44,977 nucleotides of DNA from an uncultured Acidobacteriota bacterium (lineage in GTDB: Bacteria > Acidobacteriota > Thermoanaerobaculia > Multivoradales > SZUA-115), in the NCBI GenBank assembly GCA_937867335.1, contig CALMKX010000111.1, forward strand, positions 1-44,977, read 5' to 3'. Below the pieces are notes generated by a model that made no database searches, was not told the DNA's origin, and was given only the letters and a program-made list of their open reading frames with translations. A program made the position numbers and the translations under genes. Within the stretch, counting starts at the first letter, position 1. Each line of letters opens with the position of its first letter. Positions 1 to 44,977 of this stretch are shown in pieces.

Positions 1-1
1 C

Positions 2-1243
2 GGAGGGCGGGGCCGCTTCGGAGGCCGAGCGGGTGGCGAACTCGGGGGCCCCCGAGCCGCGCCCGAGCCCGAGATGGGCAGCGGGCAGGAGCGGTTCGCC
101 GACAGCCCGAACCGTCGTGGTCCGCGCTCCCGCGGGCTCAACGAGAATTACGCCCGGGAGCTTCTCGAGCTCCACACCCTGGGCGTGGACGGCGGCTACT
201 CCCAGCAGGATGTGGTGGAGGTGGCGCGAGCGTTCACCGGTTGGACTCTGGTGCCAGCCGCGCGTGAAGCGCAGCTCGATCGCCGGCTCGACCGCGCCAG
301 GCGGGCGGGCGGCCTGGGATTCGTGGTCGAGGGCGATTTCCTCTTCCGGGCGGACGCTCACGACGCCGGATCGAAGCAGGTGCTTGGCACCCGTCTGCCG
401 GCTGGGCGTGGCCTCGAAGACGGCGAGCAGGTGCTGGATCTGGTGGCTCGCCATCTGGCCACGGCCCGCCATCTCGCCCGCAAGCTAGCGATCCGCTTCG
501 TCTCCGACGAGCCGCCTGGTCTGCTGGTCGAGCGCCTGGCGAAGACCTTCAGCGCTTCCGGGGGCGACCTTCGTGCCGTGATCCGAGCGCTGGTCGAATC
601 CCCGGAGTTCTGGGCCCCGGAAGCTCGCCGGGCGAAGATCAAGAGCCCTTTCGAGCTCGCGGCCTCGGCTCTCCGGGCCACGGGAGCGGAAGTTTCCGAT
701 CCCGTGGAGACGATCGAGTGGATCGGCCGCATGGGCCAGCCGCTCTACCTCTACCAGGCGCCAACCGGCTTCCCCGAGGTGGCCGAGCACTGGGTGAGCA
801 CAGGAGCGCTGCTCTCGCGGATGAACTTCGGCCTGGCGCTCGCGGCGGGCCGGGTGGGGGGCGTGCGGCTCGAGCTGGCCACCTTGGTGGGCGAGCGGGA
901 ACCAGAGTCCCGCGAGGAAGCGCTCGACCTCCTCTTGCCGCTCCTGCTGCCCGAGCGAGAGACGGCGGCTCTGCGGCCGCAGCTGGCGGCGGCGGTGCGA
1001 GAAAGCGGGCTTGCCAGGAAGGTGGCCGAACGCTCGGAGCAGGCTGGCGGGGCGAGCGCGATGGAGGACTACGGCTCGCTCGAGGAGGATCCGGTCTTTT
1101 CCCAGCTCGAGCCGGGCCGGGACTCGCCCTACGGCCGCCTGTTCCAGCGCCATCGTCGTGCCGCAGGAGTAGAGCACGAGCCCACGGCCGTCGAGCAGGT
1201 GGTGGGGGTGATCCTGGGCTCGCCCGAGTTCCAACGCCGCTAG
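2..1243 (+). CDS. DUF1800 family protein, 5' end cut by window
   Basis: C-terminal part of a DUF1800 protein, a large family of unknown function usually encoded beside an exported DUF1501 protein, as here (32 nt to the next start). Family signatures are the N-E-N-Y-A-R-E-L-L-E-L-H-T-L-G-V-D-G-G-Y block near 138-200, A-R-A-F-T-G-W-T, the R-K-L-A-I-R-F-V-S-D segment and the closing V-V-G-V-I-L-G-S-P-E-F-Q. The frame is open from base 2, so the start and signal peptide lie outside the window. The first ~50 bases show better coding bias (G/C third positions) in the neighbouring frame than in the frame carrying the domain, so a frameshift or sequence error near 50-75 is possible. Family call is sure; biochemical role is unknown. 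Confidence 0.85.
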   Translation, partial: GGRGRFGGRAGGELGGPRAAPEPEMGSGQERFADSPNRRGPRSRGLNENYARELLELHTLGVDGGYSQQDVVEVARAFTGWTLVPAAREAQLDRRLDRARRAGGLGFVVEGDFLFRADAHDAGSKQVLGTRLPAGRGLEDGEQVLDLVARHLATARHLARKLAIRFVSDEPPGLLVERLAKTFSASGGDLRAVIRALVESPEFWAPEARRAKIKSPFELAASALRATGAEVSDPVETIEWIGRMGQPLYLYQAPTGFPEVAEHWVSTGALLSRMNFGLALAAGRVGGVRLELATLVGEREPESREEALDLLLPLLLPERETAALRPQLAAAVRESGLARKVAERSEQAGGASAMEDYGSLEEDPVFSQLEPGRDSPYGRLFQRHRRAAGVEHEPTAVEQVVGVILGSPEFQRR

Positions 1244-1275
1244 TAGCCGGAATCGCAACTACCGAGGAGCTGCCC

Positions 1276-2523
1276 ATGATCGATCGAAGAATCCTGCTCA
1301 AGGCTGGCGGCATGGCCCTGGTGAGCATCGGGGTCGGCCCGGCTTTTCTCTGCCGGGCGGCGCTCGCCGCCGAGCCAGGCCGTCGCCGCAAGGTGCTGGT
1401 GGCGATTTTCCAGCGGGGGGCGATGGATGGCCTCGCGGCTGTGCCCCTGGTAGGAGACCCGGCTCTTGCGAAGCTTCGGCCCCGGCTGGCTCTCGCGGCC
1501 ACCCGCGCGGCCGGAGTGGAGAGCCTGATCGACCTCGACGGTCGCTTCGGCCTGCACCCGGGTTTCGCAGCGTTGGCGCCGCTGTACCGAGAAGGGCAGC
1601 TGGCGGTGGTGCACGCGGTGGGCTCGCCGGACTCGACCCGCTCGCACTTCGACGCCCAGGACTACATGGAGACCGGCACGCCGGGCGAGAAGGGCACCTC
1701 CTCCGGCTGGCTCAACCGGGTAGCCGAGAGGCTGGGCCCTGAGGCGAGCCCTTTTCGTGCCGTGTCGCTGACTTCCTCCTTGCCTCGATCCCTCTACGGG
1801 CCCGCACCGGCCCTCGCCGTTTCGAACCTGGCCGAGCTCCGGGTGGGAGGGGCGGCCGGCGGGGCAGCGCGCCCCGCGGGGCGCGGCTTCGAGACGCTCT
1901 ACGAGGAGACCTCCCAGCAGCTGCTGCAGGAGACCGGGCGGGAAGCCTTCGAAGCCCTGGCCTTGCTCTCGGAGAAAAAGGTCGCCTCCTATCGCCCGGC
2001 CGCCGGAGTCGACTATCCCGGCGGGGCGCTCGCCACGTCTCTGCGCCAGATCGCCATGCTGATCAAGGCGGATGTGGGCCTCGAAGTGGCGTTCGCCGAA
2101 TCGGGAGGTTGGGATACCCATGTGCAGCAGGGCGGAGCGCAGGGCATCTTCGCTCGGCGGGCCGCCGAGCTGGGCCGGGCGCTCGCCGCTTTCTGGCAGG
2201 ATCTGGGCCCGGCGGCCAAGGACGTGGTGGTCATGACCATGACCGAGTTCGGCCGCACCGTGGCCGAGAACGGCTCAGGGGGCACCGACCACGGTCACGG
2301 CTCCTGCCTCTTCCTGCTCGGCGCTCGGGTGGCCGGTGGCAAGGTGCACGGCAAGCTCGAGAGTCTGGACCGCGGTGCCCTTTTCGAGGGGCGGGATCTC
2401 CCGGTGACCACGGACTTCCGGGCGGTGTTCACCGAGGTGGCCCGAAGGCACCTGGGTGTGGCGAACTCGGCGGAGCTTTTTCCCGGCTTTTCCGGGGCCA
2501 ACGTCTCGCTCTTTCGCGGCTAG
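1276..2523 (+). CDS. DUF1501 family exported protein
   Basis: 415-aa DUF1501 protein, a sulfatase/alkaline-phosphatase-like family typically paired with DUF1800; substrate unknown. The N-terminus (M-I-D-R-R-I-L-L-K-A-G-G) carries an RR motif followed by a hydrophobic segment ending A-L-A-A, so Tat export in a folded state is likely. Family blocks are present: Q-R-G-A-M-D-G-L, S-H-F-D-A-Q-D-Y-M-E, S-G-G-W-D-T-H and M-T-E-F-G-R-T followed by G-G-T-D-H-G-H-G, where His/Asp could bind metal. A GAGGAG box sits 6 nt before this ATG, which fixes the start against a longer in-frame reading from 718 that overlaps DUF1800. Probably co-transcribed with the upstream gene. Confidence 0.9.
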   Translation: MIDRRILLKAGGMALVSIGVGPAFLCRAALAAEPGRRRKVLVAIFQRGAMDGLAAVPLVGDPALAKLRPRLALAATRAAGVESLIDLDGRFGLHPGFAALAPLYREGQLAVVHAVGSPDSTRSHFDAQDYMETGTPGEKGTSSGWLNRVAERLGPEASPFRAVSLTSSLPRSLYGPAPALAVSNLAELRVGGAAGGAARPAGRGFETLYEETSQQLLQETGREAFEALALLSEKKVASYRPAAGVDYPGGALATSLRQIAMLIKADVGLEVAFAESGGWDTHVQQGGAQGIFARRAAELGRALAAFWQDLGPAAKDVVVMTMTEFGRTVAENGSGGTDHGHGSCLFLLGARVAGGKVHGKLESLDRGALFEGRDLPVTTDFRAVFTEVARRHLGVANSAELFPGFSGANVSLFRG

Positions 2524-2576
2524 GGAGCGAAGATCTTAGCGTTCGCGGCTTAGATCGTCGCTGCTGGGCGGGGCGT

Positions 2577-2603
2577 GTTGAAATTTCTGGCAGAAACTTG
2601 ACG
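2577..2603 (+). promoter_or_regulatory. AT-richer palindromic stretch upstream of lon
   Basis: In the 162-nt gap before lon, bases 2580-2587 read GAAATTTC and 2584-2596 form TTTCT-GGC-AGAAA, overlapping inverted repeats in an otherwise GC-rich gap. A TTGACG at 2598-2603 could be a -35 element, but no good -10 follows at the usual spacing. It could be an operator or promoter for lon; the function is a guess. Confidence 0.2.
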
Positions 2604-2685
2604 TTCTCTCACTCAAGCCGGCCTCCTCGGTCGGATGTTTCTCGCCCGGCGCTGCATTGCACCGGGCCAACGAGTGGGAGCACCG

Positions 2686-5178
2686 ATGAAACTCGACCAG
2701 CACGAGCCCCTCACCCTTCCGGTCCTGCCGTTGCGCGAAGTCGTCGTTTTCCCGGGCGTCGCCATTCCGATCGCGGCCGGCCGGCCGGCCACCCTCAAGG
2801 CGATCGACGCGGCGATCGCCAACACCGAGCGCTACGTCTTCGCGGTGGCCCAGCAGGACAGCGACGCCTCAGCCAGCCCCGAGAGCCTCTACACGATCGG
2901 CGCGATCGCCCGCTTCGACATCCTCCAACGAAACCTGACCGGCGTTCAGCTGCTGCTCCACGGCGAGCAGCGAGGCATCGCCGTGCGCATCTTCGAGAAA
3001 GACGGCCACCTCGAGGCCGTGGTGCGAGTGGCCGAGGAGATGCCGCCGCTCCGCGAGGACGACCCCACCTTCGTCGGCCTGATGCGCGAGACGCAGGAGC
3101 GGGCCGCGGAGCTGGGCCAGAAGGCCGGCATCCCTCGCGAAGCCGTGCAGCAGGTGCTCGGCAGCGTGGAGGAGCCGGGCCGCTTCACCGATCTCATGGC
3201 GGCGCACGTGGATGCTTCGGTCGCCGAGCGCCAGAACCTGCTCGAGACCCTCTCGGTCGAGGAGCGGCTGCGCCGGCTGCTGGTGCTGATCCAGAAGCAG
3301 ATCGCCGTGCTCGACGCCCAGCAGGACATCAAGAGCCGAGTGCAGGAGGAGCTGGGTGACCGGCAGCGCGAGATGGTCCTGCGCGAGCAGCTGAAGGCGA
3401 TCCAGAAGGAACTCGGCGAGGGCGACGGCGGTGAGGATCTGGCCGAGCTCAAGGTCAAGCTCGATGCCCTCGAACTGCCGCCGGTCGCGCGCAAGGAGGT
3501 GGATCGCGAATTCTCCCGCCTCGCCCGCATCGGCCGCGAGGCCATGGAAGCGCAGGTGATCCGCACCTTCCTCGAGACCGTGGCCGAACTGCCCTGGAAC
3601 GAGCGCAGCGCCGACCAGCTGGACCTGCGCCACGCCGAGGAGATCCTCGATCAGGACCACTACGGTCTCGACGATGTGAAGGACCGTGTACTCGAGTTCC
3701 TGGCGGTGCGCCAGCTACGACAGGCGAAAGACCGGGCGACTCAGGTGCCGGGCGATGGCGGATCGGCTCGCCCCGAAGCCGCGCTGCCCGCTCCGGCCAA
3801 GGACGACGAGTCGGCTCGGCGGAGCCCGATCCTGCTGCTCATCGGGCCGCCCGGCGTGGGCAAGACTTCCATCGCCAAGTCCATCGCGCGAGCGATGGGC
3901 CGCAAGTACGTGCGGATCTCCCTCGGCGGCGCCCGCGACGAGGCCGACATCCGCGGCCACCGCCGCACCTACGTGGGTGCCATGCCCGGCCGGATCATCC
4001 AGGGCATGAAGCAGGTGGGCACCAAGAACCCGGTTTTCCTGCTCGACGAAGTGGACAAGCTCGGCGTTTCCTTCCAGGGGGATCCAGCGTCGGCCCTGCT
4101 CGAGGTGCTCGACCCGGCCCAGAACGACTCCTTCACGGACCACTACCTGGGCATCCCCTTCGACCTCTCGGAGGTGCTGTTCATCTGCACGGCGAACTTC
4201 GTGCAGAACATCCCGGGGCCGCTGCTCGATCGCATGGAGGTGGTGGAGTTCTCGGGCTACACCGAGCAGGAGAAGCTGGCCATCGCCCGCCAATATCTGG
4301 TTCCTCGCCAGCTCGAAGAGAACTCGCTCTCGGCCGACCAGATCGCCTTCCAGGACGAGGCTGTGGCGGAAGTGATCACGTCCTACACCCGGGAAGCAGG
4401 GGTTCGCCAGCTCGAGCGGGAGCTCGGGCGCCTGGCCCGCAAGGTGGCGCGCAAGATCGCCACCGGCGAAACCGAGCGCGTGGTGCTCGACCGCCCGAGT
4501 GTGAGCAGGCACCTCGGCCGCCCGAAGGTGCACCCTGAGCGGGCCGCGAGCCACGACCAGGTGGGAGTGGCGACCGGCATGTACTACACGCCGGTGGGCG
4601 GCGACATCATGTTCGTGGAGGCCGCCACCATGAAGGGCAAGGGCGAGCTGGTGCTGACCGGCCAGCTGGGGGATGTGATGAAGGAGTCCGCCCGAGCGGC
4701 ATGGACCTTCGCCCGCGCCCACGCTGCCTCGCTGCACATCGACCAGGATGCCTTCCAGCGCGATCTGCACATCCACGTGCCGGCCGGAGCCATTCCCAAG
4801 GACGGTCCCTCTGCCGGCATCACCATGTCGACCGCCATCGTCTCCGCCCTTTCGGGCCGGCCGGTGCGCTCGGATGTGGCGATGACCGGCGAGGTCACGC
4901 TCTCCGGGCGGGTGCTGCCGATCGGCGGCGTCAAGGAGAAAGTGCTGGGCGCGGTGCGGGCCGGCATCCGCTGCTTCGTGCTGCCGGCGGCCAACCGGGG
5001 CGACCTCGAGGATCTCCCCTTCGAGGTTCGGGAGAGGATCGACGTCCATCTCGCCGAAGAGCTGGGCGAAGCCCTGGCGGTGACGCTCCGCGACGTCACC
5101 TACCAGGAAGGACGGCTACTCTTCGCCGGCGAGAACCCGGACGACGTCGAGCCGCTCTCGAGCTTCGTTCCGCACTGA
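2686..5178 (+). CDS. lon: ATP-dependent endopeptidase La (Lon)
   Basis: 830-aa Lon protease, a cytoplasmic AAA+ serine protease degrading misfolded and regulatory proteins. The substrate-binding N-domain covers about residues 10-205. Walker A G-P-P-G-V-G-K-T is at 387-394, Walker B L-L-D-E at 452-455, and the Ser-Lys dyad is S709 (P-K-D-G-P-S-A-G) and K752 (G-G-V-K-E-K), the same 43-residue spacing as in E. coli Lon. A GGGAG box 5 nt before ATG 2686 selects this start over an upstream ATG at 2635. An Ala/Pro/charged insert of about 35 residues (about 345-381) lies between the N-domain and Walker A, where most Lon proteins run straight on. Converges on hemF with a 16-nt gap. Confidence 0.97.
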   Translation: MKLDQHEPLTLPVLPLREVVVFPGVAIPIAAGRPATLKAIDAAIANTERYVFAVAQQDSDASASPESLYTIGAIARFDILQRNLTGVQLLLHGEQRGIAVRIFEKDGHLEAVVRVAEEMPPLREDDPTFVGLMRETQERAAELGQKAGIPREAVQQVLGSVEEPGRFTDLMAAHVDASVAERQNLLETLSVEERLRRLLVLIQKQIAVLDAQQDIKSRVQEELGDRQREMVLREQLKAIQKELGEGDGGEDLAELKVKLDALELPPVARKEVDREFSRLARIGREAMEAQVIRTFLETVAELPWNERSADQLDLRHAEEILDQDHYGLDDVKDRVLEFLAVRQLRQAKDRATQVPGDGGSARPEAALPAPAKDDESARRSPILLLIGPPGVGKTSIAKSIARAMGRKYVRISLGGARDEADIRGHRRTYVGAMPGRIIQGMKQVGTKNPVFLLDEVDKLGVSFQGDPASALLEVLDPAQNDSFTDHYLGIPFDLSEVLFICTANFVQNIPGPLLDRMEVVEFSGYTEQEKLAIARQYLVPRQLEENSLSADQIAFQDEAVAEVITSYTREAGVRQLERELGRLARKVARKIATGETERVVLDRPSVSRHLGRPKVHPERAASHDQVGVATGMYYTPVGGDIMFVEAATMKGKGELVLTGQLGDVMKESARAAWTFARAHAASLHIDQDAFQRDLHIHVPAGAIPKDGPSAGITMSTAIVSALSGRPVRSDVAMTGEVTLSGRVLPIGGVKEKVLGAVRAGIRCFVLPAANRGDLEDLPFEVRERIDVHLAEELGEALAVTLRDVTYQEGRLLFAGENPDDVEPLSSFVPH

Positions 5179-5194
5179 GCGGCGAGGCTTGCCA

Positions 5195-6504
<1,310 letters not shown>

Positions 6505-6981
6505 ATGAAGCAGCAGCAGCAGTCGACGCCTCGCCGTCGCTGGTCGGCTGTGGCGGTCCTTGCCGTGATCCTCTGCTCGCCGGCCTGGTTCGTCCTCGAG
6601 GCCGAGGAGCAGACGACCGTGCAGGCGGCGCCCGCCACCCAAGCCGCGGCTCAGAACGGATCGCAGGAAGAGACGGTGACCGTCTCTCCTCTGCCCGGTA
6701 TGGTGGTCTCGATCGACCCCGCCACCGGCCGTGTCCGCGAGCCCTCGCGAGCCGAACTCGAGGCCCTCAAGCAAGCCATGAGCCTCCAGTTCCGGCGCAC
6801 AGCCCCGGCCTTCCAGCCGCGCCAGGCTGCGAGCGGGATGCTCTCCCTGGTGGTGGCTTTCGATGAGATGAACTACGCCGTGGCGCGCTACGAGAACGGC
6901 CGCGCCATTCCCAGCTGCGTCGAGGGCCTCGACAAGGCAGCCGACTTCCTGCTTCAGACGTCGGCCCTGGAGGAGAAGTAA
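6505..6981 (+). CDS. Secreted or membrane-anchored protein of unknown function
   Basis: 158 aa. A basic N-terminus is followed by one hydrophobic segment (about residues 14-33), fitting a signal peptide or anchor, then an Ala/Gln/Glu/Thr-rich linker and a segment S-I-D-P-A-T-G-R-V-R-E-P-S, reminiscent of small exported proteins with an I-D-P-x-T-G motif (the 'post-PEP-CTERM-1' type; resemblance only). The last 60 residues form a compact-looking part containing one Cys. An ideal AAGGAGG sits 7 nt before the ATG. The gene ends 3 nt before the PA-domain metalloprotease gene, so the two are surely co-transcribed; it could be a chaperone, inhibitor or partner of that protease, but nothing in the sequence proves this. 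Confidence 0.75.
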   Translation: MKQQQQSTPRRRWSAVAVLAVILCSPAWFVLEAEEQTTVQAAPATQAAAQNGSQEETVTVSPLPGMVVSIDPATGRVREPSRAELEALKQAMSLQFRRTAPAFQPRQAASGMLSLVVAFDEMNYAVARYENGRAIPSCVEGLDKAADFLLQTSALEEK

Positions 6982-6984
6982 GCC

Positions 6985-8679
6985 ATGCGAACGAAGAAGA
7001 CCCTGCTTCCGACCCTGGCTCTCCTCCTCCTCGCCTCGACCGTGCCGGCCGGCGCGGTGAATATCGTCATCAACAACGTCGATCCTCCGGGCGTGGGCTT
7101 CAACGACCCGACGCCGGTCGCCGCGGTAGGCGGCAACGGTGGCACGACTCTCGGCCAACAGCGCCTCAACGTCTTCCAGACCGTGGCTGATGTCTGGGGC
7201 AAGGTGCTCGACGGCTCGGTCACCGTGGTGATCCAGTCTTCGTTCCAGGCTCTCACCTGTTCGCCCACTTCGGGTGTGCTGGGACAGGCCGGCTCGATCC
7301 AGATCTTCTCGGACTTCTCTGCCAATGCGCGCCCGGCGACCTGGTACCACGCGGCCCTGGCCAACCAGATCGCCGGCACCGACCTGACGCCGGGCCCCTT
7401 CGATCCGGGCTTCCTGCTGCCGCCGTTCAACGACGACATTGTGGCCCTGTTCAACTCGCGGCTCGACAACGATCCGGGCTGCCTGGGCGGGATCGGCTGG
7501 TACTACGGCTTTGACGGCAACCATGGCGCCCAGATCGCGCTGTTCGATGTGGTGCTCCACGAGATCGGCCACGGCCTGGGCTTCGCCAACTTCGTCAATG
7601 AGACCACTGGAGCGAACACCTCCGGCCTGACCGATATCTACTCCACCTTCACCCGGGACATCCAGACCGGCAAGTTCTGGAGCCAGATCACGACGGACGC
7701 AGAGCGTGCCACCTCGGCCCGCAACTGCAGCAACATCGTCTGGGACGGCCCCAACACCAACCCCGAAGTTCCCCGCTACCTCGCTTTCGGGCTGCCGTCT
7801 CTGACCATCAACACCCCGGCCGCCATCGCAGGCGTGCTGCGGGTGGGCCCGGCCTCCTTCGGCCCGGCGCTCGCGGCGCCCGGCATCACCGGCAACGTGG
7901 TCCTCGCAGACGACGGTGTGGGAGTCGGTTCGGACGCCTGCACGCCGCTGGTCAACGGCGCCGCCGTTGCCGGCAACATCGCCCTGGTGGATCGCGGCAT
8001 CTGCACCTTCAATGTCAAGGTTGCCAACGCCCAGGCGGCGGGAGCCACCGCGGTGCTGGTGGCCGACAACGTGGTCGCCTGTCCCCCCGGCGGCCTCGGC
8101 GGCACGGATCCCACGATCTTGATTCCCTCGGCGCGCATCCCCCTGACCGACGGCAACGCGATCAAGGCCAACCTGGCCGGCGGAGTCAACGTCACGTTGG
8201 GCGTCAACCCGGCTCGCCTGGCCGGTGCCGATGCCGCCAAGCGCGTTCAGCTCTTTGCCACCAACCCGGTGCAGTCGGGCTCGAGCATTTCCCACTTCGA
8301 CAACATCGCCACCCCGAACCTCACCATGGAGCCGGCCTACAACGCCGACCTCCACGGTGGCCTGGACCTCACTCCCTTTGTGCTGGTGGACGAAGGCTGG
8401 AAGCTCAAGAGCGTGGTGATCGACGGTTGCAACACCCGGGTGCCGAACCGAACCCTGCCGGATTCGACCGGCTACCGCTTCATCTCCGAGGTGATCGACC
8501 GCTGCGCCGCGGGCGCCACCAACCATGGCCAGTTCGTCAGCTGCGTCAACCATGCGGCCAAGGACCTGCGCACCGCCGGCTTCTTGACCCAGGCCCAGCG
8601 CAACGCCCTGCAGCACTGCGCCGGTGAGGCGAACATCCCGCCGCACGGGCACGACGACGACGATGATGATGACGACTAG
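6985..8679 (+). CDS. Secreted PA-domain HExxH metalloprotease-like protein
   Basis: 564 aa with a signal peptide (about residues 1-25). A zinc-protease motif H192-E-I-G-H196-G-L-G-F lies after a region with several Cys. Metzincins would have a third His at the 11th motif position; here it is Asn, so the third ligand must lie elsewhere. A protease-associated (PA) domain occupies about residues 290-410, with the typical V-D-R-G-I-C-T-F-N-V-K-V-A-N-A-Q-A-A-G block. The C-terminus ends H-G-H followed by eight Asp from GAC/GAT repeats. It forms an operon with the 158-aa gene upstream and ends at a strong terminator. It is probably an exported endopeptidase; substrate unknown. Confidence 0.8.
   Translation: MRTKKTLLPTLALLLLASTVPAGAVNIVINNVDPPGVGFNDPTPVAAVGGNGGTTLGQQRLNVFQTVADVWGKVLDGSVTVVIQSSFQALTCSPTSGVLGQAGSIQIFSDFSANARPATWYHAALANQIAGTDLTPGPFDPGFLLPPFNDDIVALFNSRLDNDPGCLGGIGWYYGFDGNHGAQIALFDVVLHEIGHGLGFANFVNETTGANTSGLTDIYSTFTRDIQTGKFWSQITTDAERATSARNCSNIVWDGPNTNPEVPRYLAFGLPSLTINTPAAIAGVLRVGPASFGPALAAPGITGNVVLADDGVGVGSDACTPLVNGAAVAGNIALVDRGICTFNVKVANAQAAGATAVLVADNVVACPPGGLGGTDPTILIPSARIPLTDGNAIKANLAGGVNVTLGVNPARLAGADAAKRVQLFATNPVQSGSSISHFDNIATPNLTMEPAYNADLHGGLDLTPFVLVDEGWKLKSVVIDGCNTRVPNRTLPDSTGYRFISEVIDRCAAGATNHGQFVSCVNHAAKDLRTAGFLTQAQRNALQHCAGEANIPPHGHDDDDDDDD
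8644..8679 (+). repeat. GAC/GAT trinucleotide run encoding (Asp)8
   Basis: After CAC-GGG-CAC, eight consecutive Asp codons (GAC and GAT mixed) run into the stop codon of the PA-domain protease gene. The acidic tail might bind Ca2+ or other cations or mediate surface contacts. Triplet slippage would change tail length without shifting frame. Confidence 0.8.
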
Positions 8680-8716
8680 CGGCTGAGCCCCACGGCAGCC
8701 GCCTCGTGGATTCTCG

Positions 8717-8750
8717 AGAGCCGGGCCTTATTTCGGCCCGGCTCTTTGTT
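8717..8750 (+). terminator. Rho-independent terminator of the protease operon
   Basis: Perfect 11-bp stem AGAGCCGGGCC (8717-8727) / GGCCCGGCTCT (8735-8745), a 7-nt loop, then TTGTTTGTT. Confidence 0.92.
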
Positions 8751-8829
8751 TGTTGCGCCCTGCCACGACTCCAGGCCGGACCTGGTGCCCAGCCCGCCGA
8801 AGCCGCCACGCCCGCATGCTCTCGCGGTG

Positions 8830-8838
8830 TGCTATCCT
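8830..8838 (+). promoter_or_regulatory. Extended -10-like element for the RRM gene
   Basis: TGCTATCCT: a TG, one base, then TATCCT, as in extended -10 promoters. It lies 91 nt after the previous terminator. A transcript start near 8845 would give a leader of about 190 nt before ATG 9037. Confidence 0.35.
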
Positions 8839-8942
8839 TCTAACTAGACAAATCTGGTGAAACTGGCCCTGCGCGGTTCCTTCGAGGTTCCGATGTCGCC
8901 TTGTCGACGCTGACCCTCCGCCGGGAATTCAGGTTTCCTAGA

Positions 8943-9004
8943 GCGCAAGACTGTTAGTTGCGTACCTGGGAGGATGCGGGTACGTCGAACCTGTAACAGT
9001 GCGC
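8943..9004 (+). promoter_or_regulatory. Composite hairpin in the leader of the RRM gene
   Basis: Nested complementary blocks: GCGC 8943-8946 with GCGC 9001-9004; ACTGTTA 8950-8956 with TAACAGT 8994-9000 (7 bp, perfect); CGTACC 8961-8966 with GGTACG 8979-8984 (6 bp). The apical loop (8967-8978) contains GGGAGG directly abutting an in-frame ATG at 8974. The ribosome site used for ATG 9037 (GGAG 9024-9027) lies just 3' of the structure. It could be an RNA thermometer or an autoregulatory site for the RRM protein; function is inferred only from position and pairing. Confidence 0.5.
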
Positions 9005-9036
9005 CCAGAAGTCAGGCGGGTGCGGAGCTGGCGAGT

Positions 9037-9300
9037 ATGTCGAAGAGGATCTACGTCGGGAATCTGCCGTACCGAACCACCGCGGACGACCTTCGCCGCA
9101 TTTTCGAGGACTACGGCACCGTACTGTCTGTCAACCTCGTCAACGATCGAGAGACCGGCCAGCCCCGCGGTTTCGGCTTCGTCGAGATGAACGACGCCGA
9201 AGCGGATGCTGCCGTCGAGGCCCTGAACAACACCATGGTCGGTGGCCGCAGTATCAAGGTCAACGAAGCCCGGCCACGGCCAGAGCGCCGCAGCGGCTAG
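9037..9300 (+). CDS. RRM-domain RNA-binding protein
   Basis: 87-aa protein made of a single RNA-recognition motif: RNP2 I-Y-V-G-N-L at residues 5-10 and RNP1 R-G-F-G-F-V-E-M at 44-51, with a short basic tail (R-P-R-P-E-R-R). Such small RRM proteins occur in cyanobacteria and several other phyla, often cold-responsive, and bind single-stranded RNA. ATG 9037 gives the canonical M-S-K-R-I-Y-V-G-N-L start and has GGAG 9 nt upstream. An in-frame ATG at 8974 would add 21 residues, but its GGGAGG touches the ATG and lies in a hairpin loop, so it is less likely. Monocistronic, with an unusually long structured leader. Confidence 0.93.
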   Translation: MSKRIYVGNLPYRTTADDLRRIFEDYGTVLSVNLVNDRETGQPRGFGFVEMNDAEADAAVEALNNTMVGGRSIKVNEARPRPERRSG

Positions 9301-9335
9301 ACCCGAACAGGGCGGAGAGGGGCGGGCGTGGCAGC

Positions 9336-9360
9336 CCGGGTCGAGAGTCTCGAGACCCGG
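9336..9360 (+). terminator. GC-rich hairpin after the RRM gene
   Basis: CCGGGTC (9336-9342) pairs with GACCCGG (9354-9360), with an inner GAG/CTC pairing. It lies 36 nt after the RRM stop. There is no T-tract, so it may be a weak terminator or an RNA 3'-end stabiliser. Confidence 0.3.
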
Positions 9361-9504
9361 CTCTACGCGAAGGACGATCCCTACTCGGATGTGGGCTCGC
9401 CCTGGAGGGCACGGGCTAGAGCCGTCGCTCTCGTTCTGCGGTGAGATGGGCTGAGGGGGCCTGGAGGAAACTCCGCGAGGCGGCGCCAAGTCTCGGTGAG
9501 ACCT

Positions 9505-9578
9505 TGGTTGGGAGACAGGGATTCGAACCCCGATTCTGCGGTCCAGAGCCGCATGTCTTGCCGTTAGACGATCTCCCA
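9505..9578 (-). tRNA. tRNA-Gln (anticodon CUG), CCA encoded
   Basis: Read on the minus strand: acceptor TGGGAGA (9578-9572) pairs with TCTCCCA (9515-9509), then discriminator A (9508) and an encoded CCA (9507-9505). The anticodon stem TGCGG/CCGCA encloses the loop CTCTGGA, anticodon CTG, decoding CAG. The T-arm contains TTCGAAT. The D-arm GTC/GAC is present. It is a stand-alone tRNA between the RRM gene and the aminotransferase. Confidence 0.95.
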
Positions 9579-9679
9579 AGACGGCCGAGCAAGGTTAGCG
9601 GATGGCTGCAAGCGACGTCAAGGTCGCCCGCCGCCCGCACGGCGCATAGCGGAGGGCGCTCGCGGCGCGCTGACTCGCC

Positions 9680-10579
9680 TCAGGGGATCGGCTCTCCTTC
9701 GCTGCCGGTTCGCTCCCCGTAGAGCGCCGAGAGGCGCGCGGTGACCGGCCCTACGCTGCCGTCGCCGATGCGTCTGCCGTCGACTTCCACCACCGCCGCG
9801 AGCTCCCCCATGGTGCCGGTGGTGAACGCTTCCTGAGCGGTCCAGACCTCGGTCAGCGAGAGGTTCTTCTCCACCACGGACAAGCCGTCGCCCCGGGCGA
9901 GTTCTATCACGATGCCCCGGGTAACGCCCGGCAAGCAGCTATCGGCATGGGGGGTGTAGAGCCCTCCTTTGCGCACCACGAAGACGTTGGTGGCGTTGGT
10001 TTCGGAGACGAAGCCGGCGTGGTCGAGCATCAGGGCGTCGTCGGCTCCGGCGACATTGGCTTCGATCTTGGCCAGGATGTTGTTGATCAGGTTGTTGTGG
10101 TGGATCTTCGAGTCGATGGCGAAAGGCGGGTTACGGCGGATGGCCGAGGTGATCAGCCGCAGCCCCCGCTTGTCGTAGACCGGCGCCTTCCACTCGGCGA
10201 GCACGATCAGGCAGCTGCCAGTCTGGTTGAGCCGAGGGTCCATGCCCGAGGTGACCTTCTCACCCCGGGTGAGCGTGAGACGGATGTGCACGCCGTCGCG
10301 CATGCCGTTGGCCTTCAAGGTTTCGAAGATCGCCGTCTTGACGTCCGCTCGGCCGGGCACGCCTGTGAAGGCCATGGCGTGAGCCGAGGCGAACAGGCGG
10401 TCCAGGTGGCTGTCCAGGGCGAAGATCCGGCCCTGGTACACCCGCAGCCCTTCCCATACGGCGTCGCCGCCCTGAACCGAGCTGTCGAAGACCGATACCT
10501 TGGCCTCGGCCCGGGGCAGGAGCTTGCCTCCCACGTGCACCACGATCGAGGTGTTGCGAGGATCGGCGGTCTGTAGCAT
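9680..10579 (-). CDS. Class IV (BCAT/D-amino-acid type) aminotransferase
   Basis: 299-aa fold-type IV PLP enzyme. Key marks are V-W-E-G-L-R-V near 41-47, the PLP lysine K158 in S-K-I-H-H-N-N-L, the S-E-T-N-A-T-N-V-F segment and L-P-G-V-T-R-G. These fit branched-chain, D-alanine or 4-amino-4-deoxychorismate-type enzymes and do not decide between them. Its ATG overlaps the stop of the sulfotransferase-like gene (TGATG, 10577-10581), so translation is coupled. Plant BCAT-like proteins (Arabidopsis At3g05190 type) fuse the same two domains in the same order, which suggests the products act together rather than in ordinary Ile/Leu/Val synthesis. The substrate is not known. Confidence 0.88.
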   Translation of the reverse strand: MLQTADPRNTSIVVHVGGKLLPRAEAKVSVFDSSVQGGDAVWEGLRVYQGRIFALDSHLDRLFASAHAMAFTGVPGRADVKTAIFETLKANGMRDGVHIRLTLTRGEKVTSGMDPRLNQTGSCLIVLAEWKAPVYDKRGLRLITSAIRRNPPFAIDSKIHHNNLINNILAKIEANVAGADDALMLDHAGFVSETNATNVFVVRKGGLYTPHADSCLPGVTRGIVIELARGDGLSVVEKNLSLTEVWTAQEAFTTGTMGELAAVVEVDGRRIGDGSVGPVTARLSALYGERTGSEGEPIP

Positions 10580-11319
10580 CAGGCACTCCTACCGGAGAGG
10601 GCGCGGGCTTCGAGCTTCTGATAGTGAGGCAGGCACTCGGCCAGCAGGGGCTCGAGGGCCTCCGGGAAGGGCTCGGTCTTGGCGCGGTAGGGCTCGAAGC
10701 CACTCGAGCGGTGCACGTTGTGGTACCAGTGAGAGGCCCAAACGCCGTCCTCGGGCCGCGCTCCGGGAGTCCACGAGAGCATCTTCTCGGTGAAGGCCAG
10801 GCCCAGGCGGCGACAGAGCTCAGCGAGAACCCCCCCGGGGTCGAGCAACAGGCGCCGCGCTTCGAGCACGGGCGGGTCCTGGCCCAGGGCGAGGAGGTGG
10901 TCGAGGAGCTCGGTCTGCATGGCAAGTCCGGTGTCCCGCAGACTGGGGTGCGGGATCTGATGGACCACAGAGGGGAGCATCTCGCGAGGGTCCCGGATCA
11001 AGAGCACATTGACGGCTCCGGCCAGGAAGCCCCGATCCACGCCGACCAGGTGATGCGCCATCTGCTTGAAGAAAACCACCGGCCGGCCGTAGGAGCCGAG
11101 CAGGACGTTGCGAACCACTGTTTCGCCGTCGGTCTCCATCGCGGCCAGAACCTCCTTGGCCCCGGGGTGATCCGCGCCGCTGACCCGGAGGTAGTGGCCG
11201 TAGAGAGGCTCGTCCACCACGAGGGTATCCGGTCGCTGGGCGAAGGAGTACATCAAGGCGGTAGAGACGTTTCTCGGGCCCGACCAGAGGTGGATGCGGA
11301 GGGGCTCTCGGTGGTTCAT
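10579..11319 (-). CDS. Sulfotransferase-like P-loop protein
   Basis: 246 aa. The N-terminal beta-strand and loop H-L-W-S-G-P-R-N-V-S-T (residues 10-20) sit where sulfotransferases bind the 5'-phosphosulfate of PAPS, and L-L-I-R-D-P-R-E (106-113) matches the 3'-phosphate-binding motif. ATG 11319 gives a family-like start; earlier in-frame codons back to 11505 encode unconvincing sequence through the promoter region. AGGAAG lies about 9 nt upstream. Translationally coupled to the class IV aminotransferase downstream. Both are cytoplasmic, with no signal peptide. It might transfer sulfate to, or only bind, an amino-group metabolite handled by its partner; activity is unproven. Confidence 0.8.
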   Translation of the reverse strand: MNHREPLRIHLWSGPRNVSTALMYSFAQRPDTLVVDEPLYGHYLRVSGADHPGAKEVLAAMETDGETVVRNVLLGSYGRPVVFFKQMAHHLVGVDRGFLAGAVNVLLIRDPREMLPSVVHQIPHPSLRDTGLAMQTELLDHLLALGQDPPVLEARRLLLDPGGVLAELCRRLGLAFTEKMLSWTPGARPEDGVWASHWYHNVHRSSGFEPYRAKTEPFPEALEPLLAECLPHYQKLEARALSGRSA

Positions 11320-11361
11320 CAGGAGACGCTTCCTGTCTTCGTTGCGTGAATCAGCGGGGCA

Positions 11362-11390
11362 CTGAAGGATATCGGGAAGCCAATTATAAT
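11362..11390 (+). promoter_or_regulatory. Divergent promoter region with consensus TATAAT
   Basis: TATAAT at 11385-11390 is a perfect sigma-70 -10; CTGAAG 17 nt upstream is a poor -35 (3 of 6). The core ATTATAAT is palindromic, so the minus strand also reads TATAAT (11388-11383), facing the sulfotransferase gene 64 nt away. It may serve one or both directions; rightward it gives a leader of about 200 nt to ATG 11599. Confidence 0.5.
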
Positions 11391-11598
11391 GGGCGGCGCA
11401 AGTGAACTCGTTGCCGACTCCCGACAAGGTATGAACTCCACCGGCTCCCGTCCTCGAGCCAAGCCGTGGACCGAGTTGCCGTTTCTTTGTTTCAGCAGGG
11501 CGCAACCCAACAGATCGTTCCAGGCCGGTCGTCCCGAGGGGGTGCTCTCGAGCCGGCCCGCACCGTTCCAGGCAGACTCAATAGCGAGGAAGGAAACG

Positions 11599-14061
11599 AT
11601 GACCCTGACCAGGAAGCTCACGATGGCGCTCGCCGTGCTGGCGCTCGTTGCCCGAGCGGGGGAGGCGCAGAGACTCTCTCGAGAGGCCGATCCCGACGGC
11701 CAGTTCAACAGCCTGCCCATGGAACGCTACGTGTGGTACCACGAGACACGGGCAGAACCGCTCGGCTATGTGCCCACTGGGGCGCTGTTCCGGGCCGAGG
11801 AGCAAACAGCGGCCTACATGGCGAGTCGGCGTGGTGTGCCGGCCAAGCTAGCGGCGACGGCGTGGGTGCCTCTCGGGGCGGCGCCTCTTCATGGCGGACA
11901 GATCGGCACCACGGCGCCGACCCGCGACATGAGCGGCCGAGTGCAGACGATCGCGGTGGACCCGGGCAACGCCAGCCACTGGTTGATCGGTGCCGCGGGC
12001 GGAGGGATCTGGGAGACCACGGACGCCGGCGTGACCTGGGCGCCACGCTCGGACGACATGCCCTCGCTCGCGATGGGCGCGATCGCCTTCGCTCCCGGTT
12101 CTCCCACGACGGTGCTGGCGGGAACGGGTGAGGCCGCCTTCGCCGCAGACTCCTTCGGCGGTGGTGGCGTGCTGAAGTCCACCAACGGAGGCAGTTCGTG
12201 GAGCGTGCTCGCAACGGCAGACTTCGCCGGCAACTCGATTTCCGACATCAAGATCGATCCCGCCAACGCAGACACCTTCTTGGTGGGCACAACCAGTGGA
12301 GCAGCCGGCCGCGTGGCGGTAACGCCACCCACCGCGCCGGCTCGCGGCATCTACCGCACCACCAACGGCGGCACGTCGTTCAGCCGAGTTCTCGACGGCG
12401 ACGTCACCGACATCGAGGCCAACCCCGCGAACTTCTCGCAGCAGTACGCCGGCGTGGGCAACCCGACGCCGACCGGAACCAACGGAGTCTTCCGCTCGAC
12501 GGACGGCGGAGCCACGTGGAGTGTGATTTCCGGGCCCTGGACCTCGATCACCGGCGGCATCGGGCGAGTCGAGCTGGCGATCGCACCTTCGGACACCAGC
12601 ACGCTCTACGTGAGCATCCAGGATGGTTTCGATGGCGCCGGCAATGACGGCGGCTTGCTGGGCCTCTGGAAAACCACCAACGCCTGGGACCCCACGCCTA
12701 CCTTCAGCCTGATCGACACCAGCGCCACCGGCACGGGCGGCTACTGCGGCTGGGACGCGGCCTTTGCCAGCCCCTCGAACCAGTGTTGGTACTCCCACGC
12801 TCTGATCGTGGATCCCACGAATGCCAGCGTGATCTACGCCGGCGGCGTTCCCGAGTGGAAATTCAACGGCACCAGCTGGACCGAGGTCAGCAAGACCGTG
12901 GCCGATCCCACCAATGGCATCCACGTGGACCAGCACGCTCTGGCGTGGGCCGGTAGCCGACTGATCGCCGGCAACGACGGTGGCGTGTGGAGCACCACAG
13001 ACGGCGGCGCCACCTGGACCGATCACAACACCAACCTGGCGATCTCTCAGTACTACGACGGCTCGCTGCATCTGAAGCGGGACTTCGACCTGTTCATCGC
13101 TGGCGCGCAAGACAACGGCACCCATATCCGCACGGTGGCAGGCACCGGCTGGGACTTGCTGACCGGCGGCGACGGTGCCGACAACACCATCTCGGCGGTC
13201 GACCCGGACAACGATTGGGGCCTGTCCACGCAGCGACTGAACATCATCCGAACGATCGACGGCGGAGCCACCGGGCAGACCACCTCCGGCATCAACCGCA
13301 CCGGCGTGCCATTCATCGCCCGCTTCGACAACTGCCCGACCAACCCGGACATCTGCATCGCCGGCACGGACAACCTCTGGCGGAGCAACAACTTCTTCCA
13401 GGCTGGCACGCCCACTTTCGCCACCAACGGCCCGGAGATGACCCAGGGCCTCGGTGCCCTGGCTTTCGCGCCTTCCGACACGACCTGCGGCACCTATGCC
13501 TTCGGCGCCCGAGCCTCTACGGCGATCGCCAACAACCGCGGTGCCCTCCGGGTGACGATCGACGGAGGCACCAACTGGACCGACTGGGACGCCTCCAACC
13601 AGGTGCCGGAACGAGGGATCACGGACATCGCCTTCGACCCGAGCAACCCCTCGATCGCCTACGTCACGCTGTCGGGCTTCGATGAGGCCACACCGGGCTT
13701 CCCGGGCCATGTCTTCCGCACCACCAACGCGCTGTCTGGATCCGCCACCTGGACCGACATCAGCCCGCCGGCGAACCTGCCCGCCAACTCGATCGTGGTC
13801 GACCCGCGCACTCCGGCCACCCTCTACCTGGCGACCGACCAGGGCGTGTGGTACTCCACGGACTCCGGCACCACCTGGACCCACTGGGGCCCGGCGGATG
13901 GCATGCCGAACGTGGCCGTGTTCGAGCTCAACATGGATCGCCTGGGCGAGCGTCTAGTGGCCTTCACGCACGGACGGAGCGCCTTTATCCTGTCGGACCT
14001 GATCTTCGCCGACGGCTTCGAGACGGGCAGCCTAGGCGGCTGGCCGGTGCACGTCCCGTAG
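11599..14061 (+). CDS. Secreted BNR/Asp-box repeat (sortilin/GH74-like) protein
   Basis: 820 aa with a signal peptide (about residues 1-21, ending G-E-A-Q). At least five Asp-box motifs (S/T-x-D/N-G-G-x-T/S-W type: T-T-N-G-G-T-S-F, S-T-D-G-G-A-T-W, T-T-D-G-G-A-T-W, S-T-D-S-G-T-T-W) mark beta-propeller blades as in VPS10/sortilin and GH74 proteins. No GH74 catalytic Asp pair can be assigned by eye, so it may bind rather than hydrolyse. The C-terminus is I-F-A-D-G-F-E-T-G-S-L-G-G-W plus a short tail, shared with the M14 carboxypeptidase at 36031. Start at 11599 because it begins the signal peptide and has AGGAAGG-AAACG before it. Monocistronic, followed by a 12-bp hairpin. Confidence 0.85.
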   Translation: MTLTRKLTMALAVLALVARAGEAQRLSREADPDGQFNSLPMERYVWYHETRAEPLGYVPTGALFRAEEQTAAYMASRRGVPAKLAATAWVPLGAAPLHGGQIGTTAPTRDMSGRVQTIAVDPGNASHWLIGAAGGGIWETTDAGVTWAPRSDDMPSLAMGAIAFAPGSPTTVLAGTGEAAFAADSFGGGGVLKSTNGGSSWSVLATADFAGNSISDIKIDPANADTFLVGTTSGAAGRVAVTPPTAPARGIYRTTNGGTSFSRVLDGDVTDIEANPANFSQQYAGVGNPTPTGTNGVFRSTDGGATWSVISGPWTSITGGIGRVELAIAPSDTSTLYVSIQDGFDGAGNDGGLLGLWKTTNAWDPTPTFSLIDTSATGTGGYCGWDAAFASPSNQCWYSHALIVDPTNASVIYAGGVPEWKFNGTSWTEVSKTVADPTNGIHVDQHALAWAGSRLIAGNDGGVWSTTDGGATWTDHNTNLAISQYYDGSLHLKRDFDLFIAGAQDNGTHIRTVAGTGWDLLTGGDGADNTISAVDPDNDWGLSTQRLNIIRTIDGGATGQTTSGINRTGVPFIARFDNCPTNPDICIAGTDNLWRSNNFFQAGTPTFATNGPEMTQGLGALAFAPSDTTCGTYAFGARASTAIANNRGALRVTIDGGTNWTDWDASNQVPERGITDIAFDPSNPSIAYVTLSGFDEATPGFPGHVFRTTNALSGSATWTDISPPANLPANSIVVDPRTPATLYLATDQGVWYSTDSGTTWTHWGPADGMPNVAVFELNMDRLGERLVAFTHGRSAFILSDLIFADGFETGSLGGWPVHVP

Positions 14062-14074
14062 CGATACCGATGTC

Positions 14075-14111
14075 AGAAAGCCCCGGCCCTGTGCGTGGAC
14101 CGGGGCTTTCT
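14075..14111. terminator. Bidirectional hairpin between BNR gene and rlmN
   Basis: Perfect 12-bp stem AGAAAGCCCCGG (14075-14086) / CCGGGGCTTTCT (14100-14111) with a 13-nt loop. The stem's own A/T ends supply short T runs on either strand. It lies between two convergent genes. Confidence 0.75.
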
Positions 14112-14136
14112 GCCCTCCCAGCCGAGACTCCCTGCC

Positions 14137-15204
14137 TCAGAGGTTGACCGGCGTTCGGAAGCCGCGCGGATCACGGCCGAAGGCCCGGAGCTGGCCACAA
14201 GCCGCACTCACCTCATCGCCACGGCGACGGCGGACGGTGGCGATCCAGCCCCGCTCTTCCAGCCGCGAACGGAAGCGCTCCACCACCGAGGCGGGCGGCG
14301 GCACCATCGCAGCGCCGAGCACCGCATCCGGGTTGATGGGGATGAGGTTAATTTTCGCAGGAAGGCCCGCGAGTCGTCTGGCCAGCGCGTCGGCGTCGGC
14401 GAGAGCGTCGTTGAAGCCGCGAATCAGGAGGTACTCGAAGGTGAGGCGGCGTCCCGGCTCGAGAGGAAAGCGCTTCAGGGCGCCGAGCAGCTCGGCGAGG
14501 GGATAGGAACGGTTGACGGGCATGATCTCGCTGCGCCGCGAGTCGTCCGGGGCGTGGAGAGAAATCGCCAGGTTCGGCCGCTTGGGCCAGGCCGCGAGTG
14601 CGTCGATGCCCGGCACGATGCCCACGGTGCTCACCGTGATTCGGCGCCAGGAGATCCCTTCGGTCAGGATCTCGAGCGCAGCGCGCAGCTCCTCGAGGTT
14701 CTGCAGAGGCTCCCCCATGCCCATGAACACCAGGTTCAGGCCGGCCGAGTCGAGCTGCCTGTGGCGCTTGATTTCCAGAACCTGGCCCACCATCTCGCCC
14801 GAGGTCAGGTTGCGGCCCGCGCCCCAGTAGCCGGTCACACAGAACTTGCAGGCCATGGCGCAGCCAGCCTGGCAGGAGATGCAGAGCGTTCGCCGCTCAC
14901 CGTCCGGGATGTCCACGGCCTCGATGCTGGCCCCGTCGGCGAGCTCGAAGAGGAACTTCTCGGTGCTGTCCGAGGCCGGTCGCCGCTCGAGCGTCCGCGG
15001 CAGGCCGACCACGAAGCGCTCCGCAAGCCGCTGGCGCAGCTCGAGCGGGAGCGTGGTCAGCTCCTGGAGATCCTGCACTCCCTGATGATGGAGGCCGCGG
15101 TAGATCTGGTCGATCCGGAACGGCCGGTCGACGAGCCCGTTCAAGAGATCGCCCAGGGCCGAGCGGGACAGGCCGAGGAGAGCGTGGGGCTGGACGAGCG
15201 TCAT
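14137..15204 (-). CDS. rlmN: 23S rRNA A2503 / tRNA A37 C2-methyltransferase
   Basis: 355-aa radical-SAM methyltransferase RlmN, which methylates C2 of adenosine 2503 in 23S rRNA and A37 in some tRNAs through a methyl-cysteine intermediate. The 4Fe-4S motif C115-x3-C119-x2-C122 lies in C-A-M-A-C-K-F-C-V-T-G. The resolving cysteine is in the V-S-A-A-C-G-Q-L block near the C-terminus, and M-G-M-G-E-P-L-Q-N and the S-T-V-G-I-V-P segment are typical. Full length. Ends 25 nt from the shared hairpin; the small gene at 15275 lies upstream on the same strand. Confidence 0.97.
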   Translation of the reverse strand: MTLVQPHALLGLSRSALGDLLNGLVDRPFRIDQIYRGLHHQGVQDLQELTTLPLELRQRLAERFVVGLPRTLERRPASDSTEKFLFELADGASIEAVDIPDGERRTLCISCQAGCAMACKFCVTGYWGAGRNLTSGEMVGQVLEIKRHRQLDSAGLNLVFMGMGEPLQNLEELRAALEILTEGISWRRITVSTVGIVPGIDALAAWPKRPNLAISLHAPDDSRRSEIMPVNRSYPLAELLGALKRFPLEPGRRLTFEYLLIRGFNDALADADALARRLAGLPAKINLIPINPDAVLGAAMVPPPASVVERFRSRLEERGWIATVRRRRGDEVSAACGQLRAFGRDPRGFRTPVNL

Positions 15205-15274
15205 GGCAAGAAGGGAGCCAGTCGGAGCCCTCGCGCCGGAAAAAATTGCGCGAGCGGCTCGGCGTCGAGCGTGG

Positions 15275-15568
15275 TCAGCGCTTGCGACGCCGTCTCAGGC
15301 GACGGGTCGGGTCGATCCCGATCGAGCGCAGGAACGACAAATCGGTGGTGTTGATCTGGAAGCTGGGCTCGCTCGGCCTCGGAGGCTCGATCAGTGGCTC
15401 GGGCAGGTTGCCTTCCTCCAGGCAGTCGAGCACCAAGCGAAGCCGGTAGCCTTCCTGGCGGATCCTGCGCAGCGTCCGCGTTGCGTCGGGAGACACCAGA
15501 ATGGCCTCGGAAAGGGCTCTGCCGAGGTCACGAAGCATCTCTTCCAGGATGGGATCCTGCTTCTTCAT
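15275..15568 (-). CDS. Small conserved-looking protein of unknown function
   Basis: 97 aa, no signal peptide or membrane segment. The N-terminal half is helical and acidic/hydrophobic (L-E-E-M-L-R-D-L-G-R-A-L-S-E-A-I); then R-L-R-L-V-L-D-C-L-E-E, a Pro-rich hinge, and a strongly basic tail R-R-L-R-R-R-R-K-R. The tail could bind nucleic acid, for example rRNA given the neighbouring rlmN, but that is speculation. ATG 15568 is chosen; a TTG at 15631 could extend it by 21 residues, and the ribosome-site evidence is weak for both. Family not recognised. Confidence 0.55.
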   Translation of the reverse strand: MKKQDPILEEMLRDLGRALSEAILVSPDATRTLRRIRQEGYRLRLVLDCLEEGNLPEPLIEPPRPSEPSFQINTTDLSFLRSIGIDPTRRLRRRRKR

Positions 15569-15694
15569 CACGCCGAGCTGGTCTCCCTCGCGGTGCCACC
15601 GGATTATCCACCTCCCCCAGGGGAGAGTCAAACGACGTCAGAACCCGGTTTCGCAGGGGGCGAAAGGTCTCGCAACCGCGCACCGGCGGCGTGC

Positions 15695-15700
15695 TAGCCT
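15695..15700 (+). promoter_or_regulatory. -10-like box 9 nt before the kinase start
   Basis: Context GTGC-TAGCCT-T: a TG, one base, then TAGCCT, with ATG at 15710 and no Shine-Dalgarno. It would start transcription at or near the A of ATG (leaderless mRNA). Confidence 0.3.
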
Positions 15701-15709
15701 TCGCGCGTC

Positions 15710-16687
15710 ATGCCGCACACCGACACTCTCGAGCTCTCCCCGGCCGCGGTCTCGGCATGGGCCGATTCGGTCGGAGTCGACGTGGAGCAGGTCGAGGCCT
15801 TGCCGGGAGACGTCTCCCCCCGGCTCTACTTCCGGCTCCGGAGCCGGAGTGGCGAGAGCTCGATCGTCGCTTGCTATCCGGAGAGCCTGCGCAGCGCCTG
15901 CGAGCGTTTCGGCGAGACCACTCGACTGCTCGAGAAGGCGGGAGTCCCTGTGCCTTCTGTTCTGGCTCGAGATCCGGACCACCGATTCATGCTCCTGGAG
16001 GATGTCGGCAGCTGTTCGCTCTACGACCTCGCAGGCCGGACTTGGCAGGAGCTCGAACCCTACCTCCACCAGGCCGCTGAGCTTGCGGGGAGAATCGCCG
16101 GGCTCGACGTGCCGGCGGTTGCCGGCCTCTCGCCTCCACTCGATCGAGCCCTCCTCGAGCGAGAGCTCGAGCAGACCTGGCGGGAGTTCCTGGCACCCAG
16201 GTCCCTGGTTTCCGAGCCGCAGCTGGCAGGCCGCCTGGAGCGTGCCCTGGCCGCGCTCTGCGCACAGCTGGCCGCCCAGCCGCCGTGGCCTTGCCACCGG
16301 GATTTCATGGCCCGGAACCTGGCTCTCAAGGACGGCAGTCTGGTGGTGCTGGACCACCAGGATCTGCGCTTGGGGCCGCCCTGTTACGACCTGGCGAGTC
16401 TGCTCAACGACAGCCTCTTTCCCCCGGAGGAGCTGGCGTTTCGAGTCCTCGACCGAGCCGGCGTCAAGGAGTCGGAGCGGCCGGGCTACCATCGCGTAGC
16501 GGCGCAGCGGACCCTCAAGGCGGTGGGTACCTTCGCTCGCTTTGCCGAGCGCGGCAGCCCCCGCCATCTGCCACTCATTCCGCCCACCCTGACCAGGGCT
16601 CTCGGGCATCTGGCTCGGCTACCGGAAAGCCAGGAGCTCTGCGCGGAGTTGTCACAAGCCTGGGCCACCTACCTTCTGCTACACTGA
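15710..16687 (+). CDS. APH-fold sugar kinase, AmgK-like
   Basis: 325-aa aminoglycoside-phosphotransferase-fold kinase. Motifs in order: M-L-L-E-D-V-G (nucleotide-pocket hinge), the catalytic loop [10 protein letters not shown] and the Mg-binding V-V-L-D-H-Q-D with [11 protein letters not shown]. The pattern C/L-H-R-D-x2-x-R-N with D-x-Q-D and G-P-x-x-Y-D-L resembles AmgK, which phosphorylates the anomeric position of N-acetylmuramate/N-acetylglucosamine in cell-wall recycling; a MurU partner is not in this window. A lytic transglycosylase lies 0.3 kb downstream on the other strand, which fits wall recycling weakly. ATG 15710 is preceded by a -10-like box rather than a ribosome site. Confidence 0.85.
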
Positions 16688-16739
16688 CGGAACCAGGAGA
16701 CCAGGCCGCCAGATCGGCACCTTCTGGAGGAGAAGAAAT

Positions 16740-16949
16740 ATGCCCACCCTCGCAGGACTTATCGGCGGTCTCGGGTTTCCCGAGCTCCTGCTCATCTTCG
16801 CCATCTTCTTCCTGATCTTCGGTGCCGGAAAACTGCCCCAGCTTGGTCGCGGACTTGGCGAAGGCATCCGCAACTTCAAGAAGGGCCTCAAGACCGACGA
16901 GCCCTCAGAGCAGCTTCCGGCTCGGACCGAGTCTCAGCAAGAACGCTAG
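16740..16949 (+). CDS. tatA: Sec-independent translocase protein TatA/E
   Basis: 69-aa TatA-type subunit that forms the pore-like assembly of the twin-arginine translocase. One N-terminal membrane helix (about residues 12-28, [12 protein letters not shown]), the F-G-A-G-K-L-P hinge, an amphipathic helix [13 protein letters not shown] and a short polar tail. The hinge and tail length fit TatA rather than TatB. GGAGGAG lies 7 nt before the ATG, 52 nt after the kinase gene. A Tat substrate candidate (the DUF1501 protein) is in this window; tatC is not. Confidence 0.95.
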
Positions 16950-16958
16950 TCCCCTGCC

Positions 16959-16984
16959 TGCCCGGCCGCTTGAGCGACCGGGCA
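16959..16984. terminator. Hairpin between tatA and the transglycosylase gene
   Basis: TGCCCGG (16959-16965) pairs with CCGGGCA (16978-16984), one mismatch, then CGC/GCG around a TTGA loop. It sits between two convergent stops. No T-tract. Confidence 0.45.
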
Positions 16985-16989
16985 AGACC

Positions 16990-17703
16990 CTATCCGGCCT
17001 TCTGCTGGTCGTGCCACAGCTCCTGGTGGTGGGCCCGGTAGAGGCTGATCACTCGCTCCACAAACTGTCTCGTCTCGCTGTAGGGCGGTACGCCGTGGTA
17101 GCGCTCGACGACTGCCGGCCCGGCGTTGTAGGCAGCGAGCGCCAGGGGAAGCTCGCCCTGGAACTGATCCATCAGCTGCCTCAAGTAGCGGGCCCCGAAG
17201 TCGAGGTTCCGGCGAGGGTTCTTCAGATCCTCGGCGCTCCACACCAGGCTGTGGCTCGGCATCACCTGGGTGAGTCCCACCGCTCCGCGGGGAGAGACTA
17301 CGCGCGGGTTGAAGTTGGACTCGGCTTCGACCACGGCCGCCAAGAGCAGGGCATCCAGCTGGTATCTCTCGGCGCTCTCGTTGATCCACTCGCCATAGGG
17401 AAGAGCCGCGATGGTACGGCGCCCGGCTTCGTTGGCCGCCAGGCGCTGGAAGAGGGCGAAGTTGCGAGGCGCTCCCTCGGGCATCGGCGTGGCCCTGGTA
17501 GCGAACAGCCGGAAGTGGGCAGTGGCTTGTGGTGGGGCGGACAGCCAAGCCTGAAGCTCACGGAGGAAGGTCTCTTCGGCCGGATTGGCGGGGGGGAGGC
17601 TCGCCAGGCTCGAGGGAGCCGAAGTGCGTGGATGGCCGAGGACCAGTCCGAAAGCCAGCGCAGCCAAGGCGAAGGTATAGCGTCGAGGTAGAGCTCGTTT
17701 CAC
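16990..17703 (-). CDS. Lytic transglycosylase, SLT family
   Basis: 237-aa peptidoglycan lytic transglycosylase cleaving the MurNAc-GlcNAc bond in the periplasm. A signal anchor opens the protein (V-K-R-A-L-P-R-R then a hydrophobic run to about residue 23). The C-terminal SLT domain holds the catalytic Glu in V-E-A-E-S-N-F-N-P, then S-P-R-G-A-V-G-L-T-Q-V-M-P, the N-L-D-F-G-A-R-Y-L block and A-A-Y-N-A-G-P-A-V-V. GTG 17703 is chosen since AGGAGG (17718-17713) lies 9 nt upstream; a longer reading from 17787 adds an unconvincing polar stretch ahead of the signal. Converges with tatA. Confidence 0.92.
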   Translation of the reverse strand: MKRALPRRYTFALAALAFGLVLGHPRTSAPSSLASLPPANPAEETFLRELQAWLSAPPQATAHFRLFATRATPMPEGAPRNFALFQRLAANEAGRRTIAALPYGEWINESAERYQLDALLLAAVVEAESNFNPRVVSPRGAVGLTQVMPSHSLVWSAEDLKNPRRNLDFGARYLRQLMDQFQGELPLALAAYNAGPAVVERYHGVPPYSETRQFVERVISLYRAHHQELWHDQQKAG

Positions 17704-18066
17704 TCCGTAGTCCCTCCTGGACGGTTCCTGCTCGGACGACGACCCGTGGGAAAGAGGCCGATTTGGCCTGCTGGGAGCCGAGATCATCCGAGGGCGGCTC
17801 GAGCTTTGGTTCCGCTCGTGGAGCGCCCGGCAGGAGCGGGGCCCGAGGCACCCTCGACAGGGTTGGCCGGCCGCTCGATCGAAAACCGTCGGGTTCAGGC
17901 GGCTCAGGCCGCCGACTCGCTTCGAGCCGGAACAGACCTAAGCCTTGCCATGAGGCGGATCGCTAACCTCGGGAGGGTCGGCTATCCGCTCGGTATCGGG
18001 CGAACGGTCTGCAATGCTGGTGCCAGAAACGGTGGGAACTGCCTACTTCCGGGACGAGCGAGGAAA
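17704..18066. other. 363-nt gap without a convincing gene
   Basis: Apart from the AGGAGG ribosome site of the transglycosylase at its left edge, I see no reading frame with good coding character, no clear terminator and no consensus promoter. Confidence 0.4.
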
Positions 18067-18339
18067 TCAGGTCTCGATTGACCGGCGGCGCCCGTTTCGG
18101 CTGATGGGGAGCCGAACCTCGTCCTGGACGATGCCGAGGCTCGAGACCTTGTTGCGGAGGGTGTTGCGATGGACCCCCAGGCTGCGGGCCGATCTGCAGA
18201 CGTTGCCGTCGTTGGATTTGAGGGAAGCGACGATGAACTGCTTCTCGAACTCCCGCCTGGCTTGGTCGAGGGTCACGCCTCGCCGAACGAGTTCGTCCAC
18301 AATCCGAGAGAGGCTGCCACTCAGAGGTTCTTCCGCCAC
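18067..18339 (-). CDS. Fis-type helix-turn-helix protein
   Basis: 90 aa. The C-terminal part N-V-C-R-S-A-R-S-L-G-V-H-R-N-T-L-R-N-K-V (about 46-65) is a Fis/NtrC-type HTH (HTH_8), preceded by a helix that in Fis makes the dimer (about 20-42). There is no AAA+ or receiver domain, so it is a free-standing DNA-binding protein like Fis: a nucleoid-associated regulator, or the detached output domain of an NtrC-like regulator. It starts at GTG 18339, with an A/G-rich AGAGGGAGCG just upstream and an extended -10 (TGATATGCT) about 45 nt upstream. The basic tail R-R-R-S may add DNA contact. Confidence 0.8.
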   Translation of the reverse strand: MAEEPLSGSLSRIVDELVRRGVTLDQARREFEKQFIVASLKSNDGNVCRSARSLGVHRNTLRNKVSSLGIVQDEVRLPISRNGRRRSIET

Positions 18340-18375
18340 CGCTCCCTCTCTTTCCTGCTCAATTTGCCACGGGCA

Positions 18376-18384
18376 AGCATATCA
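18376..18384 (-). promoter_or_regulatory. Extended -10 promoter of the Fis-like gene
   Basis: The minus strand reads TGATATGCT: TG-A-TATGCT, an extended -10. No good -35. The predicted start near 18369 gives a 30-nt leader to GTG 18339. Confidence 0.45.
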
Positions 18385-18564
18385 CACGACTTTTTCCGAG
18401 CTGTCACTCGTCCTGAGGCGCTGGAGAGCCTCGGCGGGGGGCGTTTGTGGCCTTCGGCCGGCAAGCGAGAGCGTAAGGCTAATGCGGCGTCGGGCCCCCG
18501 TCAAGCCCGAGCGCGGCGGCCCGTGAAGGGGCCTCCGCGCTGGCAAAGGAGCGGCAATCGGGCG

Positions 18565-19800
18565 CTACTTGAGCTCGATTCGGTCGCCGACGAGGATGGT
18601 GAAGCGGGATTCGATAATCCGCGCCAGAGCTGAATGTTGCTCGGCCCAGAGGATCGCGAGCTCGCCGAGGATGACGGGTGGCAAGCCCGGCTTGTTGATC
18701 CGGTAGATGGTGAAGACGTCGCCGGGCGCGACGTTGTCCACCGAGCCGCGGTCGATGAAGACCACATTGTCCTGGCCGAGCGCCACCTGGCGGTCCTTCG
18801 CCACCAGAATCACCGGGGCGTTCTCCAGATGCTCTCGCGAGCTCGGCAGGTTCGGCGGACGCGGGGCGGTCTTCCGGCCGAGCGGAACGGGCTGGGGCTC
18901 GAAGAGCTTGAGATGCGTGCCCACGCTGATCGACTCGCAGCTCTGAACGATCTCGGCGATCGACATCTCGTCTTGTACCGTCAGAACGCGGACGCGGCCC
19001 GCATAGCGATACAAGCGCCCATAGGTCTCCCGCGTAATGGGGTGGACCACAGGCTCGTCTTCTTCGACGGCGATCAACACCGTTCCCGGCTCCAGACCCG
19101 AGCCCGCTCCGGCGTTCAAGTAGACGATGTCGCCCGTGGCGAGGCCGAACCGTTCTGGCAGCTCACCGCCGAAGTTGCCGGCCACCGAGCCCAGCCGGGT
19201 GTTCATCGTGGGATTCAGCCCATCCGCTTCCGAGCCGACGATGGTGTAGGGAAAGCTCTGAGAAAGCTCGCCCACGAAGCCGGAGCAGTAAAGATCCGTC
19301 TCGCTGCCGAATGGGCGTGGCGCGCCGGCTGCCGCATCGGCGTCGAGAATGTTGGCCAGCCTCTCGCCGCCGCCTTCCCCAGCGGAAGTGCTCTTCGCCC
19401 CCGAGCCCTCAGCCGAACTCGCACCCGTGTCGCCCCCTCCCGAGCCTGCTCCGAGGTCGACATCCTCGAGGGTCGAGGTGCTTTCGGCAACCTTGGTGCC
19501 AACGATCAGGGGATCACCCGGGTAGATCCAGTGCGCGTCTCGGACGTACTGGTTCTGCTCCCAGATCTGGGGCCAGAGGTAGGGGTTGCCGAGGAACTTG
19601 TTCGCCAGAGACCACAGAGTGTCGCCCGGAACGACCGTGTAGATCTGCGAGCCCTCCGCCGGAGCGGGGAGCTCCCAGGCCGTCCAATGGTCCCCGGCGT
19701 ACCTCAGCTGGGCCGGTGGGCGGTCTCCAGGGTCGGCGGATGCACCCACCGCGAGCAGGACGAGCGAGACAATCGGCAGCAGAAGAGTCTTGCGGCTCAT
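18565..19800 (-). CDS. Exported LysM-domain protein
   Basis: 411 aa: signal peptide (1-22, ending A-S-A), a LysM domain at about 53-102 (Y-T-V-V-P-G-D-T-L-W-S-L-A then I-Y-P-G-D-P-L-I-V), a Gly/Ser/Glu-rich linker (about 108-145) and a large C-terminal part of repeated beta-rich segments (F-G-L-A-T-G-D-I-V-Y; D-N-V-A-P-G-D-V-F-T-I-Y). LysM binds the glycan of peptidoglycan, so the protein is expected in the periplasm on the wall. The two similar 'G-D-x-V' segments suggest tandem beta-barrel modules. GAGAGG 7 nt before the ATG. It lies last in the envelope gene run, 194 nt after ybgF, probably with its own promoter. Precise function unknown. Confidence 0.85.
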   Translation of the reverse strand: MSRKTLLLPIVSLVLLAVGASADPGDRPPAQLRYAGDHWTAWELPAPAEGSQIYTVVPGDTLWSLANKFLGNPYLWPQIWEQNQYVRDAHWIYPGDPLIVGTKVAESTSTLEDVDLGAGSGGGDTGASSAEGSGAKSTSAGEGGGERLANILDADAAAGAPRPFGSETDLYCSGFVGELSQSFPYTIVGSEADGLNPTMNTRLGSVAGNFGGELPERFGLATGDIVYLNAGAGSGLEPGTVLIAVEEDEPVVHPITRETYGRLYRYAGRVRVLTVQDEMSIAEIVQSCESISVGTHLKLFEPQPVPLGRKTAPRPPNLPSSREHLENAPVILVAKDRQVALGQDNVVFIDRGSVDNVAPGDVFTIYRINKPGLPPVILGELAILWAEQHSALARIIESRFTILVGDRIELK

Positions 19801-19848
19801 ACGGAAACCTCTCGCGACACAGGCGGCAGATGCCGTTTTTGCAGGCTA

Positions 19849-19854
19849 TCTATA
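19849..19854 (-). promoter_or_regulatory. Candidate -10 of the LysM gene
   Basis: TATAGA on the minus strand in an AT-richer stretch of the 194-nt gap; a TTGGAT 14 nt further upstream is too close for a standard -35. Confidence 0.3.
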
Positions 19855-19994
19855 CGGACTACTCTATGATCCAAGCTATCCGGTTTTGCTCGCAGTGTCA
19901 AGTTTGAGGCGCCTTTAGACGGGCTCGGCTCAAGCAAAACTTGAGCAGGAGAACCCCGAACTTCGGTTCTGGCCGAGGGCGGAAGAGCCCCGGC

Positions 19995-20765
19995 TCAGGG
20001 CAAGGCGGAACGGCGCTCCTCGGCGGTGGTTGCGGCGCTGCTGCCCGGGAAGCGACGAATCACCTCGTCGTAGAGGTCCTTCGCGCCCTGGATGTCCCCC
20101 AGCCGCTCCAGGCATTTTCCAGCCTTGAGCAGCGAGTCCGGGACTTTGTTGCCCTGAGGCTGGCGTTCCACGGCGTTCTGAAAGGCAGCGAGGGCTCCTC
20201 GCCAGTCCTGCCGGGCGTAGCGTGACTCGCCGATCCAGTAAGCGGCGTTGTCGGTCAGCTCGGTGTTGGGGTAACGGTTGAGGAATTGCTGGAAAACCGC
20301 CTCTGACTCCGCGAATTGGCGATCCTGGTAGAGAGCCAGGCCGTGGTCGTAGAGATCCTGCATCTCACCGCTCAAGGCCTCCTGGTCGTGCGGAGCGGGA
20401 CCGGGGGAAGCCGCGGCGGGTGGAGTCGGAGTGAGTTCGCGGACTTCGATCCCCCCTTTGGTCGAGTTCGGCTTCACGCCGTCGTTGAGGCGGCCCGAGG
20501 GGTCCGTGGGAGCGGCGGGAGCCGCGGCCTTCGGCGGGGCGCCACCGATCTGTGCGCCGGACTTGGCCGCTCCGAGGCGAGCCACCTCGGTGCGCAAGCC
20601 GTTGATCTCCACCTCGTGCTCTGTCACCTGCTGCTCGAGCGCAAGAACCTTGGCCTTCAGCGTCTCCAGCTCGGACGGAGCCGGGTTCTTGCTGCGAAAC
20701 GGGTTGCTGGCGCAGCCGGCGAGCAGGAAGGCCAAGAGCAGCGTGCAGGAATTCCGCGAGCTCAC
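19995..20765 (-). CDS. CpoB/YbgF-like tetratricopeptide lipoprotein
   Basis: 256 aa. A lipoprotein signal with lipobox L-L-A-G-C (C18), a coiled coil (about 30-65, E-L-E-T-L-K-A-K-V-L-A-L-E-Q-Q), an Ala/Pro linker, then TPR-type repeats from about 130 to the end (Y-D-H-G-L-A-L-Y-Q-D-R-Q-F; A-Y-W-I-G-E-S-R-Y-A). This coiled coil plus C-terminal TPR order is that of YbgF/CpoB, which in E. coli links peptidoglycan synthesis to the Tol-Pal machine; here a lipid anchor replaces the soluble form. Its first 4 nt overlap the end of bamD (ATGA), so it is translationally coupled. No tol/pal genes are in the window. Confidence 0.85.
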   Translation of the reverse strand: MSSRNSCTLLLAFLLAGCASNPFRSKNPAPSELETLKAKVLALEQQVTEHEVEINGLRTEVARLGAAKSGAQIGGAPPKAAAPAAPTDPSGRLNDGVKPNSTKGGIEVRELTPTPPAAASPGPAPHDQEALSGEMQDLYDHGLALYQDRQFAESEAVFQQFLNRYPNTELTDNAAYWIGESRYARQDWRGALAAFQNAVERQPQGNKVPDSLLKAGKCLERLGDIQGAKDLYDEVIRRFPGSSAATTAEERRSALP

Positions 20766-21622
20766 GGTGTTGCGACCTCCTCTTCCTTGGGCGGTTTCTG
20801 GGGCTGCTGCTGTTGCTGAGCTTTGCCGCGGGCGAAGAGCTTCTGGAAGGCGGCCATCTCTTTGCGCGCAGCCGGTACCTCCTTGATCTGGGGGCTGTCC
20901 GGGAACTGGCTCTCGAGGCGAGCGAAGGTCTTGTCGGCTTTCTCGAAGTCGCCGGTCTGGGCGTAGCCGCGTCCGAGGTAGAGATAGGCCTTGTCCTTGG
21001 CGGTGTAATCCGGGAAGCTCTGGAACAAGTGCTCCAGGCGCTGGACCGTAGCCTCAGGGATCTTGAACACCAAGAGGTAGAAGCGGGCCACCTGGAATTC
21101 GTGCTCGGCCAGGTTGTCGCGCACCAGGCGGACTTGCTCCCGGGCTTGAGCGGCGTACTCGCTGGTGGGGTAGAGGCGGATGAGGTCCTCGAAGGCCTCA
21201 AGGGCCTTGCGCGCCGTGGATTGGTCGCGGTCCGGCCGCTCCATACGCCGCGCCAGAGAGGAACCCACCTGGAACTGGGCGTAGGCCGCGCGGTCGCTGG
21301 TCGGGAATCGGTTGAGGAAGTCCCGGTACTTGGCTTCGGCCTGCAGGAAGTTGGTCTTGCCGCCCTCGAGGTAGAAGGTGTCCGCGGCGAGAAGCAGGGC
21401 CTCCCGGCCGTTCAGCGAGTTGGGCTCGACTTCAAAGGCATGAAGGAGGAAGGGCCGGGCGCGGGTGTATTTTTCCTTGGCGAGGAAGGACTTGCCTTGG
21501 GTCAGCGACTCGGTGGCCGACAGCGAGAGCAGTGGATCCTGTCGAGTCGAACTCTTGCATCCGCCGAGAACGCCCCAGCTCGCCACCGTCAACAGGGCCA
21601 CGGTGAACCACGTACGTCTCAT
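20762..21622 (-). CDS. bamD: Outer membrane assembly lipoprotein BamD
   Basis: 286-aa BamD-type lipoprotein, a TPR scaffold of the BAM complex that inserts beta-barrel proteins into the outer membrane. Lipobox V-L-G-G-C puts the acylated Cys at residue 22. Five TPR-like helical pairs follow (Y-R-D-F-L-N-R-F-P-T-S, F-E-D-L-I-R-L-Y-P-T-S-E-Y-A and later copies), typical of BamD's outer-membrane lipoprotein repeat. The C-terminus is Gln/Pro/Lys-rich (Q-Q-Q-Q-Q), an unusual low-complexity tail. It starts 3 nt after rpe and overlaps ybgF by 4 nt. A general TPR lipoprotein is the only alternative. Confidence 0.85.
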   Translation of the reverse strand: MRRTWFTVALLTVASWGVLGGCKSSTRQDPLLSLSATESLTQGKSFLAKEKYTRARPFLLHAFEVEPNSLNGREALLLAADTFYLEGGKTNFLQAEAKYRDFLNRFPTSDRAAYAQFQVGSSLARRMERPDRDQSTARKALEAFEDLIRLYPTSEYAAQAREQVRLVRDNLAEHEFQVARFYLLVFKIPEATVQRLEHLFQSFPDYTAKDKAYLYLGRGYAQTGDFEKADKTFARLESQFPDSPQIKEVPAARKEMAAFQKLFARGKAQQQQQPQKPPKEEEVATP

Positions 21623-21625
21623 TCC

Positions 21626-22282
21626 TCAGCTCCCTTCGCCCCGGCGCTTCAGCTCGGCGATCGTCGCCACGGGATCCGCGCTGCCGAACAAGGCCGAGCC
21701 GACCACGAAGGTGGTGGCGCCAGCCTCGACCAGGGCCCGGATATTGCCCGGGCCCACGCCGCCGTCGATGGTGATGTCCACCGCGAGGCCCTCGCGGCGC
21801 ACCCATTGCGAAAGCCGGGCCACCTTGTCGAGACACCTTGGAATGAACTCTTGGCCGGAAAAACCGGGGTTGACCGACATCACGACCACGAAATCGACCA
21901 CCGGGAGCGTCTCCCCGAGGATCTCCAAGGGGGTGGCCGGGTTGATCGCCACTCCGGCCTCGGCGCCGGCCTGTCGGATCCGGCCGAGCGTTTGGTCCAG
22001 GTGGAGCGTGGCTTCCCAGTGCACGGCCACCCGTTTGGCGCCAGCCTTCAGGTAGTCGGCCAGCAGGCGGTCCGGATTGGCCACCATCAGGTGCACGTCG
22101 AGCGGCAGCCGGGTCCGGCGAGCCATGGCGGCGACCACCGGCGGACCGAAGCTCAGGTTGGGCACGAAGTGACCGTCCATCACGTCCACGTGCACGAGCT
22201 CGGCGCCTCCTCGCTCGCACAGGGACAGTCCTTGGGCGAGGTCGGCCAGATCGGCTGCCAGAATGGATGGGGCGATCCGCAT
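21626..22282 (-). CDS. rpe: Ribulose-phosphate 3-epimerase
   Basis: 218-aa TIM-barrel epimerase interconverting D-ribulose 5-phosphate and D-xylulose 5-phosphate in the pentose phosphate and related pathways. Metal/catalytic residues are visible: H31 and D33 in H-V-D-V-M-D-G-H-F-V-P, the D-V-H-L-M-V strand, and the second catalytic Asp in T-I-D-G-G-V. The phosphate site is V-V-G-S-A-L-F. ATG 22282 lies 7 nt after the PASTA gene, giving the canonical M-R-I-A-P-S-I-L-A-A-D start. It sits oddly among envelope genes; order PASTA-rpe-bamD is compact and probably one transcript. Confidence 0.97.
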   Translation of the reverse strand: MRIAPSILAADLADLAQGLSLCERGGAELVHVDVMDGHFVPNLSFGPPVVAAMARRTRLPLDVHLMVANPDRLLADYLKAGAKRVAVHWEATLHLDQTLGRIRQAGAEAGVAINPATPLEILGETLPVVDFVVVMSVNPGFSGQEFIPRCLDKVARLSQWVRREGLAVDITIDGGVGPGNIRALVEAGATTFVVGSALFGSADPVATIAELKRRGEGS

Positions 22283-22289
22283 CAGTCCA

Positions 22290-23048
22290 CTAGGGTTGGC
22301 CTGCCGCGCCGGAAGCGACCACCAGGGTGATCGCGTCGCCCTGGCTGACCGGAAAGCCGGCCTGCGGAGATTGGCGGAGGATAACACCTTCCCTCACGCC
22401 GTCGTAGGGCTCGTAGCTGACGTTCTTGAGGTGGAAGCCGCGGGCTTCGAAGAAGCTCTTCACCGGCTCGAGGCGCCGATAGACCAGATCGGGCATCACG
22501 TAGGCGTTGGCGGAAGCCTGCATGGCGAGGAAGAGGTCGACCGGCGAATCCCGCGAGATCGGTGTGGCGGGCCAGGGGCTCTGGTCGACGATGGTGCCCG
22601 GCGGGCTTCCCGGCCGGAAGATCGACAGGGTCCTGCCCAGTCGCAAGCCGGCGGCCCGCAGAGCCACTTCGGCGCCCGGCACCAGTTGGCCGCGGAGGTC
22701 CGGCACGGTGAGCCGTTCCTGGCCCAGAGAGATCACCACCCGCACTTCCTTGCCGCGCTTGATCAGCGCGCCGGCCTCCGGGCGCTGCTCCACCACGTAG
22801 CCCTCGGGCACGCCCTCCGAGTAGCGCCCGGCCACCTCGCCATCCTTCCATTGGAGGCCGCGATCCGTGAGCTCGTCCAGTGCTTGCTCTCGAGAGAGCC
22901 CCACCAAGTCGGGCGTGGGAGTCACGCCGCTGCGCACGAACAGGCCGAAGGAGGTGTAGGCGGAAAGCACGAAGAGCAGGGCGAGCAACCCCAGGTAGCC
23001 GAGCCAGCCGGCCAGGCGCAGGAACTTGGAGCCGAGGGTGCCGGCCAT
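22290..23048 (-). CDS. Membrane-anchored PASTA-repeat protein
   Basis: 252 aa: a single N-terminal membrane helix (about 14-38) then three PASTA domains (about 42-108, 112-176, 182-248), each with the P-D-L-x-G/Y and V-x-x-Q-x-P signatures (E-Q-R-P-E-A-G, D-Q-S-P-W-P-A, R-Q-S-P-Q-A-G). PASTA modules bind peptidoglycan stem peptides or muropeptides in Ser/Thr kinases and class A/B PBPs; here they stand alone without kinase or penicillin-binding domain. Topology puts the repeats in the periplasm. It lies 15 nt after rseP and 7 nt before rpe. Its likely role is wall sensing or septal scaffolding, by inference only. Confidence 0.9.
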   Translation of the reverse strand: MAGTLGSKFLRLAGWLGYLGLLALLFVLSAYTSFGLFVRSGVTPTPDLVGLSREQALDELTDRGLQWKDGEVAGRYSEGVPEGYVVEQRPEAGALIKRGKEVRVVISLGQERLTVPDLRGQLVPGAEVALRAAGLRLGRTLSIFRPGSPPGTIVDQSPWPATPISRDSPVDLFLAMQASANAYVMPDLVYRRLEPVKSFFEARGFHLKNVSYEPYDGVREGVILRQSPQAGFPVSQGDAITLVVASGAAGQP

Positions 23049-23063
23049 CGCGACAACTCCCGG

Positions 23064-24353
23064 CTAGAGCTTCTGCAAGTCGAAGAAGAGCACCAGAGCC
23101 ATGATCGCCAACAGCACCATGCCTCCGGCCTGGGCCAGCCGCTCCTTGAGCACCGCGGAAAGGTCCCGTCGGATGCCGCTTTCCACCAACAAGATGGCGA
23201 TCTGGCCGCCGTCGAGAATCGGGATGGGCAGCAGGTTCAGGATGGCGATCGAGATCGAGATGAAGGCCATCAGGTGGAACAGGTAGCGGAAGCCGCGCTT
23301 GGCCTGCTGGCTGGCCATCTTGGCCATCTCGATCGGACCCGAGAGAGCGCTCTTCGCAGCCATTTCTCGCTTGAAGATCTTGCCCAGAACCACGAAGGTC
23401 TGCCGCACGAAATCCGCGTTGTAGTGCAGGCTCTCGACGAAAGCTTGGCCGAACGGGTAGCGCTGGAAGGTGCCGAAGTCGAGCTGGACGCCGATCTTGG
23501 CGCCGCCCTTGGGACCGGCGGGGGTGACGGTCAGAGTCTTGCGCTCCGAGCCGCGGCCCACCTCCACCGCCACGGGCTCGCCCGGGTGGTCTTGGATGAA
23601 GGAGATGAACTGGTCCTGGGTGGTGATCGACTGCCCTTCCACCGCCAGGATGTGGTCCCCGGGCTCGAAGCCTGCCGCCTCGGCCGGCTGGCCTTTGACC
23701 AGCGCATCGACCATCACCTTGCCGGGGCCGAGAACGCCCGCCTCGCCCAGGTCATAGCGCTCGATCTTCAACGGCGTCAAAGTGAGCTCTCGGTGCTCGC
23801 CGCCGCGCTCCACTTCGACGGCCAAGGGCTTTCCCGGCGAAGCCAGAGTCTTCATGATGAACTGCTGGAACTCCGAGATCGGCTCGCCGGCCACTTTCAG
23901 AATGCGATCACCCACGGCGAGGCCGGCGGACTCGCCGGGTGAGCCCGGCAAAACGTAGCCCACCAGTGGCTGCTGTTGCCTCGGAGGAACGCTGATGCCG
24001 ACCGTGAACAGCACCGTGATGATGGCGATCGAAAGCACGATGTTCATCAGCGGACCGGCCAGGTACACCAGCACCCGCTGCCAGCGCGGGCGGTTGAGGA
24101 AATCCCGCGGATCGTCGGATTGCTCGCCGGGGAGCTCGCCGCCGAGCTTGACGTAGCCACCCAGCGGTAAGAGGGACACGCGATAGTCCGTCTCGCCACG
24201 CCGGAAACCCCAGAGTCGCTTGCCGAAACCGAGCGAGAAAGCCAGCACCCGGATGTTGAAAGCCCGGGCCATCAACAGGTGGCCGGCCTCGTGGATGAAG
24301 ATGATGATGCCGAGCGCGAAGACGATGTACAGGATTCGATTCAGGATTTCCAT
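23064..24353 (-). CDS. rseP: RIP site-2 zinc metalloprotease RseP
   Basis: 429-aa intramembrane protease of the S2P/RseP family that cuts transmembrane anti-sigma factors or signal-peptide remnants. The zinc motif H21-E-A-G-H25 lies in the first membrane helix; the second active-site motif L-N-L-L-P-I-P-I-L-D-G-G is near the C-terminus. Two PDZ domains lie between (about 125-205 and 210-285), seen by Y-V-L-P-G-S-P-G-E-S-A-G-L and L-V-K-G-Q-P-A-E-A-A-G-F. Full length. Encoded after cdsA, as in many bacteria, but dxr, usual in this cluster, is absent. A TATAGT box 58-63 nt upstream may give it its own promoter. Confidence 0.96.
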   Translation of the reverse strand: MEILNRILYIVFALGIIIFIHEAGHLLMARAFNIRVLAFSLGFGKRLWGFRRGETDYRVSLLPLGGYVKLGGELPGEQSDDPRDFLNRPRWQRVLVYLAGPLMNIVLSIAIITVLFTVGISVPPRQQQPLVGYVLPGSPGESAGLAVGDRILKVAGEPISEFQQFIMKTLASPGKPLAVEVERGGEHRELTLTPLKIERYDLGEAGVLGPGKVMVDALVKGQPAEAAGFEPGDHILAVEGQSITTQDQFISFIQDHPGEPVAVEVGRGSERKTLTVTPAGPKGGAKIGVQLDFGTFQRYPFGQAFVESLHYNADFVRQTFVVLGKIFKREMAAKSALSGPIEMAKMASQQAKRGFRYLFHLMAFISISIAILNLLPIPILDGGQIAILLVESGIRRDLSAVLKERLAQAGGMVLLAIMALVLFFDLQKL

Positions 24354-24410
24354 TGCGCCTAGCTTCCCCTGCTGCCGTCCGGACGAACTCGGCTGAGCTC
24401 GCGGAGCGGC

Positions 24411-24416
24411 ACTATA
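24411..24416 (-). promoter_or_regulatory. Candidate -10 of rseP
   Basis: The minus strand reads TATAGT in the 103-nt cdsA-rseP gap, a good -10 match without an obvious -35. Implied leader about 50 nt. Confidence 0.35.
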
Positions 24417-24456
24417 CCTGAGCTAACGGCCCCGGCCGTTGCCGGATTCCAGGCCC

Positions 24457-25275
24457 CTACGGCACGACCAGGCGGGTTCCTGCCAGAGCGATGCCAAGCC
24501 ATAGGATCGGGGCACCGAAGAGCAAGGCGTCGGAGCGGTCGAGAAAGCCACCGTGACCCGGCAGCAGCGTGCCGGAGTCCTTCACACCGGCGCTGCGTTT
24601 GAGCAGGGACTCCACCAGATCTCCGAGCTGGGCACCCACACTGGTTGCGGCGGCAATGAAAATCAGCGGCAGGTCCACTCGGTGGAGGCGGAACCAGCCC
24701 CAGACGCCGGCCGCCACCACGCCGGTGAGCAGGCTCGCCAGGGCGCCTTCCCAGGTCTTCTTGGGCGAGACCACGGGGGCGAGGAGCCGGCGGCCCCACC
24801 GTTTGCCGACGTAGTAGGCGGCGGTGTCGCCGAGCCAGACGATGGCGAGGAGCAGGAACACGAGCCAGGGGTCCTGTCGCTGGAGCTGACAGGTGCCGCC
24901 CGTGGCGAGAGCGAAGTAGGGAATACCGAAGCAGACCGCGCCCAGGGCGCCGGGGAACTCCGCGACCGGTGTGCGGCTGAGGAGCAACAGGATGCCCATG
25001 CCGATCGAAAGAACCATCAGCAGCGCCAGAAGCCGAAGAGCCGTCACTGCCTGGGCGGGCTCCGCGAGGGAAAGATAGCTGCCGAGTCCAGCAGCTAGGA
25101 GGGGCACCACCCAGAGCGGGGCCGAGGGAGCCCAGGCCCGGGAGATCGAGACGTACTCCAGGCTGGCCGCGCCGTAGCAGAACAGGCAGACCAACAAGAA
25201 GCCGGTGGGGGGGAGAGCGAAAATGGCGGCGAGCACCAGCGGCACTCCCACCAGGGCGGTGAGCAAACGCTTCAT
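24457..25275 (-). CDS. cdsA: Phosphatidate cytidylyltransferase
   Basis: 272-aa integral membrane enzyme making CDP-diacylglycerol from CTP and phosphatidic acid, the branch point for phospholipid synthesis. About seven to eight hydrophobic segments. The C-terminal signature S-A-G-V-K-D-S-G-T-L-L-P-G-H-G-G-F-L-D-R-S-D is the CDP-diglyceride synthetase motif with its metal-binding Asp residues, and D-T-A-A-Y-Y-V-G-K-R-W-G with the S-P-K-K-T-W-E-G block is the upstream conserved part. Normal length. It lies 101 nt after truA and 103 nt before rseP on the same strand. uppS and frr, often upstream of cdsA, are not here. Confidence 0.96.
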   Translation of the reverse strand: MKRLLTALVGVPLVLAAIFALPPTGFLLVCLFCYGAASLEYVSISRAWAPSAPLWVVPLLAAGLGSYLSLAEPAQAVTALRLLALLMVLSIGMGILLLLSRTPVAEFPGALGAVCFGIPYFALATGGTCQLQRQDPWLVFLLLAIVWLGDTAAYYVGKRWGRRLLAPVVSPKKTWEGALASLLTGVVAAGVWGWFRLHRVDLPLIFIAAATSVGAQLGDLVESLLKRSAGVKDSGTLLPGHGGFLDRSDALLFGAPILWLGIALAGTRLVVP

Positions 25276-25376
25276 CGGCTCGACGCCGCCAGGGCCAGGG
25301 CCCTACTGTGCTCGAAGCCCACGGGAGCCAGGGGGTGGATAGATGCTCGCCTCATCCGATCGGAGGCAAGAAGCTA

Positions 25377-26159
25377 TCACACCCCCTCCGCTTCCCCGGT
25401 GAGCGCAGCCCAGGCGGGCCCGTAGTCCACGCGCTCGAGCACCAAGCCCTCGGGCGGCGCAGTAGGGCCGGCGGCGCTTCTCGGCCGCCCCTCGAGCAGG
25501 GAGCCGAATTCGTCGCCCTGACGGCGGCCGAGGCCCACCTCGATCAAGGTTCCCACCAGGCCTCGCACCATGCCGCGAAGGAAGCCCGAGCCAGTGATCG
25601 TGAAGGTCAGCGCGGGCCCGTCTTGCTCCAGTTCGGCGGAGAAGACCTCGCGCACCGTGCTGCGGTGGGCGCCGCCGGCAAGAGCGAAGGCGGCGAAATC
25701 GTGGCGACCGAGCAGGCAGGAGGCGGCTCGTCGCATGGCTTCGATGTCGAGGGCCTCCGGCACGCCGATCGCGAAGAGGGCCTCCAGAGGTGACAGCACC
25801 CGGCAGCGGATCATGCGATAGCTGTAGAGCTTGGCGAGGGCGTGCTTGCGGGCGTGGAAGCCCTCGGGCACTCTCTCGGCGGCGAGCACCCGCACATCCG
25901 GTGGCAGGAAGTGATTGGTGGCGAACACCAGAGCCTTCGCCGGCCGAGGCTCGGCGAGGCAGAGATGCGCCGCCTGGCCACGGGCGTGCACCCCGGCGTC
26001 GGTTCGGCTGGCCCCCACCACCGAGCACGGCTGGCCGAGCCAGCTCGCGAGCGCCCTCTCCACCACCTCCTGCACCGAAAGCGCGTTGGTCTGGCGCTGC
26101 CAGCCGGCGTAGGCGCTTCCGCGGTAGGCCAGGGTGAGGCGGTAGGTGGTGGCGCTCAA
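25377..26159 (-). CDS. truA: tRNA pseudouridine(38-40) synthase
   Basis: 260-aa TruA, which isomerises uridines 38-40 of the tRNA anticodon stem-loop. Catalytic Asp D54 lies in G-A-S-R-T-D-A-G-V-H-A; other marks are Y-R-G-S-A-Y-A-G-W-Q-R-Q and the late F-T-I-T-G-S-G-F-L-R-G-M-V-R block. The start is TTG 26159: it overlaps the TGA of the upstream glycosyltransferase gene (TTGA), has GGAG 7 nt before it, and gives M-S-A-T-T-Y-R-L-T-L-A-Y-R-G, the normal TruA N-terminus. A longer reading to 26420 would only read through the neighbour's frame-shifted sequence. Confidence 0.95.
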   Translation of the reverse strand: MSATTYRLTLAYRGSAYAGWQRQTNALSVQEVVERALASWLGQPCSVVGASRTDAGVHARGQAAHLCLAEPRPAKALVFATNHFLPPDVRVLAAERVPEGFHARKHALAKLYSYRMIRCRVLSPLEALFAIGVPEALDIEAMRRAASCLLGRHDFAAFALAGGAHRSTVREVFSAELEQDGPALTFTITGSGFLRGMVRGLVGTLIEVGLGRRQGDEFGSLLEGRPRSAAGPTAPPEGLVLERVDYGPAWAALTGEAEGV

Positions 26160-27493
26160 GCGCTCGCTCCAGGCTCGGGCCGGCGGTCGAGCCAAGAGAC
26201 GGCTGCGGCCGGCGCCCAGACCAGCAGGTAGAGCCAGGGCCACAGCGAGATGCCCCGCAGCTGAGCGAGATAGCTCAGCAGGATCGACGCCGACAGCAGC
26301 AGCCAGCCACGATGGGCGGTCAGGGCCGCCCAGGGCAGCACCCAGAGCAGGTACCAGGGGTAGACGGTGGCCGAGCACAGGAGGAGGCCGCCGAAAAGGC
26401 GGCGGTTGCGGCTGGGCCACGGGCCGCGTGGGCGGAGGGAGTTAAGAATCACGGCAAGAGCACCGAGGCCCAGAACCATTTTGGCCAGGAGCTGCGGATA
26501 AAGGTACGGGTAGAAGTGGTTCCACCAGGAATCGTGCCCCAACCAGGCCTTGGCGTGGTCGAGTTGGACGGCGAGCCAGTGGTCGAGCCTCAGCCAGGCG
26601 AGGCCGCGCCAGAGTGGCTCGTAGAGAGGGCCATCGAACTCCCAGGAGATGCCATAGATCAGCAGCCCGGGCGGGATTCCGCCGAGATCGACCAGAAACG
26701 GCAGCCAGAGGGCGAAGGCGAGGGCGAGCGCGGCCAGAACGAGCTTGGGACCGCCTCCTCGAGCCCGGCCCCAGGCAGGGAGCACGAAAAGGGGCGCGAG
26801 TTTTGCGACAATGCCCAGGCCGACCCAGGTGCCCGCGAGGGCCCCGCGCCGGAGCCAGAAAGCCCAGGCTCCGGCCAGAAGCAGTGCGACTGCGAGCGTA
26901 TCGAGATGACCCATACCGGCCCCTTCGAGACAGACGAGGGGATTCCACGCGTACCAGATCCAGCGCTGCGGCGGGCTTCCGAGCCCACGGGCGAGGTGAA
27001 GCAGCAGCCAGCAGGCCAGGCAATCGGCGAGGCCGAAAGTGGCCTTGAGCCAGAGGGCGGCTTGATCCCCGGCGGCGGAGGCCAGGGCGAAGACGCCCAG
27101 AGCCAAAGGTGGGTACACGGTGGGCACGCTCTTGTGGTGAAGCCTGCTCCAGGCGTCGTTGCGCAACTCGGCGAGCCGAGGCGAATCAGGGGCCTCGCGA
27201 TAAGGATTCTCGCCGGCCAGCAGCACCCGGCCGTCCCAGACGTAGCGGCCGAGGTCCGCCGAGAGGGTGGCCGGCAGGGGCAGCAGCAGGAGGCGCAGCA
27301 GAGCCGCCACGAGGAGGAGGGCTCCCGCTCCCTCGCCGGCCCGAGGGGACCGAGCGAGCCACCAGCCCGCCCAGCCGAGGGCACTGAAAGCCAGCGTTTC
27401 GAGCACCAGGAAGACCCCGAGATGGCGGGCGGGATCGCCGAGCACGGCGAGCGCGAGCTGGGTGGCGAGCAACGGTCCGGCTGCGACTGCCAC
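26156..27493 (-). CDS. GT87-like polyprenol-phosphate mannosyltransferase (GT-C)
   Basis: About 445 aa, membrane protein with roughly ten helices. The loop after the second or third helix, S-A-D-L-G-R-Y-V-W-D-G-R with G-E-N-P-Y, is characteristic of GT-C/GT87-type (DUF2029) mannosyltransferases that use polyprenol-phosphate sugars; the Asp in D-L-G-R-Y would be catalytic. V-P-T-V-Y-P-P-L and the N-P-L-V-C-L-E segment are also typical. GTG 27493 is chosen because it begins the first membrane helix; a GTG at 27574 with GAGG 7 nt upstream would overlap the divergent GT2 gene by 43 nt. Translationally coupled to truA. Probably makes a cell-surface or lipid-linked glycan together with the GT2 enzyme. 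Confidence 0.8.
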   Translation of the reverse strand: MAVAAGPLLATQLALAVLGDPARHLGVFLVLETLAFSALGWAGWWLARSPRAGEGAGALLLVAALLRLLLLPLPATLSADLGRYVWDGRVLLAGENPYREAPDSPRLAELRNDAWSRLHHKSVPTVYPPLALGVFALASAAGDQAALWLKATFGLADCLACWLLLHLARGLGSPPQRWIWYAWNPLVCLEGAGMGHLDTLAVALLLAGAWAFWLRRGALAGTWVGLGIVAKLAPLFVLPAWGRARGGGPKLVLAALALAFALWLPFLVDLGGIPPGLLIYGISWEFDGPLYEPLWRGLAWLRLDHWLAVQLDHAKAWLGHDSWWNHFYPYLYPQLLAKMVLGLGALAVILNSLRPRGPWPSRNRRLFGGLLLCSATVYPWYLLWVLPWAALTAHRGWLLLSASILLSYLAQLRGISLWPWLYLLVWAPAAAVSWLDRRPEPGASA

Positions 27494-27531
27494 GCGGGAG
27501 AGGCGGCCTGTTCCAGGGAAGCGGAGGGAGG

Positions 27532-29058
27532 ATGAGCGAGCTGCGAGCTCTGGGTGCGCCGGCCGTGCTGGCACTCTACTACCTCACACTGGGGGTGCTG
27601 GCTCTCTACGGCGCGCACCGGCTGCTTCTGGTATGGGTCTACCGGCGTACCCGCGGGCAGCGGCCGCAGCTGCCGAGCGCGCCCGCAGACTGGCCTGTGG
27701 TCACCGTTCAGCTGCCACTCTACAACGAGATGTACGTGGCCCGGCGCCTGCTCGATGCCGTGGCGGCCCTGGACTATCCGGCGGATCGCCTGGAGATCCA
27801 GGTGCTCGACGACTCCACCGACGAGACGGTCGAGGTGACGGCCGAGCAGGTGGCCTACTACCAGCGGCGCGGGCTCTCGGTGGTGCATCTGCGCCGAGGC
27901 AGGCGAGAAGGCTACAAGGCCGGGGCGCTCGAAGCGGGGCTTGCTTCTGCCAGGGGCGAGCTGATCGCGGTCTTCGATGCCGATTTCGTCCCCGCGCCCG
28001 ATTTTCTCAAGCGAACAGTGCCGTTCCTCACGGCGGATCCCGGCCTCGGCATGGTGCAGGCCCGGTGGAGCCATCTCAACCGGCGCTTCTCGTTGCTCAC
28101 TCGCATCCAGGCCATCTTCCTCGACGGCCATTTCTGGATCGAGCATTCGGCCCGGCACCGCGGTGGCTGCTTCTTCAACTTCAACGGCACGGCGGGGATC
28201 TGGCGCCGAGCCGCGATCGAAAGCGCCGGTGGCTGGGAGCACGACACGGTCACCGAGGACCTCGATCTCTCCTATCGTGCCCAGCTCGCAGGCTGGCGCT
28301 TTCTCTATCTGCCCGAGCTTGCCGTGGCCTCGGAGCTGCCGGTCGACATCAACGGCTTCAAGAGCCAGCAACGGCGCTGGGCCCAGGGCTCGGTGCAGAC
28401 AGGCCGCAAGCTGCTCGGGCGGCTGCTCTCGGCGCCTCTGCCCTGGCGGGTGAAGCTCGAGGCCTTCGTGCACCTCACCAACAACCTCGCCTATCCCTTG
28501 ATGGTGCTGCTCTCGCTCTTGGTCTTTCCGGCGATGGTGCTGCGCCGGGGGAGCTCGCCTCTCCATCTCCTGGCTCTCGATCTGCCGATGTTCCTCGCCG
28601 CGACAGCCTCGGTGCTCCTCTTCTACGCCGAGAGCCAACGGGCCGAAGGCGAGGGGTCGAGCAGGGAGATCTGGCTGTTGCCGGCGGTGATGGGCCTGGG
28701 CATCGGCCTGGCCCTCTCGAATTCGCTCGCCGTGCTCGCCGGGTTGGTGCGCAGGGGTGGAGTCTTCGAACGAACGCCCAAGTACGCCCTGGCTCGGCGC
28801 GGCGAGGAGTGGCAGAGCAAGCGCTACCAGAGCCGGAGCGGCGTCACCCTCTGGCTCGAAGGGCTATTCGCCCTCTACTTCCTGGGCGTCACGGTGACTT
28901 CGGCGCTCACGGGCATGTGGCTCTCCCTGCCCTTCCTCTATCTCTTTCTCCAGGGGTACTGCTACATCTTCCTGCTCTCCCTGCTGCCCAATCTTCGGGC
29001 TCGCCGCGGCCTCCCCCGGCCTACCGAGCCAGGGGAGGCGATGGCGGAGAGCCTGTAG
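27532..29058 (+). CDS. Processive family 2 glycosyltransferase (CslA/BcsA-like)
   Basis: 508-aa membrane GT2. An N-terminal helix (about 8-33) precedes the GT-A domain: V-Q-L-P-L-Y-N-E, D-D-S-T-D-E-T, the D149-A-D151 metal site, T-E-D-L-D (about 241-245) and the Q279-Q-R-R-W283 motif. That D,D,D,Q-x-x-R-W set marks processive synthases such as cellulose, hyaluronan or glucomannan enzymes, and overall order (N-helix, domain, then four or five C-terminal helices) is nearest to CslA-type mannan/glucomannan synthases. GGAG and GGGAG lie just before ATG 27532. Divergent from the GT87-like gene; followed 47 nt later by a GNAT. Product polymer cannot be told from sequence. Confidence 0.92.
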   Translation: MSELRALGAPAVLALYYLTLGVLALYGAHRLLLVWVYRRTRGQRPQLPSAPADWPVVTVQLPLYNEMYVARRLLDAVAALDYPADRLEIQVLDDSTDETVEVTAEQVAYYQRRGLSVVHLRRGRREGYKAGALEAGLASARGELIAVFDADFVPAPDFLKRTVPFLTADPGLGMVQARWSHLNRRFSLLTRIQAIFLDGHFWIEHSARHRGGCFFNFNGTAGIWRRAAIESAGGWEHDTVTEDLDLSYRAQLAGWRFLYLPELAVASELPVDINGFKSQQRRWAQGSVQTGRKLLGRLLSAPLPWRVKLEAFVHLTNNLAYPLMVLLSLLVFPAMVLRRGSSPLHLLALDLPMFLAATASVLLFYAESQRAEGEGSSREIWLLPAVMGLGIGLALSNSLAVLAGLVRRGGVFERTPKYALARRGEEWQSKRYQSRSGVTLWLEGLFALYFLGVTVTSALTGMWLSLPFLYLFLQGYCYIFLLSLLPNLRARRGLPRPTEPGEAMAESL

Positions 29059-29090
29059 CAGGAGAGGGCTCGATCGACGGGCGCCGCAGT

Positions 29091-29096
29091 TAGACT
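29091..29096 (+). promoter_or_regulatory. -10-like box 9 nt before the GNAT start
   Basis: GT-TAGACT-T followed by 9 nt and ATG 29106. No Shine-Dalgarno is seen; fits a leaderless transcript. Confidence 0.28.
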
Positions 29097-29105
29097 TCTC
29101 CTGGC

Positions 29106-29660
29106 ATGGCTTTCCTCGAGAACCGCTCGATCCCCCGGGTGGAGCTCCGGCCGGTCGCCCCCCGGGACGCCGACCTGATCTGGCGCTGGCGGGGCGAATG
29201 GAGCGTGCGCCGCTTCCAGCCCTTGAGCGAAACCTCGCCCGGCCAGCTGCGCTCCGAGCTCACCCAGAACCGCCTCGCCGACTTCTACCAAGGGCGAGGA
29301 ACCCGCTTTCAGTGGATCATCGAGTACGAGGGCCGGCCGGCCGGCTGGATCACTTTGGTCGTGGCGAACTGGGAGCACGGCCTTGCCGAGGTCGGCTACG
29401 CCCTGGGCACGGCATATCAGGGCCGGGGGCTGATGAGCACAGCGCTCTCGCGCCTGCTCGCCGACACCTTCGCCCGAACCACTCTGGAGCGGATCGAGGC
29501 GCGTTGCTCCGTGGACAACGCGGCTTCCCGGAGGGTGCTCGAGAAATGCGGCTTCCACTGCGAGGGAGTGCTCCAGAGCTACTTCAAGCTGCGTGGAAAG
29601 CGGGTGGACAACTACCTCTTCGCCGCCCTGCGCCGCGACTGGGCCCAGCGCAAGAAGTAG
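29106..29660 (+). CDS. GNAT acetyltransferase, RimJ/RimL type
   Basis: 184-aa GCN5-related N-acetyltransferase. It follows the RimJ/L pattern: V-E-L-R-P-V-A-P-R-D-A-D-L-I-W-R-W near the start, motif A with the acetyl-CoA loop G-T-A-Y-Q-G-R-G-L-M-S, then the R-I-E-A-R-C-S-V-D-N-A-A-S-R-R-V-L-E-K-C-G-F block that is nearly diagnostic. It may acetylate a ribosomal or other protein N-terminus, or a small molecule; the substrate is not decided. Start ATG 29106 has no ribosome site but a -10-like TAGACT 9 nt upstream. Converges with uvrD (13-nt gap). Confidence 0.93.
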   Translation: MAFLENRSIPRVELRPVAPRDADLIWRWRGEWSVRRFQPLSETSPGQLRSELTQNRLADFYQGRGTRFQWIIEYEGRPAGWITLVVANWEHGLAEVGYALGTAYQGRGLMSTALSRLLADTFARTTLERIEARCSVDNAASRRVLEKCGFHCEGVLQSYFKLRGKRVDNYLFAALRRDWAQRKK

Positions 29661-29673
29661 CGGCGAGGGCCGG

Positions 29674-31887
29674 CTACAGCAGCTCGAGATTGGCGAACTT
29701 GGCTACCAGCCGCTTCTTGCCCTGAGTGTCGAAGAAGACGGTGATCTTGGCGGAGTCGCCGCTACCGTCGATCTCCAGCACCACGCCTCGGCCCAGGGTG
29801 GGGTGGCGGACGTGCGAGCCCTTGCGCAGCTCCGGCGTGGGGCGGCTTGGAGGGCTCGCCGGCCGCGGCGGAGAGCTCGGGGCGGCCGAGACGGAGCTTG
29901 GCCGGTCGCTGAAGAAGCTCTGCACGTGGCGGGCTCGGTAGGTCTCGAAGAGCGCAGGGCTTCTCCTCTCCTCCACCAACTCGGACGGGATCTCCGCCAG
30001 GAACGGCGACTCCATCTGGTCCTGGTAGTAGCCGGCGATGCGCCGGCGTTGGCAGGTGGAGAGGTAGAGGCGGTGGCGGGCCCGGGTCATGCCCACGTAG
30101 AGCAGGCGGCGCTCCTCTTCCAGGTCGTCGCGGCCGCCCTGGGCGTTGAAATGGGGCAGCAGACCATCCTCGCAGCCGGCGATCATCACCGCGTCGAATT
30201 CCAGCCCCTTGGCGGCGTGCAGCGTCATCACCGCCACACCGCGCGTGCCGGAGAGGTTGTCGAGATCCGTCATCAGGGAGACATGGTCGAGGAAGGCGGT
30301 GAGCAGGTCTTCCTCGCGGTCGTAGCGGCTGGCGCGGGCTTCGAGGAAAGTGCCGGCGGCGGACACCAGCTCCTGGATGTTCTCGAGTCGAGCCTGCTGC
30401 TCCGGGTCGTGTGGGTCGAAGAGATCGAGAAAACCCGTGGCCTTGATCAGCTGCTCGAGGAGCTCCGGCAGGAGCAGCACCCGCGAGCGTTCCTGGAAGC
30501 CCAGGATCAAGTCCCGGAAGGAGCGCAGCGCCTGGGCGCTCTTGGCCGACAGGGAGCCGAGCTCGTCGTGATAAAGCACATCCCACACCGGCTGGCCGAG
30601 CTGGGTGGCCACCTCCCGGAGGCGGTCGAGCGTGCTCTTGCCGATGCCGCGGGGTGGCTGGTTGATGATCCGGCTGAGCGACAGGGTGTCCCGAGGGTTC
30701 CTCAGCACCCGCAAGTAGGCGATCAGATCCTTGATCTCCGCCCGCTCGTAGAAGCGCACCCCTCCCACTAGGGTGTAGGGCACCTCCTGGCGTAGCAGCT
30801 CGTCTTCGATCGCGCGGGTCTGGGCGTTGGTGCGCACCAGGATGGCCATCTGCGCCAGGGGGAAGCGGGGCTTGAGGCCCTTGAGCGTGGAGACGATCGC
30901 GCGGGCTTCGTCCTCCTCGTCGCTCGCCCGGTAGAGCTCCACCGGCGCGCCGGCGCCGGAGTCGGTCCACAGCCGTTTGCCGCGGCGCCCCTGGTTGTGG
31001 GCCACCAGAGCGCCGGAGGCGTCGAGGATGGTCTGCGTGGAGCGGTAGTTGCGCTCCAGCTTGCGCACCACGGCGGTGGGGAAGCTGGCCTCGAAGTTGA
31101 GGATGTTCTCGAGCTCGGCTCCCCGCCAGCGATAGATGCCCTGGTCCTCGTCGCCCACGGCGGTCAGATTGCCATCCGGGCCTGAAAGAAGCCGGATCAA
31201 CGCCAGCTGGGCGATGTTCGTGTCCTGGTACTCGTCGACCAGCAGGTACTGGGCTCGGAAGCGCACCCGCTCGGCCACGTCGGCTTCTCGCTCGAGCAAC
31301 CGCACCGAGAGGGCGATCATGTCGTCGAAATCGAGCCCGGAGGCTTCCTTGGCCAGCGTCTGGTAGCGATGGAAGACCTGCGCTACCCGCTTCTCGAAGA
31401 AGGTCTTGGCCTCGGCCGCGTAGCGGATATGGTCGATCAGCCGGTTCTTGGCCGCGCTCACCGCTCCCAGCACCGCCTGCGGCGTGAAGGCCTTCTCGGA
31501 CATCCCCTCGTCGGCGATCGCCTGCTTGATGAGCGCCTTCTGGTCCGCGGTGTCGAGAATGGAGAAGTCCCGGGCGAGGCCGACGCGATCCCCGTAGCGC
31601 CGCAGCAGGGTCAAGGCGAAGCGATGGAAGGTGCCGACGAAGGTGGGCAGGGGGTAGAGGCCGAGGAGCTTCTCCACCCGCTCCCGCATCTCGCCGGCGG
31701 CCTTGTTGGTGAAGGTGACGGCGACGATGCGCGACGGATCCACACCGCGCTCGTGGACGAGCCAGGCGATGCGGAAGGTGATCACTCGCGTCTTGCCGGA
31801 GCCTGCCCCGGCAAGCACCAGCTGCGGCCCCTCGCCGTGAGTGACGGCGAGGAGCTGCTCGGAGTTGAGCTCGGCTGCGAAGTCCAA
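29674..31887 (-). CDS. UvrD/PcrA-type superfamily 1 DNA helicase
   Basis: 737-aa 3'-5' DNA helicase of the UvrD/PcrA group, acting in excision repair and in removing protein from DNA. Walker A A-G-A-G-S-G-K-T is at residues 26-33; D-E-Y-Q-D-T-N is motif II; G-D-E-D-Q-G-I-Y-R-W-R-G motif III; then L-E-R-N-Y-R-S, T-L-H-A-A-K-G-L-E-F and V-G-M-T-R-A-R. The C-terminal R-H-P-T-L-G-R-G-V-V segment is a PcrA-type tudor-like RNA-polymerase-binding motif. Start TTG 31887, 8 nt after the pckA stop, gives M-D-F-A-A-E-L-N-S-E-Q, the family N-terminus. The same frame stays open far into pckA but that part is antisense-free noise from another frame. Length is typical. Confidence 0.95.
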   Translation of the reverse strand: MDFAAELNSEQLLAVTHGEGPQLVLAGAGSGKTRVITFRIAWLVHERGVDPSRIVAVTFTNKAAGEMRERVEKLLGLYPLPTFVGTFHRFALTLLRRYGDRVGLARDFSILDTADQKALIKQAIADEGMSEKAFTPQAVLGAVSAAKNRLIDHIRYAAEAKTFFEKRVAQVFHRYQTLAKEASGLDFDDMIALSVRLLEREADVAERVRFRAQYLLVDEYQDTNIAQLALIRLLSGPDGNLTAVGDEDQGIYRWRGAELENILNFEASFPTAVVRKLERNYRSTQTILDASGALVAHNQGRRGKRLWTDSGAGAPVELYRASDEEDEARAIVSTLKGLKPRFPLAQMAILVRTNAQTRAIEDELLRQEVPYTLVGGVRFYERAEIKDLIAYLRVLRNPRDTLSLSRIINQPPRGIGKSTLDRLREVATQLGQPVWDVLYHDELGSLSAKSAQALRSFRDLILGFQERSRVLLLPELLEQLIKATGFLDLFDPHDPEQQARLENIQELVSAAGTFLEARASRYDREEDLLTAFLDHVSLMTDLDNLSGTRGVAVMTLHAAKGLEFDAVMIAGCEDGLLPHFNAQGGRDDLEEERRLLYVGMTRARHRLYLSTCQRRRIAGYYQDQMESPFLAEIPSELVEERRSPALFETYRARHVQSFFSDRPSSVSAAPSSPPRPASPPSRPTPELRKGSHVRHPTLGRGVVLEIDGSGDSAKITVFFDTQGKKRLVAKFANLELL

Positions 31888-31895
31888 AGCCGGGA

Positions 31896-33500
<1,605 letters not shown>

Positions 33501-33551
33501 GTCGACCTCGTGGGAAAGCGGCTTGGCTCGGGACCTGAGGAAACGGCCGGC

Positions 33552-33557
33552 AGTCTA
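33552..33557 (-). promoter_or_regulatory. Candidate -10 of pckA
   Basis: The minus strand reads TAGACT, with a predicted start about 45 nt before the pckA ATG. No clear -35. Confidence 0.3.
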
Positions 33558-33723
33558 CCGTGGTCTCCCGGGAGTCTCCAGTCGGGGCTAGGAGCCCGCT
33601 CCCGACGCCTGTGCCTCCGTGCTCTTGAGCCTATCCCATCGGCGGCCCCTTGGGCGCTCTGGGCGGCCTTCTCGCCGGTAGACGAGGTTCCTCCGACTAC
33701 TGTTCAACCCCCCTCACAAAGTG

Positions 33724-33729
33724 CATAAT
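33724..33729 (+). promoter_or_regulatory. CATAAT -10-like box 7 nt before ATG 33737
   Basis: Five of six match to TATAAT, preceded by GTG and followed after 7 nt by the start codon, so transcription would begin at or next to the A of ATG. No Shine-Dalgarno is present. Confidence 0.45.
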
Positions 33730-33736
33730 AACCACC

Positions 33737-33967
33737 ATGTTCGCACCCAAAGTCGCTCAACATCGTCAGCCGCTTCTCCTTCTCGAACGTCTGCGACCCC
33801 AGGTTCGCGAGGTCTTCGGGCGCCACCAGGTGCCGGAACAAGAGGCCGAGCGAATGGTCCAGCAGCTGGTGTTGGCCCTCCTCTACAAGTGGGATGGCAT
33901 CACCAACCATGAGTACTGGCTGCTGAAGACGCTCGAGCAGAAGTGCCAGCGCCTCTACGGCGAATAG
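33737..33967 (+). CDS. Small protein resembling sigma-factor region 2 only
   Basis: 76 aa, helical, no signal. The second half, E-A-E-R-M-V-Q-Q-L-V-L-A-L-L then W-D-G-I-T-N-H-E-Y-W-L-L-K-T-L-E, aligns by eye with sigma-70/ECF region 2.1-2.2 (D-L-V-Q-E-x-F-L-x-L ... P-x-x-W-L-L-x-x-A-R-N); in sigma factors a promoter-melting and -10-reading part and region 4 would follow, but here the protein stops (Q-R-L-Y-G-E). It could bind the core RNA polymerase clamp as a decoy or be a sigma remnant; this is inference from pattern. ATG 33737 sits 7 nt after a CATAAT box without ribosome site. A very strong terminator follows, so it is a compact single-gene unit. Confidence 0.7.
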   Translation: MFAPKVAQHRQPLLLLERLRPQVREVFGRHQVPEQEAERMVQQLVLALLYKWDGITNHEYWLLKTLEQKCQRLYGE

Positions 33968-34019
33968 GCACGGCGGCTTCTGAGTCGAGCTGATCGCTCG
34001 ACATCAATGTGTTAGTACG

Positions 34020-34058
34020 AGCTCTGGGCTCACGGGAAACGTGAGCCCAGAGCTTTTT
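34020..34058 (+). terminator. Strong Rho-independent terminator
   Basis: Perfect 15-bp stem AGCTCTGGGCTCACG (34020-34034) / CGTGAGCCCAGAGCT (34040-34054), loop GGAAA, then TTTT. A smaller 7-bp hairpin (33984-33990 with 33996-34002) precedes it. It ends the small-protein unit and may also block leftward transcription of the SprT-like gene. Confidence 0.95.
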
Positions 34059-34115
34059 AGTATTGGCAAGAGCTAATTTTCTCGAGAGCTGGTGCTGTGG
34101 CCCGCTGGGTCCGAC

Positions 34116-34919
34116 TTAGCAGCGTTTGAGCAACCAATCCAGGTTCTGTTCGAGCCACAGGCTCGCAGCCTGGTAAGCCGGAAAGCTCTGCTCCGCCTGG
34201 TAGAACTCGGGAGGATGAAGGCTTCGTCGGCCGCGGCAGGGGGTGGGCTGGGGCATCGAAGCGTGCAGCATCTCGTGGAACACCACGGCCGCCACCACAT
34301 ACCGAGGCACCTGGGAGTGGTCGAGCGCCGGGTGGATGCGGATCAGGTTGCTGGCGTACGAGTAGCTTCCGAGTCGGATGGAGCTCCGGCCGCCGCGCAG
34401 GGTCTTGCCCAGAGACCGCGTCCGCGCAGCCGCAGCCGGGCGGCGGCCCCAGGTGATCGAAGCGTCCAGTCGATTGTCGAAGTGCTCCCGGCTCAGCTCG
34501 CCGTAGATCGCGTCGAGGTCGTGAGCTTCGCCCTGGGCGATCAAGCGTGGTGCTCGCTTCAGGGCTTGGGTCCGCCGCTCGGGTGCGGGCCTGGCCTGGG
34601 TGAAGAACTGGCGGATGGTGTTGAGGTGGCGCCGACGGTCCCTGGCCCGACCGGTCACCCAGCGGATCAGGGCCGAGAGAACCTCGTCCGGGGCGCGAAG
34701 GAACGAGCGGTCCAGCCTCAGTGCGATCGCCGACAGGCCATCTGCGATCGGACGAACCGAGGCGATGCGCTGCAGGTTGTCGGTCAGCGTGAGCTCCACC
34801 GTGCGACCTGGGAGCAGAGCCTGCAGGCGGGAAAGCAGGCGACTCCGGCCCTCCTCGGCGGCGGGCTCGGCCGGCTCGGCAAAGAGCTCGAGCTGCTCTG
34901 GAGGATTCTCGTCCGGCAT
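34116..34919 (-). CDS. SprT-like zinc metallopeptidase-fold protein
   Basis: 267 aa. The C-terminal domain has the zinc motif H215-E-M-L-H219 with a further His at 235 (R-S-L-H-P-P-E-F), as in SprT/WSS1-like and DUF45 proteins; this fold includes proteases of DNA-protein crosslinks, but the bacterial members are poorly characterised. The first 20 residues are Pro/Glu-rich; about 30-110 form a separate alpha/beta region. ATG 34919 is chosen for coding quality; an ATG at 35117 with AAAGGA 7 nt upstream would add 66 Arg-rich residues whose codons look non-coding. No partner gene: it lies alone between a terminator and a divergent porin-like gene. Confidence 0.75.
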   Translation of the reverse strand: MPDENPPEQLELFAEPAEPAAEEGRSRLLSRLQALLPGRTVELTLTDNLQRIASVRPIADGLSAIALRLDRSFLRAPDEVLSALIRWVTGRARDRRRHLNTIRQFFTQARPAPERRTQALKRAPRLIAQGEAHDLDAIYGELSREHFDNRLDASITWGRRPAAAARTRSLGKTLRGGRSSIRLGSYSYASNLIRIHPALDHSQVPRYVVAAVVFHEMLHASMPQPTPCRGRRSLHPPEFYQAEQSFPAYQAASLWLEQNLDWLLKRC

Positions 34920-35238
34920 CGGCACGTGGGAGATTCTTTCAAAGTTTTCCAGTACAGCCGGGGGCCAGGGCGTGACGAGTCGGCGTCCTCGCCGAGGGCG
35001 AGTCCGTCCCTCTCTGGAGTCGCCACTAGGTCGGCCCGTTCGCCGCAGGCCGCTCTGCGAGCGTCCGAGGCGGCCTTCTGGGCCCCTGCCACGCCTCGAG
35101 CGGCTGCCAGAAGCCATTGGTAAGTCCTTTGAGCAGAAGTGGTTGGGGTGCGGCTTGGAGCGACAGTGCGACTCTGGCACCCAGCTTGCTCAGGGCCCAT
35201 GGAGACGACGCGAGTCGTCTTCTCAGGAGGAACCAACC
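34920..35238. other. 319-nt divergent gap, no gene accepted
   Basis: Holds the ribosome site CAGGAGG (35224-35230) of the beta-barrel gene and, on the minus strand, an optional Arg-rich N-terminal extension of the SprT-like protein. No consensus promoter stands out. Confidence 0.4.
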
Positions 35239-35949
35239 ATGAAGAAATTGGCTTCTACGACCGCCCTCGCCCTTGCTGTCATCGTGCTGGCCCGGCCGGC
35301 CAGCGCGCAGTCCTACGGCTCCAGCTACCACCCAGGCAACGCGATCCGCCTCGACCTCGGCGCCTTCCAGCCCGAAGCGAGCTCCAGCTACTGGGATGGC
35401 GTCTTCGAGGACTTCCGGGGCGACAAGAACGACTTCCGCGATGTCTCGTTCGGCGTCGAGTATCAGCGCGACCTCAGCGGGCCGTGGCTGCTGATGGCCG
35501 GCATCCACGGCTTCGACACCACGGTCACCCAGTCCTATCGGCGCTTCGTCGACAACAACGACCGCCCCATCCGGCACGACACCAACCTCCAGCTGGCCAC
35601 GGCCACCTTCGGCTTCGCGGTTCGACTCTCTCCCCGCGGGGCGCCGGTGGTGCCCTACCTGGGCGCGGGAGCGGCACTGGTCTCCTGGGAGCTCGAAGAG
35701 AAAGGCGATTTCATCGATTTCGAGGCCCAGCCCAGGCGAGTGTTTTCGGCCCGCTTCAACGACGACGGCGTGGCCTACGGCTGGTATGGCCTGGTGGGCC
35801 TGGAGGTGCCGGTCTCCTCGGCGATGAGCTTCTTCGCCGAAGGGCGCTGGACCGACGCCGAAGACGACCTGAGCGGTGACTTCGAGGACCTCGGCAAGCT
35901 GGACCTCTCCGGTCGCGCCCTTTCGGCCGGCGTCTCCTGGCGCTTCTAG
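35239..35949 (+). CDS. Outer-membrane beta-barrel protein
   Basis: 236 aa: signal peptide (1-23, ending A-S-A-Q), then alternating amphipathic strands and a C-terminal aromatic signature (A-L-S-A-G-V-S-W-R-F), the terminal Phe that BAM recognises. Length fits an 8-stranded barrel like OmpW/OmpX or the general 'outer membrane beta-barrel' family. Acidic loops (D-A-E-D-D-L-S-G-D-F-E-D) are prominent. CAGGAGG lies 8 nt before the ATG. Followed by a 14-bp hairpin 35 nt downstream. Function (transport, adhesion or integrity) cannot be inferred. Confidence 0.85.
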   Translation: MKKLASTTALALAVIVLARPASAQSYGSSYHPGNAIRLDLGAFQPEASSSYWDGVFEDFRGDKNDFRDVSFGVEYQRDLSGPWLLMAGIHGFDTTVTQSYRRFVDNNDRPIRHDTNLQLATATFGFAVRLSPRGAPVVPYLGAGAALVSWELEEKGDFIDFEAQPRRVFSARFNDDGVAYGWYGLVGLEVPVSSAMSFFAEGRWTDAEDDLSGDFEDLGKLDLSGRALSAGVSWRF

Positions 35950-35983
35950 ACTCTCCCCCCACCCCTGCAGCTGCTCTGGACAT

Positions 35984-36014
35984 CCCCACTTGCGCCGAAC
36001 CGGTGCAGGTGGGG
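35984..36014 (+). terminator. Hairpin after the beta-barrel gene
   Basis: 14-bp stem CCCCACTTGCGCCG (35984-35997) / CGGTGCAGGTGGGG (36001-36014) with two G-T wobbles and an AAC loop, followed by CTTACAAT rather than a T-tract. Probably terminates the barrel gene; it also abuts the next gene's -10-like box. Confidence 0.6.
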
Positions 36015-36016
36015 CT

Positions 36017-36022
36017 TACAAT
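36017..36022 (+). promoter_or_regulatory. TACAAT -10-like box 8 nt before the M14 gene
   Basis: Five of six match to TATAAT, immediately after the hairpin, ending 8 nt before ATG 36031. No ribosome site; consistent with a leaderless transcript. Confidence 0.42.
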
Positions 36023-36030
36023 CTGGGCCG

Positions 36031-37731
36031 ATGAGTCGCAAGGCCTTGGCTTTGGCGTTCCTGTTCGCTCTGGGCGGGCTGTGGCCTGCCGAGGCCGAAG
36101 AGCCGGTGGTCGACCCGACCTCCTGGGTGGTGCGGGTCTGGAGCCGAGAGCACGGCCTGCTGCGGCAACTCGCCGAGAGATACGACTTCTGGAGCTTCGA
36201 CTGGCGGCGCGGCTTCGCCACGGTGAGGGTCTCTGCCGAGGGCTACCGCGAGCTCGAGGCCCGAGGCCTCTTGCTGGAACTCGACGAGGAGCGGACCCGC
36301 GTGCTCCAGAGCGGGCCCGAAGCAGTACCCGGGCAGCTCGCGGGGATTCCCGGCTTCCCTTGCTACCGCACCGTCGAGGAGACCTACAACGCCCTCGCCG
36401 CCCTCGCCGCCGCCCACCCGGAGCTCGCCAGTTGGATCGACTACGGCGACAGCTGGGAGAAGCTCCACGGCCCCGGGGCCGGCTACGACCTGCGGGCCCT
36501 GGCGCTCACCAACCAGGCCGTGCCGGGCCCCAAGTTCCCGTTCGTCCTCCTGGCGGCGATCCACGCTCGTGAGCTCACCACGGCGGAGCTCGCCACCCGC
36601 TTCGCCGAGCAGCTGGTCAACGGCTACGGCAGCGACGCCGACGCTACCTGGCTGCTCGACTACGGCGTGATCTACATCCTGCCTCAGCAGAACCCCGACG
36701 GCCGGAAGAAAGCGGAAATGGGGCTCCTCTGGCGCAAGAACGTCGACTCTGCAGGCTGCGGCTCGAGCAACAGCCGGGGCATCGATCTCAACCGCAACAG
36801 CGACTACTTCTGGGGCGGAGCCAGCTCCTCGAGCGATCCCTGCAGTGATATCTACCGGGGCGCCAGCGCGGCCTCGGAGCCGGAGACCGCGGCCGTGCAG
36901 AGCTTCCTCGAGACGGTCTTCGCGGACCAGCGAGGGCCGCAGCTCACCGACCCGGCACCTGCCACGACCACCGGGCTCTTCATCTCCCTGCACAGCTACG
37001 GCGAATTGGTGCTCTATCCCTGGGAAGGTCTCGACGCTGTGCCGGCGCCGAACCTGCCCGAGCTTCAGACGTTTGCCCGCAAGCTGAGCTTCCTCAACGG
37101 TTACAACTCCTGCGAGGACGCCCTCGGCCCCGCGGGCGGCACCACCGTGGACCAGGCCTACGGCGAGCTGGGGGTGGCTTCCTACACGTTCGAGATGGGG
37201 ACCGATTTCTTCGAGAGCTGCGCAACGGCCGAAGCGAGCGTGTTTCCGCCGAACCTCGTGGCGTTGCGCTACGCGGCCAAAGCCGCCCGCCGTCCCTACC
37301 AGGAGCCGTCCGGTCCGGAGACGCTGTCGCCCGCCGTGTCGGCCAGCCCAGTTCCGGCGGGGACCCCGGTTATCCTGACCGCCATCGCGGATGACACCCG
37401 CTCGAGCTCGAACGGCTGCGGGGGCGACCCCGCTCAGGCCGTGACCTCGGCGAGCTACACCGTGGACCAGCCTCCCTGGCTGGCGTCGGTCAGTAACGCT
37501 CTGAGCGCTACGGATGGCACCTTCAACTCCTCAGTAGAGGCCTTGACCGGTTCCTTCGACACCACCGGGCTGGCGCCGGGGCGGCACCGGCTCTACCTCG
37601 TCGCTACCGACGCTCTCGGCCACCAGGGCGTGCCTTCGGCGGTGTTCCTCGACATCACCGCCTCCACGCCGATCTTCGCCGACGGCTTCGAGACCGGTAC
37701 GACTGCGGCCTGGGCGGCGGTGGTGCCCTGA
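36031..37731 (+). CDS. Secreted M14 zinc carboxypeptidase with F-A-D-G-F-E-T-G tail
   Basis: 566 aa: signal peptide (1-22), a propeptide-like region (about 25-105), the M14 catalytic domain (about 115-430) and a C-terminal beta-rich domain (about 435-545). Zinc ligands H178 and E181 (H-A-R-E-L) and H321 (S-L-H-S-Y-G), Arg/Asn substrate site D-L-N-R-N, and catalytic E388 (T-F-E-M-G-T-D) are all present, so an active carboxypeptidase is expected. The final I-F-A-D-G-F-E-T-G-T-T-A-A-W-A plus a short hydrophobic end equals the tail of the BNR protein at 11599. No ribosome site, but a TACAAT 8 nt upstream. Converges with the TfoX-N gene (3-nt gap). Confidence 0.93.
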   Translation: MSRKALALAFLFALGGLWPAEAEEPVVDPTSWVVRVWSREHGLLRQLAERYDFWSFDWRRGFATVRVSAEGYRELEARGLLLELDEERTRVLQSGPEAVPGQLAGIPGFPCYRTVEETYNALAALAAAHPELASWIDYGDSWEKLHGPGAGYDLRALALTNQAVPGPKFPFVLLAAIHARELTTAELATRFAEQLVNGYGSDADATWLLDYGVIYILPQQNPDGRKKAEMGLLWRKNVDSAGCGSSNSRGIDLNRNSDYFWGGASSSSDPCSDIYRGASAASEPETAAVQSFLETVFADQRGPQLTDPAPATTTGLFISLHSYGELVLYPWEGLDAVPAPNLPELQTFARKLSFLNGYNSCEDALGPAGGTTVDQAYGELGVASYTFEMGTDFFESCATAEASVFPPNLVALRYAAKAARRPYQEPSGPETLSPAVSASPVPAGTPVILTAIADDTRSSSNGCGGDPAQAVTSASYTVDQPPWLASVSNALSATDGTFNSSVEALTGSFDTTGLAPGRHRLYLVATDALGHQGVPSAVFLDITASTPIFADGFETGTTAAWAAVVP

Positions 37732-37734
37732 GGC

Positions 37735-38064
37735 TTATTTGGCCGGCAGGGTACGAACGAAGTCCAGGCAGCCGCGCACCCAGCTCTCGAGGTCCTCGTC
37801 GCGCTCGAAGCCAGCGGTGCCCACCACCAGAAAGCCCTTCATCGGCCGTCCCGTGAAGTCCATGATCCGGGCATGAGGCCGGGCCAGAGCGGCTTCGTGG
37901 CCATCGGGCCCCACGCGCACCATCAGCTCGTCCTTGAGGATGCCGCAGAACATGTTGCCGCTGGCGAGGAAGGCCAGGCCACCGAACATCTTCTTCTCCG
38001 TGACACCGGGCTCTTCGGCCACCACCTCGCGGATCCTCTCCGCCAACCCCTCGTCGTAGGCCAT
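37735..38064 (-). CDS. TfoX N-terminal domain protein
   Basis: 109 aa, a stand-alone TfoX-N domain: M-A-Y-D-E-G-L-A-E-R-I-R near the start, E-K-K-M-F-G-G-L-A-F-L, G-N-M-F-C-G-I, and M-K-G-F-L-V-V. In TfoX/Sxy this domain helps activate competence genes with CRP, but single-domain members are widespread and uncharacterised, so competence is not implied. ATG 38064 begins the domain; a longer frame to 38427 is only overlap with DinB. It starts 11 nt after the DinB-family gene, so the two are likely co-transcribed. Confidence 0.92.
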   Translation of the reverse strand: MAYDEGLAERIREVVAEEPGVTEKKMFGGLAFLASGNMFCGILKDELMVRVGPDGHEAALARPHARIMDFTGRPMKGFLVVGTAGFERDEDLESWVRGCLDFVRTLPAK

Positions 38065-38075
38065 CGCAGCGGTCC

Positions 38076-38594
38076 TCAGCCACCCAGGCCGTAGCGCTCG
38101 GCGAGCACCTTGAGGTGGTGGCGTACGTGGCCGGCCATCATGAAGGCCAGGGCCCGTACGGTGACCGGATGGCCGGATGCGGTGCCCACGCGCGACCAGG
38201 CCTCTTCGTCGAGGCGGCGGAGGAGCGCCAGGTTGCCAGCGCGCAGATAAGTGAGCTCGCGCATCAACGACACCAGCGACTCTCGGTCGGAGCCGGAAGA
38301 GGCGACGTACTGGTTCTCGTCGAAGCCGGGCAGGCTCTGCTGCTCGCCGCGGCTGAAGGCGAAGGCGCGAAAGCCGAACACCCGCTCGGCGTCTCCGAGA
38401 TGGCCGAACACCTCTCGCACGCTCCACTTCCCCGGTGCGTAGCGGTAGGTCTCCTGCTCCGAGGAGACTTCGGCCGCGAACTCTCGCAGCTGCTGGAGTT
38501 GCTCGTCCAGGACGGTGAGGATGTCCTCTTCAGCCACCTGGGAAACATAGCCACCGTAGTAGGGGGCGTATTCGGACTCGGCAGGTCGTCGCAT
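38076..38594 (-). CDS. DinB-family (DinB_2) protein
   Basis: 172-aa four-helix DinB/YfiT-type protein. Candidate metal-binding histidines are H65 (G-H-L-G-D-A-E) and H156/H160 (G-H-V-R-H-H), the usual three-His pattern of bacillithiol/mycothiol S-transferase-like enzymes. W-S-V-R-E-V-F-G-H-L is a family hallmark. Such proteins transfer thiols to electrophiles or are inactive scaffolds; the thiol in this organism is unknown. The gene precedes the TfoX-N gene by 11 nt. No promoter recognised; divergent from a decayed antitoxin-like fragment. Confidence 0.9.
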   Translation of the reverse strand: MRRPAESEYAPYYGGYVSQVAEEDILTVLDEQLQQLREFAAEVSSEQETYRYAPGKWSVREVFGHLGDAERVFGFRAFAFSRGEQQSLPGFDENQYVASSGSDRESLVSLMRELTYLRAGNLALLRRLDEEAWSRVGTASGHPVTVRALAFMMAGHVRHHLKVLAERYGLGG

Positions 38595-38697
38595 CGGCGT
38601 CTCCTCTCGGCTGGTTGGGGGCAGATCTTATGGTGGGACGGCCGTCGTCGCATCCTGGCTCCAGGTGTTGGACCTTCTCGAGCGAAGCAACCTCCTC

Positions 38698-38862
38698 ATG
38701 GCGGAGACTCAACGCAGGCCGCGCTCGCCGCCGGGGAATCGCCGAGGTGAAGAGCCATCTTTCGGAGGTCCTGAGGCAGCCCGAAGGAGGGCCGACGGTG
38801 ATTCACAATCGAGGGCGAGATGTCGTCGTGCTGCTGCCGAGGTCCGCCTACCGCCGTCCGCT
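38698..38862 (+). pseudogene. Remnant of a Phd/YefM-type antitoxin, frameshifted
   Basis: In one frame, from about 38740, the translation I-A-E-V-K-S-H-L-S-E-V-L-R then G-G-P-T-V-I-H-N-R-G-R-D-V-V-V-L-L matches the Phd/YefM pattern (A-K-x-x-L-S-E-L-L ... G-x-x-x-I-x-x-R-G-x-x-x-A-V-L). An ATG at 38698 with a plausible start M-A-E-T-Q-R-R-P lies in a different frame; a single-base indel near 38733-38740 would join them. No toxin gene follows: the next gene is threonine dehydratase on the other strand, whose 3' end abuts the fragment. Best read as a decayed toxin-antitoxin locus. Confidence 0.5.
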
Positions 38863-39857
38863 CAATTCGGGCTTTCCCCCACCAATCGGCAGAAAGTGGC
38901 GAGGTCGATGTTAGTGCCGCAGACGATGAGGCCCACCCTCTTGGCTTCCAGAGCCTCGCGGAGGGGGCCGACCAGGGCTGCTGTGGCCGCTGCGCCGGCG
39001 GGCTCGGTGGCGAGCTTCATCTCGCGGAAGAGCAGCTTCATGGCGGCCACCAGCTCGGCGTCCGTCACGGTCACCACGTCCTCCAGGTAGCGGCGGCAGA
39101 CCTGGTAAGTGCCCTCGGTGGTGTAGGGGGCCGAGAGGCTGTCCGCGATCGAGGTCAGGGAGCCCATCTTGAGCGCTCGGCCGGCCGCGAAACTCTCCTT
39201 CATCACGGCGGCGCCTTCCGGCTCCACGCCGTAGACCTTGCAGTTCGGTTGGACCTGTTTCACCGCAGCCGCCACACCCGCGGCCAGGCCGCCACCGCCG
39301 ATCGGCACCACTACGGCATCGAGCTCTGGAAGCTGCCGGGCGAACTCGAAGCCGAGGGTCGCGGTCCCCAGGAGGGTGGTCTTGCCGTGGAAGGGATGCA
39401 CGAAAGCGCGCCCTTCCTCCTGCTCGATGCGCTCCACCTCGGCGAAGGCCTGGTGCACGTTGTCCACCAGCACCACCTCGCCGCCCCAGGCGCGGCAGCC
39501 GGCCACCCGAGCCGGGTTGGCGCTCTTCGGCATCACCACTTTGGCCGTGGTGCCCATCGTCTGGGCCGCCCAGGAAACCGCCAGGGCGTGGTTGCCGGCG
39601 GACACCGCTGTCACACCCCGGGCCAGCGCTTCTGGGCCGAGCTGGAGCAGGTTGAGCAGCGCACCCCGGGCCTTGAAGGTGCCCGAAGTCTGGAACAGCT
39701 CGAGCTTCAGCCACACCTGGGTAGAGGCACCTGCCTGGGCCTCGATCTCCCGGCCCTGCCAGCGCCACACTGGCGTTTCCCGAATGCGCTCGCCGAGCCG
39801 CTCGCGGGCGGCGGCGATCTCCTCGAGAGGGAGCGAGGGTTCTTCGTTCGCGGCCAT
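38862..39857 (-). CDS. PLP-dependent threonine/serine dehydratase
   Basis: 331-aa fold-type II PLP enzyme deaminating threonine to 2-oxobutyrate (or serine to pyruvate). The PLP lysine K62 is in S-G-T-F-K-A-R-G-A; S-A-G-N-H-A is the substrate loop; the phosphate-binding G-G-G-G-L is V-P-I-G-G-G-G-L-A-A-G. There is no C-terminal ACT-like regulatory domain, so it resembles the short TdcB-like or serine/threonine dehydratase type, not the Ile-feedback-regulated long IlvA. It lies 11 nt after glyA, whose product also handles serine/glycine. The assignment between catabolic and biosynthetic role is not settled by sequence. Confidence 0.92.
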   Translation of the reverse strand: MAANEEPSLPLEEIAAARERLGERIRETPVWRWQGREIEAQAGASTQVWLKLELFQTSGTFKARGALLNLLQLGPEALARGVTAVSAGNHALAVSWAAQTMGTTAKVVMPKSANPARVAGCRAWGGEVVLVDNVHQAFAEVERIEQEEGRAFVHPFHGKTTLLGTATLGFEFARQLPELDAVVVPIGGGGLAAGVAAAVKQVQPNCKVYGVEPEGAAVMKESFAAGRALKMGSLTSIADSLSAPYTTEGTYQVCRRYLEDVVTVTDAELVAAMKLLFREMKLATEPAGAAATAALVGPLREALEAKRVGLIVCGTNIDLATFCRLVGESPN

Positions 39858-39868
39858 GGCGCCGGCGC

Positions 39869-41119
39869 TCAGCTTTCCGGGTAGAGCGGGAAGCGAGAGC
39901 AGAGCGCCGCCACTTGGGCCTTCACCGCGCTCAAGGTGGCTTCGTCCTCCGGGGCCCGAAGGACGGTGTGAATGAGCTGCGCCACCTCGTCCATCTCGGC
40001 TTCGGCCATGCCGCGGCTGCTGATCGCCGGCGTGCCGATGCGCACCCCCGAGGCGACCATCGGCGGCTGGGGGTCGAAGGGGATGGTGTTCTTGTTGGCG
40101 GTGATCCCGGCGTGGTCGAGGGCCTTCTCCGCCACCTTGCCGGTCAGGCCGATCGAGCCGACGTCCAGGAGGAACACGTGGTTGTCCGTGCCACCGGAGA
40201 CGATCCTGAGCCCATGGCCGGCCAGGCGCTCGCTCAAGCGTTTGGCGTTGGCCACGATCTGCCGCTGGTAGCTCGCGAAGGCTGGTGTGGCGGCCTCGCG
40301 GAAGGCTACCGCCTTGGCCGCGATGATGTGCATCAGCGGGCCGCCCTGGAGGCCGGGGAACACCGACTTGTCGATCTCCTTGGCGAACTCTTCCTTGCAC
40401 AGCACCAGGCCGGCCCGAGGGCCGCGCAGGGTCTTGTGGGTGGTGGTGGTCACGAAATGCGCATGGGGCACCGGTGAGGGGTGGAGGCCGGTCACCACCA
40501 GGCCGGCGATGTGGGCGATGTCGGCCATCAGGTAAGCGCCCACCTCATCGGCGATGGCGCGAAAGCGGGGGAAGTCGATCACCCGGCTGTAGGCCGAGGC
40601 GCCGCAGACGATCAGCTTGGGCCGCTCGCGGCGGGCGATCTCGGCGATCTCGTCGTAGTCGAGCCGCTCGGTCTCCCGGTTGACGCCGTAGGAGACCACC
40701 TGGAAATCCCGCCCGGAGTAGGAGAGCCGATGGCCGTGGGTGAGGTGGCCGCCGCAGGCGAGGTCCAGGCCCATCAGCTTGTCGCCCGGGCGGAGCATGG
40801 CGAAGTACACCGCCATGTTGGCCGAGGAGCCGCTGTGCGGTTGCACGTTCGCGTGCTCGGCACCGAAGAGGGCCCGGGCTCTCTCGATAGCCAGTCTCTC
40901 GGCTACATCCACGTTGTCGCAACCGCCGTAGTAGCGCTTCCCCGGATACCCTTCGGCGTACTTGTTGGTCATCACGCTGCCAGCCGCTTCCATCACCGCC
41001 CGGCTGACGAAGTTCTCCGACGCGATCAGCTCCAAGCCTTCGTTCTGGCGGCGTCTCTCCGCGTTGATGGCGGCGTGGATCTCGGGGTCTACCTGGGCGA
41101 GCGGGAGGTTACGGTCCAT
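39869..41119 (-). CDS. glyA: Serine hydroxymethyltransferase
   Basis: 416-aa SHMT converting serine and tetrahydrofolate to glycine and 5,10-methylene-THF, the main source of one-carbon units. PLP lysine in [12 protein letters not shown]; other marks are [27 protein letters not shown] and the A-D-I-A-H-I-A-G-L strand. ATG 41119 has GAGGAG 7 nt upstream, which rules out the in-frame start at 41146. rpiB precedes it by 58 nt, a common pairing in bacteria, and threonine dehydratase follows. Confidence 0.98.
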
Positions 41120-41177
41120 CGAGCGTCTCCTCGGGGGAGTCGGCAAGCGGGTGCTGGCCGGGATCGAAAAGGATGAG

Positions 41178-41624
41178 CTACTCGGAATCGGGTTCGAGAG
41201 CGGAGATTTTACCCACTCGGCGGGCGTGGCGCCCCCCTTCGAAAGGAGTCGAAAGGAAGGTCTCTGCGATCTCCTCCGCCAATCCCTGGCCGATCAGGCG
41301 GGAGCCCAGGGCGAGCACGTTGGCGTCGTTGTGGGCGCGAGCCAGGCGAGCGGAGGTGATGTCGAAGCAATTGGCGGCCCGGGCGCCGCGGATCTTGTTG
41401 GCGGCGATCGCCATACCGGTGCCGGAGCCGCAGACCAGGATGCCCAGGGGCTCCTCGCCCCGTGCCACGGAGCGCGCCACGGCTTCGGCGAGGTCCGGGT
41501 AGTCGGCCGGCTCGGCCGAGAACGTGCCGAAATCCTGCACGCCCCAGCCGCGCTCGGCCAGCCACGAGCGCAGATGCTCCTTGAGCGCGTACCCGGCGTG
41601 GTCGGCGCCGAGGGCGATCTTCAT
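41178..41624 (-). CDS. rpiB: Ribose-5-phosphate isomerase B
   Basis: 148-aa RpiB (LacA/RpiB fold), interconverting ribose 5-phosphate and ribulose 5-phosphate. Marks: G-A-D-H-A-G-Y near residue 7, the catalytic cysteine C65 in [11 protein letters not shown], and N-V-L-A-L-G-S-R. Together with rpe elsewhere in the window it covers part of the non-oxidative pentose phosphate pathway. Ends 58 nt before glyA and starts 29 nt after the basic Lys/Ala protein gene. Confidence 0.97.
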
Positions 41625-41653
41625 GGCACGGAACTCAGGTCGGGCCGAGCAGA

Positions 41654-41905
41654 CTAACTCTCGGCGCCTTCGTCGGCCTTCTTGGCGGCCGGTTTCTTGG
41701 CGGTCGGCTTCTTGGCGGCCGGTTTCTCAGCCGCTGCAACCGCCACAGCCTCCGCCTCTCCCTCGGCCTTCTTGGACTTGGCGCTAGCCTTCTTGGCCGC
41801 CGTCTTGGCGGCCTTCAAAGCGGCGTTCGCCTCCTGCCGGGCAGCGCGCAGGCGCTTGGCACGACGGTGACGGCGCCGGCGTAGCTCGCGATCCTTCTCT
41901 CTCAT
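41654..41905 (-). CDS. Lys/Ala-rich basic protein with histone-H1-like tail
   Basis: 83 aa, extremely basic. The N-terminal third is Arg-rich (M-R-E-K-D-R-E-L-R-R-R-R-H-R-R-A-K), the middle is an Ala/Lys helix (A-A-L-K-A-A-K-T-A-A-K-K-A), and the last third has A-K-K-P-A/T repeats (A-A-K-K-P-T-A-K-K-P-A-A-K-K) followed by an acidic end. The repeats recall bacterial H1-like proteins and AlgP/HU tails that bind DNA without sequence specificity. GAGGAGGG lies 4 nt before the ATG, an excellent ribosome site, arguing that this low-complexity frame is real. The family is not recognised with certainty. Just upstream of rpiB. Confidence 0.75.
   Translation of the reverse strand: MREKDRELRRRRHRRAKRLRAARQEANAALKAAKTAAKKASAKSKKAEGEAEAVAVAAAEKPAAKKPTAKKPAAKKADEGAES
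41678..41722 (-). repeat. Three tandem 15-bp repeats (A-K-K-P tail)
   Basis: Three consecutive 15-nt units, two identical and one differing at 3 positions, encode the A-A-K-K-P / T-A-K-K-P repeats of the basic protein; a fourth unit is partial. Such repeats can change copy number by slippage. Confidence 0.85.
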
Positions 41906-42062
41906 GCTTCCCTCCTCGAGTCTCGGCTCTGGATTCCGCCCCCGAATCGCGCCTCCGCCTCCCGCCCAAAGCCAGCGCCGCAGCTTGCCGTAGCGGCAAG
42001 GGAGCTGTCAAGGTTGCTGCGGACGCTCCTCTGCCTGGCTCTCACGGCGCGAGGGGCAGGGA

Positions 42063-42575
42063 TCAAGTCCCGATCAGGCTCGCCGCAACGCGGGCGTCGG
42101 CGGCACGGCCCTTCTCCGCGAGCTCGACCTTGTAGGCCAGCAGGCGCTCCGCCAGCCGCGGATCGGCCGTGGCCAGGATCTGCAGCGCGAAGAGGGCGGC
42201 GTTGGCGGCCCGGTTGATGCCCATGGTGGCCACCGGAACGCCGCTCGGCATCTGGACGATCGACAGCAGCGAATCGAGACCGCCCAGGTCCTTCGACTGT
42301 ACCGGGATCCCGATCACTGGCAGATGCGTGAGGGCGGCCACCACTCCGGGTAGATGGGCCGCGCCGCCGGCAGCGGCGATCAGCACGGAGAGGCCCCGGG
42401 CGGCAGCGCTCCGCGCATACTGGGCCACTTCCTCCGGGCGGCGGTGGGCGGAAAGCACCCGCACCTCGGCGCCCACGCCGAAGCTCTCCAGGGTGCGGTA
42501 GGCATCCTCCAGCACCGGCCAATCCGAATCCGAGCCCATCAGAATGCCCACACGGGGCGGAGTCGAGTCGCTCAT
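42063..42575 (-). CDS. purE: N5-carboxyaminoimidazole ribonucleotide mutase
   Basis: 170-aa class I PurE, moving the carboxylate from N5 to C4 to give CAIR in purine synthesis. Marks: I-L-M-G-S-D-S-D-W-P near residue 11, the catalytic H44 in L-S-A-H-R-R-P-E-E, A-A-A-G-G-A-A-H-L-P-G and the P-V-I-G-I-P-V segment. purK, usually adjacent, is not in the window (it may lie elsewhere). It begins 8 nt after the acyl-CoA carboxylase gene and is 157 nt ahead of the basic-protein gene. Confidence 0.97.
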   Translation of the reverse strand: MSDSTPPRVGILMGSDSDWPVLEDAYRTLESFGVGAEVRVLSAHRRPEEVAQYARSAAARGLSVLIAAAGGAAHLPGVVAALTHLPVIGIPVQSKDLGGLDSLLSIVQMPSGVPVATMGINRAANAALFALQILATADPRLAERLLAYKVELAEKGRAADARVAASLIGT

Positions 42576-42583
42576 CGCAGTCT

Positions 42584-44170
42584 CTAGAGGGGTATGTTGC
42601 CGTGCCGCTTGGGCGGCAGGGATTGGCGCTTGCTCGCAAGCTGGCGCAGGGCCCGGGCGAGGTGGGCGCGGGTTTCACGGGGCAGGATCACCGCATCCAC
42701 GAAGCCGCGCTCGGCAGCGACATAGGGGTTCGAGAACTTCTTGCGATATTCGGCCACCCGCTCCGCGCGCAGCTCGGCGGCGCCTTCGCCGGCGGCGGCG
42801 AGCTCCCGGCTGTAGAGGATGTTCACCGCCCCTTCCGGGCCCATCACGGCGATCTCCGCGGTGGGGTAGGCCAGGTTGACGTCGGTCCTCAGGTGCTTGG
42901 AGGCCATCACGCAGTAGGCGCCGCCGTAGGCCTTGCGGGTGATTACGGTGATCTTGGGCACGGTGGCCTCGGCGAAGGCGAAGAGCAGCTTGGCGCCATG
43001 CTTGATGATGCCGCCGAACTCTTGCTGGGTTCCCGGCAAGAAGCCCGGTACGTCCTCGAAGGTCACCAGGGGGATGTTGAAGGCGTCGCAGAAGCGCACG
43101 AAGCGCGCTCCCTTGAGCGACGCGTCGATGTCGAGCACACCGGCCAGGTAGTTGGGTTGGTTGGCCACGATGCCCACGGTGTGGTTGTCGATGCGGGCCA
43201 GGCCCACCACGATGTTCTTGGCGTAGGCGGCGTGCACCTCGAGGAAGCGGCCGTCGTCCACCACCGCCTCGATCAGCCGCTTGATGTCGTAGGGTCGGTT
43301 GGGGTCCGCGGGAATGAGCTCGTCCAGGGCTGCCTCTTCGCGGTCGGGTGGGTCTTGGCTGGTGCCGGGCGGGGGGCTGTCGAGGTTGTTCGAGGGCAGA
43401 TAAGACAGCAGCTCGCGCACCAGCAGCAGGCAGGCGGCGTCGTTCGCCACGGTGAAGTGGCAGACGCCGCTCTTGGCCGCGTGGGTGGAGGCACCGCCGA
43501 GCTCTTCCTTGCTCACCTCTTCGTGGGTGACCGTCTTGATCACCTCCGGCCCGGTCACGAACATGTAGCTGGTGCCTTCCACCATCAGGATGAAGTCCGT
43601 GATCGCCGGGGAGTACACGGCGCCGCCAGCGCAGGGACCGAGAATGGCGGAGATCTGCGGCACCACGCCGGAAGCCAGGGTGTTGCGCAGAAAAATGTCC
43701 GCGTAGCCGCCGAGGGAGGCCACTCCCTCCTGGATGCGGGCACCGCCGGAATCGTTGAGGCCGACGATCGGCGCTCCGTTGTCGAGGGCCAAATCCATCA
43801 CTTTGCAGATCTTGCGGGCGTTGGTCTCGGACAGCGAGCCGCCGAAGACGGTGAAATCCTGAGCGAAGACGTAGATCAGCCGGCCGTCGATGGTGCCGTA
43901 GCCGCAGATCAGGCCGTCGCCCGGAATGCGGGACTTCTCCATGCCGAAGTCCTGGCAGCGATGGGCCACCAGGCCGTCGATCTCGACGAAGGTGTTGGGG
44001 TCCAGCAGCAGCTCCACGCGCTCGCGCGCCGTGAGCTTGCCAGCCGCGTGTTGCTTCTCCACTCGCTCGGAGCCTCCGCCCTGGGCGGCGAGCTGCTGGC
44101 GATGGCGCAGCTCGGCGATCTGCTCCGAGCGGAGATCGGGAACGTTCGTTTTGGCACTCGATTCAGACAT
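42584..44170 (-). CDS. Acyl-CoA carboxylase carboxyltransferase (beta) subunit
   Basis: 528-aa biotin-dependent carboxyltransferase of the propionyl-/methylmalonyl-CoA type, transferring carboxyl from biotin to an acyl-CoA such as propionyl- or acetyl-CoA. Marks: the [13 protein letters not shown] near 50, [19 protein letters not shown] and [11 protein letters not shown] for the acyl-CoA site, and the second half [14 protein letters not shown] with the biotin site A-Y-G-G-A-Y-C-V-M. The alpha (biotin carboxylase/carrier) subunit is not in the window. GAGGG lies 6 nt before the ATG; the two-gene run accB-type/purE is compact. Confidence 0.95.
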
Positions 44171-44191
44171 GGGGGGCCCTCGGCGAAGGGT

Positions 44192-44197
44192 TCTCTA
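44192..44197 (-). promoter_or_regulatory. Candidate -10 of the carboxyltransferase gene
   Basis: The minus strand reads TG-A-TAGAGA, an extended -10-like element in the 58-nt divergent gap; the implied leader is about 15 nt and includes GAGGG. Confidence 0.28.
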
Positions 44198-44228
44198 TCA
44201 CACCGTGCCCGTGTGCGAGAATCCCCGG

Positions 44229-44977
44229 GTGTCGCTCGCCGGCCTGCCCACTTCCGCCATCGCCAACCTCCTCGCTCAGATCGCCGAAGGGCCCGGAGAC
44301 TGGGTGGACGCCTACTTCGAGCGCCTCGAAGAGGTGACCCTGGCGCCGGAGGCAGCCGGGGCCGGATGGCTTTCTCGGCGCGAGGAAGGGCTTGCCGTAC
44401 GCCTGCTGCGGGGCGAGCGCTGCTACCTCGCCTGCCGCGACGAGATCACCGGCCGAGCCTTGGCCCAGGCCGCTCGCCAGGTGGCCAGGGCGATGCCGAC
44501 CGCCCAGGCCGCGGAGCCCAGAATCGCCGCCGTTGGCCCGAGGGAGGCACCCGGCACGGAGGAGATGGCGGCCTTTCCCGGCGAGCTGGCCGACGAGATC
44601 CGGCGCCGCCACGTGGCCTTTCCCTACCTGCTGAGCCTGTCGCGGCACCAACGAGACGTCCAGGTGGTGGGTACCCAGTTGGTGCCGGAGGCAGAGCGAG
44701 AGCGCTTCTACTCGCTCGCCGTGGAGCTGCCCTGGGGGCGCTACGGCACGCTGTTGCCGGAGCTCGGTGCCGCGGCCGTGGGGATGGTGGCTTCTGCGTT
44801 GGTGGCTCGCTTTCGGGCCCGCCAGGCGGCTCCTCCCGCGCCCGGCCACAAGAAGCTGGTGCTGGCCCCGGCCGCGGCGGCCGTACTGGTGCACGAAGCC
44901 GTGGCCCACGCCCTCGAAGCGGATGTGCTCGCGGCCTCGGGCAACCCCGCCCGGGCCGTGGGGCTGGCGCTGGGCCC
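44229..44977 (+). CDS. TldD/PmbA-family metalloprotease-like protein, 3' end cut
   Basis: The frame starting at GTG 44229 (or GTG 44205/44211 in the same frame) stays open to the end of the window, about 249 codons. It reads as a TldD/PmbA subunit, whose family forms a barrel-like zinc peptidase that processes microcin B17, CcdA and other peptides or degrades peptide fragments. Recognisable parts are L-P-T-S-A-I-A-N-L-L-A-Q near the start, the A-V-R-L-L-R-G strand and, at about residues 221-231, the metal motif H-E-A-V-A-H-A-L-E-A-D where the family normally has H-E-A-x-G-H-G-L-E-G-D. Divergent from the carboxyltransferase. The C-terminal half is missing here. Confidence 0.82.
   Translation, partial: MSLAGLPTSAIANLLAQIAEGPGDWVDAYFERLEEVTLAPEAAGAGWLSRREEGLAVRLLRGERCYLACRDEITGRALAQAARQVARAMPTAQAAEPRIAAVGPREAPGTEEMAAFPGELADEIRRRHVAFPYLLSLSRHQRDVQVVGTQLVPEAERERFYSLAVELPWGRYGTLLPELGAAAVGMVASALVARFRARQAAPPAPGHKKLVLAPAAAAVLVHEAVAHALEADVLAASGNPARAVGLALG

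Follow-up and report, generated by a model that had tools for sequence, protein, structure and literature searches.

The open reading frame considered here lies in a 44,977-nt stretch of DNA (the window) from a 5.56-Mb genome of an uncultured Acidobacteriota bacterium (G000), and it encodes a protein of 76 residues that we call a mini, as we do its short relatives. The locus contains the following features.

31896-33500, strand opposite to the mini: PEPCK gene upstream of the mini (Pfam PEPCK_ATP, E 9.5e-222)
33724-33729, + strand: CATAAT, a -10-like box 7 nt 5' of the mini ATG, suggestive only
33737-33967, + strand: mini coding sequence, ATG start, 76 aa, predicted stand-alone degenerate ECF sigma region-2 domain
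34019-34060, + strand: intrinsic terminator oriented for the mini, with a 16-pair stem (34019-34055), a 5-nt loop and a T run
34116-34919, convergent with the mini: downstream gene with an HExxH-like motif seen by eye

The first-pass annotation had described a compact unit here, and the description is partly borne out. The codon usage of the mini is gene-like: its score is 12.2, and of the window's 187 spurious ORFs of 60 aa or more, just 2 reach this value. The score was itself trained on the window. The terminator is near perfect, as had been claimed (-33.6 kcal/mol; one found against 0.3 expected). Region 4 is likewise missing as described: past the stop at 33967 the frame closes again 15 codons later, 148 nt are left before the next gene, and neither room nor frame for region-4 coding DNA is present downstream. 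The -10-like box exists at its described place and, if real, would imply a leaderless mRNA, but a promoter scan gave no sigma-70-type site at these positions, so the box is only suggestive. The protein of the convergent gene has no Pfam match at E 1e-5.

By sequence comparison, the mini is homologous to region 2 of ECF sigma factors. The match to Pfam Sigma70_r2 (PF04542) alone is weak (E 0.076 and 13.3 bits, below the curated cut-off of 24 bits) and covers profile positions 1 to 64 of 71, but the full-length ECF sigmas of its own genome give E values from 2e-11 to 2e-9 and those of relatives reach 2e-14, with up to 46 to 47% identity in region 2; the sigma similarity that had been proposed is in this way confirmed indirectly. 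Four full-length proteins, two from G000 and two from G007, score 35 to 43 bits on Sigma70_r2 (40 to 42 for the G000 pair). Elsewhere in the host genome, six places match the mini (E 2e-11 to 5e-5), and two of these are minis as well. With the single window protein as query, a pattern scan of genome contigs and viral contigs gave no close homologs and a PDB sequence search gave chance matches only; the single NCBIfam match, RepA_IncFII at E 0.022 with 14.5 bits where the cut-off is 70, was put down to chance. Eight other minis had no Sigma70_r2 match in Pfam (E limit 0.1 for three of them and 1 for the other five), which weakens the single-sequence evidence for the set, and the link of the set to sigma factors therefore comes from matches to full-length sigmas and from the profile.

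The AlphaFold (AF2) model of the window mini, built from four aligned sequences, has a pLDDT of 83.5 and consists of helices at residues 5-18, 20-29, 34-54, and 58-74. In the structure comparison, which had been proposed earlier, ECF sigma-2 structures are its best alignments. The best six Foldseek matches are all sigma chains, at E near 1. In a second comparison, 20 of the 23 top rows are sigma factors by title, with Z values of 5.6 to 7.6 that, being below 8 for a helical bundle, are supportive of a sigma-2 fold and not proof of it; the other three are transcription complexes with the chain not named. CnrH and BldN, among the 20, are counted as sigma factors by name. The model aligns with residues 13-88 of E. 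coli sigmaE, and the protein ends at the point where its full-length relatives carry YWRxRR. Given the profile span and the sigmaE alignment, the mini contains segment 2.3 and the start of the 2.4 helix, which we take to lie in these residues, and only the YWRxRR tail and region 4 are missing. The earlier reading of the protein as regions 2.1-2.2 was therefore right about region-2 homology but not about a stop before the promoter-melting part, since the protein runs through 2.3 into 2.4.

At E 1e-5, a profile made from 11 minis picked up relatives, full-length sigmas included, in 32 of the 72 genomes that represent the order. Matches that end at most 4 aa from the profile end were called minis, and those with at least 70 further residues were called full-length; 63 of the 101 profile hits served as full-length rows (at least 70 aa remaining, profile start no later than 15, a tryptophan in residues 40 to 80). 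Twenty minis were found in 8 of the 72 genomes, in three families: four in G007, three each in G000 and G002, and two each in G001, G009, G017, G022, and G028. Two intermediates (L092 and L177), which keep YWxxRR and lack region 4, were set apart from these 20; L177 lies in the host genome itself (C194), with a TPR gene at L131:3784-5163. Across a sample of the phylum, 6 of 396 genomes match, all in the same order, and with 13 candidates scored per genome the absence elsewhere is weak evidence.

Five mini ortholog pairs have dN/dS values of 0.13, 0.16, 0.25, 0.25, and 0.33, which place them under purifying selection; orphan pairs across genera or species are L045/L046 (0.16), L090/L091 (0.25), and, outside these five, L006/L046 (0.18, dS near saturation), and further values are 0.28 for L034/L041 and 0.80 for L086/L088. 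The two pairs that contain the window copy gave 0.39 and a saturated value, its nearest relatives being about 40% identical with synonymous sites near saturation, so that the dN/dS check speaks for the five related pairs and not for the window copy. The suggestion that a truncated sigma has been kept for another use is well supported by the 20 minis in 8 of 72 genomes and by the low ratios of the five pairs. Three genomes of the family share an orphan mini behind glgC-glgA (L099:4596-4868, L100:4733-4990, L101:4911-5147; dN/dS 0.16 and 0.18). In addition, of 15 minis inspected, 4 (L088, L089, L090, L091) have an extended -10-like element, TGnTAnnnT, 6 to 8 nt 5' of the ATG, against 7 of 303 called genes at any spacing of 4 to 9 nt, which suggests leaderless mRNAs; the motif was chosen after looking at the minis and is a lead only, and it is absent before the window mini, which has CATAAT instead.

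At 12 positions, 56 or more of the 63 full-length rows share one residue, and the 20 minis retain these residues very unequally. W61 is present in all 20, L62 in 11, P33 and C70 in 10 each, E38 in 8, T65 in 6, and R75 in 3, and Y73 and W74 in none. On the clamp-facing helix, D36 falls from 60/63 full-length rows to 1/20 minis, D39 from 61/63 to 0/20, and Q42 from 59/63 to 1/20; A37 is kept in 19 of 20. Judged by these residues, the minis thus appear to keep the scaffold and to lose the polymerase and DNA contacts. The window copy is the most sigma-like mini: it retains 7 of the 12 positions (P33, E38, Q42, W61, L62, T65, C70) and is the sole mini with Q42. It is without D36, D39, Y73, W74, and R75, and so does not have the full set of near-invariant clamp-side and DNA-tail residues expected of a functional ECF sigma, nor does it have region 4 for -35 recognition.

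In the sigma-2 tree, mini and full-length labels require 2 changes against 18 in shuffles, and AU tests reject none of three arrangements, namely, all minis in one clade (p 0.44), the window copy with full-length sigmas (p 0.47), and the minis together with the two intermediates (p 0.39). The end branch of the window copy is short (0.34). The PEPCK neighbourhoods of G001 and G002 have PEPCK, a dehydrogenase (Glu/Leu/Phe/Val dehydrogenase, Pfam-named for G002 only), and the downstream gene, and neither holds a mini there that could be a positional ortholog of the window copy. The simple form of a recent truncation, which the first-pass annotation had set against its own proposal, does not fit the data, as no region-4 DNA follows the mini and the TPR genes linked to minis separate from those linked to full-length sigmas.

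These TPR genes, all of one family, lie directly downstream of 9 of the 20 minis and of both intermediates. The same family adjoins full-length ECF sigmas too, and G000 holds 20 members of it. In L084, L085, and L104 the stop of the mini and the start of the TPR gene overlap by 4 nt, which suggests coupled translation. The other 11 minis, the window copy among them, have no TPR gene beside them, and no TPR match was found within the 45-kb window. In a tree of 37 TPR rows (6 full-linked, 10 mini-linked, 21 other), full-linked and mini-linked members separate, with 6 label changes against 14.1 in shuffles; the mini-linked rows include the genes of the two intermediates and omit that of L103, which is cut by the contig end. 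An N-terminal HxxxCxxC motif, which we read as like zinc anti-sigma domains, is found in 5 of the 10 mini-linked proteins, is absent from the other 5, and is found in 10 of all 37 rows. The TPR partner of L092 has a weak similarity to the ChrR anti-sigma model that falls below the cut-off (E 2.6e-4), and a scan of six TPR partners gave no Pfam zinc-finger or anti-sigma domain. For one partner, whose model is of moderate confidence (pLDDT 72), the list of fold matches has RapF at rank 41 and RapI at rank 49; an RRNPP-like fold was rejected for this partner because generic TPR scaffolds such as LGN rank above the Rap proteins.

Two further arrangements were observed. In G000, ruvA and ruvB flank a mini, and the counterpart in G002 reads ruvA-mini-TPR-ruvB (L098:4809-5069, L096:4878-5135), with a TPR gene that the G000 locus does not have. 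Full-length ECF sigmas also form tandem paralogous arrays, some alternating with TPR genes (L127, L132-L139, L144), and several genomes have these clusters at one recurrent chromosomal position, next to metK and to genes for electron-transfer flavoprotein (both identified by eye).

Just upstream of 5 of the 9 TPR-linked mini loci is a small gene for a secreted-type peptide with a "..DPxG" motif. Across the 513 kb of loci scanned, 10 different small ORFs combine a hydrophobic N-terminus with a C-terminal [MLIVF]DP[NDTS]G, as follows.

L084:4468-4707, DPxG peptide ORF
L085:4585-4893, DPxG peptide ORF
L086:4695-4988, DPxG peptide ORF
L088:3490-3762, DPxG peptide ORF
L093:4682-5011, DPxG peptide ORF
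L130:4051-4356, DPxG peptide ORF
L133:7421-7765, DPxG peptide ORF
L184:826-1095, DPxG peptide ORF
L191:2855-3142, DPxG peptide ORF
L195:865-1212, DPxG peptide ORF

Nine of the 10 are on the same strand as the nearest called TPR or sigma gene and 114 to 653 nt from it, and the remaining one belongs to L191, a TPR locus in which the TPR gene was not called. The motif, often repeated within the peptides as ..(M/I/F/V/L)DPxG, was noticed first and then searched for in loci picked for sigma or TPR genes, so that the unbiased background is the 45-kb window, where no DPxG peptide occurs. Such peptide genes beside TPR and sigma or mini-sigma genes possibly mark peptide-TPR signalling modules in Acidobacteria; neither a peptide gene nor a TPR gene accompanies the window copy, which does not itself have the paired arrangement typical of RRNPP systems.

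The mini was earlier proposed to occupy the clamp helices of RpoC and so block sigma binding. Its sigma-2 fold is predicted to be intact, and because Q42 and E38 are kept, the window copy itself may still bind the clamp. D39 and Q42 are taken here to be residues 403 and 406 of sigma70, a mapping made by motif with no solved complex behind it. An excerpt of PMC8321222 has residues 403 and 406 contacting the beta-prime coiled coil and changes at 403, 406, and 407 merely weakening clamp binding, which again leaves room for a mimic. On the other side, the near disappearance from the minis of D36, D39, and Q42, nearly invariant in the full-length rows, speaks against clamp occupation, and we regard this role as unlikely. 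About as doubtful is a decaying remnant without function. The window copy is in an orphan position, its counterpart is missing beside PEPCK, the dehydrogenase, and the downstream gene in G001 and G002, and its near-saturated synonymous sites make its dN/dS uninformative, all of which would suit decay, but gene-like codon usage, a dedicated terminator, the short end branch, and the conservation of other orphan minis (L045/L046, L006/L046 with dS near saturation, and L090/L091) argue for a maintained gene. That the frame is a chance ORF is barely credible: a Pfam match that is by itself under the cut-off would suit it, but E 2e-14 to full-length sigmas of relatives, the codon usage, and the fold model point the other way.

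The mini could also be one half of a two-subunit sigma, as RsoA (YvrHa) is with SigO in Bacillus subtilis. Among described proteins that consist of sigma-2 only, RsoA comes closest: it is a small stand-alone region-2 protein without region 4, of the same size class and domain content, at about 9 kDa in an excerpt of PMC10141391. It initiates transcription with a separate sigma-4 subunit, according to part of PMC8103513, whereas no region-4-only frame was seen in G000: the 55 PF08281 and 50 PF04545 places are all in frames of at least 171 aa, counted from stop to stop, so that a short gene could hide inside a longer frame. All 20 minis have, moreover, lost the tyrosine and tryptophan of the DNA-contacting tail, and the neighbour of a mini, where present, is a TPR protein. 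We rate a split sigma as still less likely than clamp mimicry.

We favour, at a probability of roughly 0.4, the reading that the mini is a partner or decoy for TPR/anti-sigma-like regulators and no longer directs transcription; overlapping TPR genes together with the loss of transcription residues give this role the best support. It would be a free-standing ECF sigma-2 domain that keeps its fold and has lost residues of the clamp-facing helix and the DNA-contacting tail, that most likely has ceased to direct transcription, and that may work as a protein-binding module for such regulators, either as a partner or as a decoy competing with full-length ECF sigmas for them. An excerpt of PMC7406223 describes anti-sigma helix 4 as contacting sigma regions 2.1/2.2, the clamp-binding face; these parts are retained in the mini, which makes binding of an anti-sigma by an isolated sigma-2 domain possible in principle. 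Binding would occur in cis where a TPR gene adjoins and in trans for the orphan window copy, the latter being proposed because the host genome holds 20 TPR homologs. The reading draws on homology, predicted fold, residue loss, gene neighbourhoods, and selection on five related pairs, from which we infer TPR binding, the decoy direction, and action of the orphan in trans; the HxxxCxxC motif in 5 of 10 partners and the weak ChrR match also speak for it. Against it stand the 11 minis with no TPR neighbour, the ruvA-mini-ruvB locus of G000 with its missing TPR gene, the missing zinc motif in the other 5 partners, the negative Pfam scan of six partners, and the retention of Q42 and E38 in the window copy.

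Known systems share parts of this arrangement. ECF sigma factors (group IV) of the local acidobacterial clusters have region-2 homology with the minis and the same TPR-gene family beside them, but the minis are without region 4, the YWRxRR tail, and D36/D39/Q42 (Q42 being kept in the window copy). ECF42 sigma factors are described as having a C-terminal TPR extension fused to a full sigma, whereas in the minis the TPR gene is separate and adjacent and the sigma is cut down. The nearest sigma mimic is PhyR of the alphaproteobacterial general stress response; it reportedly has both sigma domains and a receiver domain, and its sigma-like domain is said to bind the anti-sigma NepR, whereas the mini is sigma-2 alone. 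A PhyR-NepR entry is among the fold matches of the mini (Z 4.6). In PMC8103513 the PhyR sigma-like domain is degenerate and not for transcription initiation, in which it resembles the mini. The sole pointer to mimicry of this type is that TPR/anti-sigma-like genes adjoin 9 of the 20 minis, and the window copy has no such neighbour. RRNPP peptide-receptor systems pair a TPR protein with a neighbouring gene for a small secreted-type peptide, as is found at five minis; unlike them, the modules seen here are in Acidobacteria, include a sigma or mini-sigma, and are known from genes alone, and beside the window copy both of these genes are absent. In the open-licence literature on ECF/TPR, region-2-only sigmas, Acidobacteriota sigmas, RRNPP in Acidobacteria or Gram-negatives, and zinc anti-sigmas with TPR, we found no account of these sigma-2 minis.

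A wider scheme, speculative and on balance improbable as a whole, would be a peptide-TPR-sigma partner switch outside Gram-positives, in which the minis act as "pseudo-sigmas" of an acidobacterial signalling module not described before. A TPR protein inside the cell, in many cases with a zinc motif like that of anti-sigmas, would sense a small exported ..DPxG peptide; the sigma-2 domain would be the exchangeable ligand of this protein, and orphan minis such as the window copy would be trans decoys tuning about 20 TPR proteins and several full-length ECF sigmas. As proteins with a common domain and altered contact residues, the minis are a natural contrast for RsoA-like proteins. If the minis do bind TPR regulators, a sigma factor would have been reduced to one domain and turned from a polymerase subunit into a signalling ligand, and a large acidobacterial network of TPR proteins, peptides, and ECF sigmas would have been missed by annotation because the minis fall below the Pfam cut-off.
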